DNA of 64,000 nt from contig JAJQDT010000133.1 in the NCBI GenBank assembly GCA_021202075.1, positions 1 to 64,000 on the forward strand. Reading direction: 5' to 3'. Made by a program: the position numbers and the translations under genes. The notes below the pieces were generated by a model. The model saw only the letters and a program-made list of their open reading frames with translations, did no database searches and was not told the origin of the DNA. Origin of the DNA: Lachnospiraceae bacterium (GTDB lineage Bacteria > Bacillota > Clostridia > Lachnospirales > Lachnospiraceae). Shown here piece after piece: positions 1 to 64,000 of this stretch; within the stretch, counting starts at the first letter, position 1, and every line of letters begins with the position of its first letter.

Positions 1-57
1 TGGAAGTGCAGCAATGCACGGAGCTGACTGCTACTAATCGGTCGCAAGCTTATCCCA
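1..57 (+). rRNA. 23S ribosomal RNA, 3' end (partial)
   Basis: The first bases match the conserved 3' terminus of bacterial 23S rRNA, including the block GCTACTAATCGGTCG. The rest of the gene lies outside the window. The exact end is estimated. No 5S rRNA sequence follows before the first tRNA at 159; positions 58-158 hold only AT-rich spacer. Confidence 0.88.
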
Positions 58-158
58 TGTTCCGATTTGCGAAGCAAATCGAGAACTTAAGAAATTGTTG
101 TTTTGTTCAAAGATGTTTATTACTTCTGTATGTGGTTTTCAAGGTACGAAAAGATTAT

Positions 159-232
159 GGCCCAGTGGCTCAGTTGGTTAGAGCGCCGCCCTGTCACGGC
201 GGAGGTCGTGAGTTCGAGTCTCATCTGGGTCG
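159..232 (+). tRNA. tRNA-Asp (GTC)
   Basis: The cloverleaf folds fully: acceptor GGCCCAG pairs with CTGGGTC, the anticodon loop CTGTCAC gives GTC, and the discriminator base is G. CCA is not encoded. First of seven tRNA genes behind the 23S gene. Confidence 0.97.
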
Positions 233-288
233 TTTTGATTTACAGAATCGCTTCAGCATTTCTGTAGTCAGAATTTTCTTTTATGTAC

Positions 289-361
289 GGGGTCTTAGCT
301 CAGCTGGGAGAGCATCTGCCTTACAAGCAGAGGGTCATAGGTTCGAGCCCTATAGGCCCCA
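289..361 (+). tRNA. tRNA-Val (TAC)
   Basis: Acceptor GGGGTCT pairs with AGGCCCC; anticodon stem TCTGC/GCAGA encloses CTTACAA, giving TAC. T-arm GGTTCGAGCC is canonical. CCA is not encoded. Confidence 0.97.
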
Positions 362-377
362 GTTTAAAGAATCTCGT

Positions 378-450
378 GCCGATGTGGCTCAATTGGCAGA
401 GCAGCTGATTTGTAATCAGCAGGTTATCGGTTCGAGTCCGATCATCGGCT
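378..450 (+). tRNA. tRNA-Thr (TGT)
   Basis: Acceptor GCCGATG pairs with CATCGGC; anticodon stem GCTGA/TCAGC encloses TTTGTAA, giving TGT. CCA is not encoded. Confidence 0.97.
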
Positions 451-530
451 TTTTGGCGGCTTTCAATCTGATAATCGCTGATATCATTTTAGCTAAAAGC
501 TTTGAGTGTTATACAATTAAAAATTATTAT

Positions 531-612
531 GGGTGGGTTCCCGAGCGGCCAAAGGGGGCAGACTGTAAATCTGTTGTCGACGACTTCGAAGGTTCGAATC
601 CTTCCCCACCCA
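531..612 (+). tRNA. tRNA-Tyr (GTA)
   Basis: Class II tRNA of 82 bases with a long variable arm. Acceptor GGGTGGG pairs with CCCACCC; anticodon loop CTGTAAA gives GTA. Confidence 0.96.
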
Positions 613-647
613 TTCGTCAGAGTTTTCTGACATCTAAAATTTAATAT

Positions 648-721
648 CGCGGGGTGGAGCAGTCTGGAAGCTCGTCGGGCTCATAACCCGAAGGTCGCAG
701 GTTCAAATCCTGCTCCCGCAA
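648..721 (+). tRNA. initiator tRNA-fMet (CAT)
   Basis: This is the initiator rather than the elongator: position 1 is C and position 72 is A, the unpaired first pair that marks tRNA-fMet, and the anticodon stem carries the three consecutive G-C pairs (CGGG CTCATAA CCCG). Anticodon CAT. Confidence 0.96.
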
Positions 722-755
722 CTAGGGCAGAATCAAAAGATTCTGCTGTATATAT

Positions 756-828
<73 letters not shown>

Positions 829-874
829 TGCTGTTTATTCTCAAATGTTTTTGCATTAGGGAATGATAACAGAT

Positions 875-947
875 GGGATATTAGCTCAGGTGGTAGAGCA
901 CTTGACTTTTAATCAAGTTGTCCGGGGTTCGAATCCCCGATGTCTCA
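875..947 (+). tRNA. tRNA-Lys (TTT)
   Basis: Acceptor GGGATAT pairs with ATGTCTC (with G-T wobbles); anticodon stem CTTGA/TCAAG encloses CTTTTAA, giving TTT. Last tRNA of the array. Confidence 0.97.
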
Positions 948-950
948 TGA

Positions 951-990
951 AAGCGCCGGAAGGTGACCGTGACTCACCCGACCCGGCGTT
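951..990 (+). other. stable hairpin after tRNA-Lys
   Basis: AGCGCCGG pairs with CCGGCGTT, and an inner GGTGA/TCACC helix stacks within the loop. There is no U-tract, so it is more likely a processing or protection structure at the end of the tRNA transcript than a terminator. Confidence 0.5.
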
Positions 991-1007
991 AATAGTTACA
1001 ACTAAGT

Positions 1008-1060
1008 AATAGCCGTTCCTACCTTTTCCAGAGTACAGGACGGCTATTTCTTATTTTTTA
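1008..1060 (+). terminator. intrinsic terminator of the rRNA-tRNA transcript
   Basis: AATAGCCGTTCCT at 1008-1020 pairs with AGGACGGCTATT at 1037-1048 (one bulged T), followed by a T-rich run to 1060. Confidence 0.85.
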
Positions 1061-1480
1061 TGTCCAGAATCGAGACAATCAGTAAATGTAAAACCATGGA
1101 TTAATGGCGAACAGAGAGTTGTGGATGCTTCTGGAGAAGAGACCGCACTCTCTGCAGATGAAGACTTTGAGGGGGTTTCAACCAGTGTAGAGACTGATGA
1201 AGACGGAACCATATGGCTTTACTATGAGTTCCATAAAGTAGATATTACATAGTATCTATCTGGAGGCAGTAAGAGCTGTAAACTGGCGATCAGGGATAAT
1301 GGGACGACGATCTATTTCGACATAAAGTCAAATGGCAGCGACGGATATAGTTTGTCCTCAGCGGATTCGCCGGAAGGTTCCGCTGATGCATATACAATCG
1401 TAGGATATCTTGCTTTGATGCCGCTTCATCAGCTCAGTCACATAAGTCTGGCAAGTCAACACGACTTTGATATGTTCTGA
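1061..1480 (+). pseudogene. decayed protein gene with one internal stop
   Basis: A single reading frame from 1061 to the TGA at 1478-1480 encodes protein-like sequence (for example TSVETDEDGTIWLYYEF and LAIRDNGTTIYFDIKSNG) broken only by a TAG at 1250-1252. No start codon with a ribosome-binding site is seen, and the frame begins right after the tRNA terminator, so the 5' part of the gene is missing. The last 25 or so codons look less protein-like, suggesting a further frameshift. The family is not recognised; acidic, beta-rich composition would fit an exported protein, but that is a guess. Confidence 0.5.
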
Positions 1481-1487
1481 CCTTCTG

Positions 1488-1994
1488 CTATTGCATCCCA
1501 TGTGATGCCAGAAACGAGGCCATCTCATCCCCGGATTCCTGCATTCCACGGGCTATCCACTCCTCAATCCAGCCATATGTACCATGGGCAATGAATGCAG
1601 TTATATATGCCCATGTGTTGTCATATTCAGGCTTGGGGCCAGATTGTTCAAGAAGTACTGAGAGAAACAAGTGAAACAGATTCCTTTTCTTTAGAAGCAA
1701 ATAAAAATCTTTATTGTCACTCAGGTGTTGGAACAAACTGCCGTAAAGGTTTGCATTCGAATCATGTTCCTGCTTTTTATATGCCGCATCCAAATCTGTA
1801 ATTAACGTACGGATGTATTTGATCAGAATGTCTTCTTTATCGGAATAATTTCGGTAAAAGGAGTTCCGGCTGACCTGCGCTGCGCCAGTAATCTTGCTGA
1901 TAGAAATTTTATCAAATTCGTACTGGTCCAAAAGACTCAGCATGGATTTTGTGATCTGAGCTTTGACGTAAGAATTTCTTTCCTGATTATTCAT
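1488..1994 (-). CDS. TetR/AcrR family transcriptional repressor
   Basis: A 168-residue protein. The N-terminal 50 residues form a TetR-type helix-turn-helix (ISKITGAAQVSRNSFYRNYS) and the rest is the variable helical ligand-binding part. The start ATG at 1994 was chosen because it has AGGAGG upstream and begins directly before the DNA-binding domain; a longer frame running to 2108 lacks such a signal. It is divergent from the membrane peptide-hydrolase unit at 2147-4201, whose promoter is overlapped by the repeated motif GATGGTACA (1995, 2056, 2079), so it probably represses that unit and itself. The inducer is unknown. Confidence 0.85.
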   Translation of the reverse strand: MNNQERNSYVKAQITKSMLSLLDQYEFDKISISKITGAAQVSRNSFYRNYSDKEDILIKYIRTLITDLDAAYKKQEHDSNANLYGSLFQHLSDNKDFYLLLKKRNLFHLFLSVLLEQSGPKPEYDNTWAYITAFIAHGTYGWIEEWIARGMQESGDEMASFLASHGMQ

Positions 1995-2088
1995 GATGGT
2001 ACATTTCCTCCTGATTTGTGCCATTTTTCTTTGCCTGTTGACTTGAGAAAAATGTGATGGTACAATTGCTACATCGGAGATGGTACAT
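1995..2088 (+). promoter_or_regulatory. promoter with three GATGGTACA repeats, likely TetR operators
   Basis: A near-consensus plus-strand promoter is visible: TTGACT at 2038-2043, 17-base spacer, TACAAT at 2061-2066. GATGGTACA occurs in direct orientation at 1995, 2056 and 2079. The second copy overlaps the -10 box and the first abuts the start codon of the divergent TetR gene, the positions expected for repression of both directions. The assignment to this TetR protein is inference. Confidence 0.6.
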
Positions 2089-2146
2089 CTGTTACAGCAT
2101 TTTGTCAAGGTGCATTGTAAAAATCATAGTACCAGGGAGGAAAAAC

Positions 2147-2287
2147 GTGAGTCACTTTTTTACAAAGAAAAGAATTATCATTCTTGCCATTGTCATTATC
2201 TGCGGCCTGTTGTTTGGTCGGCTCGCCGTCAGGGCGGTGATTAACCTTATGGTTGGAGGAACCCTGTTCGGAGGTAATTTCCTATGA
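2147..2287 (+). CDS. small single-span membrane peptide
   Basis: A 46-residue peptide starting with GTG, preceded by GGGAGG. It has a short lysine-containing N-terminus, one hydrophobic segment (RIIILAIVIICGLLFGRLAV) and a glycine-rich tail, so it should sit in the membrane. Its TGA overlaps the ATG of the following hydrolase (ATGA at 2284-2287), which implies translational coupling and a related role. No family is recognised. Confidence 0.6.
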   Translation: MSHFFTKKRIIILAIVIICGLLFGRLAVRAVINLMVGGTLFGGNFL

Positions 2288-3261
2288 AAAGAAAAAAGAA
2301 GAATCATAACAGGCGTGGATTGTTTGTGCTGCTTTGTGTCGCAGTGTTTCTGGCGTCATTTACAGGTTCGGCTATTTTTAAAGTGACCTATACATCTCCG
2401 GCTATGGCAGCGTATTCAGTAAACTGGAGTGATGACATAGGAACTGTGTACACTGACCTGTCTTACGGTGACGAGGAATCAAATAAATTTGATTTATACG
2501 TTCCTGTGGATGACACGAAGGAGTCCTATGGTCTGGTGGTATATCTGCATGCGGGCGGTTTCACTACAGGCGATAAGTCGGACGATGAAAGTATGCTTAA
2601 GTGGCTCTGCTCTAAGGGTTACGTTGCTGCAGGCATCAACTACACTCTGCGGGATGATGACCATCCGGATGCGAGCGTATATTCTCAGTCGATGGAGATA
2701 AAAAGCAGTATTTCTGCAGTAGTCGAAGCGGCTGCCAAGCTTGGTTATAATCTGGATGCCATGGCGATCGGCGGAGGAAGTGCCGGTGGAACATTGGCAA
2801 TGCTTTATGCCTACCGGGATGCGGGCGAATCCCCCATTCCCGTGACTATGCTTTTTGAAGCTGTGGGACCGTCCAGCTTTTACGCAGAGGATTGGACTTC
2901 TTACGGGCTTGATCAGAACGCGGAATCGGCGGCGTACCTTTTTGGGGTTATGCTGGGAACGGAAATAGATGTGGATGTTCTTGGAACAGAGGAATACGAA
3001 GAAATCATCAAACCGATTTCAGGGTATATGTGGGTTACGGAAGACTCGATACCGACGGTCTGCGCCTATGGTGCGTATGATAAGGTCTGCCCTTTTGAAT
3101 CCGTAAAGTGGCTTGTAAATGCTTTGGAAGAGAACGGCGTACCCCATGAATATATCGAATTCCCCCACTCCGGCCATGCACTGCAAAATGATAACAGCCT
3201 GTACCTTAAGTATATGCAGACCATAGAGGAATATCTGGCGACATATCTGCCGATAGAATAA
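2284..3261 (+). CDS. membrane-anchored alpha/beta hydrolase (HSL-like esterase)
   Basis: A 325-residue protein with a basic N-terminus and one transmembrane or uncleaved signal segment (about residues 12-32), then an alpha/beta hydrolase domain outside the membrane. The oxyanion-hole motif HAGGF is at H89, the nucleophile elbow GGGSAGG carries S166, and D266 (GAYDKVCP) and H298 (HSGHAL) complete a catalytic triad. The layout fits the hormone-sensitive-lipase/carboxylesterase branch. Substrate unknown. It is coupled to the membrane peptide upstream and followed after 13 bases by a second hydrolase. Confidence 0.85.
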   Translation: MKRKKKNHNRRGLFVLLCVAVFLASFTGSAIFKVTYTSPAMAAYSVNWSDDIGTVYTDLSYGDEESNKFDLYVPVDDTKESYGLVVYLHAGGFTTGDKSDDESMLKWLCSKGYVAAGINYTLRDDDHPDASVYSQSMEIKSSISAVVEAAAKLGYNLDAMAIGGGSAGGTLAMLYAYRDAGESPIPVTMLFEAVGPSSFYAEDWTSYGLDQNAESAAYLFGVMLGTEIDVDVLGTEEYEEIIKPISGYMWVTEDSIPTVCAYGAYDKVCPFESVKWLVNALEENGVPHEYIEFPHSGHALQNDNSLYLKYMQTIEEYLATYLPIE

Positions 3262-3274
3262 AGGGAAGAGGTAA

Positions 3275-4201
3275 ATGAAAAGAGTGTTGAAAATAATCGG
3301 AATTATACTTCTGGTAATCGTTGTTCTGATTGCTGTGTTTATTTACTGGATAACTCATACAGACAGTTCGCTGAAGGATAATTACCGTGACAGCATAGAA
3401 ACCGGCGGCAGTATTGAAGCGGTTTATCTGGAGGACGGTTCATATGCAACATCCTATTATGAACAAACCGCTGTTCAGGTCTTCGAAAAGTACGAAATTA
3501 GCTATCCGACGGAGATGGAGACCGAGGACAAAACATACCCGGTTATTGTCATATGTAACGGAACGGGATGGAAAGGCTCCTATTCAAAGGCACAGCAACA
3601 ATTCTACGCATCCTATGGCTTCATTGTCATTGCAACAGAGGAAACCTATTCGTGGAATGCATTTGGTGCAGAAATGTGTATCCGTTATCTGGAGCTTCTG
3701 AATGAATATGTGGATGACGACGGTGTGCCGGGCATTTTTTATCAGAAGATAGATTTTGACAATGTGGGCATTATCGGTCATTCTCAGGGCGGTGTCGGGG
3801 TTATAAACGCTATTACGAATACAGACCATAAAGATATATACAAGACTGCCGTGGCGTTGTCACCTACCAACTATGAGTTAGCAGTAGCGTGTCAATGGCC
3901 TTATGATGCCACACAAATCAACATTCCGATTCTGCTGGTGTCCGGAGTCGGCGGAGGCGATGACTGGGTTGTTACACTGGAAGGGCTGACTGAAATATAC
4001 GAACAGATACCGGGAGACAAAATCATGGTCAGAAGAAGTAATACAGCCCACGGAAGCACCAATACCTCCGAGGACGGCTACGTCATGGCCTGGTTTATGT
4101 GGCAGCTCCAGGGCGACGAGGAGGCGGCAAAAGCGTTTGTCGGCGACGATGCGGAAATACTGAATAACAGCCTTTACCAGGATATAGGTAAGAATTTTTG
4201 A
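3275..4201 (+). CDS. membrane-anchored alpha/beta hydrolase
   Basis: A 308-residue protein with an N-terminal membrane anchor (residues 5-25) and a platelet-activating-factor-acetylhydrolase or dienelactone-hydrolase-like fold. The nucleophile motif GHSQGG has S170; the histidine is probably in TAHGS near residue 250. AGAGG lies upstream of the ATG. It is the last gene of the TetR-controlled unit and is followed by a strong terminator. Two anchored hydrolases of different branches in one transcript suggest processing of a lipid or ester at the cell surface; the substrate cannot be read from the sequence. Confidence 0.82.
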   Translation: MKRVLKIIGIILLVIVVLIAVFIYWITHTDSSLKDNYRDSIETGGSIEAVYLEDGSYATSYYEQTAVQVFEKYEISYPTEMETEDKTYPVIVICNGTGWKGSYSKAQQQFYASYGFIVIATEETYSWNAFGAEMCIRYLELLNEYVDDDGVPGIFYQKIDFDNVGIIGHSQGGVGVINAITNTDHKDIYKTAVALSPTNYELAVACQWPYDATQINIPILLVSGVGGGDDWVVTLEGLTEIYEQIPGDKIMVRRSNTAHGSTNTSEDGYVMAWFMWQLQGDEEAAKAFVGDDAEILNNSLYQDIGKNF

Positions 4202-4225
4202 TTACAGTTAAAGATAAATCATACA

Positions 4226-4255
4226 TAAGCGTCTGCCTTATCGGCAGGCGCTTTT
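4226..4255 (+). terminator. intrinsic terminator of the hydrolase unit
   Basis: AAGCGTCTGCC pairs with GGCAGGCGCTT around a TTAT loop, followed by TTTT. Confidence 0.85.
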
Positions 4256-4291
4256 CAACAGAATTGGTTGAATAATTCACGATACCGTGAT

Positions 4292-4377
4292 ACAATGAAA
4301 GCCGCGCAATTAAAAATCGCTTCGCGATTGGCGCGGCTTTCGTCCATACTCGCTGTGCGAGTACGGACATAATACAA
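4292..4377 (+). repeat. palindromic repeat family A, copy 1
   Basis: Two adjacent hairpins: AAAGCCGCGC...GCGCGGCTTT enclosing AATCGCTTCGCGATT, then GTCCATACTCGC...GCGAGTACGGAC. The same two-hairpin unit recurs at 40179-40260, partly at 40259-40311, and within a coding gene at 40366-40446. Here it stands between a terminator and the DUF4160 gene. Confidence 0.85.
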
Positions 4378-4402
4378 TAATAGCGGAAGGACGGTGACAT
4401 GA

Positions 4403-4657
4403 ATGCCGACATTATCAAGGTTTTATGGAATAGTAATCAGAATGTATTTTTTGCAGAGTGAACATAATCCACCACATATTCATGCGATTTACAATGAGGA
4501 TGTAGCAGCGATTGATTTTATGACAGGAAAAGTGCTGGAAGGACATCTGCCGAATAAAGCGATGGACATGGTTCAGGAGTGGATTGCTTTGCATAAAGAT
4601 GAGTTGATGCAAATTTGGGAAACTCAGGAATTTAAATCTATTTCTCCATTGGAGTAA
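4403..4657 (+). CDS. DUF4160 family protein
   Basis: An 84-residue protein with the DUF4160 signature (R-F-Y-G-I-x-I-x-M, then EHNPPHIHAIYNE). The family is short, of unknown biochemical function, and is commonly encoded directly before a DUF2442 protein, as here (13-base gap). Such pairs have been proposed to be toxin-antitoxin-like, but that is not proven for this one. The ATG at 4403 begins immediately after palindromic repeat copy 1. Confidence 0.85.
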   Translation: MPTLSRFYGIVIRMYFLQSEHNPPHIHAIYNEDVAAIDFMTGKVLEGHLPNKAMDMVQEWIALHKDELMQIWETQEFKSISPLE

Positions 4658-4670
4658 AGGAGGAAGCGAT

Positions 4671-5102
4671 ATGTTTCATAAAATAAGAAATGTTGCAGCA
4701 ACGGAAGATTTTATCCTGCTCGTTCAGTTTTCAGAAGGAGTTACAAAGAGATATGATCTAAATCCACTGTTTGAGAAAATACCGGTGTTCAAGGCTTTAC
4801 AGCAATCCGCTGATTTATACTATTCTGTAGAAGTAGATGTTGGCGGATATGGAATCATATGGAACGACGAGCTTGATTTATCATGTGAGGAACTTTGGGA
4901 TAACGGAGAGGCAGTAGAAACAGAATTCGATGGAATGATGTCCTTCGGGGAAGCTACATTTCTATGGGGACTAAATGAAAGTACTTTGCGTAAGGCTGTC
5001 GTATATGGTAAGCTGAAAAATGGAATAGATGTGCAGAAATTTGGAAAACAATGGGTGGTTTTGAAAAGTGCTATGATCAGAGAATACGGTGATGTTTTAT
5101 GA
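4671..5102 (+). CDS. DUF2442 protein with C-terminal helix-turn-helix-like region
   Basis: A 143-residue protein. Residues 1-80 match DUF2442 (VQFSEGVTKRYDLNPLFEK, IIWNDELDLSCEELW). The C-terminal 50 residues (WGLNESTLRKAVVYGKLKNG and on) resemble an excisionase-like or helix-turn-helix domain that could bind DNA. AAAGGAGG precedes the ATG. It forms a unit with the DUF4160 gene, perhaps as the regulatory partner. The segment TGGCTTAAATTAAGCCA just downstream (5107-5123) is a perfect palindrome. Confidence 0.8.
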   Translation: MFHKIRNVAATEDFILLVQFSEGVTKRYDLNPLFEKIPVFKALQQSADLYYSVEVDVGGYGIIWNDELDLSCEELWDNGEAVETEFDGMMSFGEATFLWGLNESTLRKAVVYGKLKNGIDVQKFGKQWVVLKSAMIREYGDVL

Positions 5103-5232
5103 AAAGTGGCTTAAATTAAGCCAGTGTTTCCGCCAGTCTTTGATGGCAACCACAAAAAACACAATCACACGCAATCGACGGCTTCTCCCGTGCCTGTTTT
5201 GAAAAATGGCTATGGAAGCAGCCTTTTTTCTG

Positions 5233-5241
5233 TGGTATACT
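5233..5241 (+). promoter_or_regulatory. extended -10 promoter before the nicotinamidase-like gene
   Basis: TGGTATACT forms an extended -10 element about 40 bases upstream of the start codon. No good -35 box is visible, which is usual for extended -10 promoters. Confidence 0.4.
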
Positions 5242-5282
5242 TGAAAAAATCGAATCTCAGAGAATCAGGGAGGATATTGATA

Positions 5283-5846
5283 ATGAAGGTTCTTATCGTC
5301 GTGGATATGCAGAATGATTTTATTGATGGAGCGCTTGGCACGAAGGAAGCGGTAGCGATTGTGGATCATGTTCGGAAGAAGATTGACCGGTATCTTGAAA
5401 ATGGGGATGCGGTATTCTATACGAGAGATACACATACGGAACAGTATCTTCAGACGCAGGAGGGGCGGAATCTTCCGGTGGTGCATTGCGTGAAGGGAAC
5501 GCCCGGATGGGAGATCTCGGAAAAGGTATATGCAGAGGGCTGTACAATAGTGGATAAGCCGTCGTTTGGGTCGCTTCTTCTGCCGGAGATTGTGCGGGAA
5601 GCCGCAGAGCGGTGCGCTGGCGCCGAAGGGCAGGGCTGTGATATGCCGCGCCAGGGTGGATTGGAGTCCATTGAGCTGGTCGGTCTCTGCACGGACATCT
5701 GTGTGATTTCGAATGCGATGATTTTGAAGGCGGCGTTTCCGGAGGTGCCGATTGCGGTGGACGCGTCGTGCTGCGCGGGGGTTACGCCGGAGAGTCACGA
5801 GAATGCGCTGAACGCGATGCGGATGTGCCAGATTCAGGTTAGGTAA
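5283..5846 (+). CDS. isochorismatase-fold hydrolase, nicotinamidase-like
   Basis: A 187-residue protein with the cysteine-hydrolase motifs VDMQNDF (catalytic Asp9), HCVKGTPGW (Lys) and GLCTDICV (nucleophile C136), as in PncA-type nicotinamidases that convert nicotinamide to nicotinate in NAD salvage. Start chosen at the ATG behind GGGAGG rather than an earlier in-frame codon. Between REAAER and the strand leading to C136 there is an extra stretch of about 20 residues (CAGAEGQGCDMPRQGG) that family members lack, one of many low-complexity insertions in this window. Substrate specificity is inferred only. Confidence 0.8.
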   Translation: MKVLIVVDMQNDFIDGALGTKEAVAIVDHVRKKIDRYLENGDAVFYTRDTHTEQYLQTQEGRNLPVVHCVKGTPGWEISEKVYAEGCTIVDKPSFGSLLLPEIVREAAERCAGAEGQGCDMPRQGGLESIELVGLCTDICVISNAMILKAAFPEVPIAVDASCCAGVTPESHENALNAMRMCQIQVR

Positions 5847-5864
5847 GGGAAGTGAGGGAAAGTT

Positions 5865-6752
5865 ATGAAAAAGAATGTGAATGTGATCAGATATTTTGCG
5901 GCTATGATTCTTTTGCTTTTGTTCTGCGCGTGTGGTTCGGTTTCCATGGCTTCGGAGACGGCTGAGGCGACAGAGACGGCTGAGGCGACAGAGACGGCTG
6001 AGACGACAGAAACAGAGACGGAGACCACGACGAAGTCGTCAAAGAAAATAAGTACCTGGTATAAGGCAAACTCAGGGAATGTCTATTATTATGACGAGAA
6101 TGGCAAGAAGCTCAAAAGCGGCAAATACAAAATCAACGGGAAATACTATTATTTTGACAAAAAAGGGATCCAGCGCACCGGATGGCAGAAGATCGGCAGT
6201 TCTTACTATTATTTTAAGATTGCGAACGGGAAGAAAGGTTACATGGTGACCTCGAAGCAGGTCAACGGTATCACGCTGAAGAAGAACGGAAAGGCAAAGA
6301 TGACTTCTTACAGCAGAAGAAAGCTTCCGATTCTTTATAATGCGAATGTGCTCATGCGTTCCATCACAAAAAACAGTGATACGAAAAAGCAGAAGCTTAG
6401 AAAGGTATTCGACTATACCGCGACGTATTATAAATATCAGGGCCTCGGGTCATTTGTTGGAGGAAGCCAGTGGGATCTGTACTATGCGGAGAGGATATTT
6501 GTCTCAGGATATGTAAGAGGAAATTGCTATACCTATGCAGTGATCTTTGCTTATCTGGCGAATGCGGTTGGGTATAAGGCCTATGTGGTTTCTTCCGGCG
6601 GACATGGCTGGGCGGAGATCAACAATCGTGTGTATGATCCGGACTGGGTACGTGCGGATCCGTATCACAGCTATTTTGGCATGGCATATGGGACGACGGG
6701 AAGACTTGTACCGGACTACGCAAATAATCGCGCGTATGTGATTGAGATTTAA
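5865..6752 (+). CDS. secreted lipoprotein: cell-wall-binding repeats plus transglutaminase-like domain
   Basis: A 295-residue protein. The N-terminus is a lipoprotein signal with a lipobox-like LLFCAC; a tandem ATETAE repeat of 18 bases follows (positions about 5953-6010). Residues 60-130 hold glucan/choline-binding-type repeats (GKYYYFDKKGIQRTGWQ). Residues 170-295 are a transglutaminase-like cysteine-protease fold with GNCYTYA, GHGWAEI and YDPDW supplying Cys, His and Asp. It should act at the cell surface, perhaps on peptidoglycan peptides. It starts 18 bases behind the nicotinamidase-like gene. Confidence 0.82.
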   Translation: MKKNVNVIRYFAAMILLLLFCACGSVSMASETAEATETAEATETAETTETETETTTKSSKKISTWYKANSGNVYYYDENGKKLKSGKYKINGKYYYFDKKGIQRTGWQKIGSSYYYFKIANGKKGYMVTSKQVNGITLKKNGKAKMTSYSRRKLPILYNANVLMRSITKNSDTKKQKLRKVFDYTATYYKYQGLGSFVGGSQWDLYYAERIFVSGYVRGNCYTYAVIFAYLANAVGYKAYVVSSGGHGWAEINNRVYDPDWVRADPYHSYFGMAYGTTGRLVPDYANNRAYVIEI

Positions 6753-6863
6753 TAATCCGGAATCCTTCATACGATATTTCTGCAGCAGATCGCGTGATGG
6801 ATTCTGGCGTACGGTTCCATGCCGGTACCGTCCTGGCCGGGTTTGTTGTCATTTAATGCACTT

Positions 6864-6887
6864 ATAGTAAACGATGTAAGTCGTTTT
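6864..6887 (+). repeat. palindromic repeat family C, degenerate copy
   Basis: ATAGTAAACGATGTAAGTCGTTTT is an imperfect version of the perfect palindrome at 56603-56636 and of the copy at 45342-45369. It lies in the spacer between the lipoprotein gene and the next TetR gene. Confidence 0.55.
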
Positions 6888-6948
6888 GCTTTGCTGTAAA
6901 AATAACCGGGAGTTTTGCGAAAATGGCACATGGATTTCCGTGAAGGGG

Positions 6949-6977
6949 TTGACTTTTTATATACCGAACGGTATAAT
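6949..6977 (+). promoter_or_regulatory. promoter with embedded palindromic operator
   Basis: TTGACT at 6949-6954, 17-base spacer, TATAAT at 6972-6977. The perfect inverted repeat ATACCGAACGGTAT at 6961-6974 fills the spacer and overlaps the -10 box, a typical TetR-family operator. The following gene is a TetR regulator, so autorepression is the simplest reading. Confidence 0.8.
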
Positions 6978-7043
6978 CGCAAAAAGGAGATTAAATGTGC
7001 GCGAAGCATATCTTTTCCTTAATAACAGCGAAATGGGGCATTT

Positions 7044-7679
7044 ATGGAAAACACGGGCAGCATAGACAGTATAGACAGTTTAGAGACGATGGACAACCGG
7101 ACCCGCCTTTTGCAGTGTGCGAATGAGCTGTTTTATGAAAAGGGATATGACGCGGTTGGCGTACAGGAGATCGTCGCCCGGGCGGGCCTGACAAAGCCGA
7201 CGCTGTATTATTATTTCGGGAGTAAAAAAGGATTGCTCGAGGCGCTGATCGCGGATCGCTTTGCGCGGCTGCGCGGGATGTATCGGGATTTGGATGAGCG
7301 GAGCAGGCGGAAGGATCTGCGAATTGAGGAGGCGCTGCATTGGCTGGCGGATATTTTCTGCGGATTTTTTGAGCAGGACCGGCATTTTTATATGCTGATG
7401 ATGGCGCTGTTTTATTCGGCGAGGGGCAATGAGGCGTATCAGACGATTCAGCCATATATCGCGGAGTTTTATGGTATGGTGGTGCGGCTGTTTGACCGGT
7501 CGGCGGATCAGCTGGGCAATATGAACGGACGGCAGCAGCAGTTTGCGATCGGCTTTGTCGGGACGATCAGCTCGTATTTTCTGCTTCACTATGAGCATGA
7601 CCCGGAGGAGCGGGACCGGGTGGACCGGCAGCAGGTTGCGGCGCTGGTGAAGCAGTTCATGTATGGGATTTTCTCGTGA
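7044..7679 (+). CDS. TetR/AcrR family transcriptional regulator
   Basis: A 211-residue protein. Residues 16-65 form the TetR DNA-binding domain (VGVQEIVARAGLTKPTLYYYFGSKKGLLEAL); the rest is an all-helical sensor domain. It is preceded by a consensus promoter overlapping a perfect 14-base palindrome, which suggests autoregulation. The N-terminal DSIDSLE repeat reflects a small tandem duplication. Its other targets are not evident; the next gene, 280 bases downstream, encodes a GH13 enzyme. Confidence 0.88.
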   Translation: MENTGSIDSIDSLETMDNRTRLLQCANELFYEKGYDAVGVQEIVARAGLTKPTLYYYFGSKKGLLEALIADRFARLRGMYRDLDERSRRKDLRIEEALHWLADIFCGFFEQDRHFYMLMMALFYSARGNEAYQTIQPYIAEFYGMVVRLFDRSADQLGNMNGRQQQFAIGFVGTISSYFLLHYEHDPEERDRVDRQQVAALVKQFMYGIFS

Positions 7680-7689
7680 TAAGAGAATG

Positions 7690-7756
7690 CGAAACGAGAC
7701 ACATGAAAGAGATACATGAAAGAGATACATGAAACGAGACATACAAAACACATGAA
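7690..7756 (+). repeat. short tandem repeats (ATGAAA[C/G]GAGA type)
   Basis: Four imperfect copies of a unit close to GAGATACATGAAA follow the TetR stop codon. The remaining spacer to 7961 is AT-rich, with no gene seen. Confidence 0.6.
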
Positions 7757-7961
7757 TATACGTGTCACTGAGTGGAGAACGGAGAATAAGGGTGTATCGA
7801 TATTTGTGAACGGGAAATGGTAGATTATTCGCATTTGTACAATGATAGAATATATATAAGTATGTGAGTGTTTCGTGCTTGTGAACGGAGGACAGCAGGC
7901 AGATAGTAATAAAAAGAGACTGCATTATAAAGACAGAATAAAATTACGGAGGAATGAGAGT

Positions 7962-9317
7962 ATGTCAGTCTGGTATGAGAACACGGTTTTTTATCATATG
8001 TATCCGCTTGGGATGAGCGGGGCGCCGTTTGAGAACCATGAGGAGCAGGTGGAGCACCGGTTTGAGGAGCTTGAAAAGTGGCTGCCGCATATTCATGATC
8101 TGGAGTGCGGGGCGATTTACATTGGGCCGCTTTTTGAGTCGACGACGCACGGGTATGATACCAGAGATTATAAGATGGTAGACCGCAGACTCGGGGATAA
8201 TGAGGATTTTAAGCGGTTTGTAAAAAAGGCGCATGAGCTGGGGCTGAAGATCGTAGTGGACGGGGTGTTTAATCACACGGGGCGTGAATTTTTTGCGTTT
8301 CAGGACATTCAGAAGAACCGCGAGGGGTCGCGCTACTGCGGCTGGTATAAGGGGATCAATTTCTGGGGGAATAATCCGTACAACGATGGGTTTGGATATG
8401 AGGCATGGCGGAATTGTTTTGAGCTGGTCAACCTGAACCTGCAGAACCGCGAGGTGAAGGATTATCTGCTGGATGTGATCCGCTTCTGGATTCATGAGTT
8501 TGACATCGACGGGATCCGACTGGACTGCGCGGACTGTCTGGATTTTGATTTTATGCGGGAAATGCGGTGGGTGACCGGCAATGAGAAGCATGAGTTCTGG
8601 CTGATGGGCGAGGTGATCCACGGGGATTATTCGCGCTGGGCGAATCCGGAGATGCTGCATTCGGTGACGAATTACGAGCTGCATAAGGGACTGTATTCGG
8701 GGCATAATGACCACAATTATTTTGAGATCGCGCATACGATCCGGAGGCTTTTTGACGGGAACGGCGGACTCTGCCGCGGGCGGGTGCTGTACTCATTCGT
8801 AGACAATCACGACGTGGACCGGATTGTGTCGAAGCTGAATGATAAGAGACATTTGCGCTCGGTGTATACGCTGCTGTATACGCTGCCCGGGGTTCCCTCG
8901 ATTTATTATGGCTCTGAGTGGGGCGTGGAGGGCAGAAAGTCAAACGGCGGGGATCCGGCGCTGCGGCCGCATTTGAAGCTTTCGGAGATGGAGGCGAACC
9001 CGCCGGTGTCGGGGCTGGAGGAGTTTATCACGTTTCTTGGCAGATGCCGCCGGGAGCACCCGGTGATCGGTGAGGGGAGCTATCGGGAGCTGCTGCTGAC
9101 GACCCGGCAGTATGCGTTTGCGCGGATCGGACAGGAGGAGACGGCTCTGATCCTGGTGAACAATGATGAGAATACCGCGACGCATTCGGTGCCGCTGCCG
9201 TGCCATGCCGGGCGGATTGTCGATCTGGCGACCGGTGAGACGGTGCAGGCGGAGAACGGAAAGCTGACGGCGGAGGTCGCGCCGGGGGATGGGCGGATCT
9301 TTATTGTGCAGGCGTGA
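7962..9317 (+). CDS. GH13 alpha-amylase family enzyme
   Basis: A 451-residue cytoplasmic protein (no signal peptide) with the four GH13 regions: DGVFNH, GIRLDCAD with nucleophile D188, GEV with acid/base E217, and FVDNHD with D284. The C-terminal domain is a short beta sandwich. GGAGG precedes the ATG. The subfamily resembles intracellular maltodextrin-type hydrolases. With the branching enzyme downstream it belongs to glycogen or maltodextrin metabolism. Exact specificity is not decidable by eye. Confidence 0.88.
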   Translation: MSVWYENTVFYHMYPLGMSGAPFENHEEQVEHRFEELEKWLPHIHDLECGAIYIGPLFESTTHGYDTRDYKMVDRRLGDNEDFKRFVKKAHELGLKIVVDGVFNHTGREFFAFQDIQKNREGSRYCGWYKGINFWGNNPYNDGFGYEAWRNCFELVNLNLQNREVKDYLLDVIRFWIHEFDIDGIRLDCADCLDFDFMREMRWVTGNEKHEFWLMGEVIHGDYSRWANPEMLHSVTNYELHKGLYSGHNDHNYFEIAHTIRRLFDGNGGLCRGRVLYSFVDNHDVDRIVSKLNDKRHLRSVYTLLYTLPGVPSIYYGSEWGVEGRKSNGGDPALRPHLKLSEMEANPPVSGLEEFITFLGRCRREHPVIGEGSYRELLLTTRQYAFARIGQEETALILVNNDENTATHSVPLPCHAGRIVDLATGETVQAENGKLTAEVAPGDGRIFIVQA

Positions 9318-9436
9318 TGAGCATTTTTGCGCATATCCTTGCCTTTGCACGGATTTTCTGCGTGAATAATATTGTTTCGGACTTGTTTCGAATAAATGGA
9401 AGAATGGAGATCAAGGCAGGTTGCGCTGAGGATTTT

Positions 9437-9521
9437 TGTAAAGAAATTTAAAAAAAGAAATTTAAAAAAAGAAATTTTTAAAGAAAGAAATTTTTAAAGA
9501 AATTTTTAAAGAAAGAAAGGA
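9437..9521 (+). repeat. A-rich tandem repeat
   Basis: Six or so imperfect copies of AAAGAAATTT(TT)AAA upstream of the branching-enzyme gene. The track is likely to be intrinsically curved and prone to slippage. Confidence 0.7.
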
Positions 9522-9651
9522 GAAGCTGCGAAAAGGAAATCTGTGGTGTTGATTGCATGAAAGAGTGCGCGAATCATCTGAATGTGTATATGCAATACGC
9601 GCGATATATGCAATAATGGCTGCAGGTATTTTTGGCGGCGAAAAATGCGGT

Positions 9652-11646
9652 ATGGCGGAGAAAGCGAAAAATGCGGGGGCAAGGACAAAGGCGAAGACGG
9701 GAACAAAAACGAAGTCCGGAACGGATACGCGGGCGAAATCCGGGACAAAAAAGCAGGAGTTTATCACGGAACTGGATCAGTATCTGTTCGGGCAGGGGGC
9801 GCACTATGATATTTATAAGAAGCTTGGCGCGCATCCGATGACCTGGAATGGGAAGCAGGGCACGTATTTTGCGGTGTGGGCGCCGCATGCGGATCGTGTG
9901 CAGCTGATTGGCTCGTTCAATGACTGGGATGAATACAGTCATCCGATGGAGCGGCTGGAGCCGCTTGGCATTTACGCGTTGTTTGTGCCTGGCGTCGGAG
10001 CGGGGGAATTGTACAAATACCTGATTCTCACGCCGGATGGCAGGAAGCTGTACAAGGCGGATCCGTTTGCGAATTATGCGGAATACCGGCCGGGAACCGC
10101 TTCGCGGGTGGCGGATCTGACGACGATTAAATGGTCTGATTCCGTGTGGCAGGAAAACCGGAAGACGTTTGATCAGAACAGGAGCCCGATCGCGATTTAT
10201 GAGGTGCACCCGGGAAGCTGGAAGCGCCATCCGCACGGCGAGGATGAGAGCGGCTATTATAATTACCGCGAATTTGCGCATGAGCTGACGGCTTATGTGA
10301 AGGACATGGGCTACACCCATGTGGAGCTGATGGGGATTTCGGAGCATCCGTTTGACGGCTCCTGGGGCTATCAGGTGACGGGGTATTTCGCGCCGACGTC
10401 GCGCTATGGGACGCCGGAGGACTTTGCGTATTTTGTCAATTATCTGCATAAGAACAAAATCGGCGTGATCCTGGACTGGGTGCCGGCGCATTTTCCGCGC
10501 GACGCGCAGGGACTTGCGGAATTTGACGGAACCTGCCTGTATGAGTACGCGGATACGCGCAAGGGCGAGCATCCGGACTGGGGCACGAAGGTATTTGATT
10601 ACAGCAAATATGAGGTGAAGAATTTCCTGATCGCGAGCGCGATCTACTGGATCAATGAATTCCATGTGGACGGGCTGCGTGTGGACGCGGTGGCTTCAAT
10701 GCTGTATCTGGATTACGGAAGGCAGAATGGTCAGTGGGTGGCCAATAAATACGGCGGCAATCAGAATCTGGAGGCGATTGAGTTTTTCAAGCACTTGAAC
10801 AGTGTGCTGACCGGCCGCTATCCGGGATTTATGATGATTGCGGAGGAGTCGACGGCCTGGCCGAAGGTGACGGCGAAGCCGGAGGACGACGGCCTCGGCT
10901 TTACGATGAAGTGGAACATGGGCTGGATGCACGACTTCCTTGAGTACATGAAGCTGGATCCGTATTTCCGCCAGTACAACCACAATAAAATGACGTTTGC
11001 GATGACCTATGCATATTCGGAGAAGTATATTCTTCCGCTGTCGCACGATGAGGTGGTGCATCTGAAGTGCTCGATGGTCAACAAGATGCCGGGACTTTAT
11101 GACGACAAGTTTGAGAACCTGAAATGCGGCTATTCCTTTATGATGGGGCATCCGGGCAAGAAGCTTCTGTTTATGGGGCAGGATTTCGGACAGCTCCGGG
11201 AGTGGAGCGAGGAGCGGGAGCTGGACTGGTTCCTGCTGTCGGAGCCGCGGCATGCGCAGATGCAGAACTTTACGCGTGCGCTGCTGAAACTCTACCGCAA
11301 AAATGCCTGCCTGTATGAGCTGGACTGTGAGCCGGGCGGCTTTGAGTGGATCAACCCGGACGATAATTTCCGTAGCATATTCAGCTTTGTGCGCCATTCG
11401 GCGAACGGGAAGAATAACCTGCTGTTCGTCATCAATTTCACGCCTGTGGATCGGCCGGACTACCGCGTCGGCGTGATGCGGAGGAAGCAGTATAAGCTGG
11501 TGCTCGACGGCAACGCGGCGGAGTTTGGCGGCACCGGCAAGGAGCAGCCGGAGGTTTACAAGGCCGTGAAGCAGGAATGCGACGGCAAGCCGTTCTCCTT
11601 TGCGTATGATCTGCCGAGATACGGGATTGCGATTTTTAAGTTCTAA
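9652..11646 (+). CDS. glgB: 1,4-alpha-glucan branching enzyme
   Basis: Glycogen branching enzyme, about 664 residues from this start. An N-terminal CBM48 domain (GTYFAVWAPHADRVQLIGSF) precedes the GH13 barrel with VILDWVPAHF, GLRVDAVASMLY (nucleophile Asp), AEESTAWP (acid/base Glu) and LSHDEVVH, then the C-terminal beta domain. The start is uncertain: the frame is open upstream to a TTG at 9553, and no candidate has a convincing ribosome-binding site. Residues 2-35 are a low-complexity Lys/Thr/Ala/Gly stretch (KAKTGTKTKSGTDTRAKSG) absent from most relatives. The gene ends in a strong terminator. Confidence 0.92.
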   Translation: MAEKAKNAGARTKAKTGTKTKSGTDTRAKSGTKKQEFITELDQYLFGQGAHYDIYKKLGAHPMTWNGKQGTYFAVWAPHADRVQLIGSFNDWDEYSHPMERLEPLGIYALFVPGVGAGELYKYLILTPDGRKLYKADPFANYAEYRPGTASRVADLTTIKWSDSVWQENRKTFDQNRSPIAIYEVHPGSWKRHPHGEDESGYYNYREFAHELTAYVKDMGYTHVELMGISEHPFDGSWGYQVTGYFAPTSRYGTPEDFAYFVNYLHKNKIGVILDWVPAHFPRDAQGLAEFDGTCLYEYADTRKGEHPDWGTKVFDYSKYEVKNFLIASAIYWINEFHVDGLRVDAVASMLYLDYGRQNGQWVANKYGGNQNLEAIEFFKHLNSVLTGRYPGFMMIAEESTAWPKVTAKPEDDGLGFTMKWNMGWMHDFLEYMKLDPYFRQYNHNKMTFAMTYAYSEKYILPLSHDEVVHLKCSMVNKMPGLYDDKFENLKCGYSFMMGHPGKKLLFMGQDFGQLREWSEERELDWFLLSEPRHAQMQNFTRALLKLYRKNACLYELDCEPGGFEWINPDDNFRSIFSFVRHSANGKNNLLFVINFTPVDRPDYRVGVMRRKQYKLVLDGNAAEFGGTGKEQPEVYKAVKQECDGKPFSFAYDLPRYGIAIFKF

Positions 11647-11698
11647 AATGTGGAGTAACCGGTCAGCTGCTCTGAAAAGATATCATATGCAGGGCGAA

Positions 11699-11735
11699 CA
11701 CCGCCGGGGCAGAGAATGCTCCCGGCGGTTTTTTG
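11699..11735 (+). terminator. intrinsic terminator of glgB
   Basis: ACCGCCGGG pairs with CCCGGCGGT and is followed by TTTTTT. Confidence 0.9.
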
Positions 11736-12087
11736 AATGGTTTTCTAAATAAACGTTTCCGGAAGGTGTGCATACTGTGCAGATGAGGCTGTCTGCCTGT
11801 GGATGTCTGGGATTTTGTTTGGGTTGCCGCGGATGTGACCTGTAACCGTCTGTCAGTGTGGGATCTGTTTTTAACGATTTATTCTTGTCAAAAGTTTCGA
11901 AATAGGATATTATGAGAATGAATTTTGACCCGGTCAGAAAACGGCCGTGCTGCTCCGGATTTTGAAACAGTCTTTGTCTGGAAGCAATGGAAAAGGTGAT
12001 GGGAAGAAAACAGAAATCCTGGAAAGGGGAAAACTGTTTCCCTGGGATACCCCAATTGGCACAGCACACAGAAAAGGAAGATGACTT
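11736..12087. other. intergenic region before the PucR-type regulator
   Basis: No gene seen. It contains the imperfect palindrome GGGGAAAACTGTTTCCC near 12026-12042, which could be an operator or leader hairpin for the following regulator. AGGAAG precedes the start codon at 12088. No confident promoter boxes were found. Confidence 0.4.
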
Positions 12088-13173
12088 ATGATTTCGAGCC
12101 AGATTTTACAGAGTACGATTGAAGAGCTGCATACGATTACCCATGTGGATTTCCGGATTACGGATACGGACGGCAATGAGGTGGCCGCGACGGTCGGCGC
12201 GGCGGAGGTTTCTCCGGAGGCGGTGAGCCAGTTTGTGGATTCGCCGGCGGACAGTCAGGTGGTGCAGGATACCCATTTTTTTAAAGTGTTTGATGATAAA
12301 AAGCTGGAATATATTCTGATTTCGGGCGGCAAGACGGAGGACGCTTACATGATGGGGCGCGTGGCGGTCAGCCATGTGCAGAACCTGATTGTGGCATACC
12401 GGGAGCGCTATGACCGGAATAATTTTATCCAGAACCTGCTGCTGGACAATATGCTGATGGTGGATGTGTACAACCGCGCCAAAAAGCTTCATATTGATAC
12501 CGAGGTGCGCAGGATCGTGTACCTGATTGAGACAAAGACGGAAAAGGACAGCACCGCGAAGGAGATTGTGAAGGGGCTGTTCGGCAGCCAGCCGCAGGAT
12601 TTTGTCACGGAGGTCGATGAGAAGAGCATTATTCTGGTGCAGGAGCTTGACGAGAAGGATACGTATGATGACGTGGAGCGCACGGCAAAGATGCTGCGCG
12701 ACATGCTGAACACGGAAGCTATGTCGAATGTGAAGATCGCTTACGGTACGATCGTGAAAGAGATTCGCCAGGTGTCGCGCTCCTATAAGGAGGCAAAGAT
12801 GGCGCTCGACGTCGGCAAGATTTTCTATGAGGAAAAACAGATTGTCGCGTATAATACGCTTGGCATCGGCCGGCTGATCTACCAGCTTCCGATTCCGCTC
12901 TGCCAGATGTTTATGAAGGAGGTGTTTGGGGAGGAGACGCCGGACACCTTCGATGAGGAGATCATTACGACCATTAATAAATTCTTCGAGAACAGCCTGA
13001 ATGTGTCTGAGACGGCCCGCCAGCTCTATATCCACAGGAATACCCTGGTGTACCGGCTGGAGAAGCTGGAGAAGAGCACAGGACTGGACATCCGCGTGTT
13101 TGACGACGCGCTGACCTTCAAGATTGCGATGATGGTCGTGAGCTATATGCGGTACATGGACAGGGAATCCTGA
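12088..13173 (+). CDS. PucR/CdaR family transcriptional regulator
   Basis: A 361-residue protein. The N-terminal 110 residues match the sugar-diacid-recognition type sensor seen in CdaR-like proteins (SSQILQSTIEELHTITHVDF). The middle is the GGDEF-like PucR linker. The C-terminal 60 residues are the PucR helix-turn-helix (LNVSETARQLYIHRNTLVYR). Such regulators activate catabolic genes in response to small molecules. The stop codon lies inside a 33-base tandem duplication. It is probably transcribed alone. Confidence 0.88.
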   Translation: MISSQILQSTIEELHTITHVDFRITDTDGNEVAATVGAAEVSPEAVSQFVDSPADSQVVQDTHFFKVFDDKKLEYILISGGKTEDAYMMGRVAVSHVQNLIVAYRERYDRNNFIQNLLLDNMLMVDVYNRAKKLHIDTEVRRIVYLIETKTEKDSTAKEIVKGLFGSQPQDFVTEVDEKSIILVQELDEKDTYDDVERTAKMLRDMLNTEAMSNVKIAYGTIVKEIRQVSRSYKEAKMALDVGKIFYEEKQIVAYNTLGIGRLIYQLPIPLCQMFMKEVFGEETPDTFDEEIITTINKFFENSLNVSETARQLYIHRNTLVYRLEKLEKSTGLDIRVFDDALTFKIAMMVVSYMRYMDRES

Positions 13174-13206
13174 GCTATATGCGGTACATGGAGAAGGCAT
13201 CCTGAG
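13141..13206 (+). repeat. 33-base tandem duplication across a stop codon
   Basis: The last codons and TGA of the PucR-type gene are repeated immediately downstream with a few mismatches (GAGCTATATGCGGTACATGG twice). A similar duplication occurs at the end of rsuA. Confidence 0.8.
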
Positions 13207-13388
13207 CCGGATAAATCAGGATCTGAATTTTGTAAAACGGGCAGCGAATGTCATTTGGTTTCTGAAACGTGAACCGCCCATCATCTAAAGCTAATGGGAT
13301 TGCGCGACCACATTCTTTCAAGCCCGATGGCGTGACCGCATGACAGACGGCTGAAAAAGGGAACGGAATTGACAGAGATTTTGACAAA

Positions 13389-13418
13389 GACCGGGGCGAA
13401 TGGAACCCCGGTTTTTTT
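13389..13418 (+). terminator. intrinsic terminator
   Basis: CCGGGG pairs with CCCCGG around CGAATGGAA, followed by TTTTTTT. It lies about 215 bases past the PucR-type gene; the intervening bases hold a small CCCAT...ATGGG hairpin but no gene. Confidence 0.85.
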
Positions 13419-13458
13419 GTGTGCATTTCACAAAAATGAAATTAGTGCGCTAAACTTA

Positions 13459-13486
13459 TTTACAAATCAAAATCATGTGGTATAAT
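13459..13486 (+). promoter_or_regulatory. promoter of the prepilin peptidase gene
   Basis: TTTACA at 13459-13464, 16-base spacer, TATAAT at 13481-13486. The leader of about 190 bases to the start codon contains no obvious structure. Confidence 0.6.
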
Positions 13487-13677
13487 AAATTTGAATCATA
13501 AAAAACGAAGATGAAATTAAAAAAATATATATAAAACCTTTAAATCGTTTAAAAGTTGTTGCAAAGTTCAAGCGAACAGTCTAAAAACGAATTTTTGTTT
13601 TGACTCCGGATACGTGTTCCGGAACGGGCCGAAAATGAGACCAGGATGAGTATAAGGCTCTGAGGAAGGAGGCTGTC

Positions 13678-14181
13678 ATGTACAGAGAGATACAGGTGAT
13701 TTCCCTGACCGCCATCGCGATGACCGCGGTGCTCTGTGACCTGTGGTCGGGGCGGATTCCGAATGCGGTGATTGCGGTTGGCCTGGCGATGGGGTTGGTC
13801 TGCCGGTTTTTTGCGGAAGGTGCGATCGGAGTGATTCTGTCCCTGGGCGGCATGTGTTTGCCGGTGCTGTTTTTTGGCGTCCTTTATTATTTCCGGATGA
13901 TGGGGGCGGGAGACATCAAGCTGCTATGCGTGGCCGGAGGCTTTTTGGGACCGACCGGCGTCCTTTCGTGCATCCTGCGAACTCTGTTTGTCGCGGCTGC
14001 GTTTTCGCTTGTGATCCTGTATCGGAATCATTCGCTGGGGAAACGGCTGGATTATCTGCGGAGGTATGTCTGCGACTATGCAGAAAGCGGGAAGTGGCAG
14101 CCGTATATGGAGCAGGCAGGGGAAGACGCGAAGTTCTGCTTTTCCGTGCCGGTGCTGATCGGAATTCTGATGGGGATTTGA
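13678..14181 (+). CDS. A24-family prepilin peptidase (TadV/CpaA-like)
   Basis: A 167-residue polytopic membrane protein carrying the two aspartate motifs of type IV prepilin peptidases: CDLWSGRIPN near residue 20 and GAGDIK near residue 80. It lacks the N-terminal methylase domain, as in TadV/CpaA/FppA. AAGGAGG precedes the ATG. No pilin or secretion genes lie in the window, so it is an orphan here and its substrate pilin must be encoded elsewhere. Confidence 0.88.
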   Translation: MYREIQVISLTAIAMTAVLCDLWSGRIPNAVIAVGLAMGLVCRFFAEGAIGVILSLGGMCLPVLFFGVLYYFRMMGAGDIKLLCVAGGFLGPTGVLSCILRTLFVAAAFSLVILYRNHSLGKRLDYLRRYVCDYAESGKWQPYMEQAGEDAKFCFSVPVLIGILMGI

Positions 14182-14249
14182 GAGAGGATACCATAATTTT
14201 GTTGCGGAGAGTGTTTTTCCGTGGTAGAGTATGTAAAGGCAGATGTCTT

Positions 14250-14774
14250 ATGAATGGCCAAATAGATATTGTAAAAAATCCAGATGGGAATCCCGTTGTG
14301 TTGATTAACGATTTGCGTTTTAAAGGGCGACGGTCGGTCAGCTGGGATGTGGTCGAGGCGTATTTGAGAGAATACATAGGAAAATATGCGGAAATTACAG
14401 AGACATCCGATGTTGTATATATAGGATCTGATTTTCCGGACGAATTTGCTCATTCAAAAGATACAAAGGCTTTAAGAGGAGCAAATCTTTATGCGAAGGC
14501 AAACGCATCAGGTATAATAAAAGAACTGTTAGAGATTTCGGGCAATAAAACATTTTCTCAGAATTATGAAAAAAAGCACGGGAGTAATGCAAAATATGGC
14601 TGGTATCGTTATGATGCCAGATTTGCCCTGCCTGTGTACAATGACGGAGGAGAGATAGAAAGATATAATGTCTTTAAGGCAAGGGTTCTTGTTCGCCATG
14701 CAGAAGATGGGAAACTATATCTTTATGATCTTTTAAGAATAAAAAAAGAAACGAGCATGCCGCTTGAGCAATAG
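14250..14774 (+). CDS. possible BECR-fold nuclease-domain protein (LPD-like)
   Basis: A 174-residue protein from the ATG at 14250; the ribosome-binding site is weak. The C-terminal half (HGSNAKYGWYRYDARFALPV, then RYNVFKARVLVRH and DGKLYLYDLLRIKKET) resembles, from memory, the barnase/EndoU/colicin-type domains appended to large polyvalent proteins of phages and conjugative elements. No catalytic set can be assigned with certainty. The gene is clearly richer in A and T than its neighbours, consistent with horizontal transfer or a leftover of a mobile element. It could act on RNA, but this is inference. Confidence 0.5.
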   Translation: MNGQIDIVKNPDGNPVVLINDLRFKGRRSVSWDVVEAYLREYIGKYAEITETSDVVYIGSDFPDEFAHSKDTKALRGANLYAKANASGIIKELLEISGNKTFSQNYEKKHGSNAKYGWYRYDARFALPVYNDGGEIERYNVFKARVLVRHAEDGKLYLYDLLRIKKETSMPLEQ

Positions 14775-14829
14775 CTGTACGGTCGTAAAACTCATCTCTT
14801 TTATACAAATTATATACTGATTTTTTTTT

Positions 14830-14858
14830 TTGTCAACTGTGAATTTACAACTTATAAT
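14830..14858 (+). promoter_or_regulatory. promoter of the GH53 gene
   Basis: TTGTCA, 17-base spacer, TATAAT, placed 40 bases upstream of the start codon and just behind a run of T. Confidence 0.75.
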
Positions 14859-14897
14859 TGCTAAATGCCAAATAACAAATACAGATGAAAGGTGAAA

Positions 14898-16037
14898 ATG
14901 ATGAACAACTGGTTTACGGGAATGGATTTGTCCACGCTTTTGGCGGTGGAGAAAAACGGCGGGAGGTTTTATGATAAGGGGCAGCAGGGCGATGCGATGG
15001 AGATTCTGCGCGCCTATGGCATGAATCTGGTGCGGCTGCGCCTCTGGAATGATCCGTTTGATGAGGATGGAACTTCGTACGGCGCGGGGGACTGTGATAT
15101 CGAGACGGTGCTGGCGCTGGCGAAGCGGGCGAAAAAGCTGGGGATTGGCTGGCTGCTTGATTTTCATTACAGCGATTTCTGGGCGGATCCCGGCAAGCAG
15201 CGTGTGCCGAAGGCGTGGCGGGGGATGAACGCGAAGGAGCTGGAGCAGGCAGTGTACGACTATACAGCACAGATTCTGGAACGCTGCCGCGCGGAGGATG
15301 TCGTGCCGCAGATGGTGGCGGTCGGAAATGAGCTGTCGAATGGGCTGCTGTGGCCGTTAGGAAAGCTGCCGCCTGGAGGCGTCATTTCTGACGCATATAA
15401 AAATGTCGCCGCGTTCGTGAGCGCGGGCATTCGTGCAGTGCGGGATTTTGAGAGCGGGATCCCGGTTATGATCCATCTTGACAACGGCGGCAACAATGAG
15501 CTCTACCGCAGGTGGTTCGACCAGTATTTTGCGAACGGCGGGGAGGATTTCGAGTACATAGGTCTGTCCTATTATCCGTTCTGGCACGGCTCTCTGGATA
15601 TGCTGCAGGCGAATATGAACGATATCGCGCGGCGTTATGGGAAGAAGCTGATCGTGGCGGAAGTGTCGATGGGATTTACGATGGAGGATTATGCCGCATA
15701 TGAGAAGCTTGCGGCGTCAGAGCGCAAGGGCATGGCGACGAAGCCGGAGATCGCGGCGGCGGTGCCGTATCCGATGTCGCCGCAGGGACAGGCAGACTTT
15801 ATGCGGGATCTGATCGATGTGATCAAAAAGGTGCCGGACGGGCTGGGCTGCGGTTTCATTTACTGGGAGGCGGCGTGGCTTCCGGTGCCGAATGTCGGCT
15901 GGGCGAATGCGGCGTCCTGTGCGTATATCCAGGAGCCCGGACCGTACGGGAACGAGTGGGCAAACCAGGCGCTGTTTGATTATGAGGGAAACGCACTGCC
16001 GGCGCTGGAGGCGATCGCGTCTTCGATGTATTTCTGA
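14898..16037 (+). CDS. GH53 endo-beta-1,4-galactanase
   Basis: About 379 residues. Family 53 features are clear: YGMNLVRLRLWNDPFDEDG, DFHYSDFWADPGKQ, acid/base Glu in VGNELSNG and nucleophile Glu in IVAEVSMGF. It cuts beta-1,4-galactan of arabinogalactan. AAAGG stands upstream; ATG at 14898 or 14901 are both possible and a GTG lies at 14892. There is no signal peptide, which is unusual because most GH53 enzymes are exported, so it should act on imported oligosaccharides. The 3' end overlaps the convergent DUF402 gene by 58 bases. Confidence 0.9.
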   Translation: MMNNWFTGMDLSTLLAVEKNGGRFYDKGQQGDAMEILRAYGMNLVRLRLWNDPFDEDGTSYGAGDCDIETVLALAKRAKKLGIGWLLDFHYSDFWADPGKQRVPKAWRGMNAKELEQAVYDYTAQILERCRAEDVVPQMVAVGNELSNGLLWPLGKLPPGGVISDAYKNVAAFVSAGIRAVRDFESGIPVMIHLDNGGNNELYRRWFDQYFANGGEDFEYIGLSYYPFWHGSLDMLQANMNDIARRYGKKLIVAEVSMGFTMEDYAAYEKLAASERKGMATKPEIAAAVPYPMSPQGQADFMRDLIDVIKKVPDGLGCGFIYWEAAWLPVPNVGWANAASCAYIQEPGPYGNEWANQALFDYEGNALPALEAIASSMYF

Positions 16038-16486
16038 AGCTTTCCGAACGCACCCTTGTAGATGACGGACAGCAGCTTGTCGGTTCGGCGCAGGGCGCGC
16101 TGCATCTGTTCCGGAGTGAGCAGGCTGTCGCGCACCGCGTCCGCGAGCTCGTCGAGATCGACGACGCGCACGAAGCCGTCCGGATAGACAATCACGTCCA
16201 CGAGAAGATCGGTAAAGATGTAGGCGTTTTCGCTTTCCCTGTATTCATATTCAATGATGTCGCAGTACCAGCTGATCAGATTGCCTTCATGGTCGTAGAA
16301 TTTGCTGACCTTGTATCCGCGTTCCATAAAATAGCAGGAGTAGCCGTGGTGCAGAGTCTTTTTCGGGTGGATTGTATGCCATTTTGTAATGATGACCTCA
16401 TTGTCTGCGTACAGGATGACGTCGTCATCGAGCAGAAGGCATTCCTCAGGGATAATTCGTTTGCGGTACAGCCGGATTTCATTCAT
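15980..16486 (-). CDS. DUF402 family protein
   Basis: A 168-residue protein with DUF402 features (the strand-rich YKVSKFYDHEGNLISWYCDI and the acidic TDLLVDVIVYPDG, DLDEL). The family includes nucleoside di/triphosphatases and FomD-like enzymes that bind metal through these acidic residues. Its function here is unproven. Transcribed towards the GH53 gene, with overlapping 3' ends, so antisense effects are possible. Confidence 0.8.
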   Translation of the reverse strand: MNEIRLYRKRIIPEECLLLDDDVILYADNEVIITKWHTIHPKKTLHHGYSCYFMERGYKVSKFYDHEGNLISWYCDIIEYEYRESENAYIFTDLLVDVIVYPDGFVRVVDLDELADAVRDSLLTPEQMQRALRRTDKLLSVIYKGAFGKLQKYIEDAIASSAGSAFPS

Positions 16487-16558
16487 GATTGTTCTCCCCT
16501 GTGCTGTGATGTCTGAAACTGTGTAAAGCTGATTCTGTTTTATCCGAATCAGGAGCTG

Positions 16559-17509
16559 TCAGGACCACCCTTCGCGAATCAGGATGTTCTTATCGGAAAG
16601 CCGCCGCTCATAGGCTTCCGGGGATTTACGCCATTCATTTGGCGTGCTTCCCATATATTTCCGGAAATTGCGGTCAAACGTGGACAGGCTGCAAAATCCG
16701 CACCGCTCAGCGATATCCGCGATCGGGGTGTTGCTTTTTCGCAGAAGCTCGCAGGCGGCGTGAATGCGCACCTGGTTGATGTATTCGAGCGGGGAAACCC
16801 CCATGCATTTTACAAAAATGCGGCGAAAATGCGGCTCACTCATATGACAGACTGCGGCCAGATCTTCCACGCGCAGCGAGCGGGAAAAGTGGTCGCCGAC
16901 ATATTCCAGGGACCGGAAGATCTGGGTGGAATCCGGGTTCTGCGGCGCCGGAGGAGCGCTTTCGATGAATGCCCGCTGATGCCGCGAAATCTCAATGAAA
17001 AGTGTCTGCAGCAGTCCGTTTACCGCATCCGCGTACTGCTCTTTGTGCTCCGACATTTCCCGCAGAATGGCCCGAATCAGAATCGAGAGAGAGGAGGATT
17101 CCTCTGCGGTCGTGCAGAATGCGTTCCGGTATATGCGGGTGAGCAGAAACTGTGCCTGACGGCTGTCGTCCGGGTAAAACGAAGACAGGGATTTTTCTGC
17201 GTCGATAAACAGATATTCCCAGTGATTGTTGGTGCGGTCGACGCCGTTTGTCGTATGCGGATAGTTTTTCGGAATCACGGTAATCGTGCCGGGACCGTAT
17301 TCGAGTGTCTCATCCTCCAGCACAATGCTGCCCTTTCCCTCGAAGCAGTAGCCGATCTCCATCAGGTTGTGAAAATGGAGATTGGAGAGCGGACGCCCAT
17401 CGTCGTCGTAGCCGTAGGGGCGCACCCAGACGTCGCCGAACAGCGCAAGCAGAGGTTCACCGTGAGGAATCTCGTAATATCGGAATTCCAGATTTCCTTT
17501 TTTGCGCAT
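16559..17509 (-). CDS. AraC family transcriptional regulator
   Basis: A 316-residue protein. The N-terminal cupin domain (NLHFHNLMEIGYCFEGKG) should bind a sugar; the C-terminal 100 residues hold the two AraC helix-turn-helix units (LRVEDLAAVCHMSEPHFRR and IADIAERCGFCSLSTFDRNF). Start taken at the ATG at 17509, which has GGAAGGAG at a good distance. Neighbouring galactanase, sugar importer and beta-galactosidase genes suggest it senses a galactoside; this is inference from position. Confidence 0.88.
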   Translation of the reverse strand: MRKKGNLEFRYYEIPHGEPLLALFGDVWVRPYGYDDDGRPLSNLHFHNLMEIGYCFEGKGSIVLEDETLEYGPGTITVIPKNYPHTTNGVDRTNNHWEYLFIDAEKSLSSFYPDDSRQAQFLLTRIYRNAFCTTAEESSSLSILIRAILREMSEHKEQYADAVNGLLQTLFIEISRHQRAFIESAPPAPQNPDSTQIFRSLEYVGDHFSRSLRVEDLAAVCHMSEPHFRRIFVKCMGVSPLEYINQVRIHAACELLRKSNTPIADIAERCGFCSLSTFDRNFRKYMGSTPNEWRKSPEAYERRLSDKNILIREGWS

Positions 17510-17741
17510 GACTTGTCTCCTTCCTGTAATCGCAGCCTTTGGCTGTCTCATGATCCGGAATCGCAGGCTGCTTAAAAAGGTATGCTTCCTGAAATTCAGG
17601 AAAGCTGCAGGTGTATGCGAAGCACATTTTTTATAAGCTGTTATCTGGAACGGGGAATTCTTTTTTCTGGCTCTTATCATAACAGAAACAAAAGAAAAAA
17701 TAAACAGAAAATAAAAGTTTTGTATATCTTTTCTGTCGAAA

Positions 17742-17770
17742 TTGCCTTTTCGGGAGAAATTGCGTATAAT
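17742..17770 (+). promoter_or_regulatory. promoter in the divergent AraC spacer
   Basis: TTGCCT, 17-base spacer, TATAAT. It reads towards the membrane protein at 17936 with a leader of about 160 bases. The rest of the 17510-17935 spacer is AT-rich, with no gene seen. Confidence 0.65.
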
Positions 17771-17935
17771 CAGGGGAAATCAGGTGAACTGTGATTTACG
17801 GATGCCGCGGCAGCATGGACCAGATGAAATCCGGAGTGCAGCTGTCAGAACAGATTATGGGCACGGGGGCGGAAGAGAAGTTCCCGGGTTTGTCCGGCTG
17901 AAAGCACTGGCTCGCGGCCAGGAAGGAATGTGACT

Positions 17936-18514
17936 ATGTTTGAAACGGTGATACAGGTTACACGAAAAAGGAAGCTGTTTACAAAAACGCTGCGGATACT
18001 CATGCTTGCGTTCGGGATTTTTTTCATTTTGATGGCGATTATTTTTACGACAGGACTGATGCTTCCGGGAGCATGTATGATTTTGCTGTATTATGTGTAT
18101 GGGCTGCTGAGCCGGAAAGAGTATGAATATCATTTTTCCGGCAGAGAGCTGTCAATTTTTGTGATTTCGGGCGGGCAGATGCGCAGGCAGGCGCAGGAGC
18201 TGGATCTGGACGGCATGGAGGTCGTCGCGCCGAACTGGCACGAGGCGGTGTCGAAATATAAGAAGAAATACGGCAGCGTGAAGCTGAAAAAATATGATTA
18301 TACGTCCTATGACGACGCGATTCCGTACTATACGATGATCATTATGGATGCGCCTCCCGGCCAGGGTGCGGCGGAGCTCGCCGAGGACCGGAGAATCGCA
18401 GGGCGTTCCGGAGGCGCCGGAAAGAGCAAAAAGAAAATCAAGCTTTTGCTGGATTTGGATGAAGAAACCCTGCGGAATCTGAAGCATATCTATCCGGACC
18501 GGGTGTACATTTGA
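17936..18514 (+). CDS. membrane protein of unknown function
   Basis: A 192-residue protein. After a basic N-terminus come two close transmembrane segments (about residues 20-60) with almost no loop, then a cytoplasmic domain with beta-rich sequence (EYEYHFSGRELSIFVISGG) and a Gly/Lys-rich linker before a C-terminal LLLDLDEETLRNLKHIYPDRV. The arrangement is like YcxB/PH-domain-type bacterial membrane proteins, but the match is weak. AAGGA precedes the ATG. Confidence 0.65.
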   Translation: MFETVIQVTRKRKLFTKTLRILMLAFGIFFILMAIIFTTGLMLPGACMILLYYVYGLLSRKEYEYHFSGRELSIFVISGGQMRRQAQELDLDGMEVVAPNWHEAVSKYKKKYGSVKLKKYDYTSYDDAIPYYTMIIMDAPPGQGAAELAEDRRIAGRSGGAGKSKKKIKLLLDLDEETLRNLKHIYPDRVYI

Positions 18515-18519
18515 GAATA

Positions 18520-18563
18520 CGGGCTGCGTCGAGGCTTTTATGGTATGCGATTCGCGTGTCAGG
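18520..18563 (-). repeat. repeat family D, partial copy
   Basis: CGGGCTGCGTCGAGGCTTTT and the following bases are the reverse complement of 45648-45692 with few differences by eye. It lies directly behind the membrane-protein stop codon. Confidence 0.65.
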
Positions 18564-18931
18564 CGATGCTGGATCATAAGTGATTTCTGTACAGGTCCTG
18601 AATATGAGAACGAATATTATATGGGGGATATCCCACGCTTTGCAGGGGATATTCCCCGTAACCTGCGAAGAGACGAACAACTGCAGGGATACCATATACC
18701 GGGGACAGAGGATACCGCAGCGTTCCCGTTGATGCGGCCTGATTCATCAGGTGGTAAATCACGCCAGATTGTTACAGGAAAATAATCGAAATTGCGCAAT
18801 CTATGGTTGAAAATGAGCACAATATAGAGCGGCGTAGTAGTATAATCTGTATAGCAAATGCGGAAAAAACAAAAAAAAATATACAAATTAACCAGAAATT
18901 TGCTTTTCCGCATAGAATAGGAGGCTATATA
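18564..18931. other. intergenic region before the sugar importer
   Basis: No gene seen. It contains GC-rich hairpins near 18620-18670 (GGGGATATCCC; GCAGGGGATATTCCCC), the palindrome ATTGCGCAAT at 18791-18800, and a TATAAT at 18841-18846 without a good -35 box, compatible with activator-dependent transcription of the importer. AGGAGG at 18919-18926 serves the next gene. Confidence 0.4.
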
Positions 18932-20242
18932 ATGAACAGAAAATTACTAGCAGTTTTACTCTCAGGCGCAATGGTTTGCTCCCTGGGCGCTTCTTTGACA
19001 GTAAGCGCGGACGAAAGTGACAGCCATACACTTACTGTGTATGCATGGGACGCTTCTTTCAACATCCCGGCACTTGAGGCGGCGGCTCTGGATTATCAGA
19101 CCAATGTGGATCCGGACTTTGTACTGGACATCGTAGAGCAGTCCGGTTCATCCGACATTGAGACTTTGATCACGAACGTTGCTTCCGCTGGCGAGAGCGC
19201 ATATGATCAGCTCCCGGATATCGTTCTTTTCCAGGATCATTATTTTGAGCAGTACCTGAGCAACTACCCGGATGTATGGCAGAACGTAGACGACGCTGAC
19301 ATCGTATGGGACAATTTCGCAGAGGAAAAGCTTTCCTTCTCCACGATTGACGGCGTTCATTACGGCGTACCGGTAGACGGCGGCACCTGCATCGCGGCTT
19401 ACAGAGTGGATCTTCTGGAAGAAGCGGGCTACACGATTGACGACCTGACCGGTATCACATGGTCTGAGTTCATCGAGATCGGCGAAGCGGTTTACAACGC
19501 GACCGGCAAGTATCTCCTTTGCTTCAACTCCGACGGCAATGACCTGATCTACATCATGCTTCAGGAAGAGGGCGTTTCCCAGTTCCAGGACGGCGAGCCG
19601 TACATCGCTGAGAATGAGACTCTCGTTGAAGTAGTGAATTTGATCGTAGAGATGGTACAGCGCAATGTCCTGAGCCTTTCCAACAGCTGGGATGATTACA
19701 CCAATACCCAGATCCAGGGCGATCAGGTCGCGGGCGTGATCAACGGAAACTGGATCATCCCGACCATTCAGAACGTTACGGACAACGAAGGACTGTGGGA
19801 GATCACCTCTCTTCCGAGTCTCACCGGCGAGGAAGGCTATGCTTCCAACGGCGGTTCCTCCCTGTACATCACGGCAAATTGCGCGGATGTTGACCTCGCG
19901 AAGGACTTCCTTGCATACACCTTCGGCGGCGGCTCCTATGAGGAGACCGGCACATCCATCACCTATGACAACGCTCTGACCGACGGCGGCGTGGTTACTA
20001 CATACGCTCCGGCAGGCGAATCGGATGTTTATTCACAGGGTGTTGCTTACTGGAATGATACGGCTATCTATCAGCAGATCGCAGCGATGACCTCTGAGGT
20101 TATCCCGGTGGAGCAGAGCGCTTATCATTACACCGCACGTGAGTATCTTGGTGCAGCGATCATCAATATCCTCAATGGTTCTGATACCGAGAGCGAGCTT
20201 GCGAGCGCAGAAGAGCAGATCCGCTTCGCGATGGGACTGTAA
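18932..20242 (+). CDS. sugar ABC transporter substrate-binding protein
   Basis: A 436-residue extracellular-solute-binding protein, family 1. A Sec signal peptide (residues 1-25, ending VSA-DE) is present; the Cys in GAMVC is not in a good lipobox, so lipid attachment is uncertain. The mature part (LTVYAWDASF, then LPDIVLFQDHYFEQYL, YGVPVDGGTCIAAYRVDLL) is typical of oligosaccharide binders. Ligand unknown, but nearby galactanase, beta-galactosidase and galT suggest galacto-oligosaccharides. The two permeases follow; no ATPase gene is present, so a shared MsmK-type ATPase is expected. Confidence 0.9.
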   Translation: MNRKLLAVLLSGAMVCSLGASLTVSADESDSHTLTVYAWDASFNIPALEAAALDYQTNVDPDFVLDIVEQSGSSDIETLITNVASAGESAYDQLPDIVLFQDHYFEQYLSNYPDVWQNVDDADIVWDNFAEEKLSFSTIDGVHYGVPVDGGTCIAAYRVDLLEEAGYTIDDLTGITWSEFIEIGEAVYNATGKYLLCFNSDGNDLIYIMLQEEGVSQFQDGEPYIAENETLVEVVNLIVEMVQRNVLSLSNSWDDYTNTQIQGDQVAGVINGNWIIPTIQNVTDNEGLWEITSLPSLTGEEGYASNGGSSLYITANCADVDLAKDFLAYTFGGGSYEETGTSITYDNALTDGGVVTTYAPAGESDVYSQGVAYWNDTAIYQQIAAMTSEVIPVEQSAYHYTAREYLGAAIINILNGSDTESELASAEEQIRFAMGL

Positions 20243-20385
20243 TCCGTTTCGGATCCTGATGCGGCGATGTGCTTTCAGCGGAACGCCGCTCCTGCGCTAT
20301 GTATCGTAACGACGTGTACATACATTATGCATAAGCTGCTATGATACATGATACGGTCTGCGAAAGAGAACGAGAGGAGGCAGTA

Positions 20386-20452
20386 CCCCCTCGCTGTGCA
20401 TCGGCGGCAGATCGCGTCGGTCATGAGGAGAACGCTTCGCGTTGGAACGGCG
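20386..20452 (+). repeat. palindromic repeat family B, copy 1
   Basis: Begins CCCCCTCGC and contains a hairpin with AACGC TTC GCGTT at its tip. The same unit, nearly identical, is at 31512-31579, and inside the beta-galactosidase gene at 24155-24221. Here it sits in the spacer between the binding protein and the first permease; this copy is the most diverged of the three. Confidence 0.85.
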
Positions 20453-20507
20453 CTGGCGCATGATCTTTCGGGAATACAGTATCAGAAATATGGTTTCAGA
20501 AATGATA

Positions 20508-20534
20508 CGGGGAAACGGTTCTTCCGTTTCCCCG
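20508..20534 (+). terminator. hairpin between binding-protein and permease genes
   Basis: CGGGGAAACGG pairs with CCGTTTCCCCG around a TTCTT loop, followed by a weak T-rich stretch (GATTCTTGGTTTTT). Such a structure can stabilise the upstream message or partly terminate, giving more binding protein than permease. Confidence 0.6.
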
Positions 20535-20638
20535 ATTCTTGGTTTTTACTGGTTTGTTTTTGCAGACAGGCAAAATCATTTGGGTGATTTCCAGCGCGCC
20601 TGCCGGTGCGGCCTGTGACAAAAGGAGGGAAACTTGCT

Positions 20639-21538
20639 TTGAAAAAAAAGAAGAGATTTGGCCTGCTGACAAAGCAGTCCATTGCCGGATGGATCTGGCT
20701 GACCCCGGCGACCGTTTTGATTGCGATCATGAGCTTTTATCCCATGGTTCAGGCGTTCATCACATCCCTGAAGACAGGGTCGAGCGCCAATATGTCGTGG
20801 GCTGAGCCGATTCTTTATAACTACACGCGCATGTTTAAGGATCAGACGTTCATGCGCTCTGTGGGGAATACTTTCTTCTATCTGATCATTCAGGTGCCGA
20901 TCATGCTGATCCTGGCCATGCTGCTCGCTCAGCTGCTGAACAACAAAGACCTGAAATTCAGAGGCATTTTCCGTACCTGCGTATTCCTTCCGTGCGCGAT
21001 GTCACTGGTTTCCTATTCCGTTATCTTTAAGTCCCTGTTCGCGACAGAAGGACTGATCAATACCGTTCTTGTGAATCTTCATATTCTGGAGACCGGCTAC
21101 AATTTCCTGGGAAATTCCGGCAGCGCGAAGATCATTATCATTGTAGCGCTGATCTGGAGATGGACCGGCTACAACATGGTATTTTTCCTCGCCGGCCTGC
21201 AGACGATTGAATATTCGGTCTACGAGGCGGCAAAGATTGACGGCGCGAGCTCCTGGAAAACGTTCTGGGGCATCACCGTGCCGCTTTTGAGGCCGACCAT
21301 TGTCATGACGGCGATCATGTCGATCAACGGTACGCTGCAGCTGTTCGACGAGTCGGTCAACCTGACGAACGGCGGTCCGGCATTCAGTACGATTACCATG
21401 TCGCATTACATTTATAACAACGCGTTTGGTACCGGTGTGGCGAACTTCGGCTATGCTTCGGCAATGTCGTTCTTCATATTTATCCTCGTGGCAATCCTGT
21501 CCATGATCCAGATGAAAGTAGGTGATACACGTGACTAA
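20639..21538 (+). CDS. sugar ABC transporter permease (MalF type)
   Basis: About 299 residues with six predicted membrane spans and the permease EAA motif (EAAKIDGASSWKTFWGITVP). The start is taken as TTG at 20639 because AAAGGAGGG lies 9 bases upstream and the lysine-rich N-terminus follows; a GTG at 20606 is the alternative. It overlaps the next permease by 8 bases. Confidence 0.88.
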   Translation: MKKKKRFGLLTKQSIAGWIWLTPATVLIAIMSFYPMVQAFITSLKTGSSANMSWAEPILYNYTRMFKDQTFMRSVGNTFFYLIIQVPIMLILAMLLAQLLNNKDLKFRGIFRTCVFLPCAMSLVSYSVIFKSLFATEGLINTVLVNLHILETGYNFLGNSGSAKIIIIVALIWRWTGYNMVFFLAGLQTIEYSVYEAAKIDGASSWKTFWGITVPLLRPTIVMTAIMSINGTLQLFDESVNLTNGGPAFSTITMSHYIYNNAFGTGVANFGYASAMSFFIFILVAILSMIQMKVGDTRD

Positions 21539-22358
21539 AAAGAATAAATCCGCAGTTCAGCGCAGGCTGATCCCGACCTATATATTTTTAACGATTGTTG
21601 CATTTATCTCCGTGTTTCCGTTTTACTGGATGATTTCGGCGGCTACGAATACCTCTCTCGATGTTGCCCGCGGACGGATTATCCCCGGCACCTATTTTAT
21701 CCAGAACTTTACGAATCTGGTCACACAGCAGAATCTGTGGGGCGCGATGTGGAATTCTCTGTTTTACACGGTTGTACAGACGGTGCTGGCTCTGTTTATC
21801 TGCTCGCTGGCAGGCTTTGGCTTTGAGCTTTATCACACCAAGGGCAAGGATATTTTGTTCTCCATTCTGCTGCTGGCCATGATGGTTCCGAGTGTGGCGA
21901 CCATGATCCCGCTGTTCAAGATGATGGCGTCCGCCGGATTCCTGAATTCCGTATGGGGCTTTATCCTTCCGTCAATCTCGACGCCGTTCCTTGTCATGTT
22001 TTTCCGGCAGAATTCCAGAAACTTTCCGCCGGAGACGATGGAGGCGGCCCGTATGGACGGCCTGAGCGAGATTGGTATTTATTTCCGCATGTATATGCCG
22101 ATGATGAAGTCTACATATGCCGCCGCGGGCGTTATCACCTTCATGAATACGTGGAACTCCTATTTGTGGCCGAAGGTTGTGCTGACTTCGACAGATGCGC
22201 AGACGATGCCGATGCTGATCGCGAACCTTTCAAGCGGGTACCTGATTGACTATGGCGTGCTGATGATGGCCGTATTGTTCTGCTCGCTGCCGACGATGAT
22301 CGTATTCTTCGTACTGCAGAAGCAGTTTACGGAAGGTATGACCGGTGCGGTGAAGTAA
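21531..22358 (+). CDS. sugar ABC transporter permease (MalG type)
   Basis: About 275 residues, starting with GTG inside the end of the preceding permease gene. Six membrane spans and the EAA motif (EAARMDGLSEIGIYFRMYMP). Pairs with the first permease to form the membrane pore of a CUT1 importer. Followed by a repeat-rich region and a terminator. Confidence 0.88.
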   Translation: MTKKNKSAVQRRLIPTYIFLTIVAFISVFPFYWMISAATNTSLDVARGRIIPGTYFIQNFTNLVTQQNLWGAMWNSLFYTVVQTVLALFICSLAGFGFELYHTKGKDILFSILLLAMMVPSVATMIPLFKMMASAGFLNSVWGFILPSISTPFLVMFFRQNSRNFPPETMEAARMDGLSEIGIYFRMYMPMMKSTYAAAGVITFMNTWNSYLWPKVVLTSTDAQTMPMLIANLSSGYLIDYGVLMMAVLFCSLPTMIVFFVLQKQFTEGMTGAVK

Positions 22359-22420
22359 GGCGGATAAGACTGCTAAGACCAATAAGACCAATAAGACCGA
22401 TAAGGCCGTTATGATCGTTA
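22359..22420 (+). repeat. short tandem repeats (ATAAGACCA type)
   Basis: At least five imperfect copies of a 9-10-base unit (AATAAGACCA/G) directly behind the permease stop codon, continuing in degenerate form near 22516-22535. Confidence 0.7.
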
Positions 22421-22516
22421 GGAACTCAAAAATAACTTGTGCGAAACGATGCAGCATACCATATTGTTTAACGCGTTTTTAAGCAAATCCTGCACAAGTT
22501 AATTCATAACAGTTCC
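22421..22516 (+). repeat. 96-base inverted-repeat element
   Basis: The ends GGAACT...ATAACTTGTGC and GCACAAGTTAAT...AGTTCC are inverted copies separated by about 50 bases. It interrupts the tandem-repeat tract, so it may be an inserted palindromic element. No protein is encoded. Confidence 0.65.
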
Positions 22517-22537
22517 TTAAGATCGTTAAGACCGTCA

Positions 22538-22575
22538 GGCGGCACAGGATGCACAGGTTATTTCGTAATCGTTCC
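22538..22575 (-). repeat. repeat family D, end fragment
   Basis: GATGCACAGGTTATTTCGT matches the reverse complement of the start of the copy at 45617-45692. Confidence 0.65.
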
Positions 22576-22604
22576 TTATACGGGTAATCATGATAAGTAT
22601 GAAT

Positions 22605-22660
22605 GGAAAAGCCGGAAAAAAGCAGCTGAAATCATTTGCAGCGTTTCCGGCTTTTCTTCT
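22605..22660 (+). terminator. intrinsic terminator of the sugar importer
   Basis: GAAAAGCCGGAAA pairs with TTTCCGGCTTTTC across a loop containing a smaller GCAGC/TTTGCAGC structure; a T-rich run follows. The remaining bases to 22849 hold no evident gene. Confidence 0.8.
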
Positions 22661-22849
22661 TGACGAAGGGAAATGCGCTCTGTAAAATATAGGATGAGTT
22701 TTTGGAATCTGCAATTGCGTTTTTATGGTCTGTGCTTCACACGTTATCCGGCACAATCTGGGCATGTTATTTTGCGACAGTTCCTAAGCTGTTTCGCGAC
22801 AGATACTAAGCAGCAGAGATATGAAGCATTGACGCGAGGTGGCATTGAT

Positions 22850-23164
22850 ATGGAGGGAAAAAACAGGACAAAAGGCTTTCATGTCCCGAAAAGGGTGCTA
22901 AGAGACCTGACCGGATATGCCAAAATCCACAGCATAGAAAAGGTGATTTTATTTGGTTCCAGAGCGCGGGGAAACCATACGGATCGAAGTGATATTGATA
23001 TTGCTTTAAAGGGCGGAGACTTTGATGCGTTTGAACGGGATATAAAAGAAAAGACACATTCCCTTTTGATGTTTGATGTGGTTGACTTAAACAAACATAT
23101 TTCTGATGATCTCATGGCGGAAATTGCGAGAGATGGAGTTGTCATTTATGAAAAAAATCGATAA
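22850..23164 (+). CDS. mntA: MntA-like minimal nucleotidyltransferase (antitoxin)
   Basis: A 104-residue protein with the nucleotidyltransferase signature GSRARG followed by SDIDIAL. In MntA-HepT systems the MNT protein AMPylates a tyrosine of the HEPN toxin and thereby neutralises it. The ATG at 22850 has GAGGT upstream. The HEPN gene begins inside its last codons (17-base overlap), as expected for a coupled pair. Confidence 0.88.
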   Translation: MEGKNRTKGFHVPKRVLRDLTGYAKIHSIEKVILFGSRARGNHTDRSDIDIALKGGDFDAFERDIKEKTHSLLMFDVVDLNKHISDDLMAEIARDGVVIYEKNR

Positions 23165-23555
23165 TTATTCAAATTGTCTGCGGGTTCTGAAAAACGCGGA
23201 TTTTGAAATGGCTGCAAATGATGAAATCTATAGAATGGGCATTATAGGCCAGTTTAATCTGACATTTGATCTTGCGTGGAAAGCGCTTCAGGCTGTTCTG
23301 CGGGCGCATGGGATCGGGGAAGCACAGACTGGTTCACCGAGAGAAATTCTGCAGATCGGGTATAAGGCCGGGTTTGTAGATGACGCGGAAGTCTGGATGC
23401 TTATGTTGAAAAAACGAAATAGCAACGTTCATAAATATGACGAAGAGGCGGCTGACGAATTAATGATTTTTGTCCGTGACAGTTTTATTCCTGCTTTTAC
23501 CAGGCTGGAGGAGACATTGGAGGTCAAGCTGAAAGAGGCGGAAGAAGAATTGTGA
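23148..23555 (+). CDS. hepT: HEPN-domain toxin of the HI0074/HepT type
   Basis: A 135-residue helical protein of the nucleotidyltransferase-substrate-binding (HI0074) family. It contains RNSNVHKY, an exact RX4HXY motif, the ribonuclease site of HepT toxins whose Tyr is the target of AMPylation. Coupled to mntA. The pair lies between the sugar importer and beta-galactosidase and appears intact. Confidence 0.88.
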   Translation: MKKIDNYSNCLRVLKNADFEMAANDEIYRMGIIGQFNLTFDLAWKALQAVLRAHGIGEAQTGSPREILQIGYKAGFVDDAEVWMLMLKKRNSNVHKYDEEAADELMIFVRDSFIPAFTRLEETLEVKLKEAEEEL

Positions 23556-23689
23556 AAGGCCGTTTTGACAACTTGTAAATACTGGAATCGTCGATATAAA
23601 TCAGAGAAGACTGGCAGCTCATATGAAATTCCATAAGCCGCATTATGCGCATATATTTACGATGCGGTCTGTCAGAGGGAGGAGACAAA

Positions 23690-26600
23690 ATGGCAGAGTT
23701 TGATTACAATAAGGTGAAGGATCCCCGCTTTTTCAGCGAGAATCGCCTGGAGGCGCATTCCGACCATGTTTTTTATGCTTCGCATCAGGAAGCAGATACC
23801 GGAAGAAACAGTCTGGTGTGCTCTTTGAATGGATTCTGGAAGTTTTCTTACGCGAGAAATTATAAAAACACGATAAAGGATTTCTGGAAGGCGACGGATG
23901 ATTCGGCGGATGGTTCGGCAGTTGCGCCGATGGCGGCGGATGGTTCGGCGGACGCGCCAAAGGCGACGGGGGATTTGGCAGCGCCCGGAATCCGGGGGCA
24001 GGAAGGTGACAAATCCGCCGCAGGAAATGCGGCATCGTGTGATTGCAGAAGCTGGGAGGAGATTCGCGTACCGGCGCATATCCAGATGGAAGGGTATGAT
24101 GCGTGCCAGTACGTGAACACGCAGTATCCGTGGGACGGGCGGGAGGAGGTAGTGCCCCCTCGCTTCGCATCGGCGGCAGAACGCGCCGGTCATGAGAAGA
24201 ACGCTCCGCGTTGGACCGGCGGAATTCCGGAGGACTTTAATCCGGTGGGGAGCTATGTGAAGTATTTTATGCTTCCTGCCGATATGGCGGGGAAGCGCGT
24301 GTTTGTCTCCTTCCAGGGAGCGGAGAGCGGGTTGGCCGTCTGGCTGAATGGCCATTACCTCGGCTACAGTGAGGACAGCTTTACACCGTCGGAGTTTGAA
24401 CTGACGGAATATATAAATGAAAATGGGGAAAATAAGCTGGCTGCGCAGGTGTTTAAATGGACGTCGGGCAGCTGGTGCGAGGATCAGGACTTTTTCCGGT
24501 TCTTCGGCATTTACCGGGATGTTTATCTGTATGCGGTTCCGAAGGTGCACGCGCAGGATATCTGTGTGCGTACGGATTTGGATGATGAGTACAGAGACGC
24601 GGATCTGAGGGTTCGCCTGAAGGTCTGGGGCAGCGGAGGTGTGCGGCTGAGCCTGAAGGACGGGGATGAGACAATTGCATCGGCGGGCGGAGCGGCTGTC
24701 GATGCGGCGACAGGTACAGATGCAGAAAGGACATCTGCCGGTGCGTGGGCAGATACCGCATCGGGTAATCCTGCAGCGGACGGTTTGACGGCGGATCCGG
24801 CAGCAGACACTGCAGGGGGTAATCCTGCAGCGGATGGTTTGGCGGCAGGTACAGCCGCAGGCGCTACGGTTGCCGGTTCGGGAATTGGCGCGGAGACCAG
24901 GATGGAGCTGACCATGCACGTGGCAGCCCCGAAGCTGTGGAGTGCGGAGCATCCGAACCTTTATACACTCTGGATTGAGATGCTGGACGAGGCAGGTGCG
25001 GTTGTGGAGGTGATCCGCCAGATGGTCGGCTTCCGCTGCTTTGAGATGAAGGACGGGATGATGCACCTGAACGGAAAGCGGATTGTCTTTAAGGGTGTGA
25101 ACCGCCATGATTTCAGCTCGAAGAACGGGCGGGCGGTGACGGCTGAGGAGACGGAGCAGGATATCATCACGATGAAGCGGAACAATATCAACGCGATCCG
25201 CACCAGCCATTATCCGAACCATTCGTTTTTATATGATCTGTGCGACCGGTATGGACTTTACATGATTGATGAAACCAATCTGGAATCCCACGGGACCTGG
25301 TGCGCGTATTTACAGGGTACGGTCGGTCTGGATTATGTGGTTCCGGGCGACCACGAGGAGTGGCTTGGCGCGATGCTGGAACGCTCGAATTCGATGCTGC
25401 AGCGCGATAAAAATCATCCATCCATCCTGATCTGGTCCTGCGGCAATGAGTCGTTTGGCGGCAGGGTTATCTATGAGATGTCGCAGCTGTTCCGCCGGCT
25501 GGATCCGACGCGGCTGGTTCATTACGAGGGGGTTTTTAATGACCGCCGTTATAATGATACGAGCGACATGGAAAGCCAGATGTATACGCCTGCGGAGAAC
25601 ATACGCGAATTTCTGAAAAATGACCGCAGCAAGCCGTTTATCTGCTGTGAATATATGCATGCGATGGGAAATTCCTGCGGCGGGATGCAGAAATATACTG
25701 ATATGACGGAGGATGAGCCGCTTTACCAGGGCGGATTTATCTGGGATTATATTGACCAGTCTATCACGAAAAAGGACCGGTATGGGCAGCCGTTCGAGGC
25801 TTATGGCGGCGATTTTGACGACCGGCCGAGCGACTATAATTTCAGCGGGAACGGCATTGCCTATGGAGGCGACCGGGGCGAATCTCCCAAGATGCAGACG
25901 GTGAAATTCCATTATCAGAATATTCGCGTTTTCCCGTCTGAAACGCAGGTGCGGGTGAAGAACCTCAGCCTGTTTACGGATACGGCGGAGTATGAGTGCG
26001 TGGTGCAGCTTCAAAAGGACGGACAGATGATCAGAGAAAACCGCATGGAGGCTTCCGTGCCGCCGCTCTCGGAGAAGACCTTTGATCTGCCGGAGGAGCT
26101 GCTGCGCAAGACCGGTTATTTTTCCGGTTCTTCGCCTTCGCATGCAGCATGCACGTCTGCAGACGGCTCTGTTGTAGCATGTGGAAACGGTCAGACGCCT
26201 TTTGACGGCTCCGTTGCGGAATGTGGAAACGGCCAGGCGTTTTTTGATGGTTTCACAGAGGGAAGCAGTAATAGAGGTGCGCTTTCCTGCGAATATACCA
26301 TCACGGTGTCCTTCCGCCTGAGAGAGGACACACGGTGGGCAAAACGAGGCCATGAGGTGGCATTTGGTCAGTATGTGTACGGACATTGTGAATACGCAAG
26401 GCTGGGGAGGCCCGCATATGCGGCGTCCATGTCAGACTGCTGCCGGATTTCGGATCATACCATCCGGCTGGCAGCGCGTGTGCCGGGAGCAGATGCGGCT
26501 CTTCGGCCGATATCTGCGAGGGAGCAGGAAATGTCCGCACTGTCTCGAACAGTGACGGATACACCGGAGCCATCTGCGCCATTCCAACCGTCGAAGAATG

Positions 26601-27679
26601 AGACTGCTGCGTATGGATGCGCGGAAGGAGTGCCGGGCGAACTGGCCGGTCTTGCGATCATCCGCGGCCAGGACAACTTTGGGGTGCGCGGCTCTCATTT
26701 TGAGGTACTGTTTTCAAACACGATTGGTCTGACCTCCTATCGGGTCGGCGGGAAGGAAATGCTGAAATCCGGCCCGCGTCCGGACTTCTGGCGCGCCCTG
26801 ACGGATAATGACAATGGAGCGGGCGCGGCGGTGCGGTACGGGCAGTGGAAGCTGGCGAGCCTGTACGCGATGGTGAAAAACCCGACCGAATCTGGTTTTC
26901 CGCCAAAAAATCCGCTGCAGTGGGAAGTGGTGACGCTGCCCTGCGATAAAAACCGGCTGAATCAGTCTGAAAAGCAGTTCGAAAAGCGATATGAAAAGCA
27001 GTCTGAAAAGCGGCCGGGAGAAACGGATCCGGCGGTGCAATGCGTGATCGTTCGCTATACGTACTGGCTTCCGATGACGCCGCTGGCGTCATGCGATATG
27101 GAGTATGCGATCTTTGAAGATGGTACGATTCAGGTGCATCTGCATTATAACCCAGTCGAGGGGCTTTCTGAGATGCCGTTATTTGGCGTATCCATGAAGC
27201 TGGATGCGGATTATGACCGGATTGAGTGGTACGGGCTCGGCCCGCAGGAGACTTACTGCGACCGCGAAGGCGGGGCAAAGCTGGGCATTTATCAGAGCAC
27301 GGTGCGTGAGAGCATGGCAAGGTATCTGGTGCCGCAGGAGTGCGGCAACAAGTCCGGCGTTCGCTGGGCAAAAGTAACGGACGCGCGCGATCGCGGCCTG
27401 CTGTTCTGGGATGGGGCGGCGCTGGCGGAATCCGTGCCCGCGCATTCCGGGGCGGTTTCCTCCGGCATGGAATTTTCTGCGATGCCATATACCGCCCATG
27501 AACTGGACAATGCACTCCATGCGTATGAGCTGCCGCAGGTACATTACACGGTCGTCCGCGCCGCGCTTGGGCAGATGGGCGTCGCCGGAGATAATTCCTG
27601 GGGGGCGCGTCCGCATGAGGAATATCTGCTGCGCGCAGATCGCCCGCTGGACTTCACGTTCTGCTTCCGGGGGATCTGA
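23690..27679 (+). CDS. lacZ: GH2 beta-galactosidase (LacZ type) with many in-frame insertions
   Basis: A 1329-residue enzyme, some 300 residues longer than typical LacZ. Order: sugar-binding domain (LNGFWKFSYARNYK...FVSFQGAESGLAVWLNGHYLGYSEDSF), immunoglobulin-like domain, TIM barrel with acid/base E587 (CGNESFGG) and nucleophile E654 (CCEYMHAMGNS), and the C-terminal small chain (WYGLGPQETYCDREGG). The excess lies in low-complexity loops near 23893-24045, 24670-24895, 26140-26275, 26500-26645 and 26965-27040, plus a copy of palindromic family B at 24155-24221. GGGAGGAG precedes the ATG. Catalytic residues are kept, so it is probably active. Cytoplasmic; releases galactose for GalT. Confidence 0.93.
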   Translation: MAEFDYNKVKDPRFFSENRLEAHSDHVFYASHQEADTGRNSLVCSLNGFWKFSYARNYKNTIKDFWKATDDSADGSAVAPMAADGSADAPKATGDLAAPGIRGQEGDKSAAGNAASCDCRSWEEIRVPAHIQMEGYDACQYVNTQYPWDGREEVVPPRFASAAERAGHEKNAPRWTGGIPEDFNPVGSYVKYFMLPADMAGKRVFVSFQGAESGLAVWLNGHYLGYSEDSFTPSEFELTEYINENGENKLAAQVFKWTSGSWCEDQDFFRFFGIYRDVYLYAVPKVHAQDICVRTDLDDEYRDADLRVRLKVWGSGGVRLSLKDGDETIASAGGAAVDAATGTDAERTSAGAWADTASGNPAADGLTADPAADTAGGNPAADGLAAGTAAGATVAGSGIGAETRMELTMHVAAPKLWSAEHPNLYTLWIEMLDEAGAVVEVIRQMVGFRCFEMKDGMMHLNGKRIVFKGVNRHDFSSKNGRAVTAEETEQDIITMKRNNINAIRTSHYPNHSFLYDLCDRYGLYMIDETNLESHGTWCAYLQGTVGLDYVVPGDHEEWLGAMLERSNSMLQRDKNHPSILIWSCGNESFGGRVIYEMSQLFRRLDPTRLVHYEGVFNDRRYNDTSDMESQMYTPAENIREFLKNDRSKPFICCEYMHAMGNSCGGMQKYTDMTEDEPLYQGGFIWDYIDQSITKKDRYGQPFEAYGGDFDDRPSDYNFSGNGIAYGGDRGESPKMQTVKFHYQNIRVFPSETQVRVKNLSLFTDTAEYECVVQLQKDGQMIRENRMEASVPPLSEKTFDLPEELLRKTGYFSGSSPSHAACTSADGSVVACGNGQTPFDGSVAECGNGQAFFDGFTEGSSNRGALSCEYTITVSFRLREDTRWAKRGHEVAFGQYVYGHCEYARLGRPAYAASMSDCCRISDHTIRLAARVPGADAALRPISAREQEMSALSRTVTDTPEPSAPFQPSKNETAAYGCAEGVPGELAGLAIIRGQDNFGVRGSHFEVLFSNTIGLTSYRVGGKEMLKSGPRPDFWRALTDNDNGAGAAVRYGQWKLASLYAMVKNPTESGFPPKNPLQWEVVTLPCDKNRLNQSEKQFEKRYEKQSEKRPGETDPAVQCVIVRYTYWLPMTPLASCDMEYAIFEDGTIQVHLHYNPVEGLSEMPLFGVSMKLDADYDRIEWYGLGPQETYCDREGGAKLGIYQSTVRESMARYLVPQECGNKSGVRWAKVTDARDRGLLFWDGAALAESVPAHSGAVSSGMEFSAMPYTAHELDNALHAYELPQVHYTVVRAALGQMGVAGDNSWGARPHEEYLLRADRPLDFTFCFRGI
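24155..24221 (+). repeat. palindromic repeat family B, copy 2, inside lacZ
   Basis: By eye this differs at only two of 67 positions from the intergenic copy at 31512-31579. It is read in frame and encodes roughly PRFASAAERAGHEKNAPRW, located between the conserved segments QYPWDGREE and DFNPVGSYVKYF. Confidence 0.9.
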
Positions 27680-27703
27680 GATAAGCTATAGGAGGTATTT
27701 AAA

Positions 27704-28006
27704 GTGGCGGATGAGATATTAACGGTGGAAAGCATTAGTAATACAGTAAAACCAGTTGCGCAAAAATATAAAATCGAAGCAGTTTACTTATTTGGTTCTT
27801 ATGCCAGGGGAGAAGCTACACAAGAGAGCGATCTGGATTTTCTGGTATTTGGAGGCAAAAGGTTTAAACTTACAATGATCTTTGCATTTGCAGAGGAATT
27901 ACGGCAGTTATTTGAAAAGAATATAGATGTTTATGAAATCAATGAAGTAAACAAAGATAGTACTTTTTATAATACGATTATGAAAGAAAGGCTGCTGGTA
28001 GTATGA
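27704..28006 (+). CDS. MntA-like nucleotidyltransferase without intact toxin
   Basis: A 100-residue minimal nucleotidyltransferase: FGSYARGEATQESDLDFLVF carries the GS-x-DxD signature. Starts with GTG behind AGGAGG. Clearly richer in A and T than lacZ and galT on either side. The gene that follows is a HepT-type toxin gene with its middle deleted, so this is now an orphan antitoxin-type protein lodged in the galactose gene cluster. Confidence 0.85.
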   Translation: MADEILTVESISNTVKPVAQKYKIEAVYLFGSYARGEATQESDLDFLVFGGKRFKLTMIFAFAEELRQLFEKNIDVYEINEVNKDSTFYNTIMKERLLVV

Positions 28007-28141
28007 AATATTCAGATGAACAGCGTATTCAAAAAATAATTGAGTATTCTGAGAAGCTTTATTGCGGACGTAGTGTTCGAAGAACCGCCGATCTTGTTAG
28101 AAAAGCTCAAAGAAGTACAGCACATAAAAGGAGGAGACTGA
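28003..28141 (+). pseudogene. HepT (DUF86 HEPN) gene with internal deletion
   Basis: The frame from the ATG at 28003 begins MKYSDEQRIQKIIEYSEKLY, like the N-terminus of DUF86/HepT toxins. From 28073 a different frame reads VFEEPPILLEKLKEVQ and stops at 28139-28141, like the C-terminus of the same family. The intervening 80 or so residues, including the RX4HXY ribonuclease site, are gone and the junction is out of frame. The ATG overlaps the end of the nucleotidyltransferase gene as in intact pairs. Confidence 0.7.
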
Positions 28142-28142
28142 C

Positions 28143-29801
28143 ATGATTCAAAAGGAGATTGCCCGCCTGGTGCAATATGGCTTGGCGACCGGACTGATTG
28201 AGCCGGAGGACGCGGTTTTAACGGCAAACCGGATTCTGGAGCTGCTGAAAATTGATGCGCTGGAGGAAGATGCAGAGGCAGAAATTGCTGCGGCAGCAGA
28301 GGCCGCAAAGTATGCCGCGGCTGCAGCGGACAAGGAGAGCTGCGCCAATGGGAATTGCACGAACGCGCAAGAGCGTTCGGAAAGTGAAGCAGCGATTGTT
28401 GCCGAACTGCCGGATATCCTCGGCGCGATCTGTGGCTATGCGTATGAGGCGGGGATTCTGGAGGAGAATTCCGTCGGATACCGCGATCTGTTTGATACGA
28501 AGGTGATGGGGCTGCTGGTGGATCGCCCGTCGCATATCATCCGGCGTTTCCGGGAACTGTATGAGCAGGATCCGAAGCTGGCGACGGATGCGCATTACAA
28601 ATTCAGCCAGGACACGGACTATATCCGCAGGTACCGTATCGCGCGGGATGTGAAATGGGTCGCACCGACCGAGTACGGCGATCTTGACATCACAATTAAT
28701 CTTTCCAAGCCGGAGAAGGATCCGAAGGCGATCGCGGCGGCGCGGAACGCGAAGCAGTCCGCCTATCCGAAATGTCAGCTCTGTATGGAAAATGAGGGCT
28801 ACGCGGGGCGTCTGAATCATCCGGCGCGGCAGAATCACCGCATCATTCCGGTGACAATCAATGGAAGCGAGTGGTATTTCCAGTATTCGCCGTATGTTTA
28901 TTATAATGAGCACTGTATTGTGTTCAACCGGCAGCATGTGCCGATGAAAATCGAGCGTGCGACGTTCGCGAAGCTGCTGGATTTCGTGAGACAGTTCCCG
29001 CACTATTTTGTCGGGTCGAACGCGGATCTGCCGATTGTCGGCGGGTCGATCCTGAGCCACGACCATTTCCAGGGCGGGTGCTATGAATTCGCGATGGCAA
29101 AAGCGCCGATGGAGAAACCGCTCACCTTTGCCGGATATGAGGATGTGGAGGCGGGAATCGTGAAGTGGCCGATGTCTGTCATCCGGATCCGCAGTGAGCA
29201 GACGGAGCGCCTGATTGACCTGGCGGATAAAATCCTCCTTGCGTGGCGCGGGTATACGGACGAGGACGCGTTTATTTTCGCGGAAACAATCGTAGATGGA
29301 ACCAGAGAGCCGCACAATACGATCACGCCGATTGCCCGGAAACGGGATGGCAAATTTGAACTGGATCTGGTGCTGCGCAATAATATTACGACCGAGGAGC
29401 ATCCGCTTGGCGTGTTCCACCCGCACGCAGAGCTGCACCATATCAAAAAAGAAAACATCGGCCTGATTGAGGTCATGGGCCTGGCGGTGCTTCCGGCGCG
29501 GCTGAAGGACGAGCTGGAGCATCTGAAGACGGCGATGGTCGAGGGCCGCGATATTTCAGGCGATGAGGAGCTTGCAAAACACGCGGACTGGGTAGAGGAG
29601 CTGAAGCTGAAGTATCGCAACAGCACCAGTACGACGGGCGGCGTCGGCGAGCCGCTGCGCTTTACGGCGGACTCCATCGACCGCATCATCGAAGACGAGG
29701 TCGGTCTGGTATTTGGCAAGGTGCTGGAGCATGCCGGCGTCTATAAGCGAACACCGGAAGGACAGGCGGCATTTTTGCGGTTCGTGGAGAGCGTGAAGTG
29801 A
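28143..29801 (+). CDS. galT: UDP-glucose-hexose-1-phosphate uridylyltransferase
   Basis: A 552-residue type 2 (Firmicute) GalT of the Leloir pathway: transfers UMP between UDP-glucose and galactose-1-phosphate. The active-site histidine block is SHDHFQGG; CQLCMENEGY and FHPHAELHHIKKENIG are also diagnostic. AAAGGAGGA stands upstream. Residues about 40-85 are a low-complexity Ala/Glu segment (AEAEIAAAAEAAKYAAAAAD and on) not found in relatives, an in-frame insertion. It follows beta-galactosidase functionally, separated by the decayed toxin-antitoxin genes. Confidence 0.94.
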   Translation: MIQKEIARLVQYGLATGLIEPEDAVLTANRILELLKIDALEEDAEAEIAAAAEAAKYAAAAADKESCANGNCTNAQERSESEAAIVAELPDILGAICGYAYEAGILEENSVGYRDLFDTKVMGLLVDRPSHIIRRFRELYEQDPKLATDAHYKFSQDTDYIRRYRIARDVKWVAPTEYGDLDITINLSKPEKDPKAIAAARNAKQSAYPKCQLCMENEGYAGRLNHPARQNHRIIPVTINGSEWYFQYSPYVYYNEHCIVFNRQHVPMKIERATFAKLLDFVRQFPHYFVGSNADLPIVGGSILSHDHFQGGCYEFAMAKAPMEKPLTFAGYEDVEAGIVKWPMSVIRIRSEQTERLIDLADKILLAWRGYTDEDAFIFAETIVDGTREPHNTITPIARKRDGKFELDLVLRNNITTEEHPLGVFHPHAELHHIKKENIGLIEVMGLAVLPARLKDELEHLKTAMVEGRDISGDEELAKHADWVEELKLKYRNSTSTTGGVGEPLRFTADSIDRIIEDEVGLVFGKVLEHAGVYKRTPEGQAAFLRFVESVK

Positions 29802-29899
29802 TGCGTATATGATAATGAAGATGATCTGCTTCGGTCGGCGCATATCCTGCCCTTTGGGAGGGAGGCTGTCTGACAGGGATGAACGGTTTCAAAAAATGA

Positions 29900-29928
29900 T
29901 TGACAAATAATCGTCCATGTAGTAATCT
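29900..29928 (+). promoter_or_regulatory. promoter of cysK
   Basis: TTGACA, 17-base spacer, TAATCT, about 40 bases before the start codon. Confidence 0.8.
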
Positions 29929-29967
29929 GTCTTTATACCAAGAAAACATATATAGAAAGTGGGGAAT

Positions 29968-30909
29968 ATGAAAATGAGCAGAGTATATGACAGCATTACG
30001 GAACTGATTGGCGGTACGCCGCTTTTGAACCTGCACCGGTTCGCGGAGGAGAAGGGGCTGGAGGCGACGCTTCTGGCGAAGCTCGAGTACCTGAACCCGG
30101 CCGGGAGCGTGAAGGATCGGATTGCGAAGTCCATGATCGAGGATGCAGAGGAAAAGGGACTGCTCCGGGAGGGCAGCACGATCATCGAGCCGACCTCCGG
30201 AAATACCGGCATTGGCCTGGCGGCGATCGCGGCGTCAAAGGGGTACCGGGTGATCCTGACCATGCCGGAGACGATGAGTGTCGAGCGGCGGAATATCCTG
30301 AAAGCGTACGGAGCCGAGGTGGTGCTGACGGACGGCCTGAAAGGGATGAAGGGCGCGATTGAGAAGGCGTCGCAGCTCGCAGAAGAAATTGAGGGCAGCT
30401 TTATCCCGGAGCAGTTTGAGAATCCGGCGAACCCGGCGGAGCACCGGCGCTCGACCGGCCCGGAGATCTGGAGAGATACGGACGGACAGGTCGATATTTT
30501 TGTCGCGGGAGTCGGCACCGGCGGGACGATCACTGGCGTCGGGGAATATCTGAAATCACAGAACCCGGACATCCGCGTTGTGGCGGTGGAGCCGTCCACC
30601 TCGCCGGTTCTTTCGGGCGGAAAGCCCGGCGCGCACAAGATTCAGGGAATCGGCGCGGGGTTTGTGCCGGGAACGCTGAATACAGATGTTTATGACGAAA
30701 TCCTTCCGATTGAAAATGAGGACTGCTTTGAAATGGCCAAAGCGCTGGGAAAGACAGAAGGAATCCTGACCGGCATTTCCTCCGGAGCGGCGCTGTGCGC
30801 GGCGGTTCAGCTGGCGAAGCGTCCGGAGAATAAGGGGAAGACCATCGTGGCGTTGCTGCCGGATGGCGGCGACCGCTACTATTCGACGCCGCTGTACATG
30901 GGAAAGTGA
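29968..30909 (+). CDS. cysK: cysteine synthase A (O-acetylserine sulfhydrylase)
   Basis: A 313-residue PLP enzyme. The PLP lysine is in [11 protein letters not shown], the substrate loop is PTSGNTGIG and the phosphate-binding loop [10 protein letters not shown]. It makes cysteine from O-acetylserine and sulfide. ATG at 29968 and 29974 are both possible. A CymR-like regulator gene follows 154 bases downstream. Confidence 0.95.
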
Positions 30910-31063
30910 AAGGATAAAATGCCACAGGGTAAACGCGAGAGGCTGTCAGACTACATTTCTGCAGGGAAAATGGGAAGAACGATTTTTGTACAAAATGTCG
31001 GGTTGTCCCCAGGCAGTTTTCGCGTGGATCAGGCATGTGAACAAAGGAACAGGGAAAACAATC

Positions 31064-31489
31064 ATGAAAATTTCATCAAAGGGGCGGTATGCGCTGCGTC
31101 TGATGCTGGATCTGGCCATCAATGATTCCGGGGAGCCGATCCGACTGAAGGACGCGGCCCGCAGGCAGAATATTTCCGAAAAATATCTGGAGCAGATTAT
31201 AGCGATTTTGAACCGGGCCGGATACGTGAAAAGTGTTCGCGGCCCCCAGGGCGGCTATGTGCTGACGAACCGTCCGTCCGAATATACCGCCGGTATGATT
31301 CTGCGGCTCACGGAGGGTAGCCTTACCCCGGTGGAATACGCCGAGGACGGCTCCGATGGCGAGGCGGACTGTGCGACATCGATTCTCTGGGATCGTCTGA
31401 ACGACGCCATCAATGATGTCGTCGATCATGTGACGCTGGAAAATCTGCTCGAATGGCAGATGGCGAAAGCAAATTCGTATGTCATTTAA
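31064..31489 (+). CDS. Rrf2 family regulator, CymR-like
   Basis: A 141-residue Rrf2 protein: winged helix with KISSKGRYALRLMLDLA, recognition region RRQNISEKYLEQIIAIL, and GPQGGYVL wing. It has a single cysteine in the region where IscR has three iron-sulfur ligands, as in CymR, the cysteine-metabolism repressor that works with CysK in Firmicutes. Its place behind cysK supports this, but direct function is inferred. Confidence 0.87.
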   Translation: MKISSKGRYALRLMLDLAINDSGEPIRLKDAARRQNISEKYLEQIIAILNRAGYVKSVRGPQGGYVLTNRPSEYTAGMILRLTEGSLTPVEYAEDGSDGEADCATSILWDRLNDAINDVVDHVTLENLLEWQMAKANSYVI

Positions 31490-31511
31490 AGAACTGTTGC
31501 GAGAGGTAACG

Positions 31512-31579
31512 CCCCCTCGCTTCGCGTCGGCGGCAGAACGCGCCGGTCATGAGAAGAACGCTTCGCGTTGGACCGGCGC
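31512..31579 (+). repeat. palindromic repeat family B, copy 3
   Basis: Near-identical to the copy inside lacZ. Contains CGCCGGTC...GACCGGCG as outer stem and AACGC/GCGTT as inner stem. It is in the 3' region of the Rrf2 gene before its terminator and is directly followed by a family D copy. Confidence 0.88.
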
Positions 31580-31580
31580 T

Positions 31581-31645
31581 AATAACCTGTGTATCTTGTA
31601 CCGCCGGGCATGAGAATCACAGACGATAAAAGGCTTGACGTGCGG
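31581..31645 (+). repeat. repeat family D, diverged copy
   Basis: AATAACCTGTGTATCTTGTACCGCC and the following bases parallel the copy at 45617-45692 with more mismatches. It adjoins the family B copy without a gap. Confidence 0.5.
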
Positions 31646-31670
31646 AAAGTGAAGAGAGGTATGTATCAGA

Positions 31671-31697
31671 AAAAGAGCCGGGGACGGCTCTTTTTTT
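31671..31697 (+). terminator. intrinsic terminator of the Rrf2 gene
   Basis: AAAAGAGCCG pairs with CGGCTCTTTT around GGGA, followed by TTTTTTT. Confidence 0.9.
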
Positions 31698-31735
31698 GCG
31701 CAGGATTATCCCCATCTTAAGGCCATTCAAAAATA

Positions 31736-31962
31736 GTAACTATTCAGAACAGCAGGCCACAGACCGCCTTCTTCGAAGGCTATATGCCGCTTGCGCGTCA
31801 TATGTCTGAGGCTTGATGGGCGTCTTCGTTCCACTTCGGTCGGCGCTAAACGATCGTCCACTGGACGATCAGCGCCCGCCCATCCCAAAATGAAAATACA
31901 GCCTTTAGCAGGTAAACCTGCACAGTCTGTCTTTTCATTTTGATGCTGTTCTGAACTGTTAC
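31736..31962. mobile_element. 227-base terminal-inverted-repeat element (MITE-like)
   Basis: The 19-base ends GTAACTATTCAGAACAGCA and TGCTGTTCTGAACTGTTAC are inverted copies with two mismatches. Between them lie further hairpins: GATGGGCG...CGCCCATC enclosing GATCGTCC ACT GGACGATC, and CAAAATGAAAA...TTTTCATTTTG enclosing AGCAGG...CCTGC. No protein of note is encoded. This fits a non-autonomous transposable element, or a structured RNA carried within one. No clear target duplication was found at the borders. Confidence 0.6.
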
Positions 31963-32165
31963 CGAAAATGGAGATGCATTCCAGGAAAATATATGCTACA
32001 ATGGATTGCCGGATTTGGCGGCTGAATGATGCAAAAATTCCCGGCGCCGCAGGAAAATACGGTGAAATACGATGGAATGCGATGGAGAGGGAGAGCAGTG
32101 CAAGAGCAAACGCATCGGGAAGGGAAAGAAACAAATTTTGCCTGCCGGAAGGAGAAGGAACGATC

Positions 32166-32996
32166 ATGGATGCGACAGGAAGGGAACTTAGTGAGGGTAA
32201 AATGAGTCATTTTATGAAAGCAAATTATCACACGCACACCATCCGCTGCAAGCATGCGGAGAATTCGGAGCGCGACTATATCGAGGCGGCGATTTCTATG
32301 GGGCTGGAGATTCTTGGCTTTTCGGATCACATTCCCTGCCCGTTCGCGGACGGCTATGTCTCGACGATCCGCATGGACATGGAGCAGGCGGACGAATACG
32401 TGCGGACGATTCGCGCCCTCGCGCGCGAGTATGAGGGAAAAATCAGTCTGCTCGTGGGCTTCGAGGCGGAGTATATACCGGAGTTTTTCGAGGCGCAGAT
32501 GGAAATGCTGCACCGGGTACATGCCGACTACCTGATCATGGGGCAGCATTTTCTGGTGCGTGAACCCGACGCGGTCTACACTGGCGTTCCTACAGAAAGT
32601 GAAGAGTTCCTGAAGGGCTATGTTGATTCCATCATTGCTGGGATGGAGACCGGGGCGTTCCTCTACCTGGCGCACCCGGATCTGATTCACTTTGAAGGGT
32701 CGGAAGCCGTGTATGAGCGGGAGATGACGCGGCTTTGTGAGGCCTTGTACGATCTTCGTATTCCGCTGGAAATCAACCTTCTGGGACTCATGCAGCAGCG
32801 CCACTACCCCGCGGAGCGCTTCTGGCGGATTCCGGGGCGGATCGGGAACCGGGTGGTGCTGGGCGCGGACGCCCACAAGTCGTCGCAGATCTGCGCGCAG
32901 GACGCGTATGATAAGGCGATGAAGATGGCGGAGAAATATGGACTGAGAGTGGAAGAAAAGCTGGAGCTGCCACAGAACCATAAGAGACTGCCTTGA
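32166..32996 (+). CDS. PHP-domain histidinol-phosphatase-like hydrolase
   Basis: A 276-residue PHP protein with metal-binding motifs NYHTHTIRC, GFSDHIP, VGFEAEY, GQHF, LAHPDL and GADAHK in the family order. HisJ-type histidinol phosphatases have this size and layout; other PHP phosphoesterases cannot be excluded since no his genes are near. Start taken at the ATG behind GAAGGAGAAGGAACG; further ATGs at 32202 and 32214 are possible. An extended -10 (TGCTACAAT, about 31994-32002) between the inverted-repeat element and the gene may be its promoter. Confidence 0.85.
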   Translation: MDATGRELSEGKMSHFMKANYHTHTIRCKHAENSERDYIEAAISMGLEILGFSDHIPCPFADGYVSTIRMDMEQADEYVRTIRALAREYEGKISLLVGFEAEYIPEFFEAQMEMLHRVHADYLIMGQHFLVREPDAVYTGVPTESEEFLKGYVDSIIAGMETGAFLYLAHPDLIHFEGSEAVYEREMTRLCEALYDLRIPLEINLLGLMQQRHYPAERFWRIPGRIGNRVVLGADAHKSSQICAQDAYDKAMKMAEKYGLRVEEKLELPQNHKRLP

Positions 32997-33013
32997 AAGA
33001 GAGGAATCATTAC

Positions 33014-33340
33014 ATGACAATTAACGAATATCAGAGCATGGCGATGCGGACGCTGAACCCCAAACTGGAGAAAAAAGATATCCTGATCAATGGCGTGATG
33101 GGCCTGTGCGGGGAGTCGGGAGAGGTGATCGATATCGTAAAAAAACATCTGGCGCAGGGTCACGAACTGGATACAGAGCATCTGGCCATGGAGCTGGGAG
33201 ATGTGGCCTGGTATCTGGCAGAGACGGCCATGGCGATCGGGTACCCGCTGGAAGACATCCTGAGAATGAATATTGACAAATTGAAAGCGCGGTATCCGGA
33301 CGGGTTTGAGGTCGAAAAATCAGTGAAGAGAAAGGAATGA
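33014..33340 (+). CDS. MazG-like nucleotide pyrophosphohydrolase
   Basis: A 108-residue all-alpha NTP pyrophosphohydrolase with GLCGESGEVIDIVKK and the ELGD motif in HLAMELGDVAWYLAE, which bind Mg and the triphosphate. Such proteins clean up non-canonical nucleotides. GAGG precedes the ATG. It follows the PHP gene by 17 bases and is probably co-transcribed. Confidence 0.88.
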   Translation: MTINEYQSMAMRTLNPKLEKKDILINGVMGLCGESGEVIDIVKKHLAQGHELDTEHLAMELGDVAWYLAETAMAIGYPLEDILRMNIDKLKARYPDGFEVEKSVKRKE

Positions 33341-33343
33341 CAA

Positions 33344-33460
33344 AAATGCAGGTAAAAAATAAAAAAATACCTGCATTTACTTCAAAATATGTTGACATAT
33401 ATTCGCGATGTGGTATAATTTTAGGAACCGAAGGTAAAAATAATAAAATTACCTGCATTT
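33344..33460 (+). promoter_or_regulatory. abiE promoter flanked by two inverted-repeat operators
   Basis: A strong promoter (TTGACA at 33392-33397, 16-base spacer, TATAAT at 33414-33419) lies between two operators. The first is AAATGCAGGTA (33344-33354) with TACCTGCATTT (33368-33378). The second is GGTAA (33433-33437) with TTACCTGCATTT (33449-33460). AbiEi antitoxins are known to bind paired inverted repeats in their own promoter, so this is the expected autoregulatory site. The first repeat can also form the 3' hairpin of the MazG-like transcript. Confidence 0.82.
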
Positions 33461-33479
33461 GGTTGAAAGAAGGAATAGG

Positions 33480-34022
33480 ATGCTATTATCATATGACGAG
33501 TGCCTGAAAAAATATGGAACGGATTATAGAATCAAAAAAAACGTGAGGGAAGGCAGGCTATACGTAAAAGAAAAAGGCTTGTATTCTGATAAAAGGTATG
33601 TTCCGGAACTGGAAGTTATTTCCAAAAAGTACCCAAAGGGTATTATAACTTTAAACAGTGCTTTTTTCTATTACGGCCTGACAGATACGATACCGGATTT
33701 TTACTATATTGCTACGCCTAAAAGTACCAGAAAAATCAGCGACACAAGGGTAAAGCAGATATATGAAAACAGTGAAGCGTTTGACCTGGGGAAAACATCA
33801 ATGGAATATGACGGAGTAGATATTATTATTTACGATAAAGAAAGACTTCTGGTGGAGCTGATACGAAATAAGCGCAGGATGTCATTTGATTTGTACAAGG
33901 AAATCATACTCAATTATAGAAAAAAATTAAACGAATTAGATGTTGCACGAATTGCAGAATATGCCTATGAATTACCTAAGACAAATATGGTAATGCAAAC
34001 ACTCAGGCTGGAGGTTTTGTAG
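33480..34022 (+). CDS. abiEi: AbiEi-type antitoxin/autorepressor
   Basis: A 180-residue AbiEi-family protein: N-terminal winged helix (LSYDECLKKYGTDYRIKKNV), then the C-terminal domain with ITLNSAFFYYGLTDTIPD and YDKERLLVELIRNK. It represses the abiE promoter and counteracts AbiEii in a type IV fashion. GAAGGAATAGG precedes the ATG. Markedly AT-rich compared with its neighbours, as expected for an acquired defence module. Confidence 0.88.
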   Translation: MLLSYDECLKKYGTDYRIKKNVREGRLYVKEKGLYSDKRYVPELEVISKKYPKGIITLNSAFFYYGLTDTIPDFYYIATPKSTRKISDTRVKQIYENSEAFDLGKTSMEYDGVDIIIYDKERLLVELIRNKRRMSFDLYKEIILNYRKKLNELDVARIAEYAYELPKTNMVMQTLRLEVL

Positions 34023-34826
34023 ATGATTAATATACAAAAACTGATAGAGGAAGCGGCAGAGAATGGTTACACAGGAGATAAAGCTACGGCGAAGACCTGT
34101 CAGGATATTGTTTTAAAAGCATTAGCAACGGGGCCTCTAAAAAAGAAGGTCACTATTAAGGGAGACGTAGTTATGCGTAGTAAGACAAATAACGTTCGCA
34201 GAGCTACGCAGGATTTGGATATAGATTTTATACGATATTCTCTGGCTGACGAATCAATCGACGCGTTTATTGCCAACTTGAATTGTATGGAAGGTATAAC
34301 CATTACTCGATCAGGCAGGATTGAAGAATTAAAGCAGCAGGACTATAGTGGGAAGAGAGTATTCGTTCTTATAGAAGATGCAGAAGGCCACCGTGTTAAG
34401 AGTAAGATTGATTTAGGTGTACATAATCGATTCGAATTGGAGCAGGAAGAGTATTGCTTTGATATTGCTTATGATGATGAAGGCGCCAGTCTGCTGATTA
34501 ATTCGAACGAGCAGATGTTTGTTGAAAAATTGCGTTCCTTGTTGAAATTCGGTCCCTTTTCAACGAGATATAAGGATGTCTATGATATGTATTATCTGAA
34601 AGATCATTTAGATAAAAACAAATTATCGACAGCTTTAGCAGTATATATTTTTGATGATCCTGCTATGAGAGAGAACGAAATAACAGATATTGTAAAGAGA
34701 CTGAAATTTACTTTTCATGACAAGATGTTTATGAAAAGCCTGGATAAGTCTGATAAACGTTGGCTTGATGATACAATTGAAGAGATAACGACAGAGCTGT
34801 CAGATTTTTTGAGTGCGCTTTCATAA
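34023..34826 (+). CDS. abiEii: AbiEii-type nucleotidyltransferase toxin
   Basis: A 267-residue protein of the AbiEii/AbiGii family. Nucleotidyltransferase residues are seen in IKGDVVMRSK and RATQDLDIDF (DxD), with a lysine in VKSKIDLGV and a helical C-terminal domain (EKLRSLLKFGPFSTRYKDVYD). Acts by modifying cellular RNA, by analogy with tRNA-modifying AbiEii/MenT enzymes, and gives phage resistance by growth arrest. Starts one base after the abiEi stop codon. Confidence 0.88.
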   Translation: MINIQKLIEEAAENGYTGDKATAKTCQDIVLKALATGPLKKKVTIKGDVVMRSKTNNVRRATQDLDIDFIRYSLADESIDAFIANLNCMEGITITRSGRIEELKQQDYSGKRVFVLIEDAEGHRVKSKIDLGVHNRFELEQEEYCFDIAYDDEGASLLINSNEQMFVEKLRSLLKFGPFSTRYKDVYDMYYLKDHLDKNKLSTALAVYIFDDPAMRENEITDIVKRLKFTFHDKMFMKSLDKSDKRWLDDTIEEITTELSDFLSALS

Positions 34827-34844
34827 GAGCAGAAAAGGAGAGCA

Positions 34845-35663
34845 ATGCAGGTACGGCTGGATAAATTTCTTGCGGATGCCGGAATCGGGACGAGGAGCGA
34901 GGTAAAGAGCATTATAAAAAGAAAGGCTGTCACCATTAACGGAATTTGTGCCGCAAAACCAGAGATAAAGATAACTCCGGATGAAGATGAGATTGCCGTA
35001 AATGGAACCCTTGTGACCATGCGCGGCTCTGTAACCTATCTGCTGCATAAGCCGGCCGGTTATGTCTGCGCAGTAAAGGACGACCGCTTCCCAACGGTGA
35101 TGGAGTTCGTGCCGCAAAGCAGGGATCTGTTTCCGGTGGGCAGACTGGATAAGGACACGGAAGGGCTGCTTCTGATTACCAATGACGGCGGGATGGCGCA
35201 CCGCATGCTTTCCCCGCGCAGCCATGTGGATAAAACGTATCTCGCTGTACTTGACCGCCCGGCCGAAAGGGCGTATGCGGATCTTTTTTCTGCGGGTGTG
35301 GAAATCGGCGATGATACGCCGACGCTTCCTGCCGGATTTGTGATCTGCGGGGAAGACAGCCGGGAATGTGAATATTTGCCGGAGGAATACCGTGCGGATT
35401 CCGGTTCGGGGCGTGTGGTGCTTTTAACGATTCAGGAGGGACGGTACCATCAGGTAAAGCGGATGTTTCATGCCGTGGGAAATGAGGTTATCTATTTGAA
35501 GCGGCTGTCATTCGGGGCGCTGGTGCTGCCGACGTCACTGAAAAAAGGCGAGGCCATTTGCGTTGAAATGCCGCCGATGGGATTGCGGCCGCATTTTTTC
35601 AAAGTGCCGGAAAAAGAGAACATTGATGATCTAAAAGTGAATATTGAAGCTCTAAAATTCTAA
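34845..35663 (+). CDS. rsuA: 16S rRNA pseudouridine synthase (RsuA family)
   Basis: A 272-residue protein: N-terminal S4 RNA-binding domain (RLDKFLADAGIGTRSEVKSII) and catalytic domain with GRLDKDTEGLLL (catalytic Asp) and GRYHQVKRMFHAVGNEV. Isomerises a uridine in 16S rRNA. AAAGGAG precedes the ATG. The final codons are tandemly duplicated past the stop (about 35632-35690). Close relatives RluB/RluE cannot be fully excluded. Confidence 0.9.
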   Translation: MQVRLDKFLADAGIGTRSEVKSIIKRKAVTINGICAAKPEIKITPDEDEIAVNGTLVTMRGSVTYLLHKPAGYVCAVKDDRFPTVMEFVPQSRDLFPVGRLDKDTEGLLLITNDGGMAHRMLSPRSHVDKTYLAVLDRPAERAYADLFSAGVEIGDDTPTLPAGFVICGEDSRECEYLPEEYRADSGSGRVVLLTIQEGRYHQVKRMFHAVGNEVIYLKRLSFGALVLPTSLKKGEAICVEMPPMGLRPHFFKVPEKENIDDLKVNIEALKF

Positions 35664-35729
35664 AGTGAATATTGAAGCTGCAAAAGCAAATATTGGAGAC
35701 GAAATTGTAAAATCAGGAGAGGACTGGAT

Positions 35730-36758
35730 ATGATTAAAACAGTTGGAATCGTAGGACTGGGCGCGCTGGGCGTGCTCTATGGGAGCCTGCTGCTGGAGAA
35801 AATGGACCGGGATGACCTGCTGATCATCGCGGATGAGGAGCGCATCCGCCGGTATCAGGCGGAAGGGGTATATGCAAACGGAAAGAGGTGCGATTTCCGC
35901 TATGCGGCGCCCGGCGAAGGGCATAACCCGGCGGGGGCAGCTTGCGGTGCTGATGAAGAAAACGATGCGCGGCTAGGCGGTGCTGATGAAGAAAACGATG
36001 CGCGGCTAGGCGGCGCTGAGGAAGAAATCACTGCGCATTTGGGCGGCGCTCCGGTGGATCTGCTTATTTTTACCACCAAATACATGGCGCTGGCGGAAGC
36101 GGCGAAGATGGCGCGCCCTTTTTGCGGGGAGCGGACCATCGTGATGTCGTTTTTAAATGGGGTGTCCTCGGAGCAGGTGCTTGAGGAGATACTGAAGCCA
36201 AAGCGGCTGCTGTATTCCTGTGTACAGGGAATGGACGCGACCAGAAAAGACCGGCAGGTCACATACAGCAAATCGGGCTATATCGCGTTTGGTGAAAAGG
36301 ACTCTTCCCGGAGCCAGACGGTTTGCGAGGTGGAGGAGTTCCTGAACCGGGTCGGCCTGGCGTATCAGGTGCCGGAGGATATCCGCCGCCAGATTTACAG
36401 CAAGTGGATGCTGAATGTGGGAGTCAACCAGACCTGTGCGGTTTTTGACGTGGATTATGAGGGCGTGCAGAAACCAGGGAAACTCAGAGATATCATGGTG
36501 ACGGCCATGGAAGAGGCCAGAAGTGTCGCTGCTGCGGAGGGAATTCTGCTGACTGAGGAAGAACTGTGGTACTGGGTGGATGTCATCGACGGCCTCTCCC
36601 CCAACGGTCAGCCTTCCATGCGGCAGGATACTCTGGCCGGGAGGCCGACGGAGGTGGAGCTGTTTGCCGGGACTATATGCGCCATGGGACGCAAACACGG
36701 CATTTCCGTTCCGCAAAACGAGGAGTTTTACCGGCTGCTGAATGCTGCTGAAAAGTGA
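35730..36758 (+). CDS. 2-dehydropantoate 2-reductase-like protein with internal repeat
   Basis: A 342-residue ketopantoate-reductase family protein: NAD(P)-binding GIVGLGALGVLYG at the N-terminus, FTTKYMALAEAAKMARP and FLNGVSSEQVLEE in the middle, and the C-terminal helical domain (IYSKWMLNVGVNQTCAVF). Reduces 2-dehydropantoate in pantothenate synthesis, or acts on a related keto acid. Residues about 70-105 contain three copies of ADEENDARLGG encoded by a 33-base tandem repeat (35943-36045), an insertion between strands of the Rossmann domain. GGAGAGG is upstream. Confidence 0.87.
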   Translation: MIKTVGIVGLGALGVLYGSLLLEKMDRDDLLIIADEERIRRYQAEGVYANGKRCDFRYAAPGEGHNPAGAACGADEENDARLGGADEENDARLGGAEEEITAHLGGAPVDLLIFTTKYMALAEAAKMARPFCGERTIVMSFLNGVSSEQVLEEILKPKRLLYSCVQGMDATRKDRQVTYSKSGYIAFGEKDSSRSQTVCEVEEFLNRVGLAYQVPEDIRRQIYSKWMLNVGVNQTCAVFDVDYEGVQKPGKLRDIMVTAMEEARSVAAAEGILLTEEELWYWVDVIDGLSPNGQPSMRQDTLAGRPTEVELFAGTICAMGRKHGISVPQNEEFYRLLNAAEK

Positions 36759-36784
36759 AAAGAAAGATTTCGGGGAGGAACGGT

Positions 36785-37246
36785 ATGCCGGACGAAGAAG
36801 GACAGTCAATAGAAGGACAGTCAATAGAAGAGCAGAAGGTCGAGCTGTTTGAGCGGACGCCAATCCCTAATGCGGTTATGAAGATGGCGGTTCCCACAGT
36901 ACTCAGCTCTCTTGTCATGGTGATTTACAACCTGGCGGATACGTATTTTGTGGGAATGCTGAACGATCCGGTGGAGAATGCCGCGGTCACGCTGGCCGCC
37001 CCGGTGCTTCTGGCGTTTAACGCCGTCAACAATCTGTTTGGAGTCGGCGGCTCCAGCCTGATGAGCCGCTACCTCGGGAAAAAGGAGTATGCGGCGGTGC
37101 GGAAAAGCTCCGCTATCAGCTTTTATTGTGCGCTGGGCTGTTCCGTTTTATTTTCGCTGATGGCTGGGATTTTCTACATACAGCTGCTGGAAATTCCGGA
37201 TCGGCCCGGCTATTATTCTGTGGTTGCAATCAGAGAAAATGACTAA
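36785..37246 (+). pseudogene. truncated MATE-family transporter gene
   Basis: The first 125 or so residues are a normal MATE N-terminus (PIPNAVMKMAVPTVLSSLVM, YNLADTYFVGML, FGVGGSSLMSRYLGKKEYAAV). The frame then ends after 153 codons in unrelated sequence (DRPGYYSVVAIREND), whereas the family needs about 450. A 15-base tandem duplication near the start gives GQSIEGQSIEE. GGGGAGGAACGG precedes the ATG. Probably a non-functional remnant; the LysR gene starts 16 bases later and may mark the deletion border. Confidence 0.8.
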
Positions 37247-37261
37247 GCGAAAAGAGGGAAT

Positions 37262-38299
37262 ATGAACTATAGAAACTCGATTGATATCAGGCAGATTGAT
37301 TGCTTTGTGGCCTGCGCACAGACTGGCTCCGTCAGTAAGGCCGCTGAACAGCTGCATCTGTCTCAGCCGAGCGTAAGCAAGGCGGTAAAAGCGCTGGAGG
37401 AAGCGCTGGAAGTGCAGCTGTTTGAGCGGTATGCAAAGGGTATTCATTTGACTGCGGAGGGAGAGGCAGTCTACCGGAACGCCAGAAACATAGCGGAGAA
37501 TCTGAAGGAAATGCAGGCGATTCATGTGGAAAAGAAAAAAGAAACGCTGCATCTTTCCTGCAATCCGAGCTCGTGGTTCTCAGACACGTTTCTTGAGTTT
37601 TACATGGCCCATCAGGAGGAAAACCTGCATTATGAGATTGTTTCCACCGGAACGCGGGACATCGTGCGGAGACTGGAGGAGAGGATTGATGACGTCGGTT
37701 TTGTATATGTGATCAAAAATCAAAAATCAGCCTTTTTGCATTATGTGATGAGAAACTATCTGGAATTTACCGATTTAGCACAGACCTCTGTCATGCTGTT
37801 TTCCGGAAATGACGAAACGGCTGACAAAAACAATGCGATTGCAAATAAAGAAAAGAACGAAAGGGCAACTGGAGGCTGTGAAGAGGGCGATAAAGCAAAC
37901 AAAAGCAAGATAAAAACGAGCAGAACTGCAGAGATGGGCGGCAGCTGCGATGGCCTTTCCGGCCTGCGGCTGGTTCAGCGGTTTCCGGATGAGTTTTCCC
38001 CGGATAACTATTGGGATATTATCGATACGGGCGGTCATTCCGTGGAGGCGGCGGAGACGGTCGTATCCACAAACAGCGAGTACATTATGTCGCGCCTGCT
38101 GCAGACCGGAAATCTGTCGAATATCAGCGCTGCCTATCTGACCGCGCCTCAAAAAGGAGTTGTGGCGGGAACGCCGATTGCCGGGCTGAAAGAAGACAGG
38201 ATTATTTTTGGATATATTAAGAGGCGCGGGGAAGAGCTTCCTGTCAGGGCGGCGGAATTTGTGGAGTTTGTAAAACTGAAATTAGAAAAAGAAGCGTAG
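37262..38299 (+). CDS. LysR family transcriptional regulator
   Basis: A 345-residue protein. The N-terminal winged helix is clear (IRQIDCFVACAQTGSVSKAA EQLHLSQPSVSKAVKALEE). The effector domain is interrupted at residues about 180-230 by a hydrophilic insertion rich in Lys, Asn and Glu (DETADKNNAIANKEKNERAT and on), not expected in the fold. Target genes unknown; the ABC importer directly downstream is a candidate. Confidence 0.87.
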   Translation: MNYRNSIDIRQIDCFVACAQTGSVSKAAEQLHLSQPSVSKAVKALEEALEVQLFERYAKGIHLTAEGEAVYRNARNIAENLKEMQAIHVEKKKETLHLSCNPSSWFSDTFLEFYMAHQEENLHYEIVSTGTRDIVRRLEERIDDVGFVYVIKNQKSAFLHYVMRNYLEFTDLAQTSVMLFSGNDETADKNNAIANKEKNERATGGCEEGDKANKSKIKTSRTAEMGGSCDGLSGLRLVQRFPDEFSPDNYWDIIDTGGHSVEAAETVVSTNSEYIMSRLLQTGNLSNISAAYLTAPQKGVVAGTPIAGLKEDRIIFGYIKRRGEELPVRAAEFVEFVKLKLEKEA

Positions 38300-38428
38300 C
38301 ACATGAAAAGGCAGTCCGCAGGGGCTGCTTTTTTCCTTCACAGGAAACTTCGGTCAGCACTATGGGTATTCTTTAAAAGAATGGACATCCATGAAAAATT
38401 CGAATAGCTAAATAACCCCCGGTGGGGC

Positions 38429-38457
38429 TTGTGAGCCAAAATCCTGAGAACTATAAT
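38429..38457 (+). promoter_or_regulatory. promoter of the peptide/nickel-type importer
   Basis: TTGTGA at 38429-38434, 17-base spacer, TATAAT at 38452-38457. The -10 box is embedded in GAGAACTATAATTCTC, a near-palindrome that could be an operator. A weak hairpin with T-run at about 38305-38335 may end the LysR transcript. Confidence 0.6.
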
Positions 38458-38532
38458 TCTCATTAAACAAAAATAACCTTGAGGCATATCTGAAACAGGA
38501 TAGCCCGCAATGGAACTCCAGGGAGGCAAATG

Positions 38533-40080
38533 ATGAAAAGAAAATTAATTACAAAGCTGCTTGTTACAGGTGCGCTGGTCACAGCGATCACCGCGGGCTC
38601 TGCACTGGTATCGCAGGCGTCCGGACATATGGTGTTCGGACAGACTCAGACGTATAGTTCACTTGACCCGAGCAATGAGTACGACGGCTGGATGATCGAG
38701 CGCGCGGGCGTTGGCGAGACGCTGACAAAGCTGGACACTTCCATGAATACGGTCGGCTGGCTGGCCGAGGACGACTATTCGGTATCTGAGGACGGACTGA
38801 CCTGGACATTCACCATCAAGGATGAAGTGTGCTTTTCCAACGGGACAAAGCTGACGGCGGAGCTTGCGATGGCGTCGATCCAGTATGATTTTGACAATTC
38901 AGCCAGAGCGGCAGACTTTTTCTCGCTGGATTCGATGACAGCGGACGGACAGGTACTTACGATCACGACGACCGAACCGGCGCCGACCCTTCCGGGTATG
39001 CTGGCTGACCCGTTTTTTGTGATCTTTGATACATCTGTCGACATCACAAATATCGCGGATGATGGACCGATCTGCACCGGCCCGTATGTGATCGAGAGCA
39101 ACGATCAGATCTCCATGACACTGAATGTGGTAAAAAATGAAAACTACTGGGATGGGGAACCCCAGCTGGATTCGATCGAGTTTCTGCAGTTCCAGGAACC
39201 GTCGGTCATGAACCTTTCGTTCCAGTCTGGTGAGCTGGATGCCTGCTATGGCCTGAGTACCTCGGATGCGACGGCCTATATAGACGATGACAATTACATC
39301 CTGGAAATGTGTAATGGACTTCGCACGGACTGGGGTCTGATGAACCAGAATGGCCTTCTGGCGGATAAGTCCCTGCGCATTGCGCTGCTGGAGTGCCTGG
39401 ATATGGAGACCATCTGCGCAGTACAGCTGAACGGGATGTTTGTACCGGGCAACACACCGTTTGCTTCGGAGGCGCTCGGCGTAAACGATATGGAGAATCC
39501 GTATTCCTATGATCTGGAGGATGCGGCTGCGGTTCTTGAGGAAGCCGGATATGCCGACACGGATGGAGATGGTATCATCGAGACAGCGGATGGCACACCT
39601 GTGGTGCTGGAGGTTTACTCCTATACGACCAGAGCGGAGCTGCCGATTATCTGTGAGGCGCTTCAGTATGCGGCCGGTACCCTCGGGATTCAGCTGAACC
39701 TGAACTATGTGCAGGATCTTTATGCCGGAACCATACAGGACGGAAGCTATGATATCTGCATTTTTAACAGCAGCGGATTCCACTCCGGAGACGCGGCAGT
39801 ATTCCTGCAGCAGTACTTCAAGAGCGATGCGGTTTACAATGCGTATGGATACGTGAATGAGGAAGTAGATGCGCTGATCACATCTCTTGAAAGTGTATTT
39901 GATACGGCAGAGCGTGTGGAAATCGAGCGCGAAATCTCTCAGATTCTGATGGATGACGCATGCTGTGCGTTCTACAGCTATCCGACGATTTACATCGCGG
40001 CGAAGAATACCGTAAGCGGTCTTGAGTGTACACCGGCGGATTATTACTGGATTACGGCGGATGTAGCGATCGCAGAGTAA
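38533..40080 (+). CDS. peptide/nickel-type ABC transporter substrate-binding protein
   Basis: About 515 residues, extracellular-solute-binding family 5 (OppA/NikA). Signal peptide at residues 1-30 ending near SQASG; no lipobox cysteine is evident. Body motifs include YDGWMIERAGVGETLTKLD, YSVSEDGLTWTFTIKDEVCF and TGPYVIESNDQISM. GGGAGG lies upstream, placing either ATG at 38530 or 38533 in use. The family binds oligopeptides, nickel or other chelates. Proximity to the urease operon favours nickel. First gene of the importer unit. Confidence 0.87.
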   Translation: MKRKLITKLLVTGALVTAITAGSALVSQASGHMVFGQTQTYSSLDPSNEYDGWMIERAGVGETLTKLDTSMNTVGWLAEDDYSVSEDGLTWTFTIKDEVCFSNGTKLTAELAMASIQYDFDNSARAADFFSLDSMTADGQVLTITTTEPAPTLPGMLADPFFVIFDTSVDITNIADDGPICTGPYVIESNDQISMTLNVVKNENYWDGEPQLDSIEFLQFQEPSVMNLSFQSGELDACYGLSTSDATAYIDDDNYILEMCNGLRTDWGLMNQNGLLADKSLRIALLECLDMETICAVQLNGMFVPGNTPFASEALGVNDMENPYSYDLEDAAAVLEEAGYADTDGDGIIETADGTPVVLEVYSYTTRAELPIICEALQYAAGTLGIQLNLNYVQDLYAGTIQDGSYDICIFNSSGFHSGDAAVFLQQYFKSDAVYNAYGYVNEEVDALITSLESVFDTAERVEIEREISQILMDDACCAFYSYPTIYIAAKNTVSGLECTPADYYWITADVAIAE

Positions 40081-40123
40081 GGAACTGCTGCGGACAATGT
40101 GCAATTGTATGCATTGTGTATTT

Positions 40124-40311
40124 TCAGACATGGAGAGGCAGGTATGGAACGACCTGCTTCTCTTTCCACATATGTGATGCAATGAGAGCCGCGTAATGGA
40201 AAATCGCTTCGCGATTAACGCGGCCTTCGTCCATATCCGCTTTGCGGATACGGACATACAATGAGAGCCGCGCAATGGAGAATCGGAACATTCTTCGCGT
40301 AAGGCGCGGCA
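40124..40311 (+). repeat. cluster of palindromic repeats (family A copies 2 and 3 and a related hairpin)
   Basis: A hairpin GAGGCAGGT...ACCTGCTTCTC (40134-40165) with TTTCCACATATGT is followed by family A copy 2 (40179-40260) and partial copy 3 (40259-40311). Copy 2 matches copy 1 at 4292-4377 closely in both stems. A fourth copy continues into the next gene. The TTTCCACATATGT tail also ends the insertion in the ATPase gene at 42626-42700. Confidence 0.85.
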
Positions 40312-40347
40312 CACAGACAGGATGTACTATCGGTTCAGGAGGATTTT

Positions 40348-41412
40348 ATGAACGCGAGACAAAATAGTGAGCCACGCCATGAAAAGTCGCGCTTTGCGCG
40401 AGGGCGCGGCCTTCGTCCTCGATTCGCTGCTCGAATCGGGACATATTGGAAACGGCTCGTTCAGATGGTGATCGTTCTTATCGGGATCAGTTTCTTCACT
40501 TTTATTTTAACTTATCTGTCGCCGGGCGACCCGGTGACGGCGATGTATTCCGCCAGCGGCTCCATACCGAGTGAGGAGGTACTGGAGGCGACCAGAGAAG
40601 AGCTGGGACTGAACGACCCGTTTCTGGTACAGTACTGGAACTGGCTGACCGGCTGTCTGCACGGAGATTTCGGCACGTCCTATTCCATGCATAAACCGGT
40701 GCTTCAGCTTTTGTCATCGCGCCTGCTTCCGACTTTAAAGCTGGCCTTTGCTTCCCTGCTGATTATGCTGGCCTTTTCCGTGCCGCTTGGCATGCTCTCC
40801 GCCGTGTACAGGGGGAAACCGATTGATTATATCGTGCGCGGCCTTACCTTTTTCGGTGTTTCCATGCCGAATTTCTGGGTGGGCATGCTTTTGCTTTACC
40901 TGTTTGCCATTTGGCTGAAGCTGCTTCCTGTAGTATCCTCCGGCCAGGGCTTTAAGAAAATCATCCTGCCGGCGCTTACACTTGCGTTCGCAATGATGGG
41001 TAAATATACCAGACAGGTGCGCACAGCTGTATTGGAAGAGCTGAATCAGGATTATGTAATCGGCGCGCGGGCCAGAGGCGTAAAGGAAAGTACGATCCTG
41101 TGGAGACACGTGTTTCCGAACGCGCTCCTTCCCCTTGTGACCATGCTTGGACTTTCCCTGGGCTCATTGCTTGGCGGGACCGCCGTGGTAGAGGTGATCT
41201 TCTCCTACCAGGGACTCGGTAATCTGGCGGTGACGTCCATCAGCGCGAGGGACTATCCGATGATACAGGGATATGTGCTCTGGATCGCGCTCATCTATAT
41301 GGGAATTAATCTGATCGTTGATATTTCTTATGATTATCTGGACCCGAGAATACGGGAAAGCCAGAAGGCGCCGTCCGGCAGAAGGAAAGCCAGAGAATCG
41401 GAGGACAGATAA
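40348..41412 (+). CDS. ABC transporter permease (OppB/NikB type) with repeat-derived N-terminus
   Basis: A 354-residue permease. The normal family start corresponds to about residue 34 (YWKRLVQMVIVLIGISFFTF); six spans and the permease motif GARARGVKESTILWRHVFPNA follow. Residues about 7-33 (EPRHEKSRFARGRGLRPRFA and on) are encoded by family A repeat copy 4 (40366-40446). AGGAGG precedes the ATG at 40348, so the repeat is translated as a basic cytoplasmic extension. Second gene of the importer. Confidence 0.9.
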   Translation: MNARQNSEPRHEKSRFARGRGLRPRFAARIGTYWKRLVQMVIVLIGISFFTFILTYLSPGDPVTAMYSASGSIPSEEVLEATREELGLNDPFLVQYWNWLTGCLHGDFGTSYSMHKPVLQLLSSRLLPTLKLAFASLLIMLAFSVPLGMLSAVYRGKPIDYIVRGLTFFGVSMPNFWVGMLLLYLFAIWLKLLPVVSSGQGFKKIILPALTLAFAMMGKYTRQVRTAVLEELNQDYVIGARARGVKESTILWRHVFPNALLPLVTMLGLSLGSLLGGTAVVEVIFSYQGLGNLAVTSISARDYPMIQGYVLWIALIYMGINLIVDISYDYLDPRIRESQKAPSGRRKARESEDR

Positions 41413-41416
41413 GCAT

Positions 41417-42244
41417 ATGAGTGAGAAATTAAAAGTATTCAGAAAAAACAAACAGTTTACATTCTGCCTGCTGATGGTACTTGGCATTGTACTGGTGGCT
41501 GTCTGTGCGCCGCTGATTGCGACACATAATCCATCTGAGGCCATTTTAACGGATGCCCTGCAGGCTCCTGGCAAAGAGCACCTGTTTGGCACGGATAAGC
41601 TCGGCCGCGATCTGTTTTCCAGGGTCATCTACGGGACAAGGGTTTCCGTATCCTCGGCTCTGATCCTGGTTGCCTGTATTTTTACAGTGGGAAGTCTCCT
41701 TGGCGTTATTGCCGGATATTTTGGCGGATGGGTGGACGCCGTCATCATGCGGATCGCTGATATGATGATCGCCTTTCCCGGCATGGTACTTGCAATTGCG
41801 GTCGCCGGTATTCTGGGAGCGAATATCACAAACGCCGTGATAGCGATCACGATTGTGAGCTGGACGAAATACGCGCGTCTGGCTCGCAGCCTGGTACTGA
41901 AAATGAAGAACTGCGACTATGTCGCTGCGGCCCGCATTACGGGTTCTAAGACCGGACATCTTCTCTGGAAGTATATGTTTCCGAATACATTGCCGACACT
42001 GATCATCACGGCGGCTACAGACATCGGAAGCATGATGCTTGAGCTGGCGGCACTCTCCTTCCTGGGATTCGGCGCACAGGCTCCGACGCCGGAGTGGGGC
42101 CTGATGCTGAGCGAGGGCCGAAGTTATATGCAGACGGCTCCGTGGCTGATGCTCTATCCCGGTCTGGCGATCCTCATTGTCGTGATCGTTTTCAATCTTC
42201 TCGGAGACAGTCTGCGGGATGTGCTGGATCCGCGGGATGAGTAA
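41417..42244 (+). CDS. ABC transporter permease (OppC/NikC type)
   Basis: A 275-residue permease: N-terminal span (FTFCLLMVLGIVLVAVCAPL), the OppC signature GKEHLFGTDKLGRDLFSRVI, and the ATPase-contact motif AARITGSKTGHLLWKYMFPN. The start was chosen 4 bases after the preceding stop, where the family N-terminus begins; a longer open frame upstream has no support. Confidence 0.9.
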   Translation: MSEKLKVFRKNKQFTFCLLMVLGIVLVAVCAPLIATHNPSEAILTDALQAPGKEHLFGTDKLGRDLFSRVIYGTRVSVSSALILVACIFTVGSLLGVIAGYFGGWVDAVIMRIADMMIAFPGMVLAIAVAGILGANITNAVIAITIVSWTKYARLARSLVLKMKNCDYVAAARITGSKTGHLLWKYMFPNTLPTLIITAATDIGSMMLELAALSFLGFGAQAPTPEWGLMLSEGRSYMQTAPWLMLYPGLAILIVVIVFNLLGDSLRDVLDPRDE

Positions 42245-42268
42245 TGTAAATGGAAAGGCAATGTGAAA

Positions 42269-43141
42269 ATGGATTTATTAAATATAAACGATATTTCCGT
42301 ATTTTATGGAAAAAATCCAAAGCCTACGATTGAGCATTTCAGTCTTGATATGAAAGAAGGAGAGGTTGTCAGTATCGTAGGAGAGAGCGGAAGCGGCAAG
42401 ACGACGGTCATCCGGGCGGTGCTTGGACTTCTTCCGGGCGGCGGAAGTGTGCGGCAGGGCGATATCCTGTTTCAGGGAAATTCCCTGCTAAAGCTGAACA
42501 AGACGCAGTGGAGGAATCTTCGCGGTTCAGACATTTCCATGATCTTTCAGGATTCCGGAGCGATGATCAACCCGATCCGCCGGATCGGCGATCAGTTTGT
42601 GGAATATATTCGCACTCATCAGAAGTGCCGCCGTTCGCGAAGCGAATCAGCATCGGCGGCACGACCTGCCTCCGAGCAAAGCGAGGTGGCGTTTCCACAT
42701 ATGTCAAAAAAGGATGCCTGGGCAAAGGGTGTTGAAATGCTGGAGAAGATGCGGCTGCCGGATGGCGATAACATCATGAGAAGCTATCCGTTCCAGCTTT
42801 CGGGCGGTATGAGACAGCGTGTTGGCATCGCTATGGCAATGACGTTTCAGCCAAAGCTTTTGCTGGCGGATGAGCCGACGAGCGCCCTGGATGTGACGAC
42901 ACAGGCGCAGATTGTCCGGCAGTTCATGGAGCTCCGCGACGAATATGGAACGTCAATGATCGTAGTCACTCACAACATCGGTGTGGCGGCCTATATGGCA
43001 GATCAGCTGATTGTAATGCAGCATGGAAAGGTCGTAGACGCCGGAAGCCGGGAATCGGTGATGAGTCATCCAAACGACGACTACACCAGGAATCTGCTGG
43101 CGGCTGTGCCGGAACTGGAGGGAAAACGTTATGTCTCATGA
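42269..43141 (+). CDS. ABC transporter ATPase (OppD/NikD type) with inserted palindromic sequence
   Basis: A 290-residue ATPase: Walker A GESGSGKTT, Q-loop MIFQDSG, signature LSGGMRQRVGIAMA, Walker B LLLADEPTSALD, and H-loop VVTHN. Between RTHQK and MSKKDAWAKG a stretch of 25 codons (42626-42700; CRRSRSESASAARPASEQSE and on) is inserted. It is made of hairpin DNA resembling the repeat cluster at 40124. Removing it restores the usual family sequence. A GTG at 42263 is an alternative start. Overlaps the next gene by 11 bases. Confidence 0.9.
   Translation: MDLLNINDISVFYGKNPKPTIEHFSLDMKEGEVVSIVGESGSGKTTVIRAVLGLLPGGGSVRQGDILFQGNSLLKLNKTQWRNLRGSDISMIFQDSGAMINPIRRIGDQFVEYIRTHQKCRRSRSESASAARPASEQSEVAFPHMSKKDAWAKGVEMLEKMRLPDGDNIMRSYPFQLSGGMRQRVGIAMAMTFQPKLLLADEPTSALDVTTQAQIVRQFMELRDEYGTSMIVVTHNIGVAAYMADQLIVMQHGKVVDAGSRESVMSHPNDDYTRNLLAAVPELEGKRYVS
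42626..42700 (+). repeat. palindromic insertion inside the ATPase gene
   Basis: Two hairpins: TGCCGCCG TTCGCGAAGCGAA CGGCGGCA and CCTC CGAGCAAAGC GAGG. Exactly 75 bases, so the frame is kept. It ends in TTTCCACAT, shared with the intergenic repeat at 40124-40176. Confidence 0.8.
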
Positions 43142-44111
43142 AGCATTTACAGAGGGAAGCGGAGGAAAAGAGCCGCTTCTTACCGCTGAACATATTACGA
43201 AAAAATTTCCCGCGTCAGGAGGACGCATGCTGCTGGCATGTGATGATGTAAATCTGTCCGTATATAAAGGCCGGACGCTTGGAATCGTAGGAGAGAGCGG
43301 CTGCGGAAAGTCTACATTTGTGAAGATGATCGTGCAGATGTTCCAGCCGACGGAAGGCCAGATCCTGTTCGACGGGAAGGACATTACAAAGCTGAAGGGC
43401 GAGGAGCTGAGACAGAGCCGGAAAAAGATCCAGATGGTATTTCAGGATCCGTCCGCCGCGTTCAGCCCGAAGATGAAGGTGATTGATATTGTCACAGAGC
43501 CGCTGATGAATTTCGGCCTCATAAAGCGCTCCGAAAAAGCGGCAAAGGCAAAAGAGCTTTTGCAGATGGTGGAGCTTCCGGAGGACTTTATCTACCGGTA
43601 TCCGCACAATATGAGCGGCGGACAGAGGCAGAGGATCGGTATTGCGCGGGCCCTGGCGCTGGAGCCGGAGATTATCGTGTGCGATGAGGCGACGAGCGCA
43701 CTTGACGTTTCCGTACAGGACCGCATCATTGAGCTCTTGGTCAGGCTTCAGAAGGAAAAGGAGATTTCACTGATATTTATCTGCCATGACATGGCGCTTG
43801 TGCAGTCATTTGCGCACGACGTAGCGGTCATGTATCTTGGAAACATTGTGGAGGTTCTTCCGGGGAATGAAGTAGGAAGCAATGCGCTGCATCCATACAC
43901 ACAGGCGATGCTGGGAGCGATTTTCTCTACAAAAATGGATTTCACAAAAAAGATCGAGAGTATAGAAAGTGAAGCGCCAAGTCCGTTAGATGTGCCGCCC
44001 GGATGCCCGTTCCAGAACCGCTGCGACAGATGCAGCGAGATCTGCAAAAGAGAAAAGCCTTCTCTGCGGAAAACAGGGGAGCGGCATCAGGTAGCCTGCC
44101 ATCTTTTCTGA
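43131..44111 (+). CDS. ABC transporter ATPase (OppF/NikE type)
   Basis: A 326-residue ATPase: Walker A GESGCGKST, Q-loop MVFQDPS, signature MSGGQRQRIGIARA, Walker B IIVCDEATSALD. The C-terminal oligopeptide/dipeptide-transporter region carries the usual cysteine cluster CPFQNRCDRCSEIC. Completes the importer with the preceding ATPase. Confidence 0.92.
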   Translation: MSHEAFTEGSGGKEPLLTAEHITKKFPASGGRMLLACDDVNLSVYKGRTLGIVGESGCGKSTFVKMIVQMFQPTEGQILFDGKDITKLKGEELRQSRKKIQMVFQDPSAAFSPKMKVIDIVTEPLMNFGLIKRSEKAAKAKELLQMVELPEDFIYRYPHNMSGGQRQRIGIARALALEPEIIVCDEATSALDVSVQDRIIELLVRLQKEKEISLIFICHDMALVQSFAHDVAVMYLGNIVEVLPGNEVGSNALHPYTQAMLGAIFSTKMDFTKKIESIESEAPSPLDVPPGCPFQNRCDRCSEICKREKPSLRKTGERHQVACHLF

Positions 44112-44135
44112 TCATAAGGTGAAAATGGGAGACAG

Positions 44136-45335
44136 ATGATGAAATTGTTCAAAAGCCTTTTTTGTATTTCATTTTGCATTTCAATTTTAACGATTTTCTT
44201 TTCCGGCCGCGCCCTGGCCGATGAGGTATGGACCGGGAATATGGTGATTGGAGTGTCCGTATACGATGCCGGGGATGAGGAAGCAATGGAATTCCGGCAG
44301 TATCTGGAGAACTATATTGGCGGCTCTTTTGATGTTGAGTTTCTTTTTAACGTTGACCCGATCGACTCAGCCGAGGATGAGATTGCATTCATAGAGGAAC
44401 TGCATGAACAGGGCGCGCAGGGCGTCATTTCTTTTCTTACCACCTATGTGGAAGATGTGCTGCCTCTGTGTGAAGAGTACGGAATGTATTATATCTGCGC
44501 CTCCGGAACGATAGGCGACGAGGTATACGAGCGTGTGAAGGACAACCCCTGTTTTCTGGGTACGATCGGTCCCTCCGGTGAAGAGGAGAAGGAAGCAGGT
44601 GAATGGCTGGCGGCATCTATGGCGGCCGGCGACACAGACGAAAATTACAGCTATCTTGTGGTAACCGGCGGCAGTGCGGTTGGAAACGAGATGCACCGGC
44701 TCCGGGCGGTTGGAATTCTTTCAAAACTCCAGGAAATATATGGTCTGTCTTACGATATGTCCGCAGAAGAGCTTGCCCAATGCGGGGAGCTGACAGAGAT
44801 CGGGACCGGTTCTGATGTGCGGATCACGCTTCTGCCTGGCTACCTGTCCGAGGGGACGGAGGTCAGCGAAACAGTGCGCGCAGGCGATTACGACGCGGTA
44901 CTTTCCTCCCTCACCATTGGGGAAGCGGTAAATCAGATTTCAGAAATCGAGAGAGAAGAGGGACACAATATCCGGATCGGTGTGGTTGACTGTTTCACGG
45001 ATGAAAATTCCGCTTATTTTAATGCATCGGACGTGAATGGCGATGCGAAGCTGAAACTTCTTGTCGGGAAATACGGGGCGGTCGTCGCACCTGCTTTTGC
45101 GGCTATGTATAATGCCTGCTCCGGCTATGCAGAGGACTTCCGGGATGACGGCAGCGCGTTCCGTCTGTACCAGAGCTACTGGTATGCGTCAGATACAGAA
45201 GAATTTAATGAACTCTATGCGTTTTCTATCGGCATGTATGAGAATGTCTACAGCGCCGCGGATATGATCCAGGTGCTGAAGGCATACAGTCCCGAAACGG
45301 ATTTTGAACAGTTCCGGGAGTTTGCACAGAAATAA
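44136..45335 (+). CDS. exported periplasmic-binding-protein-like protein
   Basis: A 399-residue protein with a signal peptide (residues 1-28, ending ALA-DE). The mature part resembles type 1 periplasmic binding folds (VIGVSVYDAGDEEAMEFRQYLENY, then EQGAQGVISFLT, YLVVTGGSAVG), as in ribose/BMP-type binders, but no subfamily is evident. It follows the importer by 24 bases and is the last gene of the unit. It may deliver a second ligand or act as a sensor. Either ATG of the ATGATG start is possible. Confidence 0.7.
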   Translation: MMKLFKSLFCISFCISILTIFFSGRALADEVWTGNMVIGVSVYDAGDEEAMEFRQYLENYIGGSFDVEFLFNVDPIDSAEDEIAFIEELHEQGAQGVISFLTTYVEDVLPLCEEYGMYYICASGTIGDEVYERVKDNPCFLGTIGPSGEEEKEAGEWLAASMAAGDTDENYSYLVVTGGSAVGNEMHRLRAVGILSKLQEIYGLSYDMSAEELAQCGELTEIGTGSDVRITLLPGYLSEGTEVSETVRAGDYDAVLSSLTIGEAVNQISEIEREEGHNIRIGVVDCFTDENSAYFNASDVNGDAKLKLLVGKYGAVVAPAFAAMYNACSGYAEDFRDDGSAFRLYQSYWYASDTEEFNELYAFSIGMYENVYSAADMIQVLKAYSPETDFEQFREFAQK

Positions 45336-45341
45336 TTTTTA

Positions 45342-45369
45342 AAACGACGAAAGTCGTTTACTGTAAATG
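45342..45369 (+). repeat. palindromic repeat family C, copy 2
   Basis: AAACGAC GAAA GTCGTTT forms a perfect stem and continues ACTGTAAAT. It lies directly behind the binding-protein stop codon and may serve as a 3' hairpin. The spacer from 45370 to 45616 has no convincing gene. Confidence 0.65.
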
Positions 45370-45616
45370 TATAGGCGGAAAGAGGCTTATAACGCAGAGG
45401 ATATCTGCTGTTTATAAGATAGACATTTTATGAAGAAAGAATCGGTGGAACGAACAGGAAAGGAGGGCAGTGTTTCTGTGAGGACTGTAAGCAGGTCAAA
45501 ATGTTTGCAGTGGCAAAACAGAATCCTGTATGGGCAAAGAACCATGCAGGATTCCTCGCAGAAGGGGAGGCTCTGTGGATGTGAATGGAAAACGGCAGAA
45601 TTATACTTAGGATCTG

Positions 45617-45692
45617 TCACGAAATAACCTGTGCATCTTGCGCCGCTTAATGCGCGAATCGCAGTTCATAAAAGCCTCGGACGCAGCCCGGG
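45617..45692 (+). repeat. repeat family D, longest copy
   Basis: A 76-base unit beginning TCACGAAATAACCTGTGCATC and ending GGACGCAGCCCGGG. Parts recur at 18520-18563 and 22538-22575 in reverse orientation and at 31581-31645 in diverged form. It stands just before the MATE gene. Confidence 0.7.
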
Positions 45693-45711
45693 AAGTGAGT
45701 GAAGAAGATTT

Positions 45712-47052
45712 ATGAAACAAAGACAGGATCTGACACAGGGAAACATCGTAAAGGGATTTCTTGCATTTGCGGTGCCGCTTCTGTTTGGCAGTCTTTTTCA
45801 GCAGCTTTATGGCACGGTAGATCTGCTCTATGTCGGAAATTTCCTTGGGAAGAGTGCGGCGGCCGCAGTCGGGGCGAGCAGCATTATTGTCACCTGCATG
45901 ATCGGGCTGTTTACCGGTATATCCGTTGGAGCAGGGGTGGTAACGGCGCAGTTCTGGGGTGCAAAGGAGACGGAACGTGTAAAGAAGAGTATTTGCAATT
46001 CCCTCCTGAGCGGTCTGATCGGAGGTATTTTGCTCATCGCGCTCGGTGAGCTTCTGGCGCAGTGGATGTTGCGCGCCTTAAATACGCCGGAGGAAATCCT
46101 GAAGGAGGCGCTTGTCTATATCCGCGTTTACATCCTCGCGATTCTTCCTATGATTCTTTACAATATGTCCGCGGGGATTTTAAGGGCGCTGGGAGATTCC
46201 AGAAGCCCTTTTCTGGTGCTGGCCGCAGGTGGAATTCTGAATGTCTGCATGGATGCGGTTTTTATCATCCTTTTACAGTGGGGAGTGGCAGGGGCGGCGC
46301 TTGCGACAATGGTCTCGCAGTCTTTTACCGCAGTTGTGCTGACCGCATATCTTTTTGTGCGGGAAGCACTCTGGAAGGAGAGCTGGCGTATCGATCCGAA
46401 GCTTCTGGTCCGGATTCTGAAGGTGGGATTTCCGCTGGGAATCCAGTCCATGATCCTGACACTCTCTAATATCTTTGTACAGCATGACATCAATGGGTTC
46501 GGCGAGGACGCGATCGCGGCGTTCACCGTGTATTTTAAAGTAGAAAATCTGCTATATCTGCCGATCGTAGCCTTTGGACAGGCGATGGTCACCTTTGCGG
46601 GCCAGAATGTCGGCGCCGGGAACTATGAGCGCGTGCGAAAGGGGACTCTTTCCTGCAACGTGCTGGCAGCATTTATCACCGCAGGAATTTCTGCGCTGAT
46701 TTTGTCGTTTGGCAGACAGGTCCTCGGCCTGTTTTGCTCGGAGGAAAGTGTGACCACGGAGGGCCTGAAGATCATTTCCATCTCCTTCCCGTTTTATTTC
46801 CTGTACGCCATACAGGAGGTGACGGGCGGAGCCATACGCGGCATGGGAAAGACATTGCAGTCCATGGCTGTGGTAATTACTGCGCTGTGTGTAGTGCGGG
46901 TGATTCTGCTAAAGCTGCTGGTACACCATTTTCACACGATACAGGTAGTAGCAGCGGTTTATCCGCTCACCTGGGGACTGGCGGCGGCCGCGTTTATCGG
47001 ATATTACGCTCATCTGATGCGAAGAAAGAAACAGTTGGATAGAGAAAAATAA
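45712..47052 (+). CDS. MATE family efflux transporter
   Basis: A 446-residue, 12-span transporter of the MATE (DinF/NorM-like) family: N-terminal half begins LTQGNIVKGFLAFAVPLLFG, LYVGNFLGKSAAAAVGAS, and the second half repeats the pattern from about residue 230 (RILKVGFPLGIQSMILTLSN). Exports cationic compounds against a Na or H gradient. Full length, unlike the fragment at 36785. Its end lies 24 bases from the end of the convergent ureD gene. Confidence 0.92.
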   Translation: MKQRQDLTQGNIVKGFLAFAVPLLFGSLFQQLYGTVDLLYVGNFLGKSAAAAVGASSIIVTCMIGLFTGISVGAGVVTAQFWGAKETERVKKSICNSLLSGLIGGILLIALGELLAQWMLRALNTPEEILKEALVYIRVYILAILPMILYNMSAGILRALGDSRSPFLVLAAGGILNVCMDAVFIILLQWGVAGAALATMVSQSFTAVVLTAYLFVREALWKESWRIDPKLLVRILKVGFPLGIQSMILTLSNIFVQHDINGFGEDAIAAFTVYFKVENLLYLPIVAFGQAMVTFAGQNVGAGNYERVRKGTLSCNVLAAFITAGISALILSFGRQVLGLFCSEESVTTEGLKIISISFPFYFLYAIQEVTGGAIRGMGKTLQSMAVVITALCVVRVILLKLLVHHFHTIQVVAAVYPLTWGLAAAAFIGYYAHLMRRKKQLDREK

Positions 47053-47076
47053 GACAATCCTTTTTGCTGTACACAG

Positions 47077-47859
47077 CTACAGCGCAAGAATCTGTTCGAT
47101 TTTGCAGGTCAACTGCTGTCCGCTTCTGCCGAGAATTCGTATAGCGATATGGCCGGCCGCCGTGCGCGTAACGCCGCCTTCCATGCCCTCGGGCTCATCC
47201 AGCATGGCGCGTACCTCGCGGATCCAGTCGTCGGTTTTTTCCTCGCCGCAAATCAGCAGGTTCGCCAGATGTGTGAATCCCTCGTACATACCGAAGCCCC
47301 GCATATCCATCTGTGACGGTTCGTACAGGGTGTTGTCACGATATACCATCCTTCCATTTCGAAAAACGGTAACCAGGTTCTGATACCTGCGGTAGCGGAA
47401 TTCTTCTCCGTGTGCAGCCCTTCCGCAGGATAAAATCTCACTGTAGCAAAAGCGGGAGGAATCGTCGGCCAGATTTACCTCCAGTATATTTCGGAAATCG
47501 GATCCCGCAAATGGGATCGTAGGAAGCGGAGTATAATACAGACAGCCGCTGGGTTCTACAGTGATATGTGCCCGGCGCTCCGCCCACCCGTCTTCCATTT
47601 TATGTATCTTTTCATAGGCCTGGGAAGTAAATTCCAGATTTGCATTTTCCCGGACAAGGAGCTCCCACTCCTGCCGGTCTCCGGCCATTATGCCGGCGGA
47701 CGCGGTGAGAAGCATGACGGTCATGAACTCCTTTTTTTCGTAGAAGGGCCGCATGATTTTGAAGGGGGCCGTAAAAGAAAGATCCTCGATGATTGTTCTG
47801 CCGTCTTTTTTGGCGGCGGTCAGGTGCAGCTTAGACAGTTTCCCGAATTTGTTTTCCAT
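47077..47859 (-). CDS. ureD: urease accessory protein UreD
   Basis: A 260-residue UreD/UreH: KLSKLHLTAAKKDGRTIIED, LLTASAGIMAGD, and YYTPLPTIPFAGSDF are typical. It forms the scaffold that, with UreF and UreG, inserts nickel in urease. Last gene of the minus-strand operon, 4 bases behind ureG. Confidence 0.93.
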   Translation of the reverse strand: MENKFGKLSKLHLTAAKKDGRTIIEDLSFTAPFKIMRPFYEKKEFMTVMLLTASAGIMAGDRQEWELLVRENANLEFTSQAYEKIHKMEDGWAERRAHITVEPSGCLYYTPLPTIPFAGSDFRNILEVNLADDSSRFCYSEILSCGRAAHGEEFRYRRYQNLVTVFRNGRMVYRDNTLYEPSQMDMRGFGMYEGFTHLANLLICGEEKTDDWIREVRAMLDEPEGMEGGVTRTAAGHIAIRILGRSGQQLTCKIEQILAL

Positions 47860-47863
47860 ATCG

Positions 47864-48475
47864 TTATCCGCATCCCTCTAACAGTACATTTTGTTTAATC
47901 CAGTCGATGACTGCATCCATGCCCTTCCGGTCACGGATATTAGTGAAAAGGAAGGGACGATCCCCGCGCATTTTTCTGGAATCGCGTTCCATCACGCTTA
48001 AGTCAGCTCCCACATAAGGGGCCAGATCGATCTTGTTGATGATCAGAAGATCGGAACGGGTGATCCCCGGTCCTCCTTTTCTGGGAATTTTATCGCCCTC
48101 GGCGACGTCAATGACGAAGATTGTGGCGTCAACCAACTCCGGACTGAAGGTAGCAGACAGATTATCCCCGCCGCTCTCAATGAAAAGCAGTTCGATATCC
48201 GGGAATCGTTCCATCATTTCGTCCACGGCCTCCAGGTTCATGGAAGCGTCCTCCCGGATGGCCGTGTGCGGGCAGCCGCCCGTCTCTACTCCGATGATGC
48301 GCTCCATTGGAAGAACACTGTTTTTGCACAGAAATTCTGCGTCTTCTTTTGTATAAATATCGTTGGTGATGACGCCGATGCTGTAATCCTTCGCCATGTC
48401 TCTGGTCAGGCATTCAATCAGGGCCGTCTTGCCGGAACCCACCGGCCCGGCCACACCAATTTTTACATATGACAT
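47864..48475 (-). CDS. ureG: urease accessory GTPase UreG
   Basis: A 203-residue SIMIBI GTPase: P-loop [13 protein letters not shown], the nickel-binding CPH motif in [34 protein letters not shown], and [13 protein letters not shown]. Hydrolyses GTP while delivering nickel. Start at the ATG with GTGAGG upstream. Confidence 0.95.
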
Positions 48476-48598
48476 ACGATTCCTCACTTTTGATTTCACA
48501 GTAGATGACGTAAATAGTTATACTTTACATAGCTATAGTTACGATTCGGAACAGCGGATCAGAGTGTCCTCTGATAAATTGTTCGGAATGAATACAGA

Positions 48599-49300
48599 TC
48601 AGGACATATAAATCCTGGAATAAAGACCTTCGTGCTGCATGCTGCGAATGTCAAAACCCGGTGCGGACAGGCAAAGGTCTTCCTCAGTCAGGTCATACAG
48701 ACAGTCCAGAATTTCCTGAAAAACATCCTGGCAGCGGCAGAGCAGCTTTTGTCCTCCGGTCTGGCTTAGCGGAATGGTCTTGACACAGTTGGTCACCATG
48801 GAAGAAGCCTGCGCGTAAAGATAATGCTCCATGGCGTCCTCCAGCGGGATTCCGACTGCAGCGCAAAACACTCCATAGACAACGGAATGACTCACCCACA
48901 GTCCTTTACGGTTCGCGCAATACTGCTCAAAAATATTGGAAGAGAAAGAAATCGGCATATTGCTGATTGTTTTTACAAAGCGCGCCCCAAGCTTATGTCC
49001 TGCCTCCCGGGTTTCTCTCGGAATCCGGCTGGCATCGAGCAGCTCCTCCAGGCGATTCAGCTCTTTTAAGTTACCCCGGACGGCATACTCAAATGCAAGC
49101 CGCCCGGAGAGAAATTCATTGTAGCAAAACCCATACCGGAGTCTTCGATACAGGAAATCCCAGGCATCCTCCTCTGTCGCCACCAGATTTTTCTGGATGT
49201 AGGTTTCCAGGCCGTAGGAATGAGAGTATGCCCCGATTGGAAACAGTGCGTCATTGACCTGCAGCAGTAAAAACTGTTTGTTGCGTTCTCCGGCGTTCAT
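48599..49300 (-). CDS. ureF: urease accessory protein UreF
   Basis: About 233 residues, all-helical: LLQVNDALFPIGAYSHSYGL, KLGARFVKTI and YGVFCAAVGIPLEDAMEHYL are UreF signatures. Acts as the gatekeeper of UreG within the UreDFG complex. ATG codons at 49306 and 49300 are both possible; GGAG spacing favours the second. The spacer to ureG is 123 bases without a gene. Confidence 0.93.
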   Translation of the reverse strand: MNAGERNKQFLLLQVNDALFPIGAYSHSYGLETYIQKNLVATEEDAWDFLYRRLRYGFCYNEFLSGRLAFEYAVRGNLKELNRLEELLDASRIPRETREAGHKLGARFVKTISNMPISFSSNIFEQYCANRKGLWVSHSVVYGVFCAAVGIPLEDAMEHYLYAQASSMVTNCVKTIPLSQTGGQKLLCRCQDVFQEILDCLYDLTEEDLCLSAPGFDIRSMQHEGLYSRIYMS

Positions 49301-49380
49301 AGACATTCTCCATTCACAGACTTTTTCGATTATAAATCGTAACAGTTCAATACCTTCACGGTTACTGTAAATCCTCCTCG

Positions 49381-49860
49381 TCAATGGTGATGATTGTTTA
49401 TGGAGGAGGAGAGAGCCTGTCTGAAATCAAATTTTTTCATCACCTTTTCCGCGGTGACACCGTGAATTCCATTGATTTTCTCCAGCAGCGGCTCATGATA
49501 GGGCGTATAAAAGGTAAAATCGTCCTCCCCGCGAAACATGGAGGTATGAGTGTTGCCCACCTCGTAGCACAATTTCGCAATCTGCCGCGGGTGATCCTGC
49601 CGCACACTTGCCCGGATAGCCTCGCACGCAGGAATATTCACTGCAATCACTTTTTCCGCATCCGCATAGAGCACGTCGTCCTGATTAAGACCAGTACTCA
49701 GGATCTCATTTCCCATCCGGATGCCGACATCTTCGCCCTCGGCGGACGTTTTGCGGTGCAGCCGGGAGAAAGCCTCATGCCATTCAATATCCACATAATC
49801 TACGCGGAGCCCGTCAAATGCCGGGTCGGACAAGGTTCCCAGTATTTTTTCACATAACAT
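49381..49860 (-). CDS. ureE: urease nickel metallochaperone UreE
   Basis: A 159-residue protein: N-terminal peptide-binding domain and C-terminal metal domain (AVNIPACEAIRASVRQDHPR, YEVGNTHTSMF), ending in NNHHH, a short histidine tail for nickel. Start at the ATG behind GGGAG rather than the longer open frame that overlaps ureI. Confidence 0.92.
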   Translation of the reverse strand: MLCEKILGTLSDPAFDGLRVDYVDIEWHEAFSRLHRKTSAEGEDVGIRMGNEILSTGLNQDDVLYADAEKVIAVNIPACEAIRASVRQDHPRQIAKLCYEVGNTHTSMFRGEDDFTFYTPYHEPLLEKINGIHGVTAEKVMKKFDFRQALSSSINNHHH

Positions 49861-49877
49861 TTCTTTTCTCCCATGCT

Positions 49878-50387
49878 TTACCATACACCCAGCATCAGCA
49901 TGACGCCCGGAATCCAGGCAGTGATCACACCTTCCGCGATCTGGAGTACAGGCACATACTTTGCCAGCTTTTTCATTCCCAGAATGTCGGTGAAAAAGGA
50001 GGAACCCCACAGGATTGCCCAGAGCCACCAGATGGCCGCCCATCTCCAGTCCGGGTCGATGCCCAGCGCTGCGCTTCCGGTGACGCCCTCGATGAAGCCA
50101 AACACGATGGCATTGATCGCCACAAAGGTGGAGAACCAGGCGAACGGAGTCCCGTCCACGTCAAAGATGTCCATGATTGCTACAAAGAGATAGGTAAAGC
50201 AGAACAGCAGGCCGGTTCCAGCCGCGTAGTAGTTTCCCTGCACCAGATTGGTAAAGTTGATAAACAGCGATAAGGTTCCGGTAAAAATATTCATCACAGC
50301 GGCGGCCTTTTTATCCACATTTGAAAGAGAGCATATACCGTTGTTGATCAGAACAATACCGACAAATAATAAACAAACGCCTAACAT
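49878..50387 (-). CDS. ureI: UreI/AmiS family urea channel
   Basis: A 169-residue membrane protein with six predicted spans: LLFVGIVLINNGICSL, YYAAGTGLLFCFTYLFVAIM, and the WLWAILWGSSFF segment near the C-terminus, as in UreI and AmiS. Lets urea enter the cell. In streptococcal operons ureI comes first; here it lies between ureC and ureE. AGGAGGG precedes the ATG. Confidence 0.9.
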   Translation of the reverse strand: MLGVCLLFVGIVLINNGICSLSNVDKKAAAVMNIFTGTLSLFINFTNLVQGNYYAAGTGLLFCFTYLFVAIMDIFDVDGTPFAWFSTFVAINAIVFGFIEGVTGSAALGIDPDWRWAAIWWLWAILWGSSFFTDILGMKKLAKYVPVLQIAEGVITAWIPGVMLMLGVW

Positions 50388-50409
50388 ATGTATTCCCTCC
50401 TGTAGCAGA

Positions 50410-52131
50410 TCAGAATAAGCTGTATAACTGTGTCAGCGGCAGTGTCTGCGCGGGCTTTGACTCGAGCTTCACGCCGTCTGCGCAGACCTCATATGTTTCT
50501 GGATCTACGGTGATCTCGGGGGTCGCGTCGTTGTATTTCATATCCTTTTTCCCAATGTTTCTGCAGTTCCTTACAGGAACCACTGTTTTTTGCAGGCCGT
50601 ACTGCTCCTTTACGTGGTTATCCATTGCGGCCTGGGAGACAAAGGTCAGGCAGCTCTCATATTTGGCCGCTCCATGCGCCGCAAACATTGGCTGGTAAAG
50701 TACCGGCTGTGTGGTCGGAATGGAGGCATTCGCGTCGCCCATCTTGGACGCGATGATCATACCGCCCTTGATGATCATGTCCGGCTTCGTGGCGAAGAAT
50801 GCAGGATTCCAGAGCACCAGATCCGCGAATTTGCCAACCTCTACAGAGCCGACGTAGTCCGCGATGCCGCAGGTAATGGCCGGATTGATCGTATATTTGG
50901 CCACATAACGCTTTGCACGGAAGTTGTCGTTGCCGTTTTCCTTATCTACTCCAAGCGGACCGCGTTCTTCCTTCATTTTGTGGGCGGTCTGCCAGGTTCT
51001 GGTGATGACCTCTGCCGGACGCCCCATGGCCTGCGAATCCGAGCTCATCATAGAGAAAACGCCCATATCGTGCAGCACATCCTCTGCCGCGATAGTCTCC
51101 GGACGGATCCGGGAATCCGCAAAGGCCACATCCTCCGGGATGTTTTTGTCCAGATGGTGGCAGACCATCAGCATATCGAGATGTTCATCCAGCGTGTTGA
51201 CTGTGAAAGGCATCGTCGGGTTCGTGGAGGAAGGCAGTACATTTTTCGCGCCGGCCGCGCGGATGATGTCCGGCGCATGTCCGCCGCCTGCACCCTCGGT
51301 GTGGAACGTATGGATCGTACGTCCTCCGATGGCATTCAGAGTATCCTCTACACATCCCGCCTCGTTCAGCGTATCCGTATGAATCGCCACCGGAATGTCA
51401 TATTCATCGGCAACATTCAGGCAGTGGTTGATCGCAGCCGGAGTGGAACCGAAGTCCTCGTGAATTTTCATTCCCATGGCGCCGGCTTTTACCTGCTCAA
51501 TGATGGGCTTCTCATCCGAACAGTTTCCTTTTCCGTAAAAGCCCAGATTCATCGGATATTCTTCGGCCGCCTTTAACATCATCCGGAGATTCCAGGGACC
51601 CGGCGTACAGGTGGTGGCGTTTGTGCCGTCTGCCGGCCCGGTGCCGCCTCCGATCATTGTCGTGATGCCGGAATACAGGGAGGTCGGAACCTGCTGCGGG
51701 CAGATAAAATGAATATGGCTGTCAATGCCGCCGGCAGTCACGATCAGTCCCTCGCCGGCCAGAGCCTCCGTAGAAGCACCGATTGTCATACCGGGAGTCA
51801 CGCCGTCCATGACATTGGGATTGCCGGCCTTGCCGATCCCGGCGATTTTTCCGTCCTTGATGCCGATATCCGCCTTGATGATGCCGGTATAATCCAGAAT
51901 CAGGCAGTTGGTAATTACCAGATCCAGATCTCCGTCCTTGCTGCAGGTCTTTACGGACTGCCCCATGCCGTCGCGGATCGTCTTTCCGCCGCCGAACTTG
52001 GACTCGTCGCCATATGTGGTATAGTCTTTTTCTACTTCTATGATCAGATTGGTGTCTGCCAGACGTACCTTGTCCCCGACGGTAGGGCCGTACATCATTG
52101 CATACTTTTCACCGGAAATTCTGTAGCTCAT
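50410..52131 (-). CDS. ureC: urease alpha subunit
   Basis: A 573-residue catalytic subunit. The nickel-bridging carbamylated lysine is in [12 protein letters not shown]; metal and active-site histidines are in [20 protein letters not shown] and [14 protein letters not shown]; the mobile flap is [20 protein letters not shown]. Hydrolyses urea to ammonia and carbamate. AAGGAGGAG precedes the ATG. Confidence 0.98.
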
Positions 52132-52143
52132 GCCATCTCCTCC

Positions 52144-52503
52144 TTACATAAACCCTTTTAATGCAGCTGTCTGCAGTGCTGTTGCTTTTGTCGCTTCCAC
52201 GGCCTGGTCGCAGGTCAGATCATTCAGACCATAGATGCGCCGAGCGCCGCCCATCTGCGTCAGAACCACTTCCTTTTCCTCGCCCGGTTCAAACCGTACA
52301 GACGTACCGGATGGAATGTCCAGATGATATCCGTAAGCAGCAGCCCGGTCAAAGGAAAGCTGACGGTTTACCTCAAAAAAGTGAAAATGTGATCCCACCT
52401 GCACCGGACGGTCGCCGGTATGCTTTACCGTAACCGTAACAGTTGGTTTCCCCTCATTTAATATAATCTCTCTGTCTTTTGGAATGATGGCTCCAATTTT
52501 CAT
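52144..52503 (-). CDS. ureB: urease beta subunit
   Basis: A 119-residue protein: [20 protein letters not shown] and [18 protein letters not shown] are diagnostic. Separate from the gamma subunit, as in most Firmicutes. AAGGAGCG precedes the ATG. Confidence 0.96.
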
Positions 52504-52520
52504 TCTTCAATCGCTCCTTC

Positions 52521-52823
52521 CTATTGAATCGGGTTGTGTACGGTCACAAGCTTGGTGCCGTCCGGGAATGTCGCTTCCACCTGAACCTCATGCACCATAT
52601 CCGCCACTCCATCCATGACATCCTCCTTTGTGAGGATTTTCGTGCCGAGCGTCATAAGCTCGACCACACTTTTTCCATCCCGGGCATATTCAAGCAGCTC
52701 TGAGCTGATGTAAGCGATTGCTTCCACATAGTTCAGCTTCAATCCTCTGCTCCTCCGCTGTTTCGCCAATTCTCCTGCCATGTGAAGCATCAGCTTTTCC
52801 TGTTCCTTCGGATTCAAACGCAT
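52521..52823 (-). CDS. ureA: urease gamma subunit
   Basis: A 100-residue protein: [37 protein letters not shown] and [20 protein letters not shown]. First gene of the operon. Start at 52823, behind GGAAGGAAG, not at the earlier in-frame codon, which would lie in the leader hairpin region. Confidence 0.96.
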
Positions 52824-52865
52824 AACAAATTCTTCCTTCCTTTGATGATGGTAAATAAATGGAAA

Positions 52866-52923
52866 CAAAAAAGGAGTCTATTATCAGAAATAGACTCCTT
52901 TGTCGTTCTTGTTAAGAGCAAAG
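52866..52923 (-). promoter_or_regulatory. leader terminator/antiterminator pair of the urease operon
   Basis: On the minus strand, AAAGGAGTCTATT pairs with AATAGACTCCTTT and is followed by TTTTTG: an intrinsic terminator in the 5' leader, about 45 bases before ureA. Just upstream, CTTTG (52919-52923) can instead pair with CAAAG (52898-52902), which overlaps the base of the terminator stem. The two folds are mutually exclusive, as in transcription attenuators. The signal, whether protein, metabolite or metal, is unknown. Confidence 0.6.
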
Positions 52924-52948
52924 CCTCCTTAAGGCCGCCGCTTCTGGC

Positions 52949-52977
52949 ATTATAGATTATTTGAAAACGGCTGTCAA
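52949..52977 (-). promoter_or_regulatory. urease operon promoter
   Basis: Minus strand TTGACA (52977-52972), 17-base spacer, TATAAT (52954-52949): a perfect consensus promoter. Transcription should start near 52942, giving a leader of about 120 bases. Confidence 0.88.
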
Positions 52978-53536
52978 GCTTCATTTCGGATTTTCCGCGG
53001 CTTCTCTGCTGCTTTTCGCGGCTCATTTGTTCGGGTCTGCACATGAAAATATCCCGGCAGAGGCGAATCGACCGGGATGTTTTCAAGGAAAAATTAAGTG
53101 ACTTTTGATACTGAAACCTGTTTTTTTCTGGAGGTTTGTACAGGTTTTCTTTCAGTTGTCGCCATTATAATTGGGAAAAAACGTGTGCGCAAGCCGGGGT
53201 GGGGGTTTCTTTTTGAAAAAATTTTTTGACCGCATATTTAAAGCTTTTTTTGGGGCTGCCGACAAAAAAATATCCCCATCCGGGGGTCACGGGTTTTCCG
53301 CGGTTTTATCAGTATTCGATAAGAGAAAGGATATCCATAATAACTTCGAATGGTGTCTGGCGCCAATATGGCTCATGAAGGATGATTACGCTTGCTTTTT
53401 CATGCGCTTCGCGGTAATATCGAATCAGTCTAATGGAAATGAATGGTTCGATCAAGGTCAATCGTAAGCATAATCAATCTTTAAATGCAAGGGCAAATGC
53501 AGGGGCGATTGCCCGCCCGTTAACGAGGAGGAAGCG
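52978..53536. other. intergenic region between urease operon and GH120 gene
   Basis: No convincing gene. An inverted repeat GAAAATATCCCGG...CCGGGATGTTTTC lies at 53045-53085. Positions 53160-53300 are rich in G- and T-runs (including GGTGGGGG). An open frame at 53171-53467 has no ribosome-binding site or recognisable sequence. GAGGAGG at about 53525-53531 serves the GH120 gene. Confidence 0.5.
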
Positions 53537-55534
53537 ATGATTATTTATGTCAATGCCGGAGCAGACCGGGATGGAAATGGGACGAAGGAGCGTCCGTTTA
53601 AGCACATGAACGATGCTGCAAAAATCGCCCGGCCGGGAGATGAGGTTGTCGTTGCGCCGGGGATTTACCGTGAGTATGTGGATCCGGTGTATGCGGGAAT
53701 GGAGGACGCACGGATTGTATATCGAAGTGAGGAACCGCTCGCCGCTGTGATTACCGGCGCAGAGCAGATAAAGAACTGGGAGCCGTATGAAGGAACGGTC
53801 TGGACGGCGCGGGTGAAAAACAGCATCTTTGGCGAATACAATCCGTACACGACCTATGTGTATGGCGACTGGTATTTTGCGAAAGCGGACAAACATACCG
53901 GCTGTGTTTATCTGAATGACCGGGCTATGTATGAGACGGCTACCCTCGAAGAGTGTATCAGAGGTGAGGTGTATGAATGCAGCTGGTCGCCGGAGGAGTC
54001 GGTTTACAAATGGTATACCAGACAGGATGAGGAAACAGACGAGACCGTTCTCTACGCAAATTTCCAGGGGAAGAATCCGAATGAGGAAATGGTAGAAATC
54101 AATGTGAGGCGGGAGTGCTTTTTTCCGTCGAAAACGGGTGTGGACTACATTACCGTCCGGGGCTTCCAGATCAATAAGGCTGCGACGACCTGGGCGCCGC
54201 CTGCCGCGTTTCAGGACGGGATGATTGGTCCGCACTGGAGCAGGGGCTGGATCATTGAGGACTGTGAGATTTCCGACAGCAAATGCGCGGGCATCTCTCT
54301 TGGAAAATACCTCGATCCCGAAAATGATCATTATTTTACATATAAACAGGTAAAAAGTCCGACACAGATGGAGCGCGACGCCGTGTGCCGCGGGCAGTAT
54401 CACGGCTGGCTGAAGGAGAAGGTCGGCGGTCATATCATCCGGCGCAACAACATCCATCACTGTGAGCAGGGCGGCATCATCGGGCGTATGGGCGGCGTGT
54501 TCAGCGTGATCGAGGACAACCACATTCATCATATCAATAACATGATGGAGCTGGGCGGGGCGGAAATTGCCGGAATCAAAATGCACGCTGCAATCGATGT
54601 CATCATGCGCCGCAATCACATCCATCACTGTACGATGGGCATCTGGTGCGACTGGGAGGCACAGGGAACGCGCCTGACGCAGAACCTGTTGCATGACAAC
54701 CAGCGGCCATCCTTTGCGAAAAACCTGAAAGGCGGCATGATGTCTCAGGATATTTTCGTGGAGGTGGGGCATGGCCCAACTCTGATTGACAACAACATTC
54801 TGCTCTCCGATGTATCACTGCGGTTTGCGACCCAGGGCGTGGCGCTGGTTCATAACCTGATCTGCGGGGCGTTTACCTGCGTCGGGGACGGCACCGGCTG
54901 GCGCTATACGCCGTACCATATCCCGCATCGCACGGAGGTCATGGGCTTCATGACCATCCTGCATGGGGACGACCGCTTCTATAACAATATTTTTGTCCAG
55001 AAATGGCCCTCCGCAGATGTGATTACTGAGCGCGATTCCACGGAAGGTTTTGACACGGAAAACCGCGCTGCCGGCACCTGGATGTTTGATGAGTACCCGA
55101 CTTATGACGAGTGGATGGCACAGTTTGACTTTACGAAGCCCGCCGATATGGCGAAATGCGAGCCGGCGCATTTCGGACATCTTCCGGTATGGGCAGAGGG
55201 CAACGTGTACCTCGGCGGTGCAAAAGCGTGCAGACACGACAAGAGTGGTCTTGTAGTCGAAAACGACCGCGGCGACATCCGCATCGAGCTAGCCGAGAGA
55301 GACGGGAAGCTTTATCTGGATATGAATATCTATGAGATGCTGGAAGGATTTACGGCAGGAATGATTCACACCGAAATGCTTGGAAAGGCATTTGAACCGG
55401 AACAGCCCTACGAAAATCCGGATGGAACGGCCATCCGGTTTGACTCTGATTATCTGGGAGAGCACCGCAGTGCCGATGTGATTCCGGGACCATTCGCGAG
55501 CGCCGCGGATGCAAAAAAGGCGGTTTTCTCCTGA
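53537..55534 (+). CDS. GH120 beta-xylosidase
   Basis: A 665-residue right-handed beta-helix enzyme resembling GH120 (XylC type). N-terminal IYVNAGADRDGNGTKERPFK, then HWSRGWIIEDCEISDSKCAG; the family's catalytic pair corresponds to Asp in GIWCDWEAQGTRL and Glu in QDIFVEVGHGP. It releases xylose from xylo-oligosaccharides. No signal peptide, so it works inside the cell on imported substrate. GAGGAGG precedes the ATG. Confidence 0.88.
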   Translation: MIIYVNAGADRDGNGTKERPFKHMNDAAKIARPGDEVVVAPGIYREYVDPVYAGMEDARIVYRSEEPLAAVITGAEQIKNWEPYEGTVWTARVKNSIFGEYNPYTTYVYGDWYFAKADKHTGCVYLNDRAMYETATLEECIRGEVYECSWSPEESVYKWYTRQDEETDETVLYANFQGKNPNEEMVEINVRRECFFPSKTGVDYITVRGFQINKAATTWAPPAAFQDGMIGPHWSRGWIIEDCEISDSKCAGISLGKYLDPENDHYFTYKQVKSPTQMERDAVCRGQYHGWLKEKVGGHIIRRNNIHHCEQGGIIGRMGGVFSVIEDNHIHHINNMMELGGAEIAGIKMHAAIDVIMRRNHIHHCTMGIWCDWEAQGTRLTQNLLHDNQRPSFAKNLKGGMMSQDIFVEVGHGPTLIDNNILLSDVSLRFATQGVALVHNLICGAFTCVGDGTGWRYTPYHIPHRTEVMGFMTILHGDDRFYNNIFVQKWPSADVITERDSTEGFDTENRAAGTWMFDEYPTYDEWMAQFDFTKPADMAKCEPAHFGHLPVWAEGNVYLGGAKACRHDKSGLVVENDRGDIRIELAERDGKLYLDMNIYEMLEGFTAGMIHTEMLGKAFEPEQPYENPDGTAIRFDSDYLGEHRSADVIPGPFASAADAKKAVFS

Positions 55535-55538
55535 TTCA

Positions 55539-56558
55539 TCAGGTGTTTTTGTAAGCCGCAAACTGTTTTTCAAAGGTCTCTTCGCTGTAGGACTCATTTA
55601 AGCTGATTCTGTTTAGGGCCTCCTGATCAAAGCTTCTGCTGCGGCATCTTTTATAGGCGGGCTCTAATAAAAACTCGACTCTTGCTTTTAAGATTGTTTT
55701 ATAAAAACGCTTGCGAATATCTGTGAGAAAAGCCTGGCTGTCAATGAAATCCATAATTGCGGGCATTGCGCGAAGGATAGCAGGGACGACGGTAAGCACC
55801 GCTTCTGTTATTCTTTCGCTGTACCCGGAGGACAGCAGATCATAATAGCTTAACTTTTCTTTATTCATTGCGAGAGCTGCCTTTGGGAAAAGCAGAACCC
55901 GTCTCATGATCTCTTTTTCATCGGAAAGGATCTGTTCCATTCCATGCGAGGCCAAAGCCGGGAACAGCGTACTGCCATTGTCATAGATTGGCGATGCTTT
56001 TATGCTGCCATCTTTACTGACAAGATATCCCCAGTTCCCCATATGCCTGTCAAAGTTCCCGACGAGTGCATCGCCGATAAAGCGCTGCCAATAGCTGTCC
56101 AGTAATTCATTTTGCTTTTGCTTTAGCACAGAATCTCTTGACAGGACATATTCCAACTGTGCGTATTCCGGAACCCTGCCCACATCGCTGCTGTCATAAT
56201 ATTTTCGCAGGTACCTTCCGAATTCAATCAAGTGTTCCGAATCGCTGGTGAAATTTTTGCACGCAACTAAAAGCTCATGGTTTCTGGTAGCTAAAAAGGT
56301 TTCATGCGTATCAAAGCCAATCAGGCTGAGGATGTGGCTCGATAAATATTCGGACAGTACATTATTAACATAGCTGGTATCCAGATCATTCATTCGGGTA
56401 TGCTGCTCCGAATACTTGATGAGATATCTCTCTTTGTTCGGACTAAGCAATCCTTCCTTCCGGTCAGAACCGCCATAATCCGCAAAAATATCTTCCGCCC
56501 AGTCATCCAGAGATGGCAGGCAGTTCATTTCAGAAGAGTCGGAGGATATTCCATGCAT
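55539..56558 (-). CDS. HipA/CtkA-like protein kinase
   Basis: A 339-residue protein. ALVGNFDRHMGNWGYLV is the catalytic loop of HipA-like kinases and PIYDNGSTLFP the metal-binding DxG/DFD equivalent; an ATP-contact region precedes them (KERYLIKYSEQ). Such kinases phosphorylate translation factors or other targets. No HipB-type antitoxin gene is adjacent, so it is an orphan. GGAAGGAG precedes the ATG. The 3' end lies 4 bases from the GH120 stop codon on the other strand. Confidence 0.8.
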   Translation of the reverse strand: MHGISSDSSEMNCLPSLDDWAEDIFADYGGSDRKEGLLSPNKERYLIKYSEQHTRMNDLDTSYVNNVLSEYLSSHILSLIGFDTHETFLATRNHELLVACKNFTSDSEHLIEFGRYLRKYYDSSDVGRVPEYAQLEYVLSRDSVLKQKQNELLDSYWQRFIGDALVGNFDRHMGNWGYLVSKDGSIKASPIYDNGSTLFPALASHGMEQILSDEKEIMRRVLLFPKAALAMNKEKLSYYDLLSSGYSERITEAVLTVVPAILRAMPAIMDFIDSQAFLTDIRKRFYKTILKARVEFLLEPAYKRCRSRSFDQEALNRISLNESYSEETFEKQFAAYKNT

Positions 56559-56602
56559 CTGGTTTAGCTCCTTCCTTATACTTTATATATCATGTCACCT
56601 GG

Positions 56603-56636
56603 ATTATAGTAAACGACTAATGTCGTTTACTATAAT
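56603..56636. repeat. palindromic repeat family C, perfect copy
   Basis: ATTATAGTAAACGAC and GTCGTTTACTATAAT are exact inverted copies around TAAT, making a 34-base perfect palindrome. Related sites are at 6864 and 45342. It lies between the kinase start codon and the TetR stop codon, and could be a 3' hairpin or an operator. Confidence 0.8.
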
Positions 56637-56676
56637 TGATGCTATTGAGGAGGGATCGGGTACCATTACATAGCTG

Positions 56677-57354
56677 TTACAAAAACAGTTCTTCCCCTGT
56701 AATGGTGCCTGGCACCTGTGATTTCAGATAAAGCACAGAGGCCTGAATGGTCTGCTCAATGAACCTTTGGATGGTTTTCTCATCTTCCTGATTTTGCATA
56801 CCGACATTCAGCCCAATATACTGAACTAACGCGGTATTTGTCTGTGAGATAAAAATAAACGCATCATCGACATTGAGATTTTCGCTCAGTTCACCTTGAG
56901 ATTTCATTTCTTTCAGCAAAGCGTTCATGCGCTCCGCCCATTTTTCCTGGTAGATTTTTATATGTTCGCTAACGGGATTCGGCTCCCTGTTATTCTGTGT
57001 ATGAATCTGGAATAAAAGTAAAAGAGACAGGTTCTGCCTTTCTTTTAAAATTATATCATAAAAATTTCGCAGTTGCTGTACAAATACAGTAGTTGGGTTC
57101 TCTGTATGAACGGACGGTTGCATATAAAGCTTCTCTGCAAGAATTTTAACTATCTGCGCCCCCAACTCCTGCATGATATCATCCATGTTTTTAAAGTATT
57201 TATAGAGGGTAACGGTTGATATGTCCAGATTCTTTGCCAGCTGCTGCATGCTGAAGGCAGATACTCCTTCTTCAAGAAACATTTCTTTCGCCGCTGCCAG
57301 AATTTCGTTCTTTCGGCGATCGCGCATCTGTTCAAAATAAGCTGTCTTATCCAT
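56677..57354 (-). CDS. TetR/AcrR family transcriptional regulator
   Basis: A 225-residue protein with a TetR DNA-binding domain (FSMQQLAKNLDISTVTLYKYFKN) and a helical sensor domain. Start at the ATG behind AAAGGAAT. It is AT-rich compared with the flanking glycosidases. It reads away from the sialate-esterase-like gene across a 340-base spacer and could control it. Confidence 0.85.
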   Translation of the reverse strand: MDKTAYFEQMRDRRKNEILAAAKEMFLEEGVSAFSMQQLAKNLDISTVTLYKYFKNMDDIMQELGAQIVKILAEKLYMQPSVHTENPTTVFVQQLRNFYDIILKERQNLSLLLLFQIHTQNNREPNPVSEHIKIYQEKWAERMNALLKEMKSQGELSENLNVDDAFIFISQTNTALVQYIGLNVGMQNQEDEKTIQRFIEQTIQASVLYLKSQVPGTITGEELFL

Positions 57355-57695
57355 AGGATTCCTTTCTTTGTACATCTGAATCAACACCTATTTTACCGAT
57401 GCTTTTTCGAAGAGTCAAATAGCAATTTTCACAAATCAGGGGTGTGATATTTGGCTATTATCACATCTTGCATTTTTGGACACTTAGAGTTAATATTGTG
57501 TTAATTGAACTTACATTAGGTTAATATATTGCTGAAAATGCAATGCGTGAAATGTTCTACAGGATCATGCTCTTTTGCAGTAAATGCAATGAATGAATTC
57601 AGGATGGAGAGCTGCGCCGGGAAAAATGCTTTGTGACGGGCGCGGCCTGTCAAAAATCGATGCAGGACATAAAAAGGACAAGGAGGAATTTCGAG
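57355..57695. other. divergent intergenic region with repeated GTTAAT
   Basis: GTTAAT occurs three times at about 57490, 57500 and 57522 in an AT-rich tract, a possible operator array. No gene is evident. GGAGGAATT at about 57681-57689 serves the next gene. Confidence 0.4.
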
Positions 57696-59330
57696 ATGTT
57701 GCAGCTAGCGACAATTTTTCAGGATGGAATGATTCTGCAAAGGGAAAAACCGGTCACCGTATGGGGGACGGGCACTCCGGGAGCGTCTGTAACCGCGGAG
57801 ATTCAGGGGAAGCAAGCCAGCGCGATTACGAATGAACAGGGCAACTGGCGTGTGGTTTTGCCCGCGCTTTCGGCTTCGGAAGAGGAGCAGCTCGTGATCT
57901 GCTCGGGTGAGGAGATGATTGTCTGCCGGGATGTCGCGGTTGGAGAGGTATGGGTCGCGGGCGGACAGTCTAATATGGAATTTCATATGCGTTATGAAAA
58001 GTATTTAAAAGATGCGCTGAACGACTGTCCAAACCGGCGCATCCGGTTTTTTGATGTGCCGGAAGTCTGCTACGATGGCCAGCTGGAGGAGTTTGACTAC
58101 AGCCGCCAGAACATCTGGCGCAGTGTTACTGCAGAAGATTTAGAGTATTTCAGTGCAGTCGGCTATTATTTTGAGAAGGAAATTTGCGATGCGCTGGATG
58201 TCCCGGTCGGGATCATCGGGTGCAACTGGGGCGGGACGACCGCTTCCGCATGGATGAACCCGGAGACCGTGAGGAACTGCGGCCTGCCCTGGATGCTGGA
58301 TTATGAGAAACGCATTTCTACGATGGATATGGATGATTATTGGAAAAAACAGCATCATAATCCGATGAATGATCGGGGAGACCTGTTTGCCGATCCATTT
58401 TCGGAATTTGTGATGCCGCGCACTCCGTCCGAGGAAGAAATACAGGATTTCTTCGCTCATGTGCCGGGCAACTTTAATGATTATTTTGAACTGCTGCAGC
58501 CGCAGGAGATTCCCGGAAGCCTGTACGAGCATATGCTCAGAACGATTGCGCCGTACGCAATCCGGGGATTCTTGTGGTACCAGGGAGAGAGCGACGACGT
58601 CCCGGGGAAAAATATTTTATACAAAGATATGCTGACCGGGCTGATCGGAGACTGGAGAGCACTCTGGAAGGACGCAAATCTCCCCTTCCTTATCGTTCAG
58701 CTGCCGGGATTTGGCACATGGCTTCTGGACACCGAGACCAATCATTATCCGATTATCCGAAAGTGTCAGGAGCAGGTCGCGGATACCGTAAATGACGTGT
58801 ACCTTTGCTCTATCTCAGATGTGGGTGAGGAAAAAGATATTCATCCAAAAAACAAAAAGGCGGTCGGTGAGCGCCTGGCCCTGCTCGCGAGAGGACATGT
58901 ATATAGCGCGGAAGCAGGATCAAGAGGGCTTTTATGCGATGCACCCCGCGCCATTTCCGCAGAAAGGAATGGAGCTGAGATTAAGATCACCTTCCACTAC
59001 GCCGGAGATGGCCTGCGGATTGCCGGAGATTCCATCGATGCGCTGAAACTGTATAATGATGCAGGAAAAGAACTGCCCTATGTTTTCCGGGCAGAGGGTG
59101 ACCGGCTGGTGCTTAGGCTTGCTGAAGCAGAAGCACACTTGGGCTCATCTACAGAACGAGATGCAGGTGGAGAAATGATTTCGCAGTTAAATGGCGATGC
59201 GGAAAAATCTGCTTGTGCAACAGTAACTCCGGAAAGAATACAGATAAAGTTCGCCCAGACCCCCTGGTTCCTCGTGAACGTTTACAATTCGGCAGGAATA
59301 CCGGCTGTTCCATTTGAATTTGTATGCTGA
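57696..59330 (+). CDS. sialate O-acetylesterase-like SGNH esterase
   Basis: A 544-residue protein: N-terminal beta domain (LATIFQDGMILQREKPVTVWG), then the SGNH/SASA domain with nucleophile Ser in GGQSNMEF, WYQGESD, and the catalytic Asp-His in DIHPKNKKAVGERLA. Such enzymes remove acetyl groups from sialic acid or plant xylan; the GH120 neighbour favours acetylated xylo-oligosaccharides. No signal peptide. Near residues 490-520 a polar insertion (STERDAGGEMISQLNGDAEK) interrupts the C-terminal beta domain. Start at the ATG behind GGAGG. Confidence 0.87.
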   Translation: MLQLATIFQDGMILQREKPVTVWGTGTPGASVTAEIQGKQASAITNEQGNWRVVLPALSASEEEQLVICSGEEMIVCRDVAVGEVWVAGGQSNMEFHMRYEKYLKDALNDCPNRRIRFFDVPEVCYDGQLEEFDYSRQNIWRSVTAEDLEYFSAVGYYFEKEICDALDVPVGIIGCNWGGTTASAWMNPETVRNCGLPWMLDYEKRISTMDMDDYWKKQHHNPMNDRGDLFADPFSEFVMPRTPSEEEIQDFFAHVPGNFNDYFELLQPQEIPGSLYEHMLRTIAPYAIRGFLWYQGESDDVPGKNILYKDMLTGLIGDWRALWKDANLPFLIVQLPGFGTWLLDTETNHYPIIRKCQEQVADTVNDVYLCSISDVGEEKDIHPKNKKAVGERLALLARGHVYSAEAGSRGLLCDAPRAISAERNGAEIKITFHYAGDGLRIAGDSIDALKLYNDAGKELPYVFRAEGDRLVLRLAEAEAHLGSSTERDAGGEMISQLNGDAEKSACATVTPERIQIKFAQTPWFLVNVYNSAGIPAVPFEFVC

Positions 59331-59521
59331 AAAAAATGGAAGTGCGACGAATCAGGAAGCGTATCTCGAAGTGATTACCTGGCATTTGGTCTCGTAGACA
59401 CAGGTGTATGCCGCGAGTCTGAATATCGGGGACGCTTTTACAGTGAAATAAGGAATATGGTAACTGCAGCAACCCAGGAAGTGATAACGGATAAAGTGAA
59501 AACAGACGGAGGAATCAATCG
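59331..59521. other. short spacer, open in the esterase frame
   Basis: The frame of the upstream esterase stays open for 64 codons past its TGA but gives no recognisable domain. CGGAGG before 59522 is the ribosome-binding site of the next gene. It may be a decayed 3' segment. Confidence 0.3.
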
Positions 59522-60400
59522 ATGAGAACAAACTACGAGACACCGGCGGAATACGCGAAAAAGGCACTTGAGATTACAGAGCAGACATCTGCGGTCGGCG
59601 CCCGGCGGCCAGAACATTTCAAAGAGGTAATGCGGAAAAACCGTGGGGCATTATCCATCTTTGGACCTTATGGACCAGCAAAGGACGGAATGGAGCGAAA
59701 AAACCCGGTTATTGTTGCTCTTGGCGATAGTGTCACCGCCGGACATTTTGAATACGCAGGAGATCCAGAAGTTTTATTTGCCAAAGTGGATAAGGGAGAA
59801 CTGGAGGAAGGAGACGTAATTGAAATCACAGACGCACGTGAGTGTTATTTGGAACGTTTCCGCAGTCATTTGATTGATAAATATGAGCAGACATCTGTGA
59901 GTACGATTAATTCTGGTATCGCCGGTGATACGATGTATGGCATGCAAAAACGCCTTTATCGGGATGTCATCCGTTACCAGCCGGACCTGGTACTGATTAA
60001 CGGTTCTTTGAATTGGGGAGTTGAGTGTGGAGATACGGAAACATACCGAAAGCTTTTACTCGAGGTAGTTAACACAATAAAGAATGAGACAAAAGCAGAT
60101 ATTGTGCTCATGACTCCGAATATGGACATACCACCATGTGGTTTAGGAGCTGCCAATACAGAAGATGCAGATATTCCTTCATTTGGACAGAATATTGCTT
60201 GTACCCTGCAGGATCGTGTACGAGTGATTCGGGAACTTGCCGTGCAGGAGGAAGTATGCCTTGCCGACACCTATGCAGTCTGGGAAGCTTATGAAGCGGC
60301 TGGCTATCCGGTAAAAGCACTTCTGGCAAATGGGATGAATCATCCCTCAAAGACGGGGCATGAGATGTATGCCCGTGTGCTGATGAAGCTGATGCAGTAG
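59522..60400 (+). CDS. SGNH/GDSL family hydrolase
   Basis: A 292-residue cytoplasmic esterase: block I ALGDSVTAGHFEYAG (Ser), block II NSGIAGDTMYGMQKRL (Gly), block III INGSLNWG (Asn position) and block V MNHPSKTGHEMYA (His). Likely deacetylates sugar oligomers with its upstream neighbour. Less GC-rich than the esterase and GH1 genes on either side, suggesting separate acquisition. Confidence 0.85.
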   Translation: MRTNYETPAEYAKKALEITEQTSAVGARRPEHFKEVMRKNRGALSIFGPYGPAKDGMERKNPVIVALGDSVTAGHFEYAGDPEVLFAKVDKGELEEGDVIEITDARECYLERFRSHLIDKYEQTSVSTINSGIAGDTMYGMQKRLYRDVIRYQPDLVLINGSLNWGVECGDTETYRKLLLEVVNTIKNETKADIVLMTPNMDIPPCGLGAANTEDADIPSFGQNIACTLQDRVRVIRELAVQEEVCLADTYAVWEAYEAAGYPVKALLANGMNHPSKTGHEMYARVLMKLMQ

Positions 60401-60507
60401 TGTGTAGAATTCTCGTGTCGTAATGCAGGCTTTTCGTATATGGTATACCGGAAATGTTTATAATGGAATCGGAAAAGAATAAAAATAATCGAAAATGTTC
60501 AAAAATC

Positions 60508-60544
60508 AGGTCGGGTTTGGAAGATTCAAATCCGGCCTTTTCCG
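60508..60544 (+). terminator. intrinsic terminator of the esterase unit
   Basis: AGGTCGGGTTTG pairs with CAAATCCGGCCT around GAAGATT, followed by TTTTCC. Confidence 0.8.
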
Positions 60545-60699
60545 TTTATGCATTCTCCGATTATCAGAATTTTTTATATAAGTGTCCACAACTGACAATA
60601 GTATCACCGTGATTTCATGAAACAACAAAAGAAATTTTACTCATTGGCATTACACGGGACTGCTGTCGGCAGAGCAGGTGGTTATGAGTGAAAATATTC

Positions 60700-60728
60700 T
60701 TGCGGATACGATAACATTCCCGTATAAT
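60700..60728 (+). promoter_or_regulatory. promoter of the GH1 gene
   Basis: TTGCGG, 17-base spacer, TATAAT, 37 bases upstream of the start codon. The rest of the 60401-60765 spacer holds only the terminator. Confidence 0.75.
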
Positions 60729-60765
60729 GAGATCATAATCAGCGCGAAATAGAAAGGGTGAAACG

Positions 60766-62121
60766 ATGAGTTTTTCAAAGGATTTTTTATGGGGCGCGGC
60801 TTCTGCTGCACATCAGATTGAAGGGGCTTTTGATGAAGACGGAAAGGGCATGGGAATCTGGGATACGCTGACCAGAGAGCCGGGGCATATCGCGCACGGG
60901 GAAAATGGCGATGTGGCCTGCGATCACTATCATCATTACAAAGAGGACGTTGCCATGATGAAGGAAATCGGGCTGAAAAGCTACCGGTTTTCGATCAGCT
61001 GGCCGCGCGTCCTGCCGCAGGGAACGGGGAAGGTCAACCAGGCCGGGCTGGACTTTTACCGGAATCTCATCGAGGAGCTGCTTGCAGCCGGGATTGAACC
61101 GATGATTACACTGTATCACTGGAATCTGCCCGCGGCTCTATATGAAAAGGGCGGCTGGAAGAATCCGGAGAGTCCTCTGTGGTTTGAAGAATATGTCGAT
61201 CTCGTTACGAAGGCGTTTGGCGAAAAGGTGAAGTACTGGATGACCTTTAACGAGCCGCAGCTTTTTGTAGGAGCCGGTCTGGCGGGCGGCGTGCATGCCC
61301 CGTTTGAGCGGAATGAAGAGGCTGTGATAATGGAGATCACCCGGAATGTCCTTCTTGCGCATGGCAGAGCGGTCCGGAAAATCCGTGAAAACTGCCGGGC
61401 GGATGTGAAGGTTGGATTTGCACCGACCGGAGAGTGTGTGATTCCGAAGGACCTCTCGGAAGAGAGCATCGAGGAGGCGAGAAAAGCCAGCTTTGCAATT
61501 TCTCCGTTTATGTTTCCGGGCGCCAATACCTGGTGGGCGGACCCGATCTTTAAGGGAGAATTCCCGGAGGAGGCAAAGCAGCTGTTTGGGGACCGGCTTC
61601 CTGTTTTTGACGCGGATGAATGGGCACTGATTTCCCAGCCGTTGGATTTTTATGGATTTAATATTTATCAGGCGGGAGGCAATCCGTTTCCACCGAATGA
61701 ATATGGGTACGACCGTTATTCTTATCAGGGCAGCCCGAAAACGGCGATGGGATGGAATATTACACCGGACATTATGTACTGGTGCTGCCGCTTTTTCTAC
61801 GAGCGCTATCAGAAGCCGCTGCTGATCACAGAAAACGGGATGGCCTGCAATGACTTCGTCTCGCTGGATGAGAAGGTGCACGACCCGGCAAGGATTGACT
61901 TCATTCACCGCTATCTGCTGTCCCTGAAAAAGGCGGCGGAGGAAGGTATTCCGGTTCTGGGATATTGTTATTGGTCCATTATGGACAATTATGAGTGGGC
62001 GGAAGGCTACGATAAGCGGTTCGGCCTGATCTATGTAGACTACCGCACACAGGAGAGAACCCTGAAGGATTCCGCATACTGGTATCAGCAGGTCATAGCG
62101 GAAAACGGGGAGAAGCTGTGA
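60766..62121 (+). CDS. GH1 beta-glucosidase
   Basis: A 451-residue family 1 glycosidase: FLWGAASAAHQIEGAF, acid/base E163 in TFNEP, nucleophile E356 in ITENG, and the aglycone-site SIMDNYEWAEGYDKRFGLIY. It cleaves unphosphorylated beta-glucosides; the 6-phospho family signature is absent. Cytoplasmic. AAAGGG is upstream. Confidence 0.94.
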   Translation: MSFSKDFLWGAASAAHQIEGAFDEDGKGMGIWDTLTREPGHIAHGENGDVACDHYHHYKEDVAMMKEIGLKSYRFSISWPRVLPQGTGKVNQAGLDFYRNLIEELLAAGIEPMITLYHWNLPAALYEKGGWKNPESPLWFEEYVDLVTKAFGEKVKYWMTFNEPQLFVGAGLAGGVHAPFERNEEAVIMEITRNVLLAHGRAVRKIRENCRADVKVGFAPTGECVIPKDLSEESIEEARKASFAISPFMFPGANTWWADPIFKGEFPEEAKQLFGDRLPVFDADEWALISQPLDFYGFNIYQAGGNPFPPNEYGYDRYSYQGSPKTAMGWNITPDIMYWCCRFFYERYQKPLLITENGMACNDFVSLDEKVHDPARIDFIHRYLLSLKKAAEEGIPVLGYCYWSIMDNYEWAEGYDKRFGLIYVDYRTQERTLKDSAYWYQQVIAENGEKL

Positions 62122-62136
62122 GAAATTATTACTTAT

Positions 62137-62199
62137 GATAGCAATAAAGGTGCTGTTGATAGCAATAAAGGTGCTGTTGATAGCGGTAAAGGTGCTGTG
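62137..62199 (+). repeat. 21-base tandem repeat, three copies
   Basis: GATAGCAATAAAGGTGCTGTT occurs twice exactly and once with a few changes directly behind the GH1 stop codon. The last copy can pair with GGCACCTTT at 62213-62222, so the tract may also be part of a weak terminator. Confidence 0.85.
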
Positions 62200-62244
62200 T
62201 ATGGTTGACGTACGGCACCTTTGTATGTACAGAGTCGGGCGAGG

Positions 62245-62268
62245 GGTTTTGCGGCTAAAGCCGCAACC
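62245..62268 (+). terminator. hairpin before the rhamnosidase gene
   Basis: GGTTTTGCGGCT pairs with AGCCGCAACC with a tiny AA loop. No T-run follows, so it is a possible processing or leader hairpin rather than a clear terminator. Confidence 0.4.
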
Positions 62269-62315
62269 GGCTCTCTCGTATCATAGAAATGCAGAAAAGA
62301 AGGGAAACGAGGAAA

Positions 62316-64000
62316 ATGAGTCAGTGGATTTGGCATTTTGGCGAGTTTGAGATTTATCACAACATGATGCTTCATACCAGAAGGATGGAATACGGGCATC
62401 CGGAGCCGCCGGTCTGGAAGGTGTACGCGCCGGAGCCGGTCATCCTGTTTTCAAAAAAGGGTATAACGGACGGCGGCAGCGTGCGGATAACTGCGTGCGG
62501 CGAGTACTGCGCGAAGGTTACGCGGGAGGACGGAGTCACTGAGAATTATGGAAAGAACAGGGAACTTGTGCTGCAGCCGGGAGACTATCTTCTGGAAATC
62601 CGTGTGATGAATACAGATACATTTCCGGCGCTGTATGTCGAGGGCGCAGTGGAAAGTGATGCGACCTGGCTTTCAGATGATTTCTCTGCGAACCTGCGGG
62701 CGGTGGGGACGTCGGAACTATTCACTGACCGGGATGCGCGGCCGGATGTGTTCCCGTTTGCATATGAACCGGTTTCGTTTGTCAGCAAAGAGATGGTAGA
62801 CGGCGGCGTCCTGTTTGACTTCGGAAAGGAAACCTTTGCGCGGGTGAGACTGGATGGGCTGAATGAGCTGGACGGTCTGGATGGGTCGGATGACCTGAAT
62901 GAGCTGGACAGATTGGATGGCCGGAATGGGCTGACCGGGGACAGGGTGATTGTGCGGTATGGGGAATCCCGGGAAGAGGCGCTAGATCCGCAGTGGGCGG
63001 TCATCCGGTTTGAGGACACACCGGAAAACGGCACGCTGAGTTACCCTGCTTACGCGTTCCGCTATCTGTTTGTCAGTGATGCGAATGCGAAAGTATCTGC
63101 GGAATACGAGTACCTGCCGCTTCCATACCGGGGAAGCTTTTCCTGTGAGGACGATCTGATTAACCGGATTTGGAAGATGGCGGCCTATACATTCCATCTG
63201 AACAGCCGGGAGTTTTTCCTGGACGGCATCAAGCGGGACCGCTGGGTCTGGTCCGGGGACGCGTACCAGAGCCTGTTTGTTAATCACTATCTGTTTTTTG
63301 ATCCGGAGATTGAAAAGCGCACACTGACTGCGCTGGGCGGAAAGCGCCCGTTTGTGCGCCACATCAATAAAATCAATGACTATACGTTCCTGTGGGTGAT
63401 GTCGATTTACGAATATTACCGGACCTACGGCGATCGGACGTATCTGGAGCAGATCAAACCGCAGCTGGATGAGGTGATGAAGTTCTGCATGGGACGAGCA
63501 GATGTCGACGGGTTTGTCCGGGCGCGCGAGGGCGACTGGATCTTTATCGACTGGGCGGATATCGACCGGGAAGGCGCACTGTGTGGTGAGCAGATCCTGT
63601 ACGCAAAGGCGCTGGAATGCTACGCATATCTCTGCGGCGTTCTGGGCGAGGACGCGGGCGGGCTGAACGAGCAGGCGCAGGCGCTGCAGGAGAAGATTCA
63701 GAGGTATTTTTACGATGATGAGAAAAAAGTGTTTATCGACAGCTATGAATCCGGGCGCAGGCATGTGACGCGCCATTGCAACCTCCTGGCATATCTCTAT
63801 CTTCCGTGCGGCGGGGAGCAGAAAAAGGAGATTTATCAGAGAGTTATCCTTAACGATGCGGTGCCGCAAATTACAACGCCATATTTTAAGTTTTTCGAGA
63901 ATCAGGTGCATTGCATGGAAGGGAATATGAAATATCTGGAGGATTCTGTCCGCGATTACTACGGCGGTATGCTGCAGGCCGGGGCGACGACGTTGTTCGA
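62316..64000 (+). CDS. GH78 alpha-L-rhamnosidase-like protein (partial)
   Basis: Open from the ATG at 62316 (AACGAGG upstream) to the window end, at least 561 codons. N-terminal beta-sandwich domains are followed by an (alpha/alpha)6 barrel with REFFLDGIKRDRWVWSGDAY, the GH78 acid region, and REGDWIFIDWADIDREG. It would remove rhamnose from plant glycans. No signal peptide. At 62847-62945 an in-frame repeat of Leu, Asp, Gly, Asn (LDGLNELDGLDGSDDLNELD and on) interrupts the beta domain before RVIVRYGESREEA. Confidence 0.85.
   Translation, partial: MSQWIWHFGEFEIYHNMMLHTRRMEYGHPEPPVWKVYAPEPVILFSKKGITDGGSVRITACGEYCAKVTREDGVTENYGKNRELVLQPGDYLLEIRVMNTDTFPALYVEGAVESDATWLSDDFSANLRAVGTSELFTDRDARPDVFPFAYEPVSFVSKEMVDGGVLFDFGKETFARVRLDGLNELDGLDGSDDLNELDRLDGRNGLTGDRVIVRYGESREEALDPQWAVIRFEDTPENGTLSYPAYAFRYLFVSDANAKVSAEYEYLPLPYRGSFSCEDDLINRIWKMAAYTFHLNSREFFLDGIKRDRWVWSGDAYQSLFVNHYLFFDPEIEKRTLTALGGKRPFVRHINKINDYTFLWVMSIYEYYRTYGDRTYLEQIKPQLDEVMKFCMGRADVDGFVRAREGDWIFIDWADIDREGALCGEQILYAKALECYAYLCGVLGEDAGGLNEQAQALQEKIQRYFYDDEKKVFIDSYESGRRHVTRHCNLLAYLYLPCGGEQKKEIYQRVILNDAVPQITTPYFKFFENQVHCMEGNMKYLEDSVRDYYGGMLQAGATTLF

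Follow-up and report, generated by a model that had tools for sequence, protein, structure and literature searches.

The window, that is, the whole stretch of DNA that was analyzed, comprises 64,000 nucleotides (positions 1 to 64,000) of contig JAJQDT010000133.1 from a Lachnospiraceae bacterium. It carries a lacZ gene with a short palindromic repeat in frame inside it, and further copies of this repeat lie in the surrounding DNA (Table 1). The repeat unit is a double hairpin of 73 to 77 nt and matches the Rfam family RF02987, "GA-cis RNA." Two of the window copies, the intact intergenic one and the one in the ABC-transporter ATPase gene, pass the RF02987 gathering score of 34.7, while the lacZ copy and the decayed intergenic copy score below it. 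The gene ahead of the intact copy we take to be of the Rrf2 type, and the decayed copy sits between genes 18803-20242 and 20606-21538, presumably encoding a solute-binding protein and a permease. The fourth copy is read from the opposite repeat strand compared with the lacZ copy, and the ABC_tran match of its host protein (30-213) covers the insert at residues 126-152. When folding was compared with that of shuffled sequences, the intact intergenic copy folded better (z of -2.15 and -1.74 for the two strands). The lacZ copy (z of -0.29 on the gene strand and -0.94 on the other) and the decayed copy (stretch at 20378, z of +1.64) did not; an earlier, sequence-only reading had pointed out three copies, and two of them thus folded no better than shuffles.

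Table 1. Coordinates of lacZ, the ABC-transporter ATPase frame, and the repeat copies in the window
Feature	Position	Strand	Basis
lacZ, GH2 beta-galactosidase	23645..27679	+	1344 aa; open frame, Pfam GH2 domains, orthologous loci
GA-cis-type copy in lacZ	24144..24226	- (Rfam model strand; lacZ on the opposite strand)	RF02987, 31.7 bits
Intergenic copy, hairpin intact	31501..31583	-	RF02987, 43.3 bits; behind gene 30863-31489
Decayed intergenic copy	20375..20457	-	RF02987, 22.5 bits, E 0.054 (own-genome search)
Fourth copy, in frame in ABC-transporter ATPase gene	42620..42700	+	RF02987, 50.4 bits
ABC-transporter ATPase open frame	42245..43138	+	298 aa stop to stop; carries the 42620 copy

The sequence-only reading had noted a 67-base unit in lacZ that recurs almost unchanged behind the Rrf2-type gene and again further upstream. 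Positions 24155-24221 and 31512-31578 indeed differ at 2 of 67 bases, and the third copy, at 20386-20452, differs from the lacZ copy at 7 of 67; the repeat was thus recognized correctly, but its length was not, the unit being the 73 to 77 nt given above. As had also been stated, the lacZ frame reads across the copy without a stop, with EEVVPPRFASAAERAGHEKNAPRWTGG as the predicted in-frame peptide, and the catalytic residues are intact: the GNE and CEYMHAMGNS stretches, which we take to be the sites of the two catalytic glutamates, are present and can be aligned to the solved beta-galactosidase 6sd0_A. We collected orthologous loci (80 kept of 406 found), in which the start of lacZ corresponds to the codon at 23690. 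The product of 1344 aa is longer than the short orthologues (about 1010 to 1060 aa). A predicted structure of a 696-residue part with the insert, made from 19 sequences, was poor (mean pLDDT of 51.3, pTM of 0.43). The gene additionally holds tandem repeats at 24749-24856, 23904-23963, and 26153-26236 (54, 30, and 42 nt, respectively) that are missing from the short orthologues, and in relatives such stretches partly resemble decayed GA-cis peptides (EEKNAAHCAAA).

Other repeats and features were seen elsewhere in the window. A second family of twin-hairpin repeats with CGCTTCGCG-type tips occurs at 4287-4371, 40174-40258, and 40256-40285 (two copies are 85% alike), and it gave no Rfam match over the cut-off in the window. 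Rfam 5_ureB_sRNA matched 51681-51973 (124.6 bits) antisense to the open frame 50410-52131, presumably urease alpha; this match is probably coding similarity and not an sRNA. Three tandem units of 33 nt occupy 35944-36042; units one and two are identical and end in TAG, and unit three has diverged.

The whole-genome search showed that the repeat is not limited to the three places first named. In the bacterium's own genome (5.55 Mb; a draft of 173 contigs with an estimated contamination of 5.46%), blastn with a 77-base query matched 45 places, and the RF02987 model gave at least 75 matches at an E value of ≤0.1, at least 60 of them over the cut-off; both model counts are lower bounds because 150 of the 472 candidates were scored. 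We catalogued 68 of these 75 matches. The seven omitted were weak or partial (E values of 0.014 to 0.066), and the equally weak copy at 20375 was retained as one of those named in the sequence-only reading. Of the 47 genomes examined from the genus, the bacterium's own among them, 24 had GA-cis matches, with up to 62 per genome. Elsewhere in the order, matches were found in 4 of 245 other genomes (1 to 5 each, with at most 17 candidates scored per genome), under stricter filters that can miss copies, and none of 14 control genomes had a match over the RF02987 cut-off. Against these controls, the blastn hits and model matches of the own genome exceed what chance would produce. In G068 and G069, near-identical copies at four loci (L127, L128, L145, and L146) lie within a larger repeat, with stretches of ~160 to 240 bp in common; two of the four are near contig ends, and L127 and L128 show the same composite in opposite orientation with the same flanks. 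This arrangement suggests a composite element that may be recently active or inverting.

Comparing the 68 copies side by side in the lacZ orientation, we found that hairpin 1 has the form (N)GGAAACGCCCCCTCGC-tip-GCTCGGCGGCAG and is followed by hairpin 2, RTCG-X-CATNNNA-AACGCTTCGCGTT-X'-CT, where X is a stem of about 8 to 9 bases that varies between copies while matching changes keep the pairing. RNAalifold, applied to 37 chosen copies (27 from the own genome and 10 from other genomes), found 20 pairs, of which 12 had changes on both sides, and 11 of these 12 are in hairpin 2. Three copies in contig C153 have identical X stems and unlike flanks; thus, X is part of the element and not of the site, and the possibility that X is copied from the insertion site is ruled out. 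Copies close to one another tended to share X: among pairs within 15 kb, 6 of 27 agreed at 10 or more of 11 X' arm bases, versus 35 of 2,247 other pairs (permutation mean of 0.49, P = 0.0005). Identical X arms were found on different contigs as well. Copies also occur in tandem and as solo halves, and the solo halves keep the frame too.

Many copies are inside genes. An open frame whose flanks looked coding on either side surrounded 32 of the 68 catalogued copies. The same rule classed as coding 368 of 600 positions drawn at random from the window, and it accepted 0 of 204 copies whose flanks had been shuffled. Copies are thus found in genes at a somewhat lower rate than such random positions (P = 0.03), yet they are often there. 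The host genes include those for PheT, phosphoglucomutase, RecD2, CobW, a P-type ATPase, and lacZ. We ran Pfam on 30 open frames (29 genes) holding 31 of the 32 coding copies, the + frame at C66:12681 being omitted, and every one of the 30 had a match at an E value of ≤1e-4, some under the curated cut-off. In 16 genes the insert falls within one domain match or between two. The former group consists of CobW, the ABC ATPase, a beta-lactamase-fold hydrolase, a solute-binding protein, an AAA-ATPase-like protein, and the P-type ATPase. The latter comprises three AAA/PD-(D/E)XK proteins, MatE-HATPase, acyl-ACP thioesterase, RecD2, a C39 ABC exporter, an EF-G-like GTPase, PheT, and CMD-cupin (in one of the 16 genes, L164, the second domain is below its cut-off). 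For 13 other genes, including lacZ and phosphoglucomutase, the Pfam coordinates alone do not decide where the insert is placed.

The copies in genes favor one reading frame. When the list was read by eye, 20 of the 32 coding copies were in the lacZ orientation, 18 of these 20 in a single frame (binomial P = 2e-7), and their commonest predicted peptide was the polar ETPPRxxSAAxRAxxxxNAxRxxGA or a shorter form of it. The other 12 were read from the opposite strand, with all three frames used. Each of the six frames is stop-free in 56 to 94% of copies. The length of the core, measured from GAAACG to the last CT, is divisible by three in 28 of the 32 coding copies and in 24 of 36 others, the remaining 12 noncoding copies departing from this. 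With one copy counted per X arm, the figures are 20 of 24 (P = 7e-7) and 21 of 31 (P = 9e-5), respectively. Because the copies are related, P values computed over them, that for the reading frame included, are too good. Since selection in genes enforces lengths of three, only the figure from outside genes is telling; there, threes may reflect a lineage that often passed through genes, or a chance gap of 3 nt between the length classes of 72 and 75. Copies from other genomes were coding in 19 of 35 cases, a biased sample whose loci were chosen by repeat similarity or best score. The length in multiples of three and the stop-free frames together mean that insertion into a gene often adds 24 to 26 residues without ending the protein. 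The repeat is in frame in dozens of genes because whole codons are usually added, often with no stop.

Alleles lacking the insert were found in relatives for lacZ and for five other genes, the comparison being between species and not strains. For the five genes, 46 of the loci fetched were compared. A 78-nt insert in PheT is present in G000, G015, and G031, with 8 of 10 compared loci empty and 2 filled. Phosphoglucomutase has 75 nt in G000, and 12 of 13 loci are empty while G021 has 36 extra nt; likewise, the 75-nt insert of CobW meets 7 empty loci of 8, G021 having 30 extra nt. The 75-nt insert of the window ABC ATPase is missing from all 7 compared relatives, and the RecD2 insert, of 72 and not 75 nt, from all 8. 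At the lacZ site of the window, which was judged in 16 of the 80 loci (the other 64 fell outside the strict pattern), 9 loci are empty and 7 have something longer. Relatives also carry inserts elsewhere in lacZ. Locus L033 has a clean 78-nt insert at a different place, GGTT^AAGG, that is missing in L035, L037, L038, L040, L031, and L034; its flanks are 93 to 97% identical to those of L035. More inserts lie within lacZ of L037 and L036. The sequence-only reading had proposed movement between intergenic and coding places, and the empty sites, together with the at least 60 genomic matches, bear this out.

That the movement was recent, as had been claimed, could be upheld for part of the copies. 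Synteny between locus L031 and the window extends over window positions of about 16.6 to 35.6 kb, most pieces having 82 to 92% identity, and L031 is without both intergenic copies (31501 and 20375); these copies are therefore younger than the L031 split, or they were lost in L031. At the lacZ site, L031, L032, L036, and L043 hold diverged inserts, and L034 has a copy of 38.7 bits. Because the site is occupied in related species, either the lacZ insertion dates further back or insertions hit this site more than once, and recent movement is doubtful there.

A further question is whether transposition took place at all. Nearby places might instead have exchanged sequence, by gene conversion or by slippage in replication, to give the lacZ copy and its two neighbors, the wide spread itself being old. 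The X stem common to near copies and the tandem arrays fit such a process, as do two lacZ loci: L037 has half of hairpin 2 plus a whole unit and L040 the half only, a pattern that suggests the remnant expected from recombination between repeated halves, again in whole codons. However, some copies with the same X arm lie on separate contigs and clean insertions are found in unrelated genes, and we regard exchange without transposition as unlikely to account for these copies.

The junctions gave some indication of how the element is inserted. Terminal inverted repeats and target duplications made by a DDE transposase are the hallmark of MITEs, and the repeat has neither complementary ends nor a duplication signal of that kind. 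Among 62 copies, the two ends, compared as inverted repeats, matched on average at 3.87 of 12 places versus 3.92 after re-pairing, and among 67 copies the mean best flank match was 4.78 versus 4.57 for re-paired flanks, which revealed no long target duplications. At the best junctions, judged by eye (both L033 sites, PheT, CobW, phosphoglucomutase, and nested copies in C114 and C40), the insert can be read as the element with a single A or G duplicated, although a blunt insertion of 75 or 78 nt would look the same. In a test for such a one-base duplication, which left out 7 of the 68 copies with an unclear end or flank as well as ten tandem copies, the relevant position pair was the second best of 36 tried (P = 0.04). 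Three copies nested in an outer repeat add 78, 77, and 78 nt compared with other copies of that repeat. A dispersed repeat of the form ..CGCGAATCGCAG..CATAAAAGCCTCG is present in the window at 18530-18574, 22539-22576, and 45609-45679, and GA-cis copies are nested at the same point of it (CGAA^TCGC) at C40:152953, C114:130884, and C19:93890.

Palindromic units that leave no target duplication bring to mind REP-like elements whose mover is a Y1 tyrosine (RAYT or IS200-type) transposase, and in-frame REPs within genes are known, according to the available part of PMC3733652. The own genome has 3 Y1_Tnp matches. Across the 47 genus genomes, however, Y1_Tnp was found in 14 of 24 with GA-cis and in 11 of 23 without (P = 0.56), and restricting the comparison to genomes with at least 8 copies gave a lean toward a link that was not significant (12 of 18 versus 13 of the 29 others, P = 0.23). 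Y1_Tnp was absent from five genomes that hold 23 to 55 matches, with the reservation that draft genomes may miss genes, and the repeat core was in 0 of 8 fetched Y1_Tnp loci, all of them from other genomes. Given the nonsignificant association, we set the Y1 transposase aside as the mover and judge this origin to be quite improbable; no mover was found.

The name GA-cis implies a leader position just upstream of a same-strand gene, and the family was reportedly described in a 2017 paper. In the literature searched, the family appeared in one relevant paper, as a table entry in the available part. The repeat could thus be a structured RNA that acts on its neighboring gene, the copies in genes being chance overlaps or miscalled frames. 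The Rfam match and the strong covariation of pairs agree with this, and at 7 of 8 loci in the four genomes outside the genus the motif lies on the strand of the gene, 13 to 41 nt ahead of an RBS-like site and a start codon. In the own genome, on the other hand, 2 of the 36 noncoding copies hold a leader position and 5 of 36 do so on the other strand, and whole-codon inserts occur in conserved genes in both orientations while relatives have empty alleles. These empty sites largely refute a purely cis-acting role for the own genome, and we consider it very unlikely. Hairpin 1 of the outside loci is near-identical to that of the mobile copies in 3 of 8 cases (L339, L343, and L340) and different in 5; we infer that these three motifs and the mobile copies may be homologous. 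The leaders L339, L341, L343, and L344 contain stretches resembling GGAGG..ATGAC..AGTCATGA, so that the first hairpin holds an RBS-like site and, possibly, an open frame of very few codons.

Overall, the repeat is best explained, with a probability of roughly 0.85, as a nonautonomous mobile palindromic element that matches Rfam GA-cis and acts as a nearly frame-neutral cassette. It inserts cleanly, with a target duplication of at most about 1 nt and a gain of mostly 75 or 78 nt. Even outside genes most copies have a length divisible by three, which, with the stop-poor frames, often permits life in coding sequence. After insertion, copies decay, or exist in tandem or as solo halves. Its hairpins, clean junctions, and local sharing of X point to single-stranded, mostly local copying; thus, the element may move by the copying of a folded single strand that prefers nearby sites. 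The inserted peptides would be tolerated, as loops or linkers, and not useful. A more tentative extension, possible but doubtful, takes the cis-regulatory leader RNA and a selfish palindrome that codes for protein to be two stages of one element. Other genera of the family would have kept GA-cis as a leader in few copies, and in this genus it would have become mobile and left the regulatory place; the evolved length and stop-poor sequence would then allow it to live within proteins, with polar, alanine-rich insertions enlarging their hosts, lacZ among them. The odds of this two-stage reading are lowered because hairpin 1 is common to only 3 of 8 leader loci, and the reverse order, in which a mobile palindrome was domesticated to serve as a leader, agrees with the data just as well.

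Compared with RF02987 as catalogued, the repeat has two hairpins in the same order; it differs in that the Rfam type is an sRNA gene, whereas the repeat of the own genome is dispersed, in both orientations, and often in genes. In RNA screens, as far as the available sources describe them, multicopy motifs are classed as mobile repeats, and our results warn that an Rfam RNA family can be a mobile element within coding sequence in one clade. In the literature searched, with most subscription papers beyond reach, in-frame palindromes in Lachnospiraceae were absent. Palindromes in proteins are best known from Rickettsia, with further MITE and REP cases, and the present repeat extends them to another phylum. 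In the accessible parts of PMC10969869 and PMC2229807, the Rickettsia palindromic elements are described as lying between and within genes and as being translated in frame in conserved proteins; they are 105 to 146 bp long with terminal inverted repeats (PMC2229807). Our repeat is likewise palindromic and in frame in unrelated conserved genes, but it measures 73 to 77 nt, has two hairpins and noncomplementary ends, and belongs to Lachnospiraceae, the two being likened by description and not by sequence. GTAG and CGTC REP elements are small palindromes, some of them within genes, in several other bacteria, as stated in the part of PMC3733652 available to us, in whose main text the words Firmicutes and Clostridi- are missing; our repeat is also a small palindrome and partly in genes, though it has no significant link to Y1 transposases. 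The Correia/NEMIS, ERIC, RUP, and YPAL MITEs, several of which fuse in frame with genes according to the accessible part of PMC2229807, resemble it in being nonautonomous, many-copy, and hairpin-forming, whereas the ends of our repeat are not complementary and its target duplication is at most about 1 nt. Because empty sites and remnants are present and many related genomes are available, one can follow step by step how peptide insertions in conserved enzymes arise, spread, and decay. In-frame palindromes were known elsewhere, and the Lachnospiraceae system described here adds an unusual tie to a catalogued RNA family.
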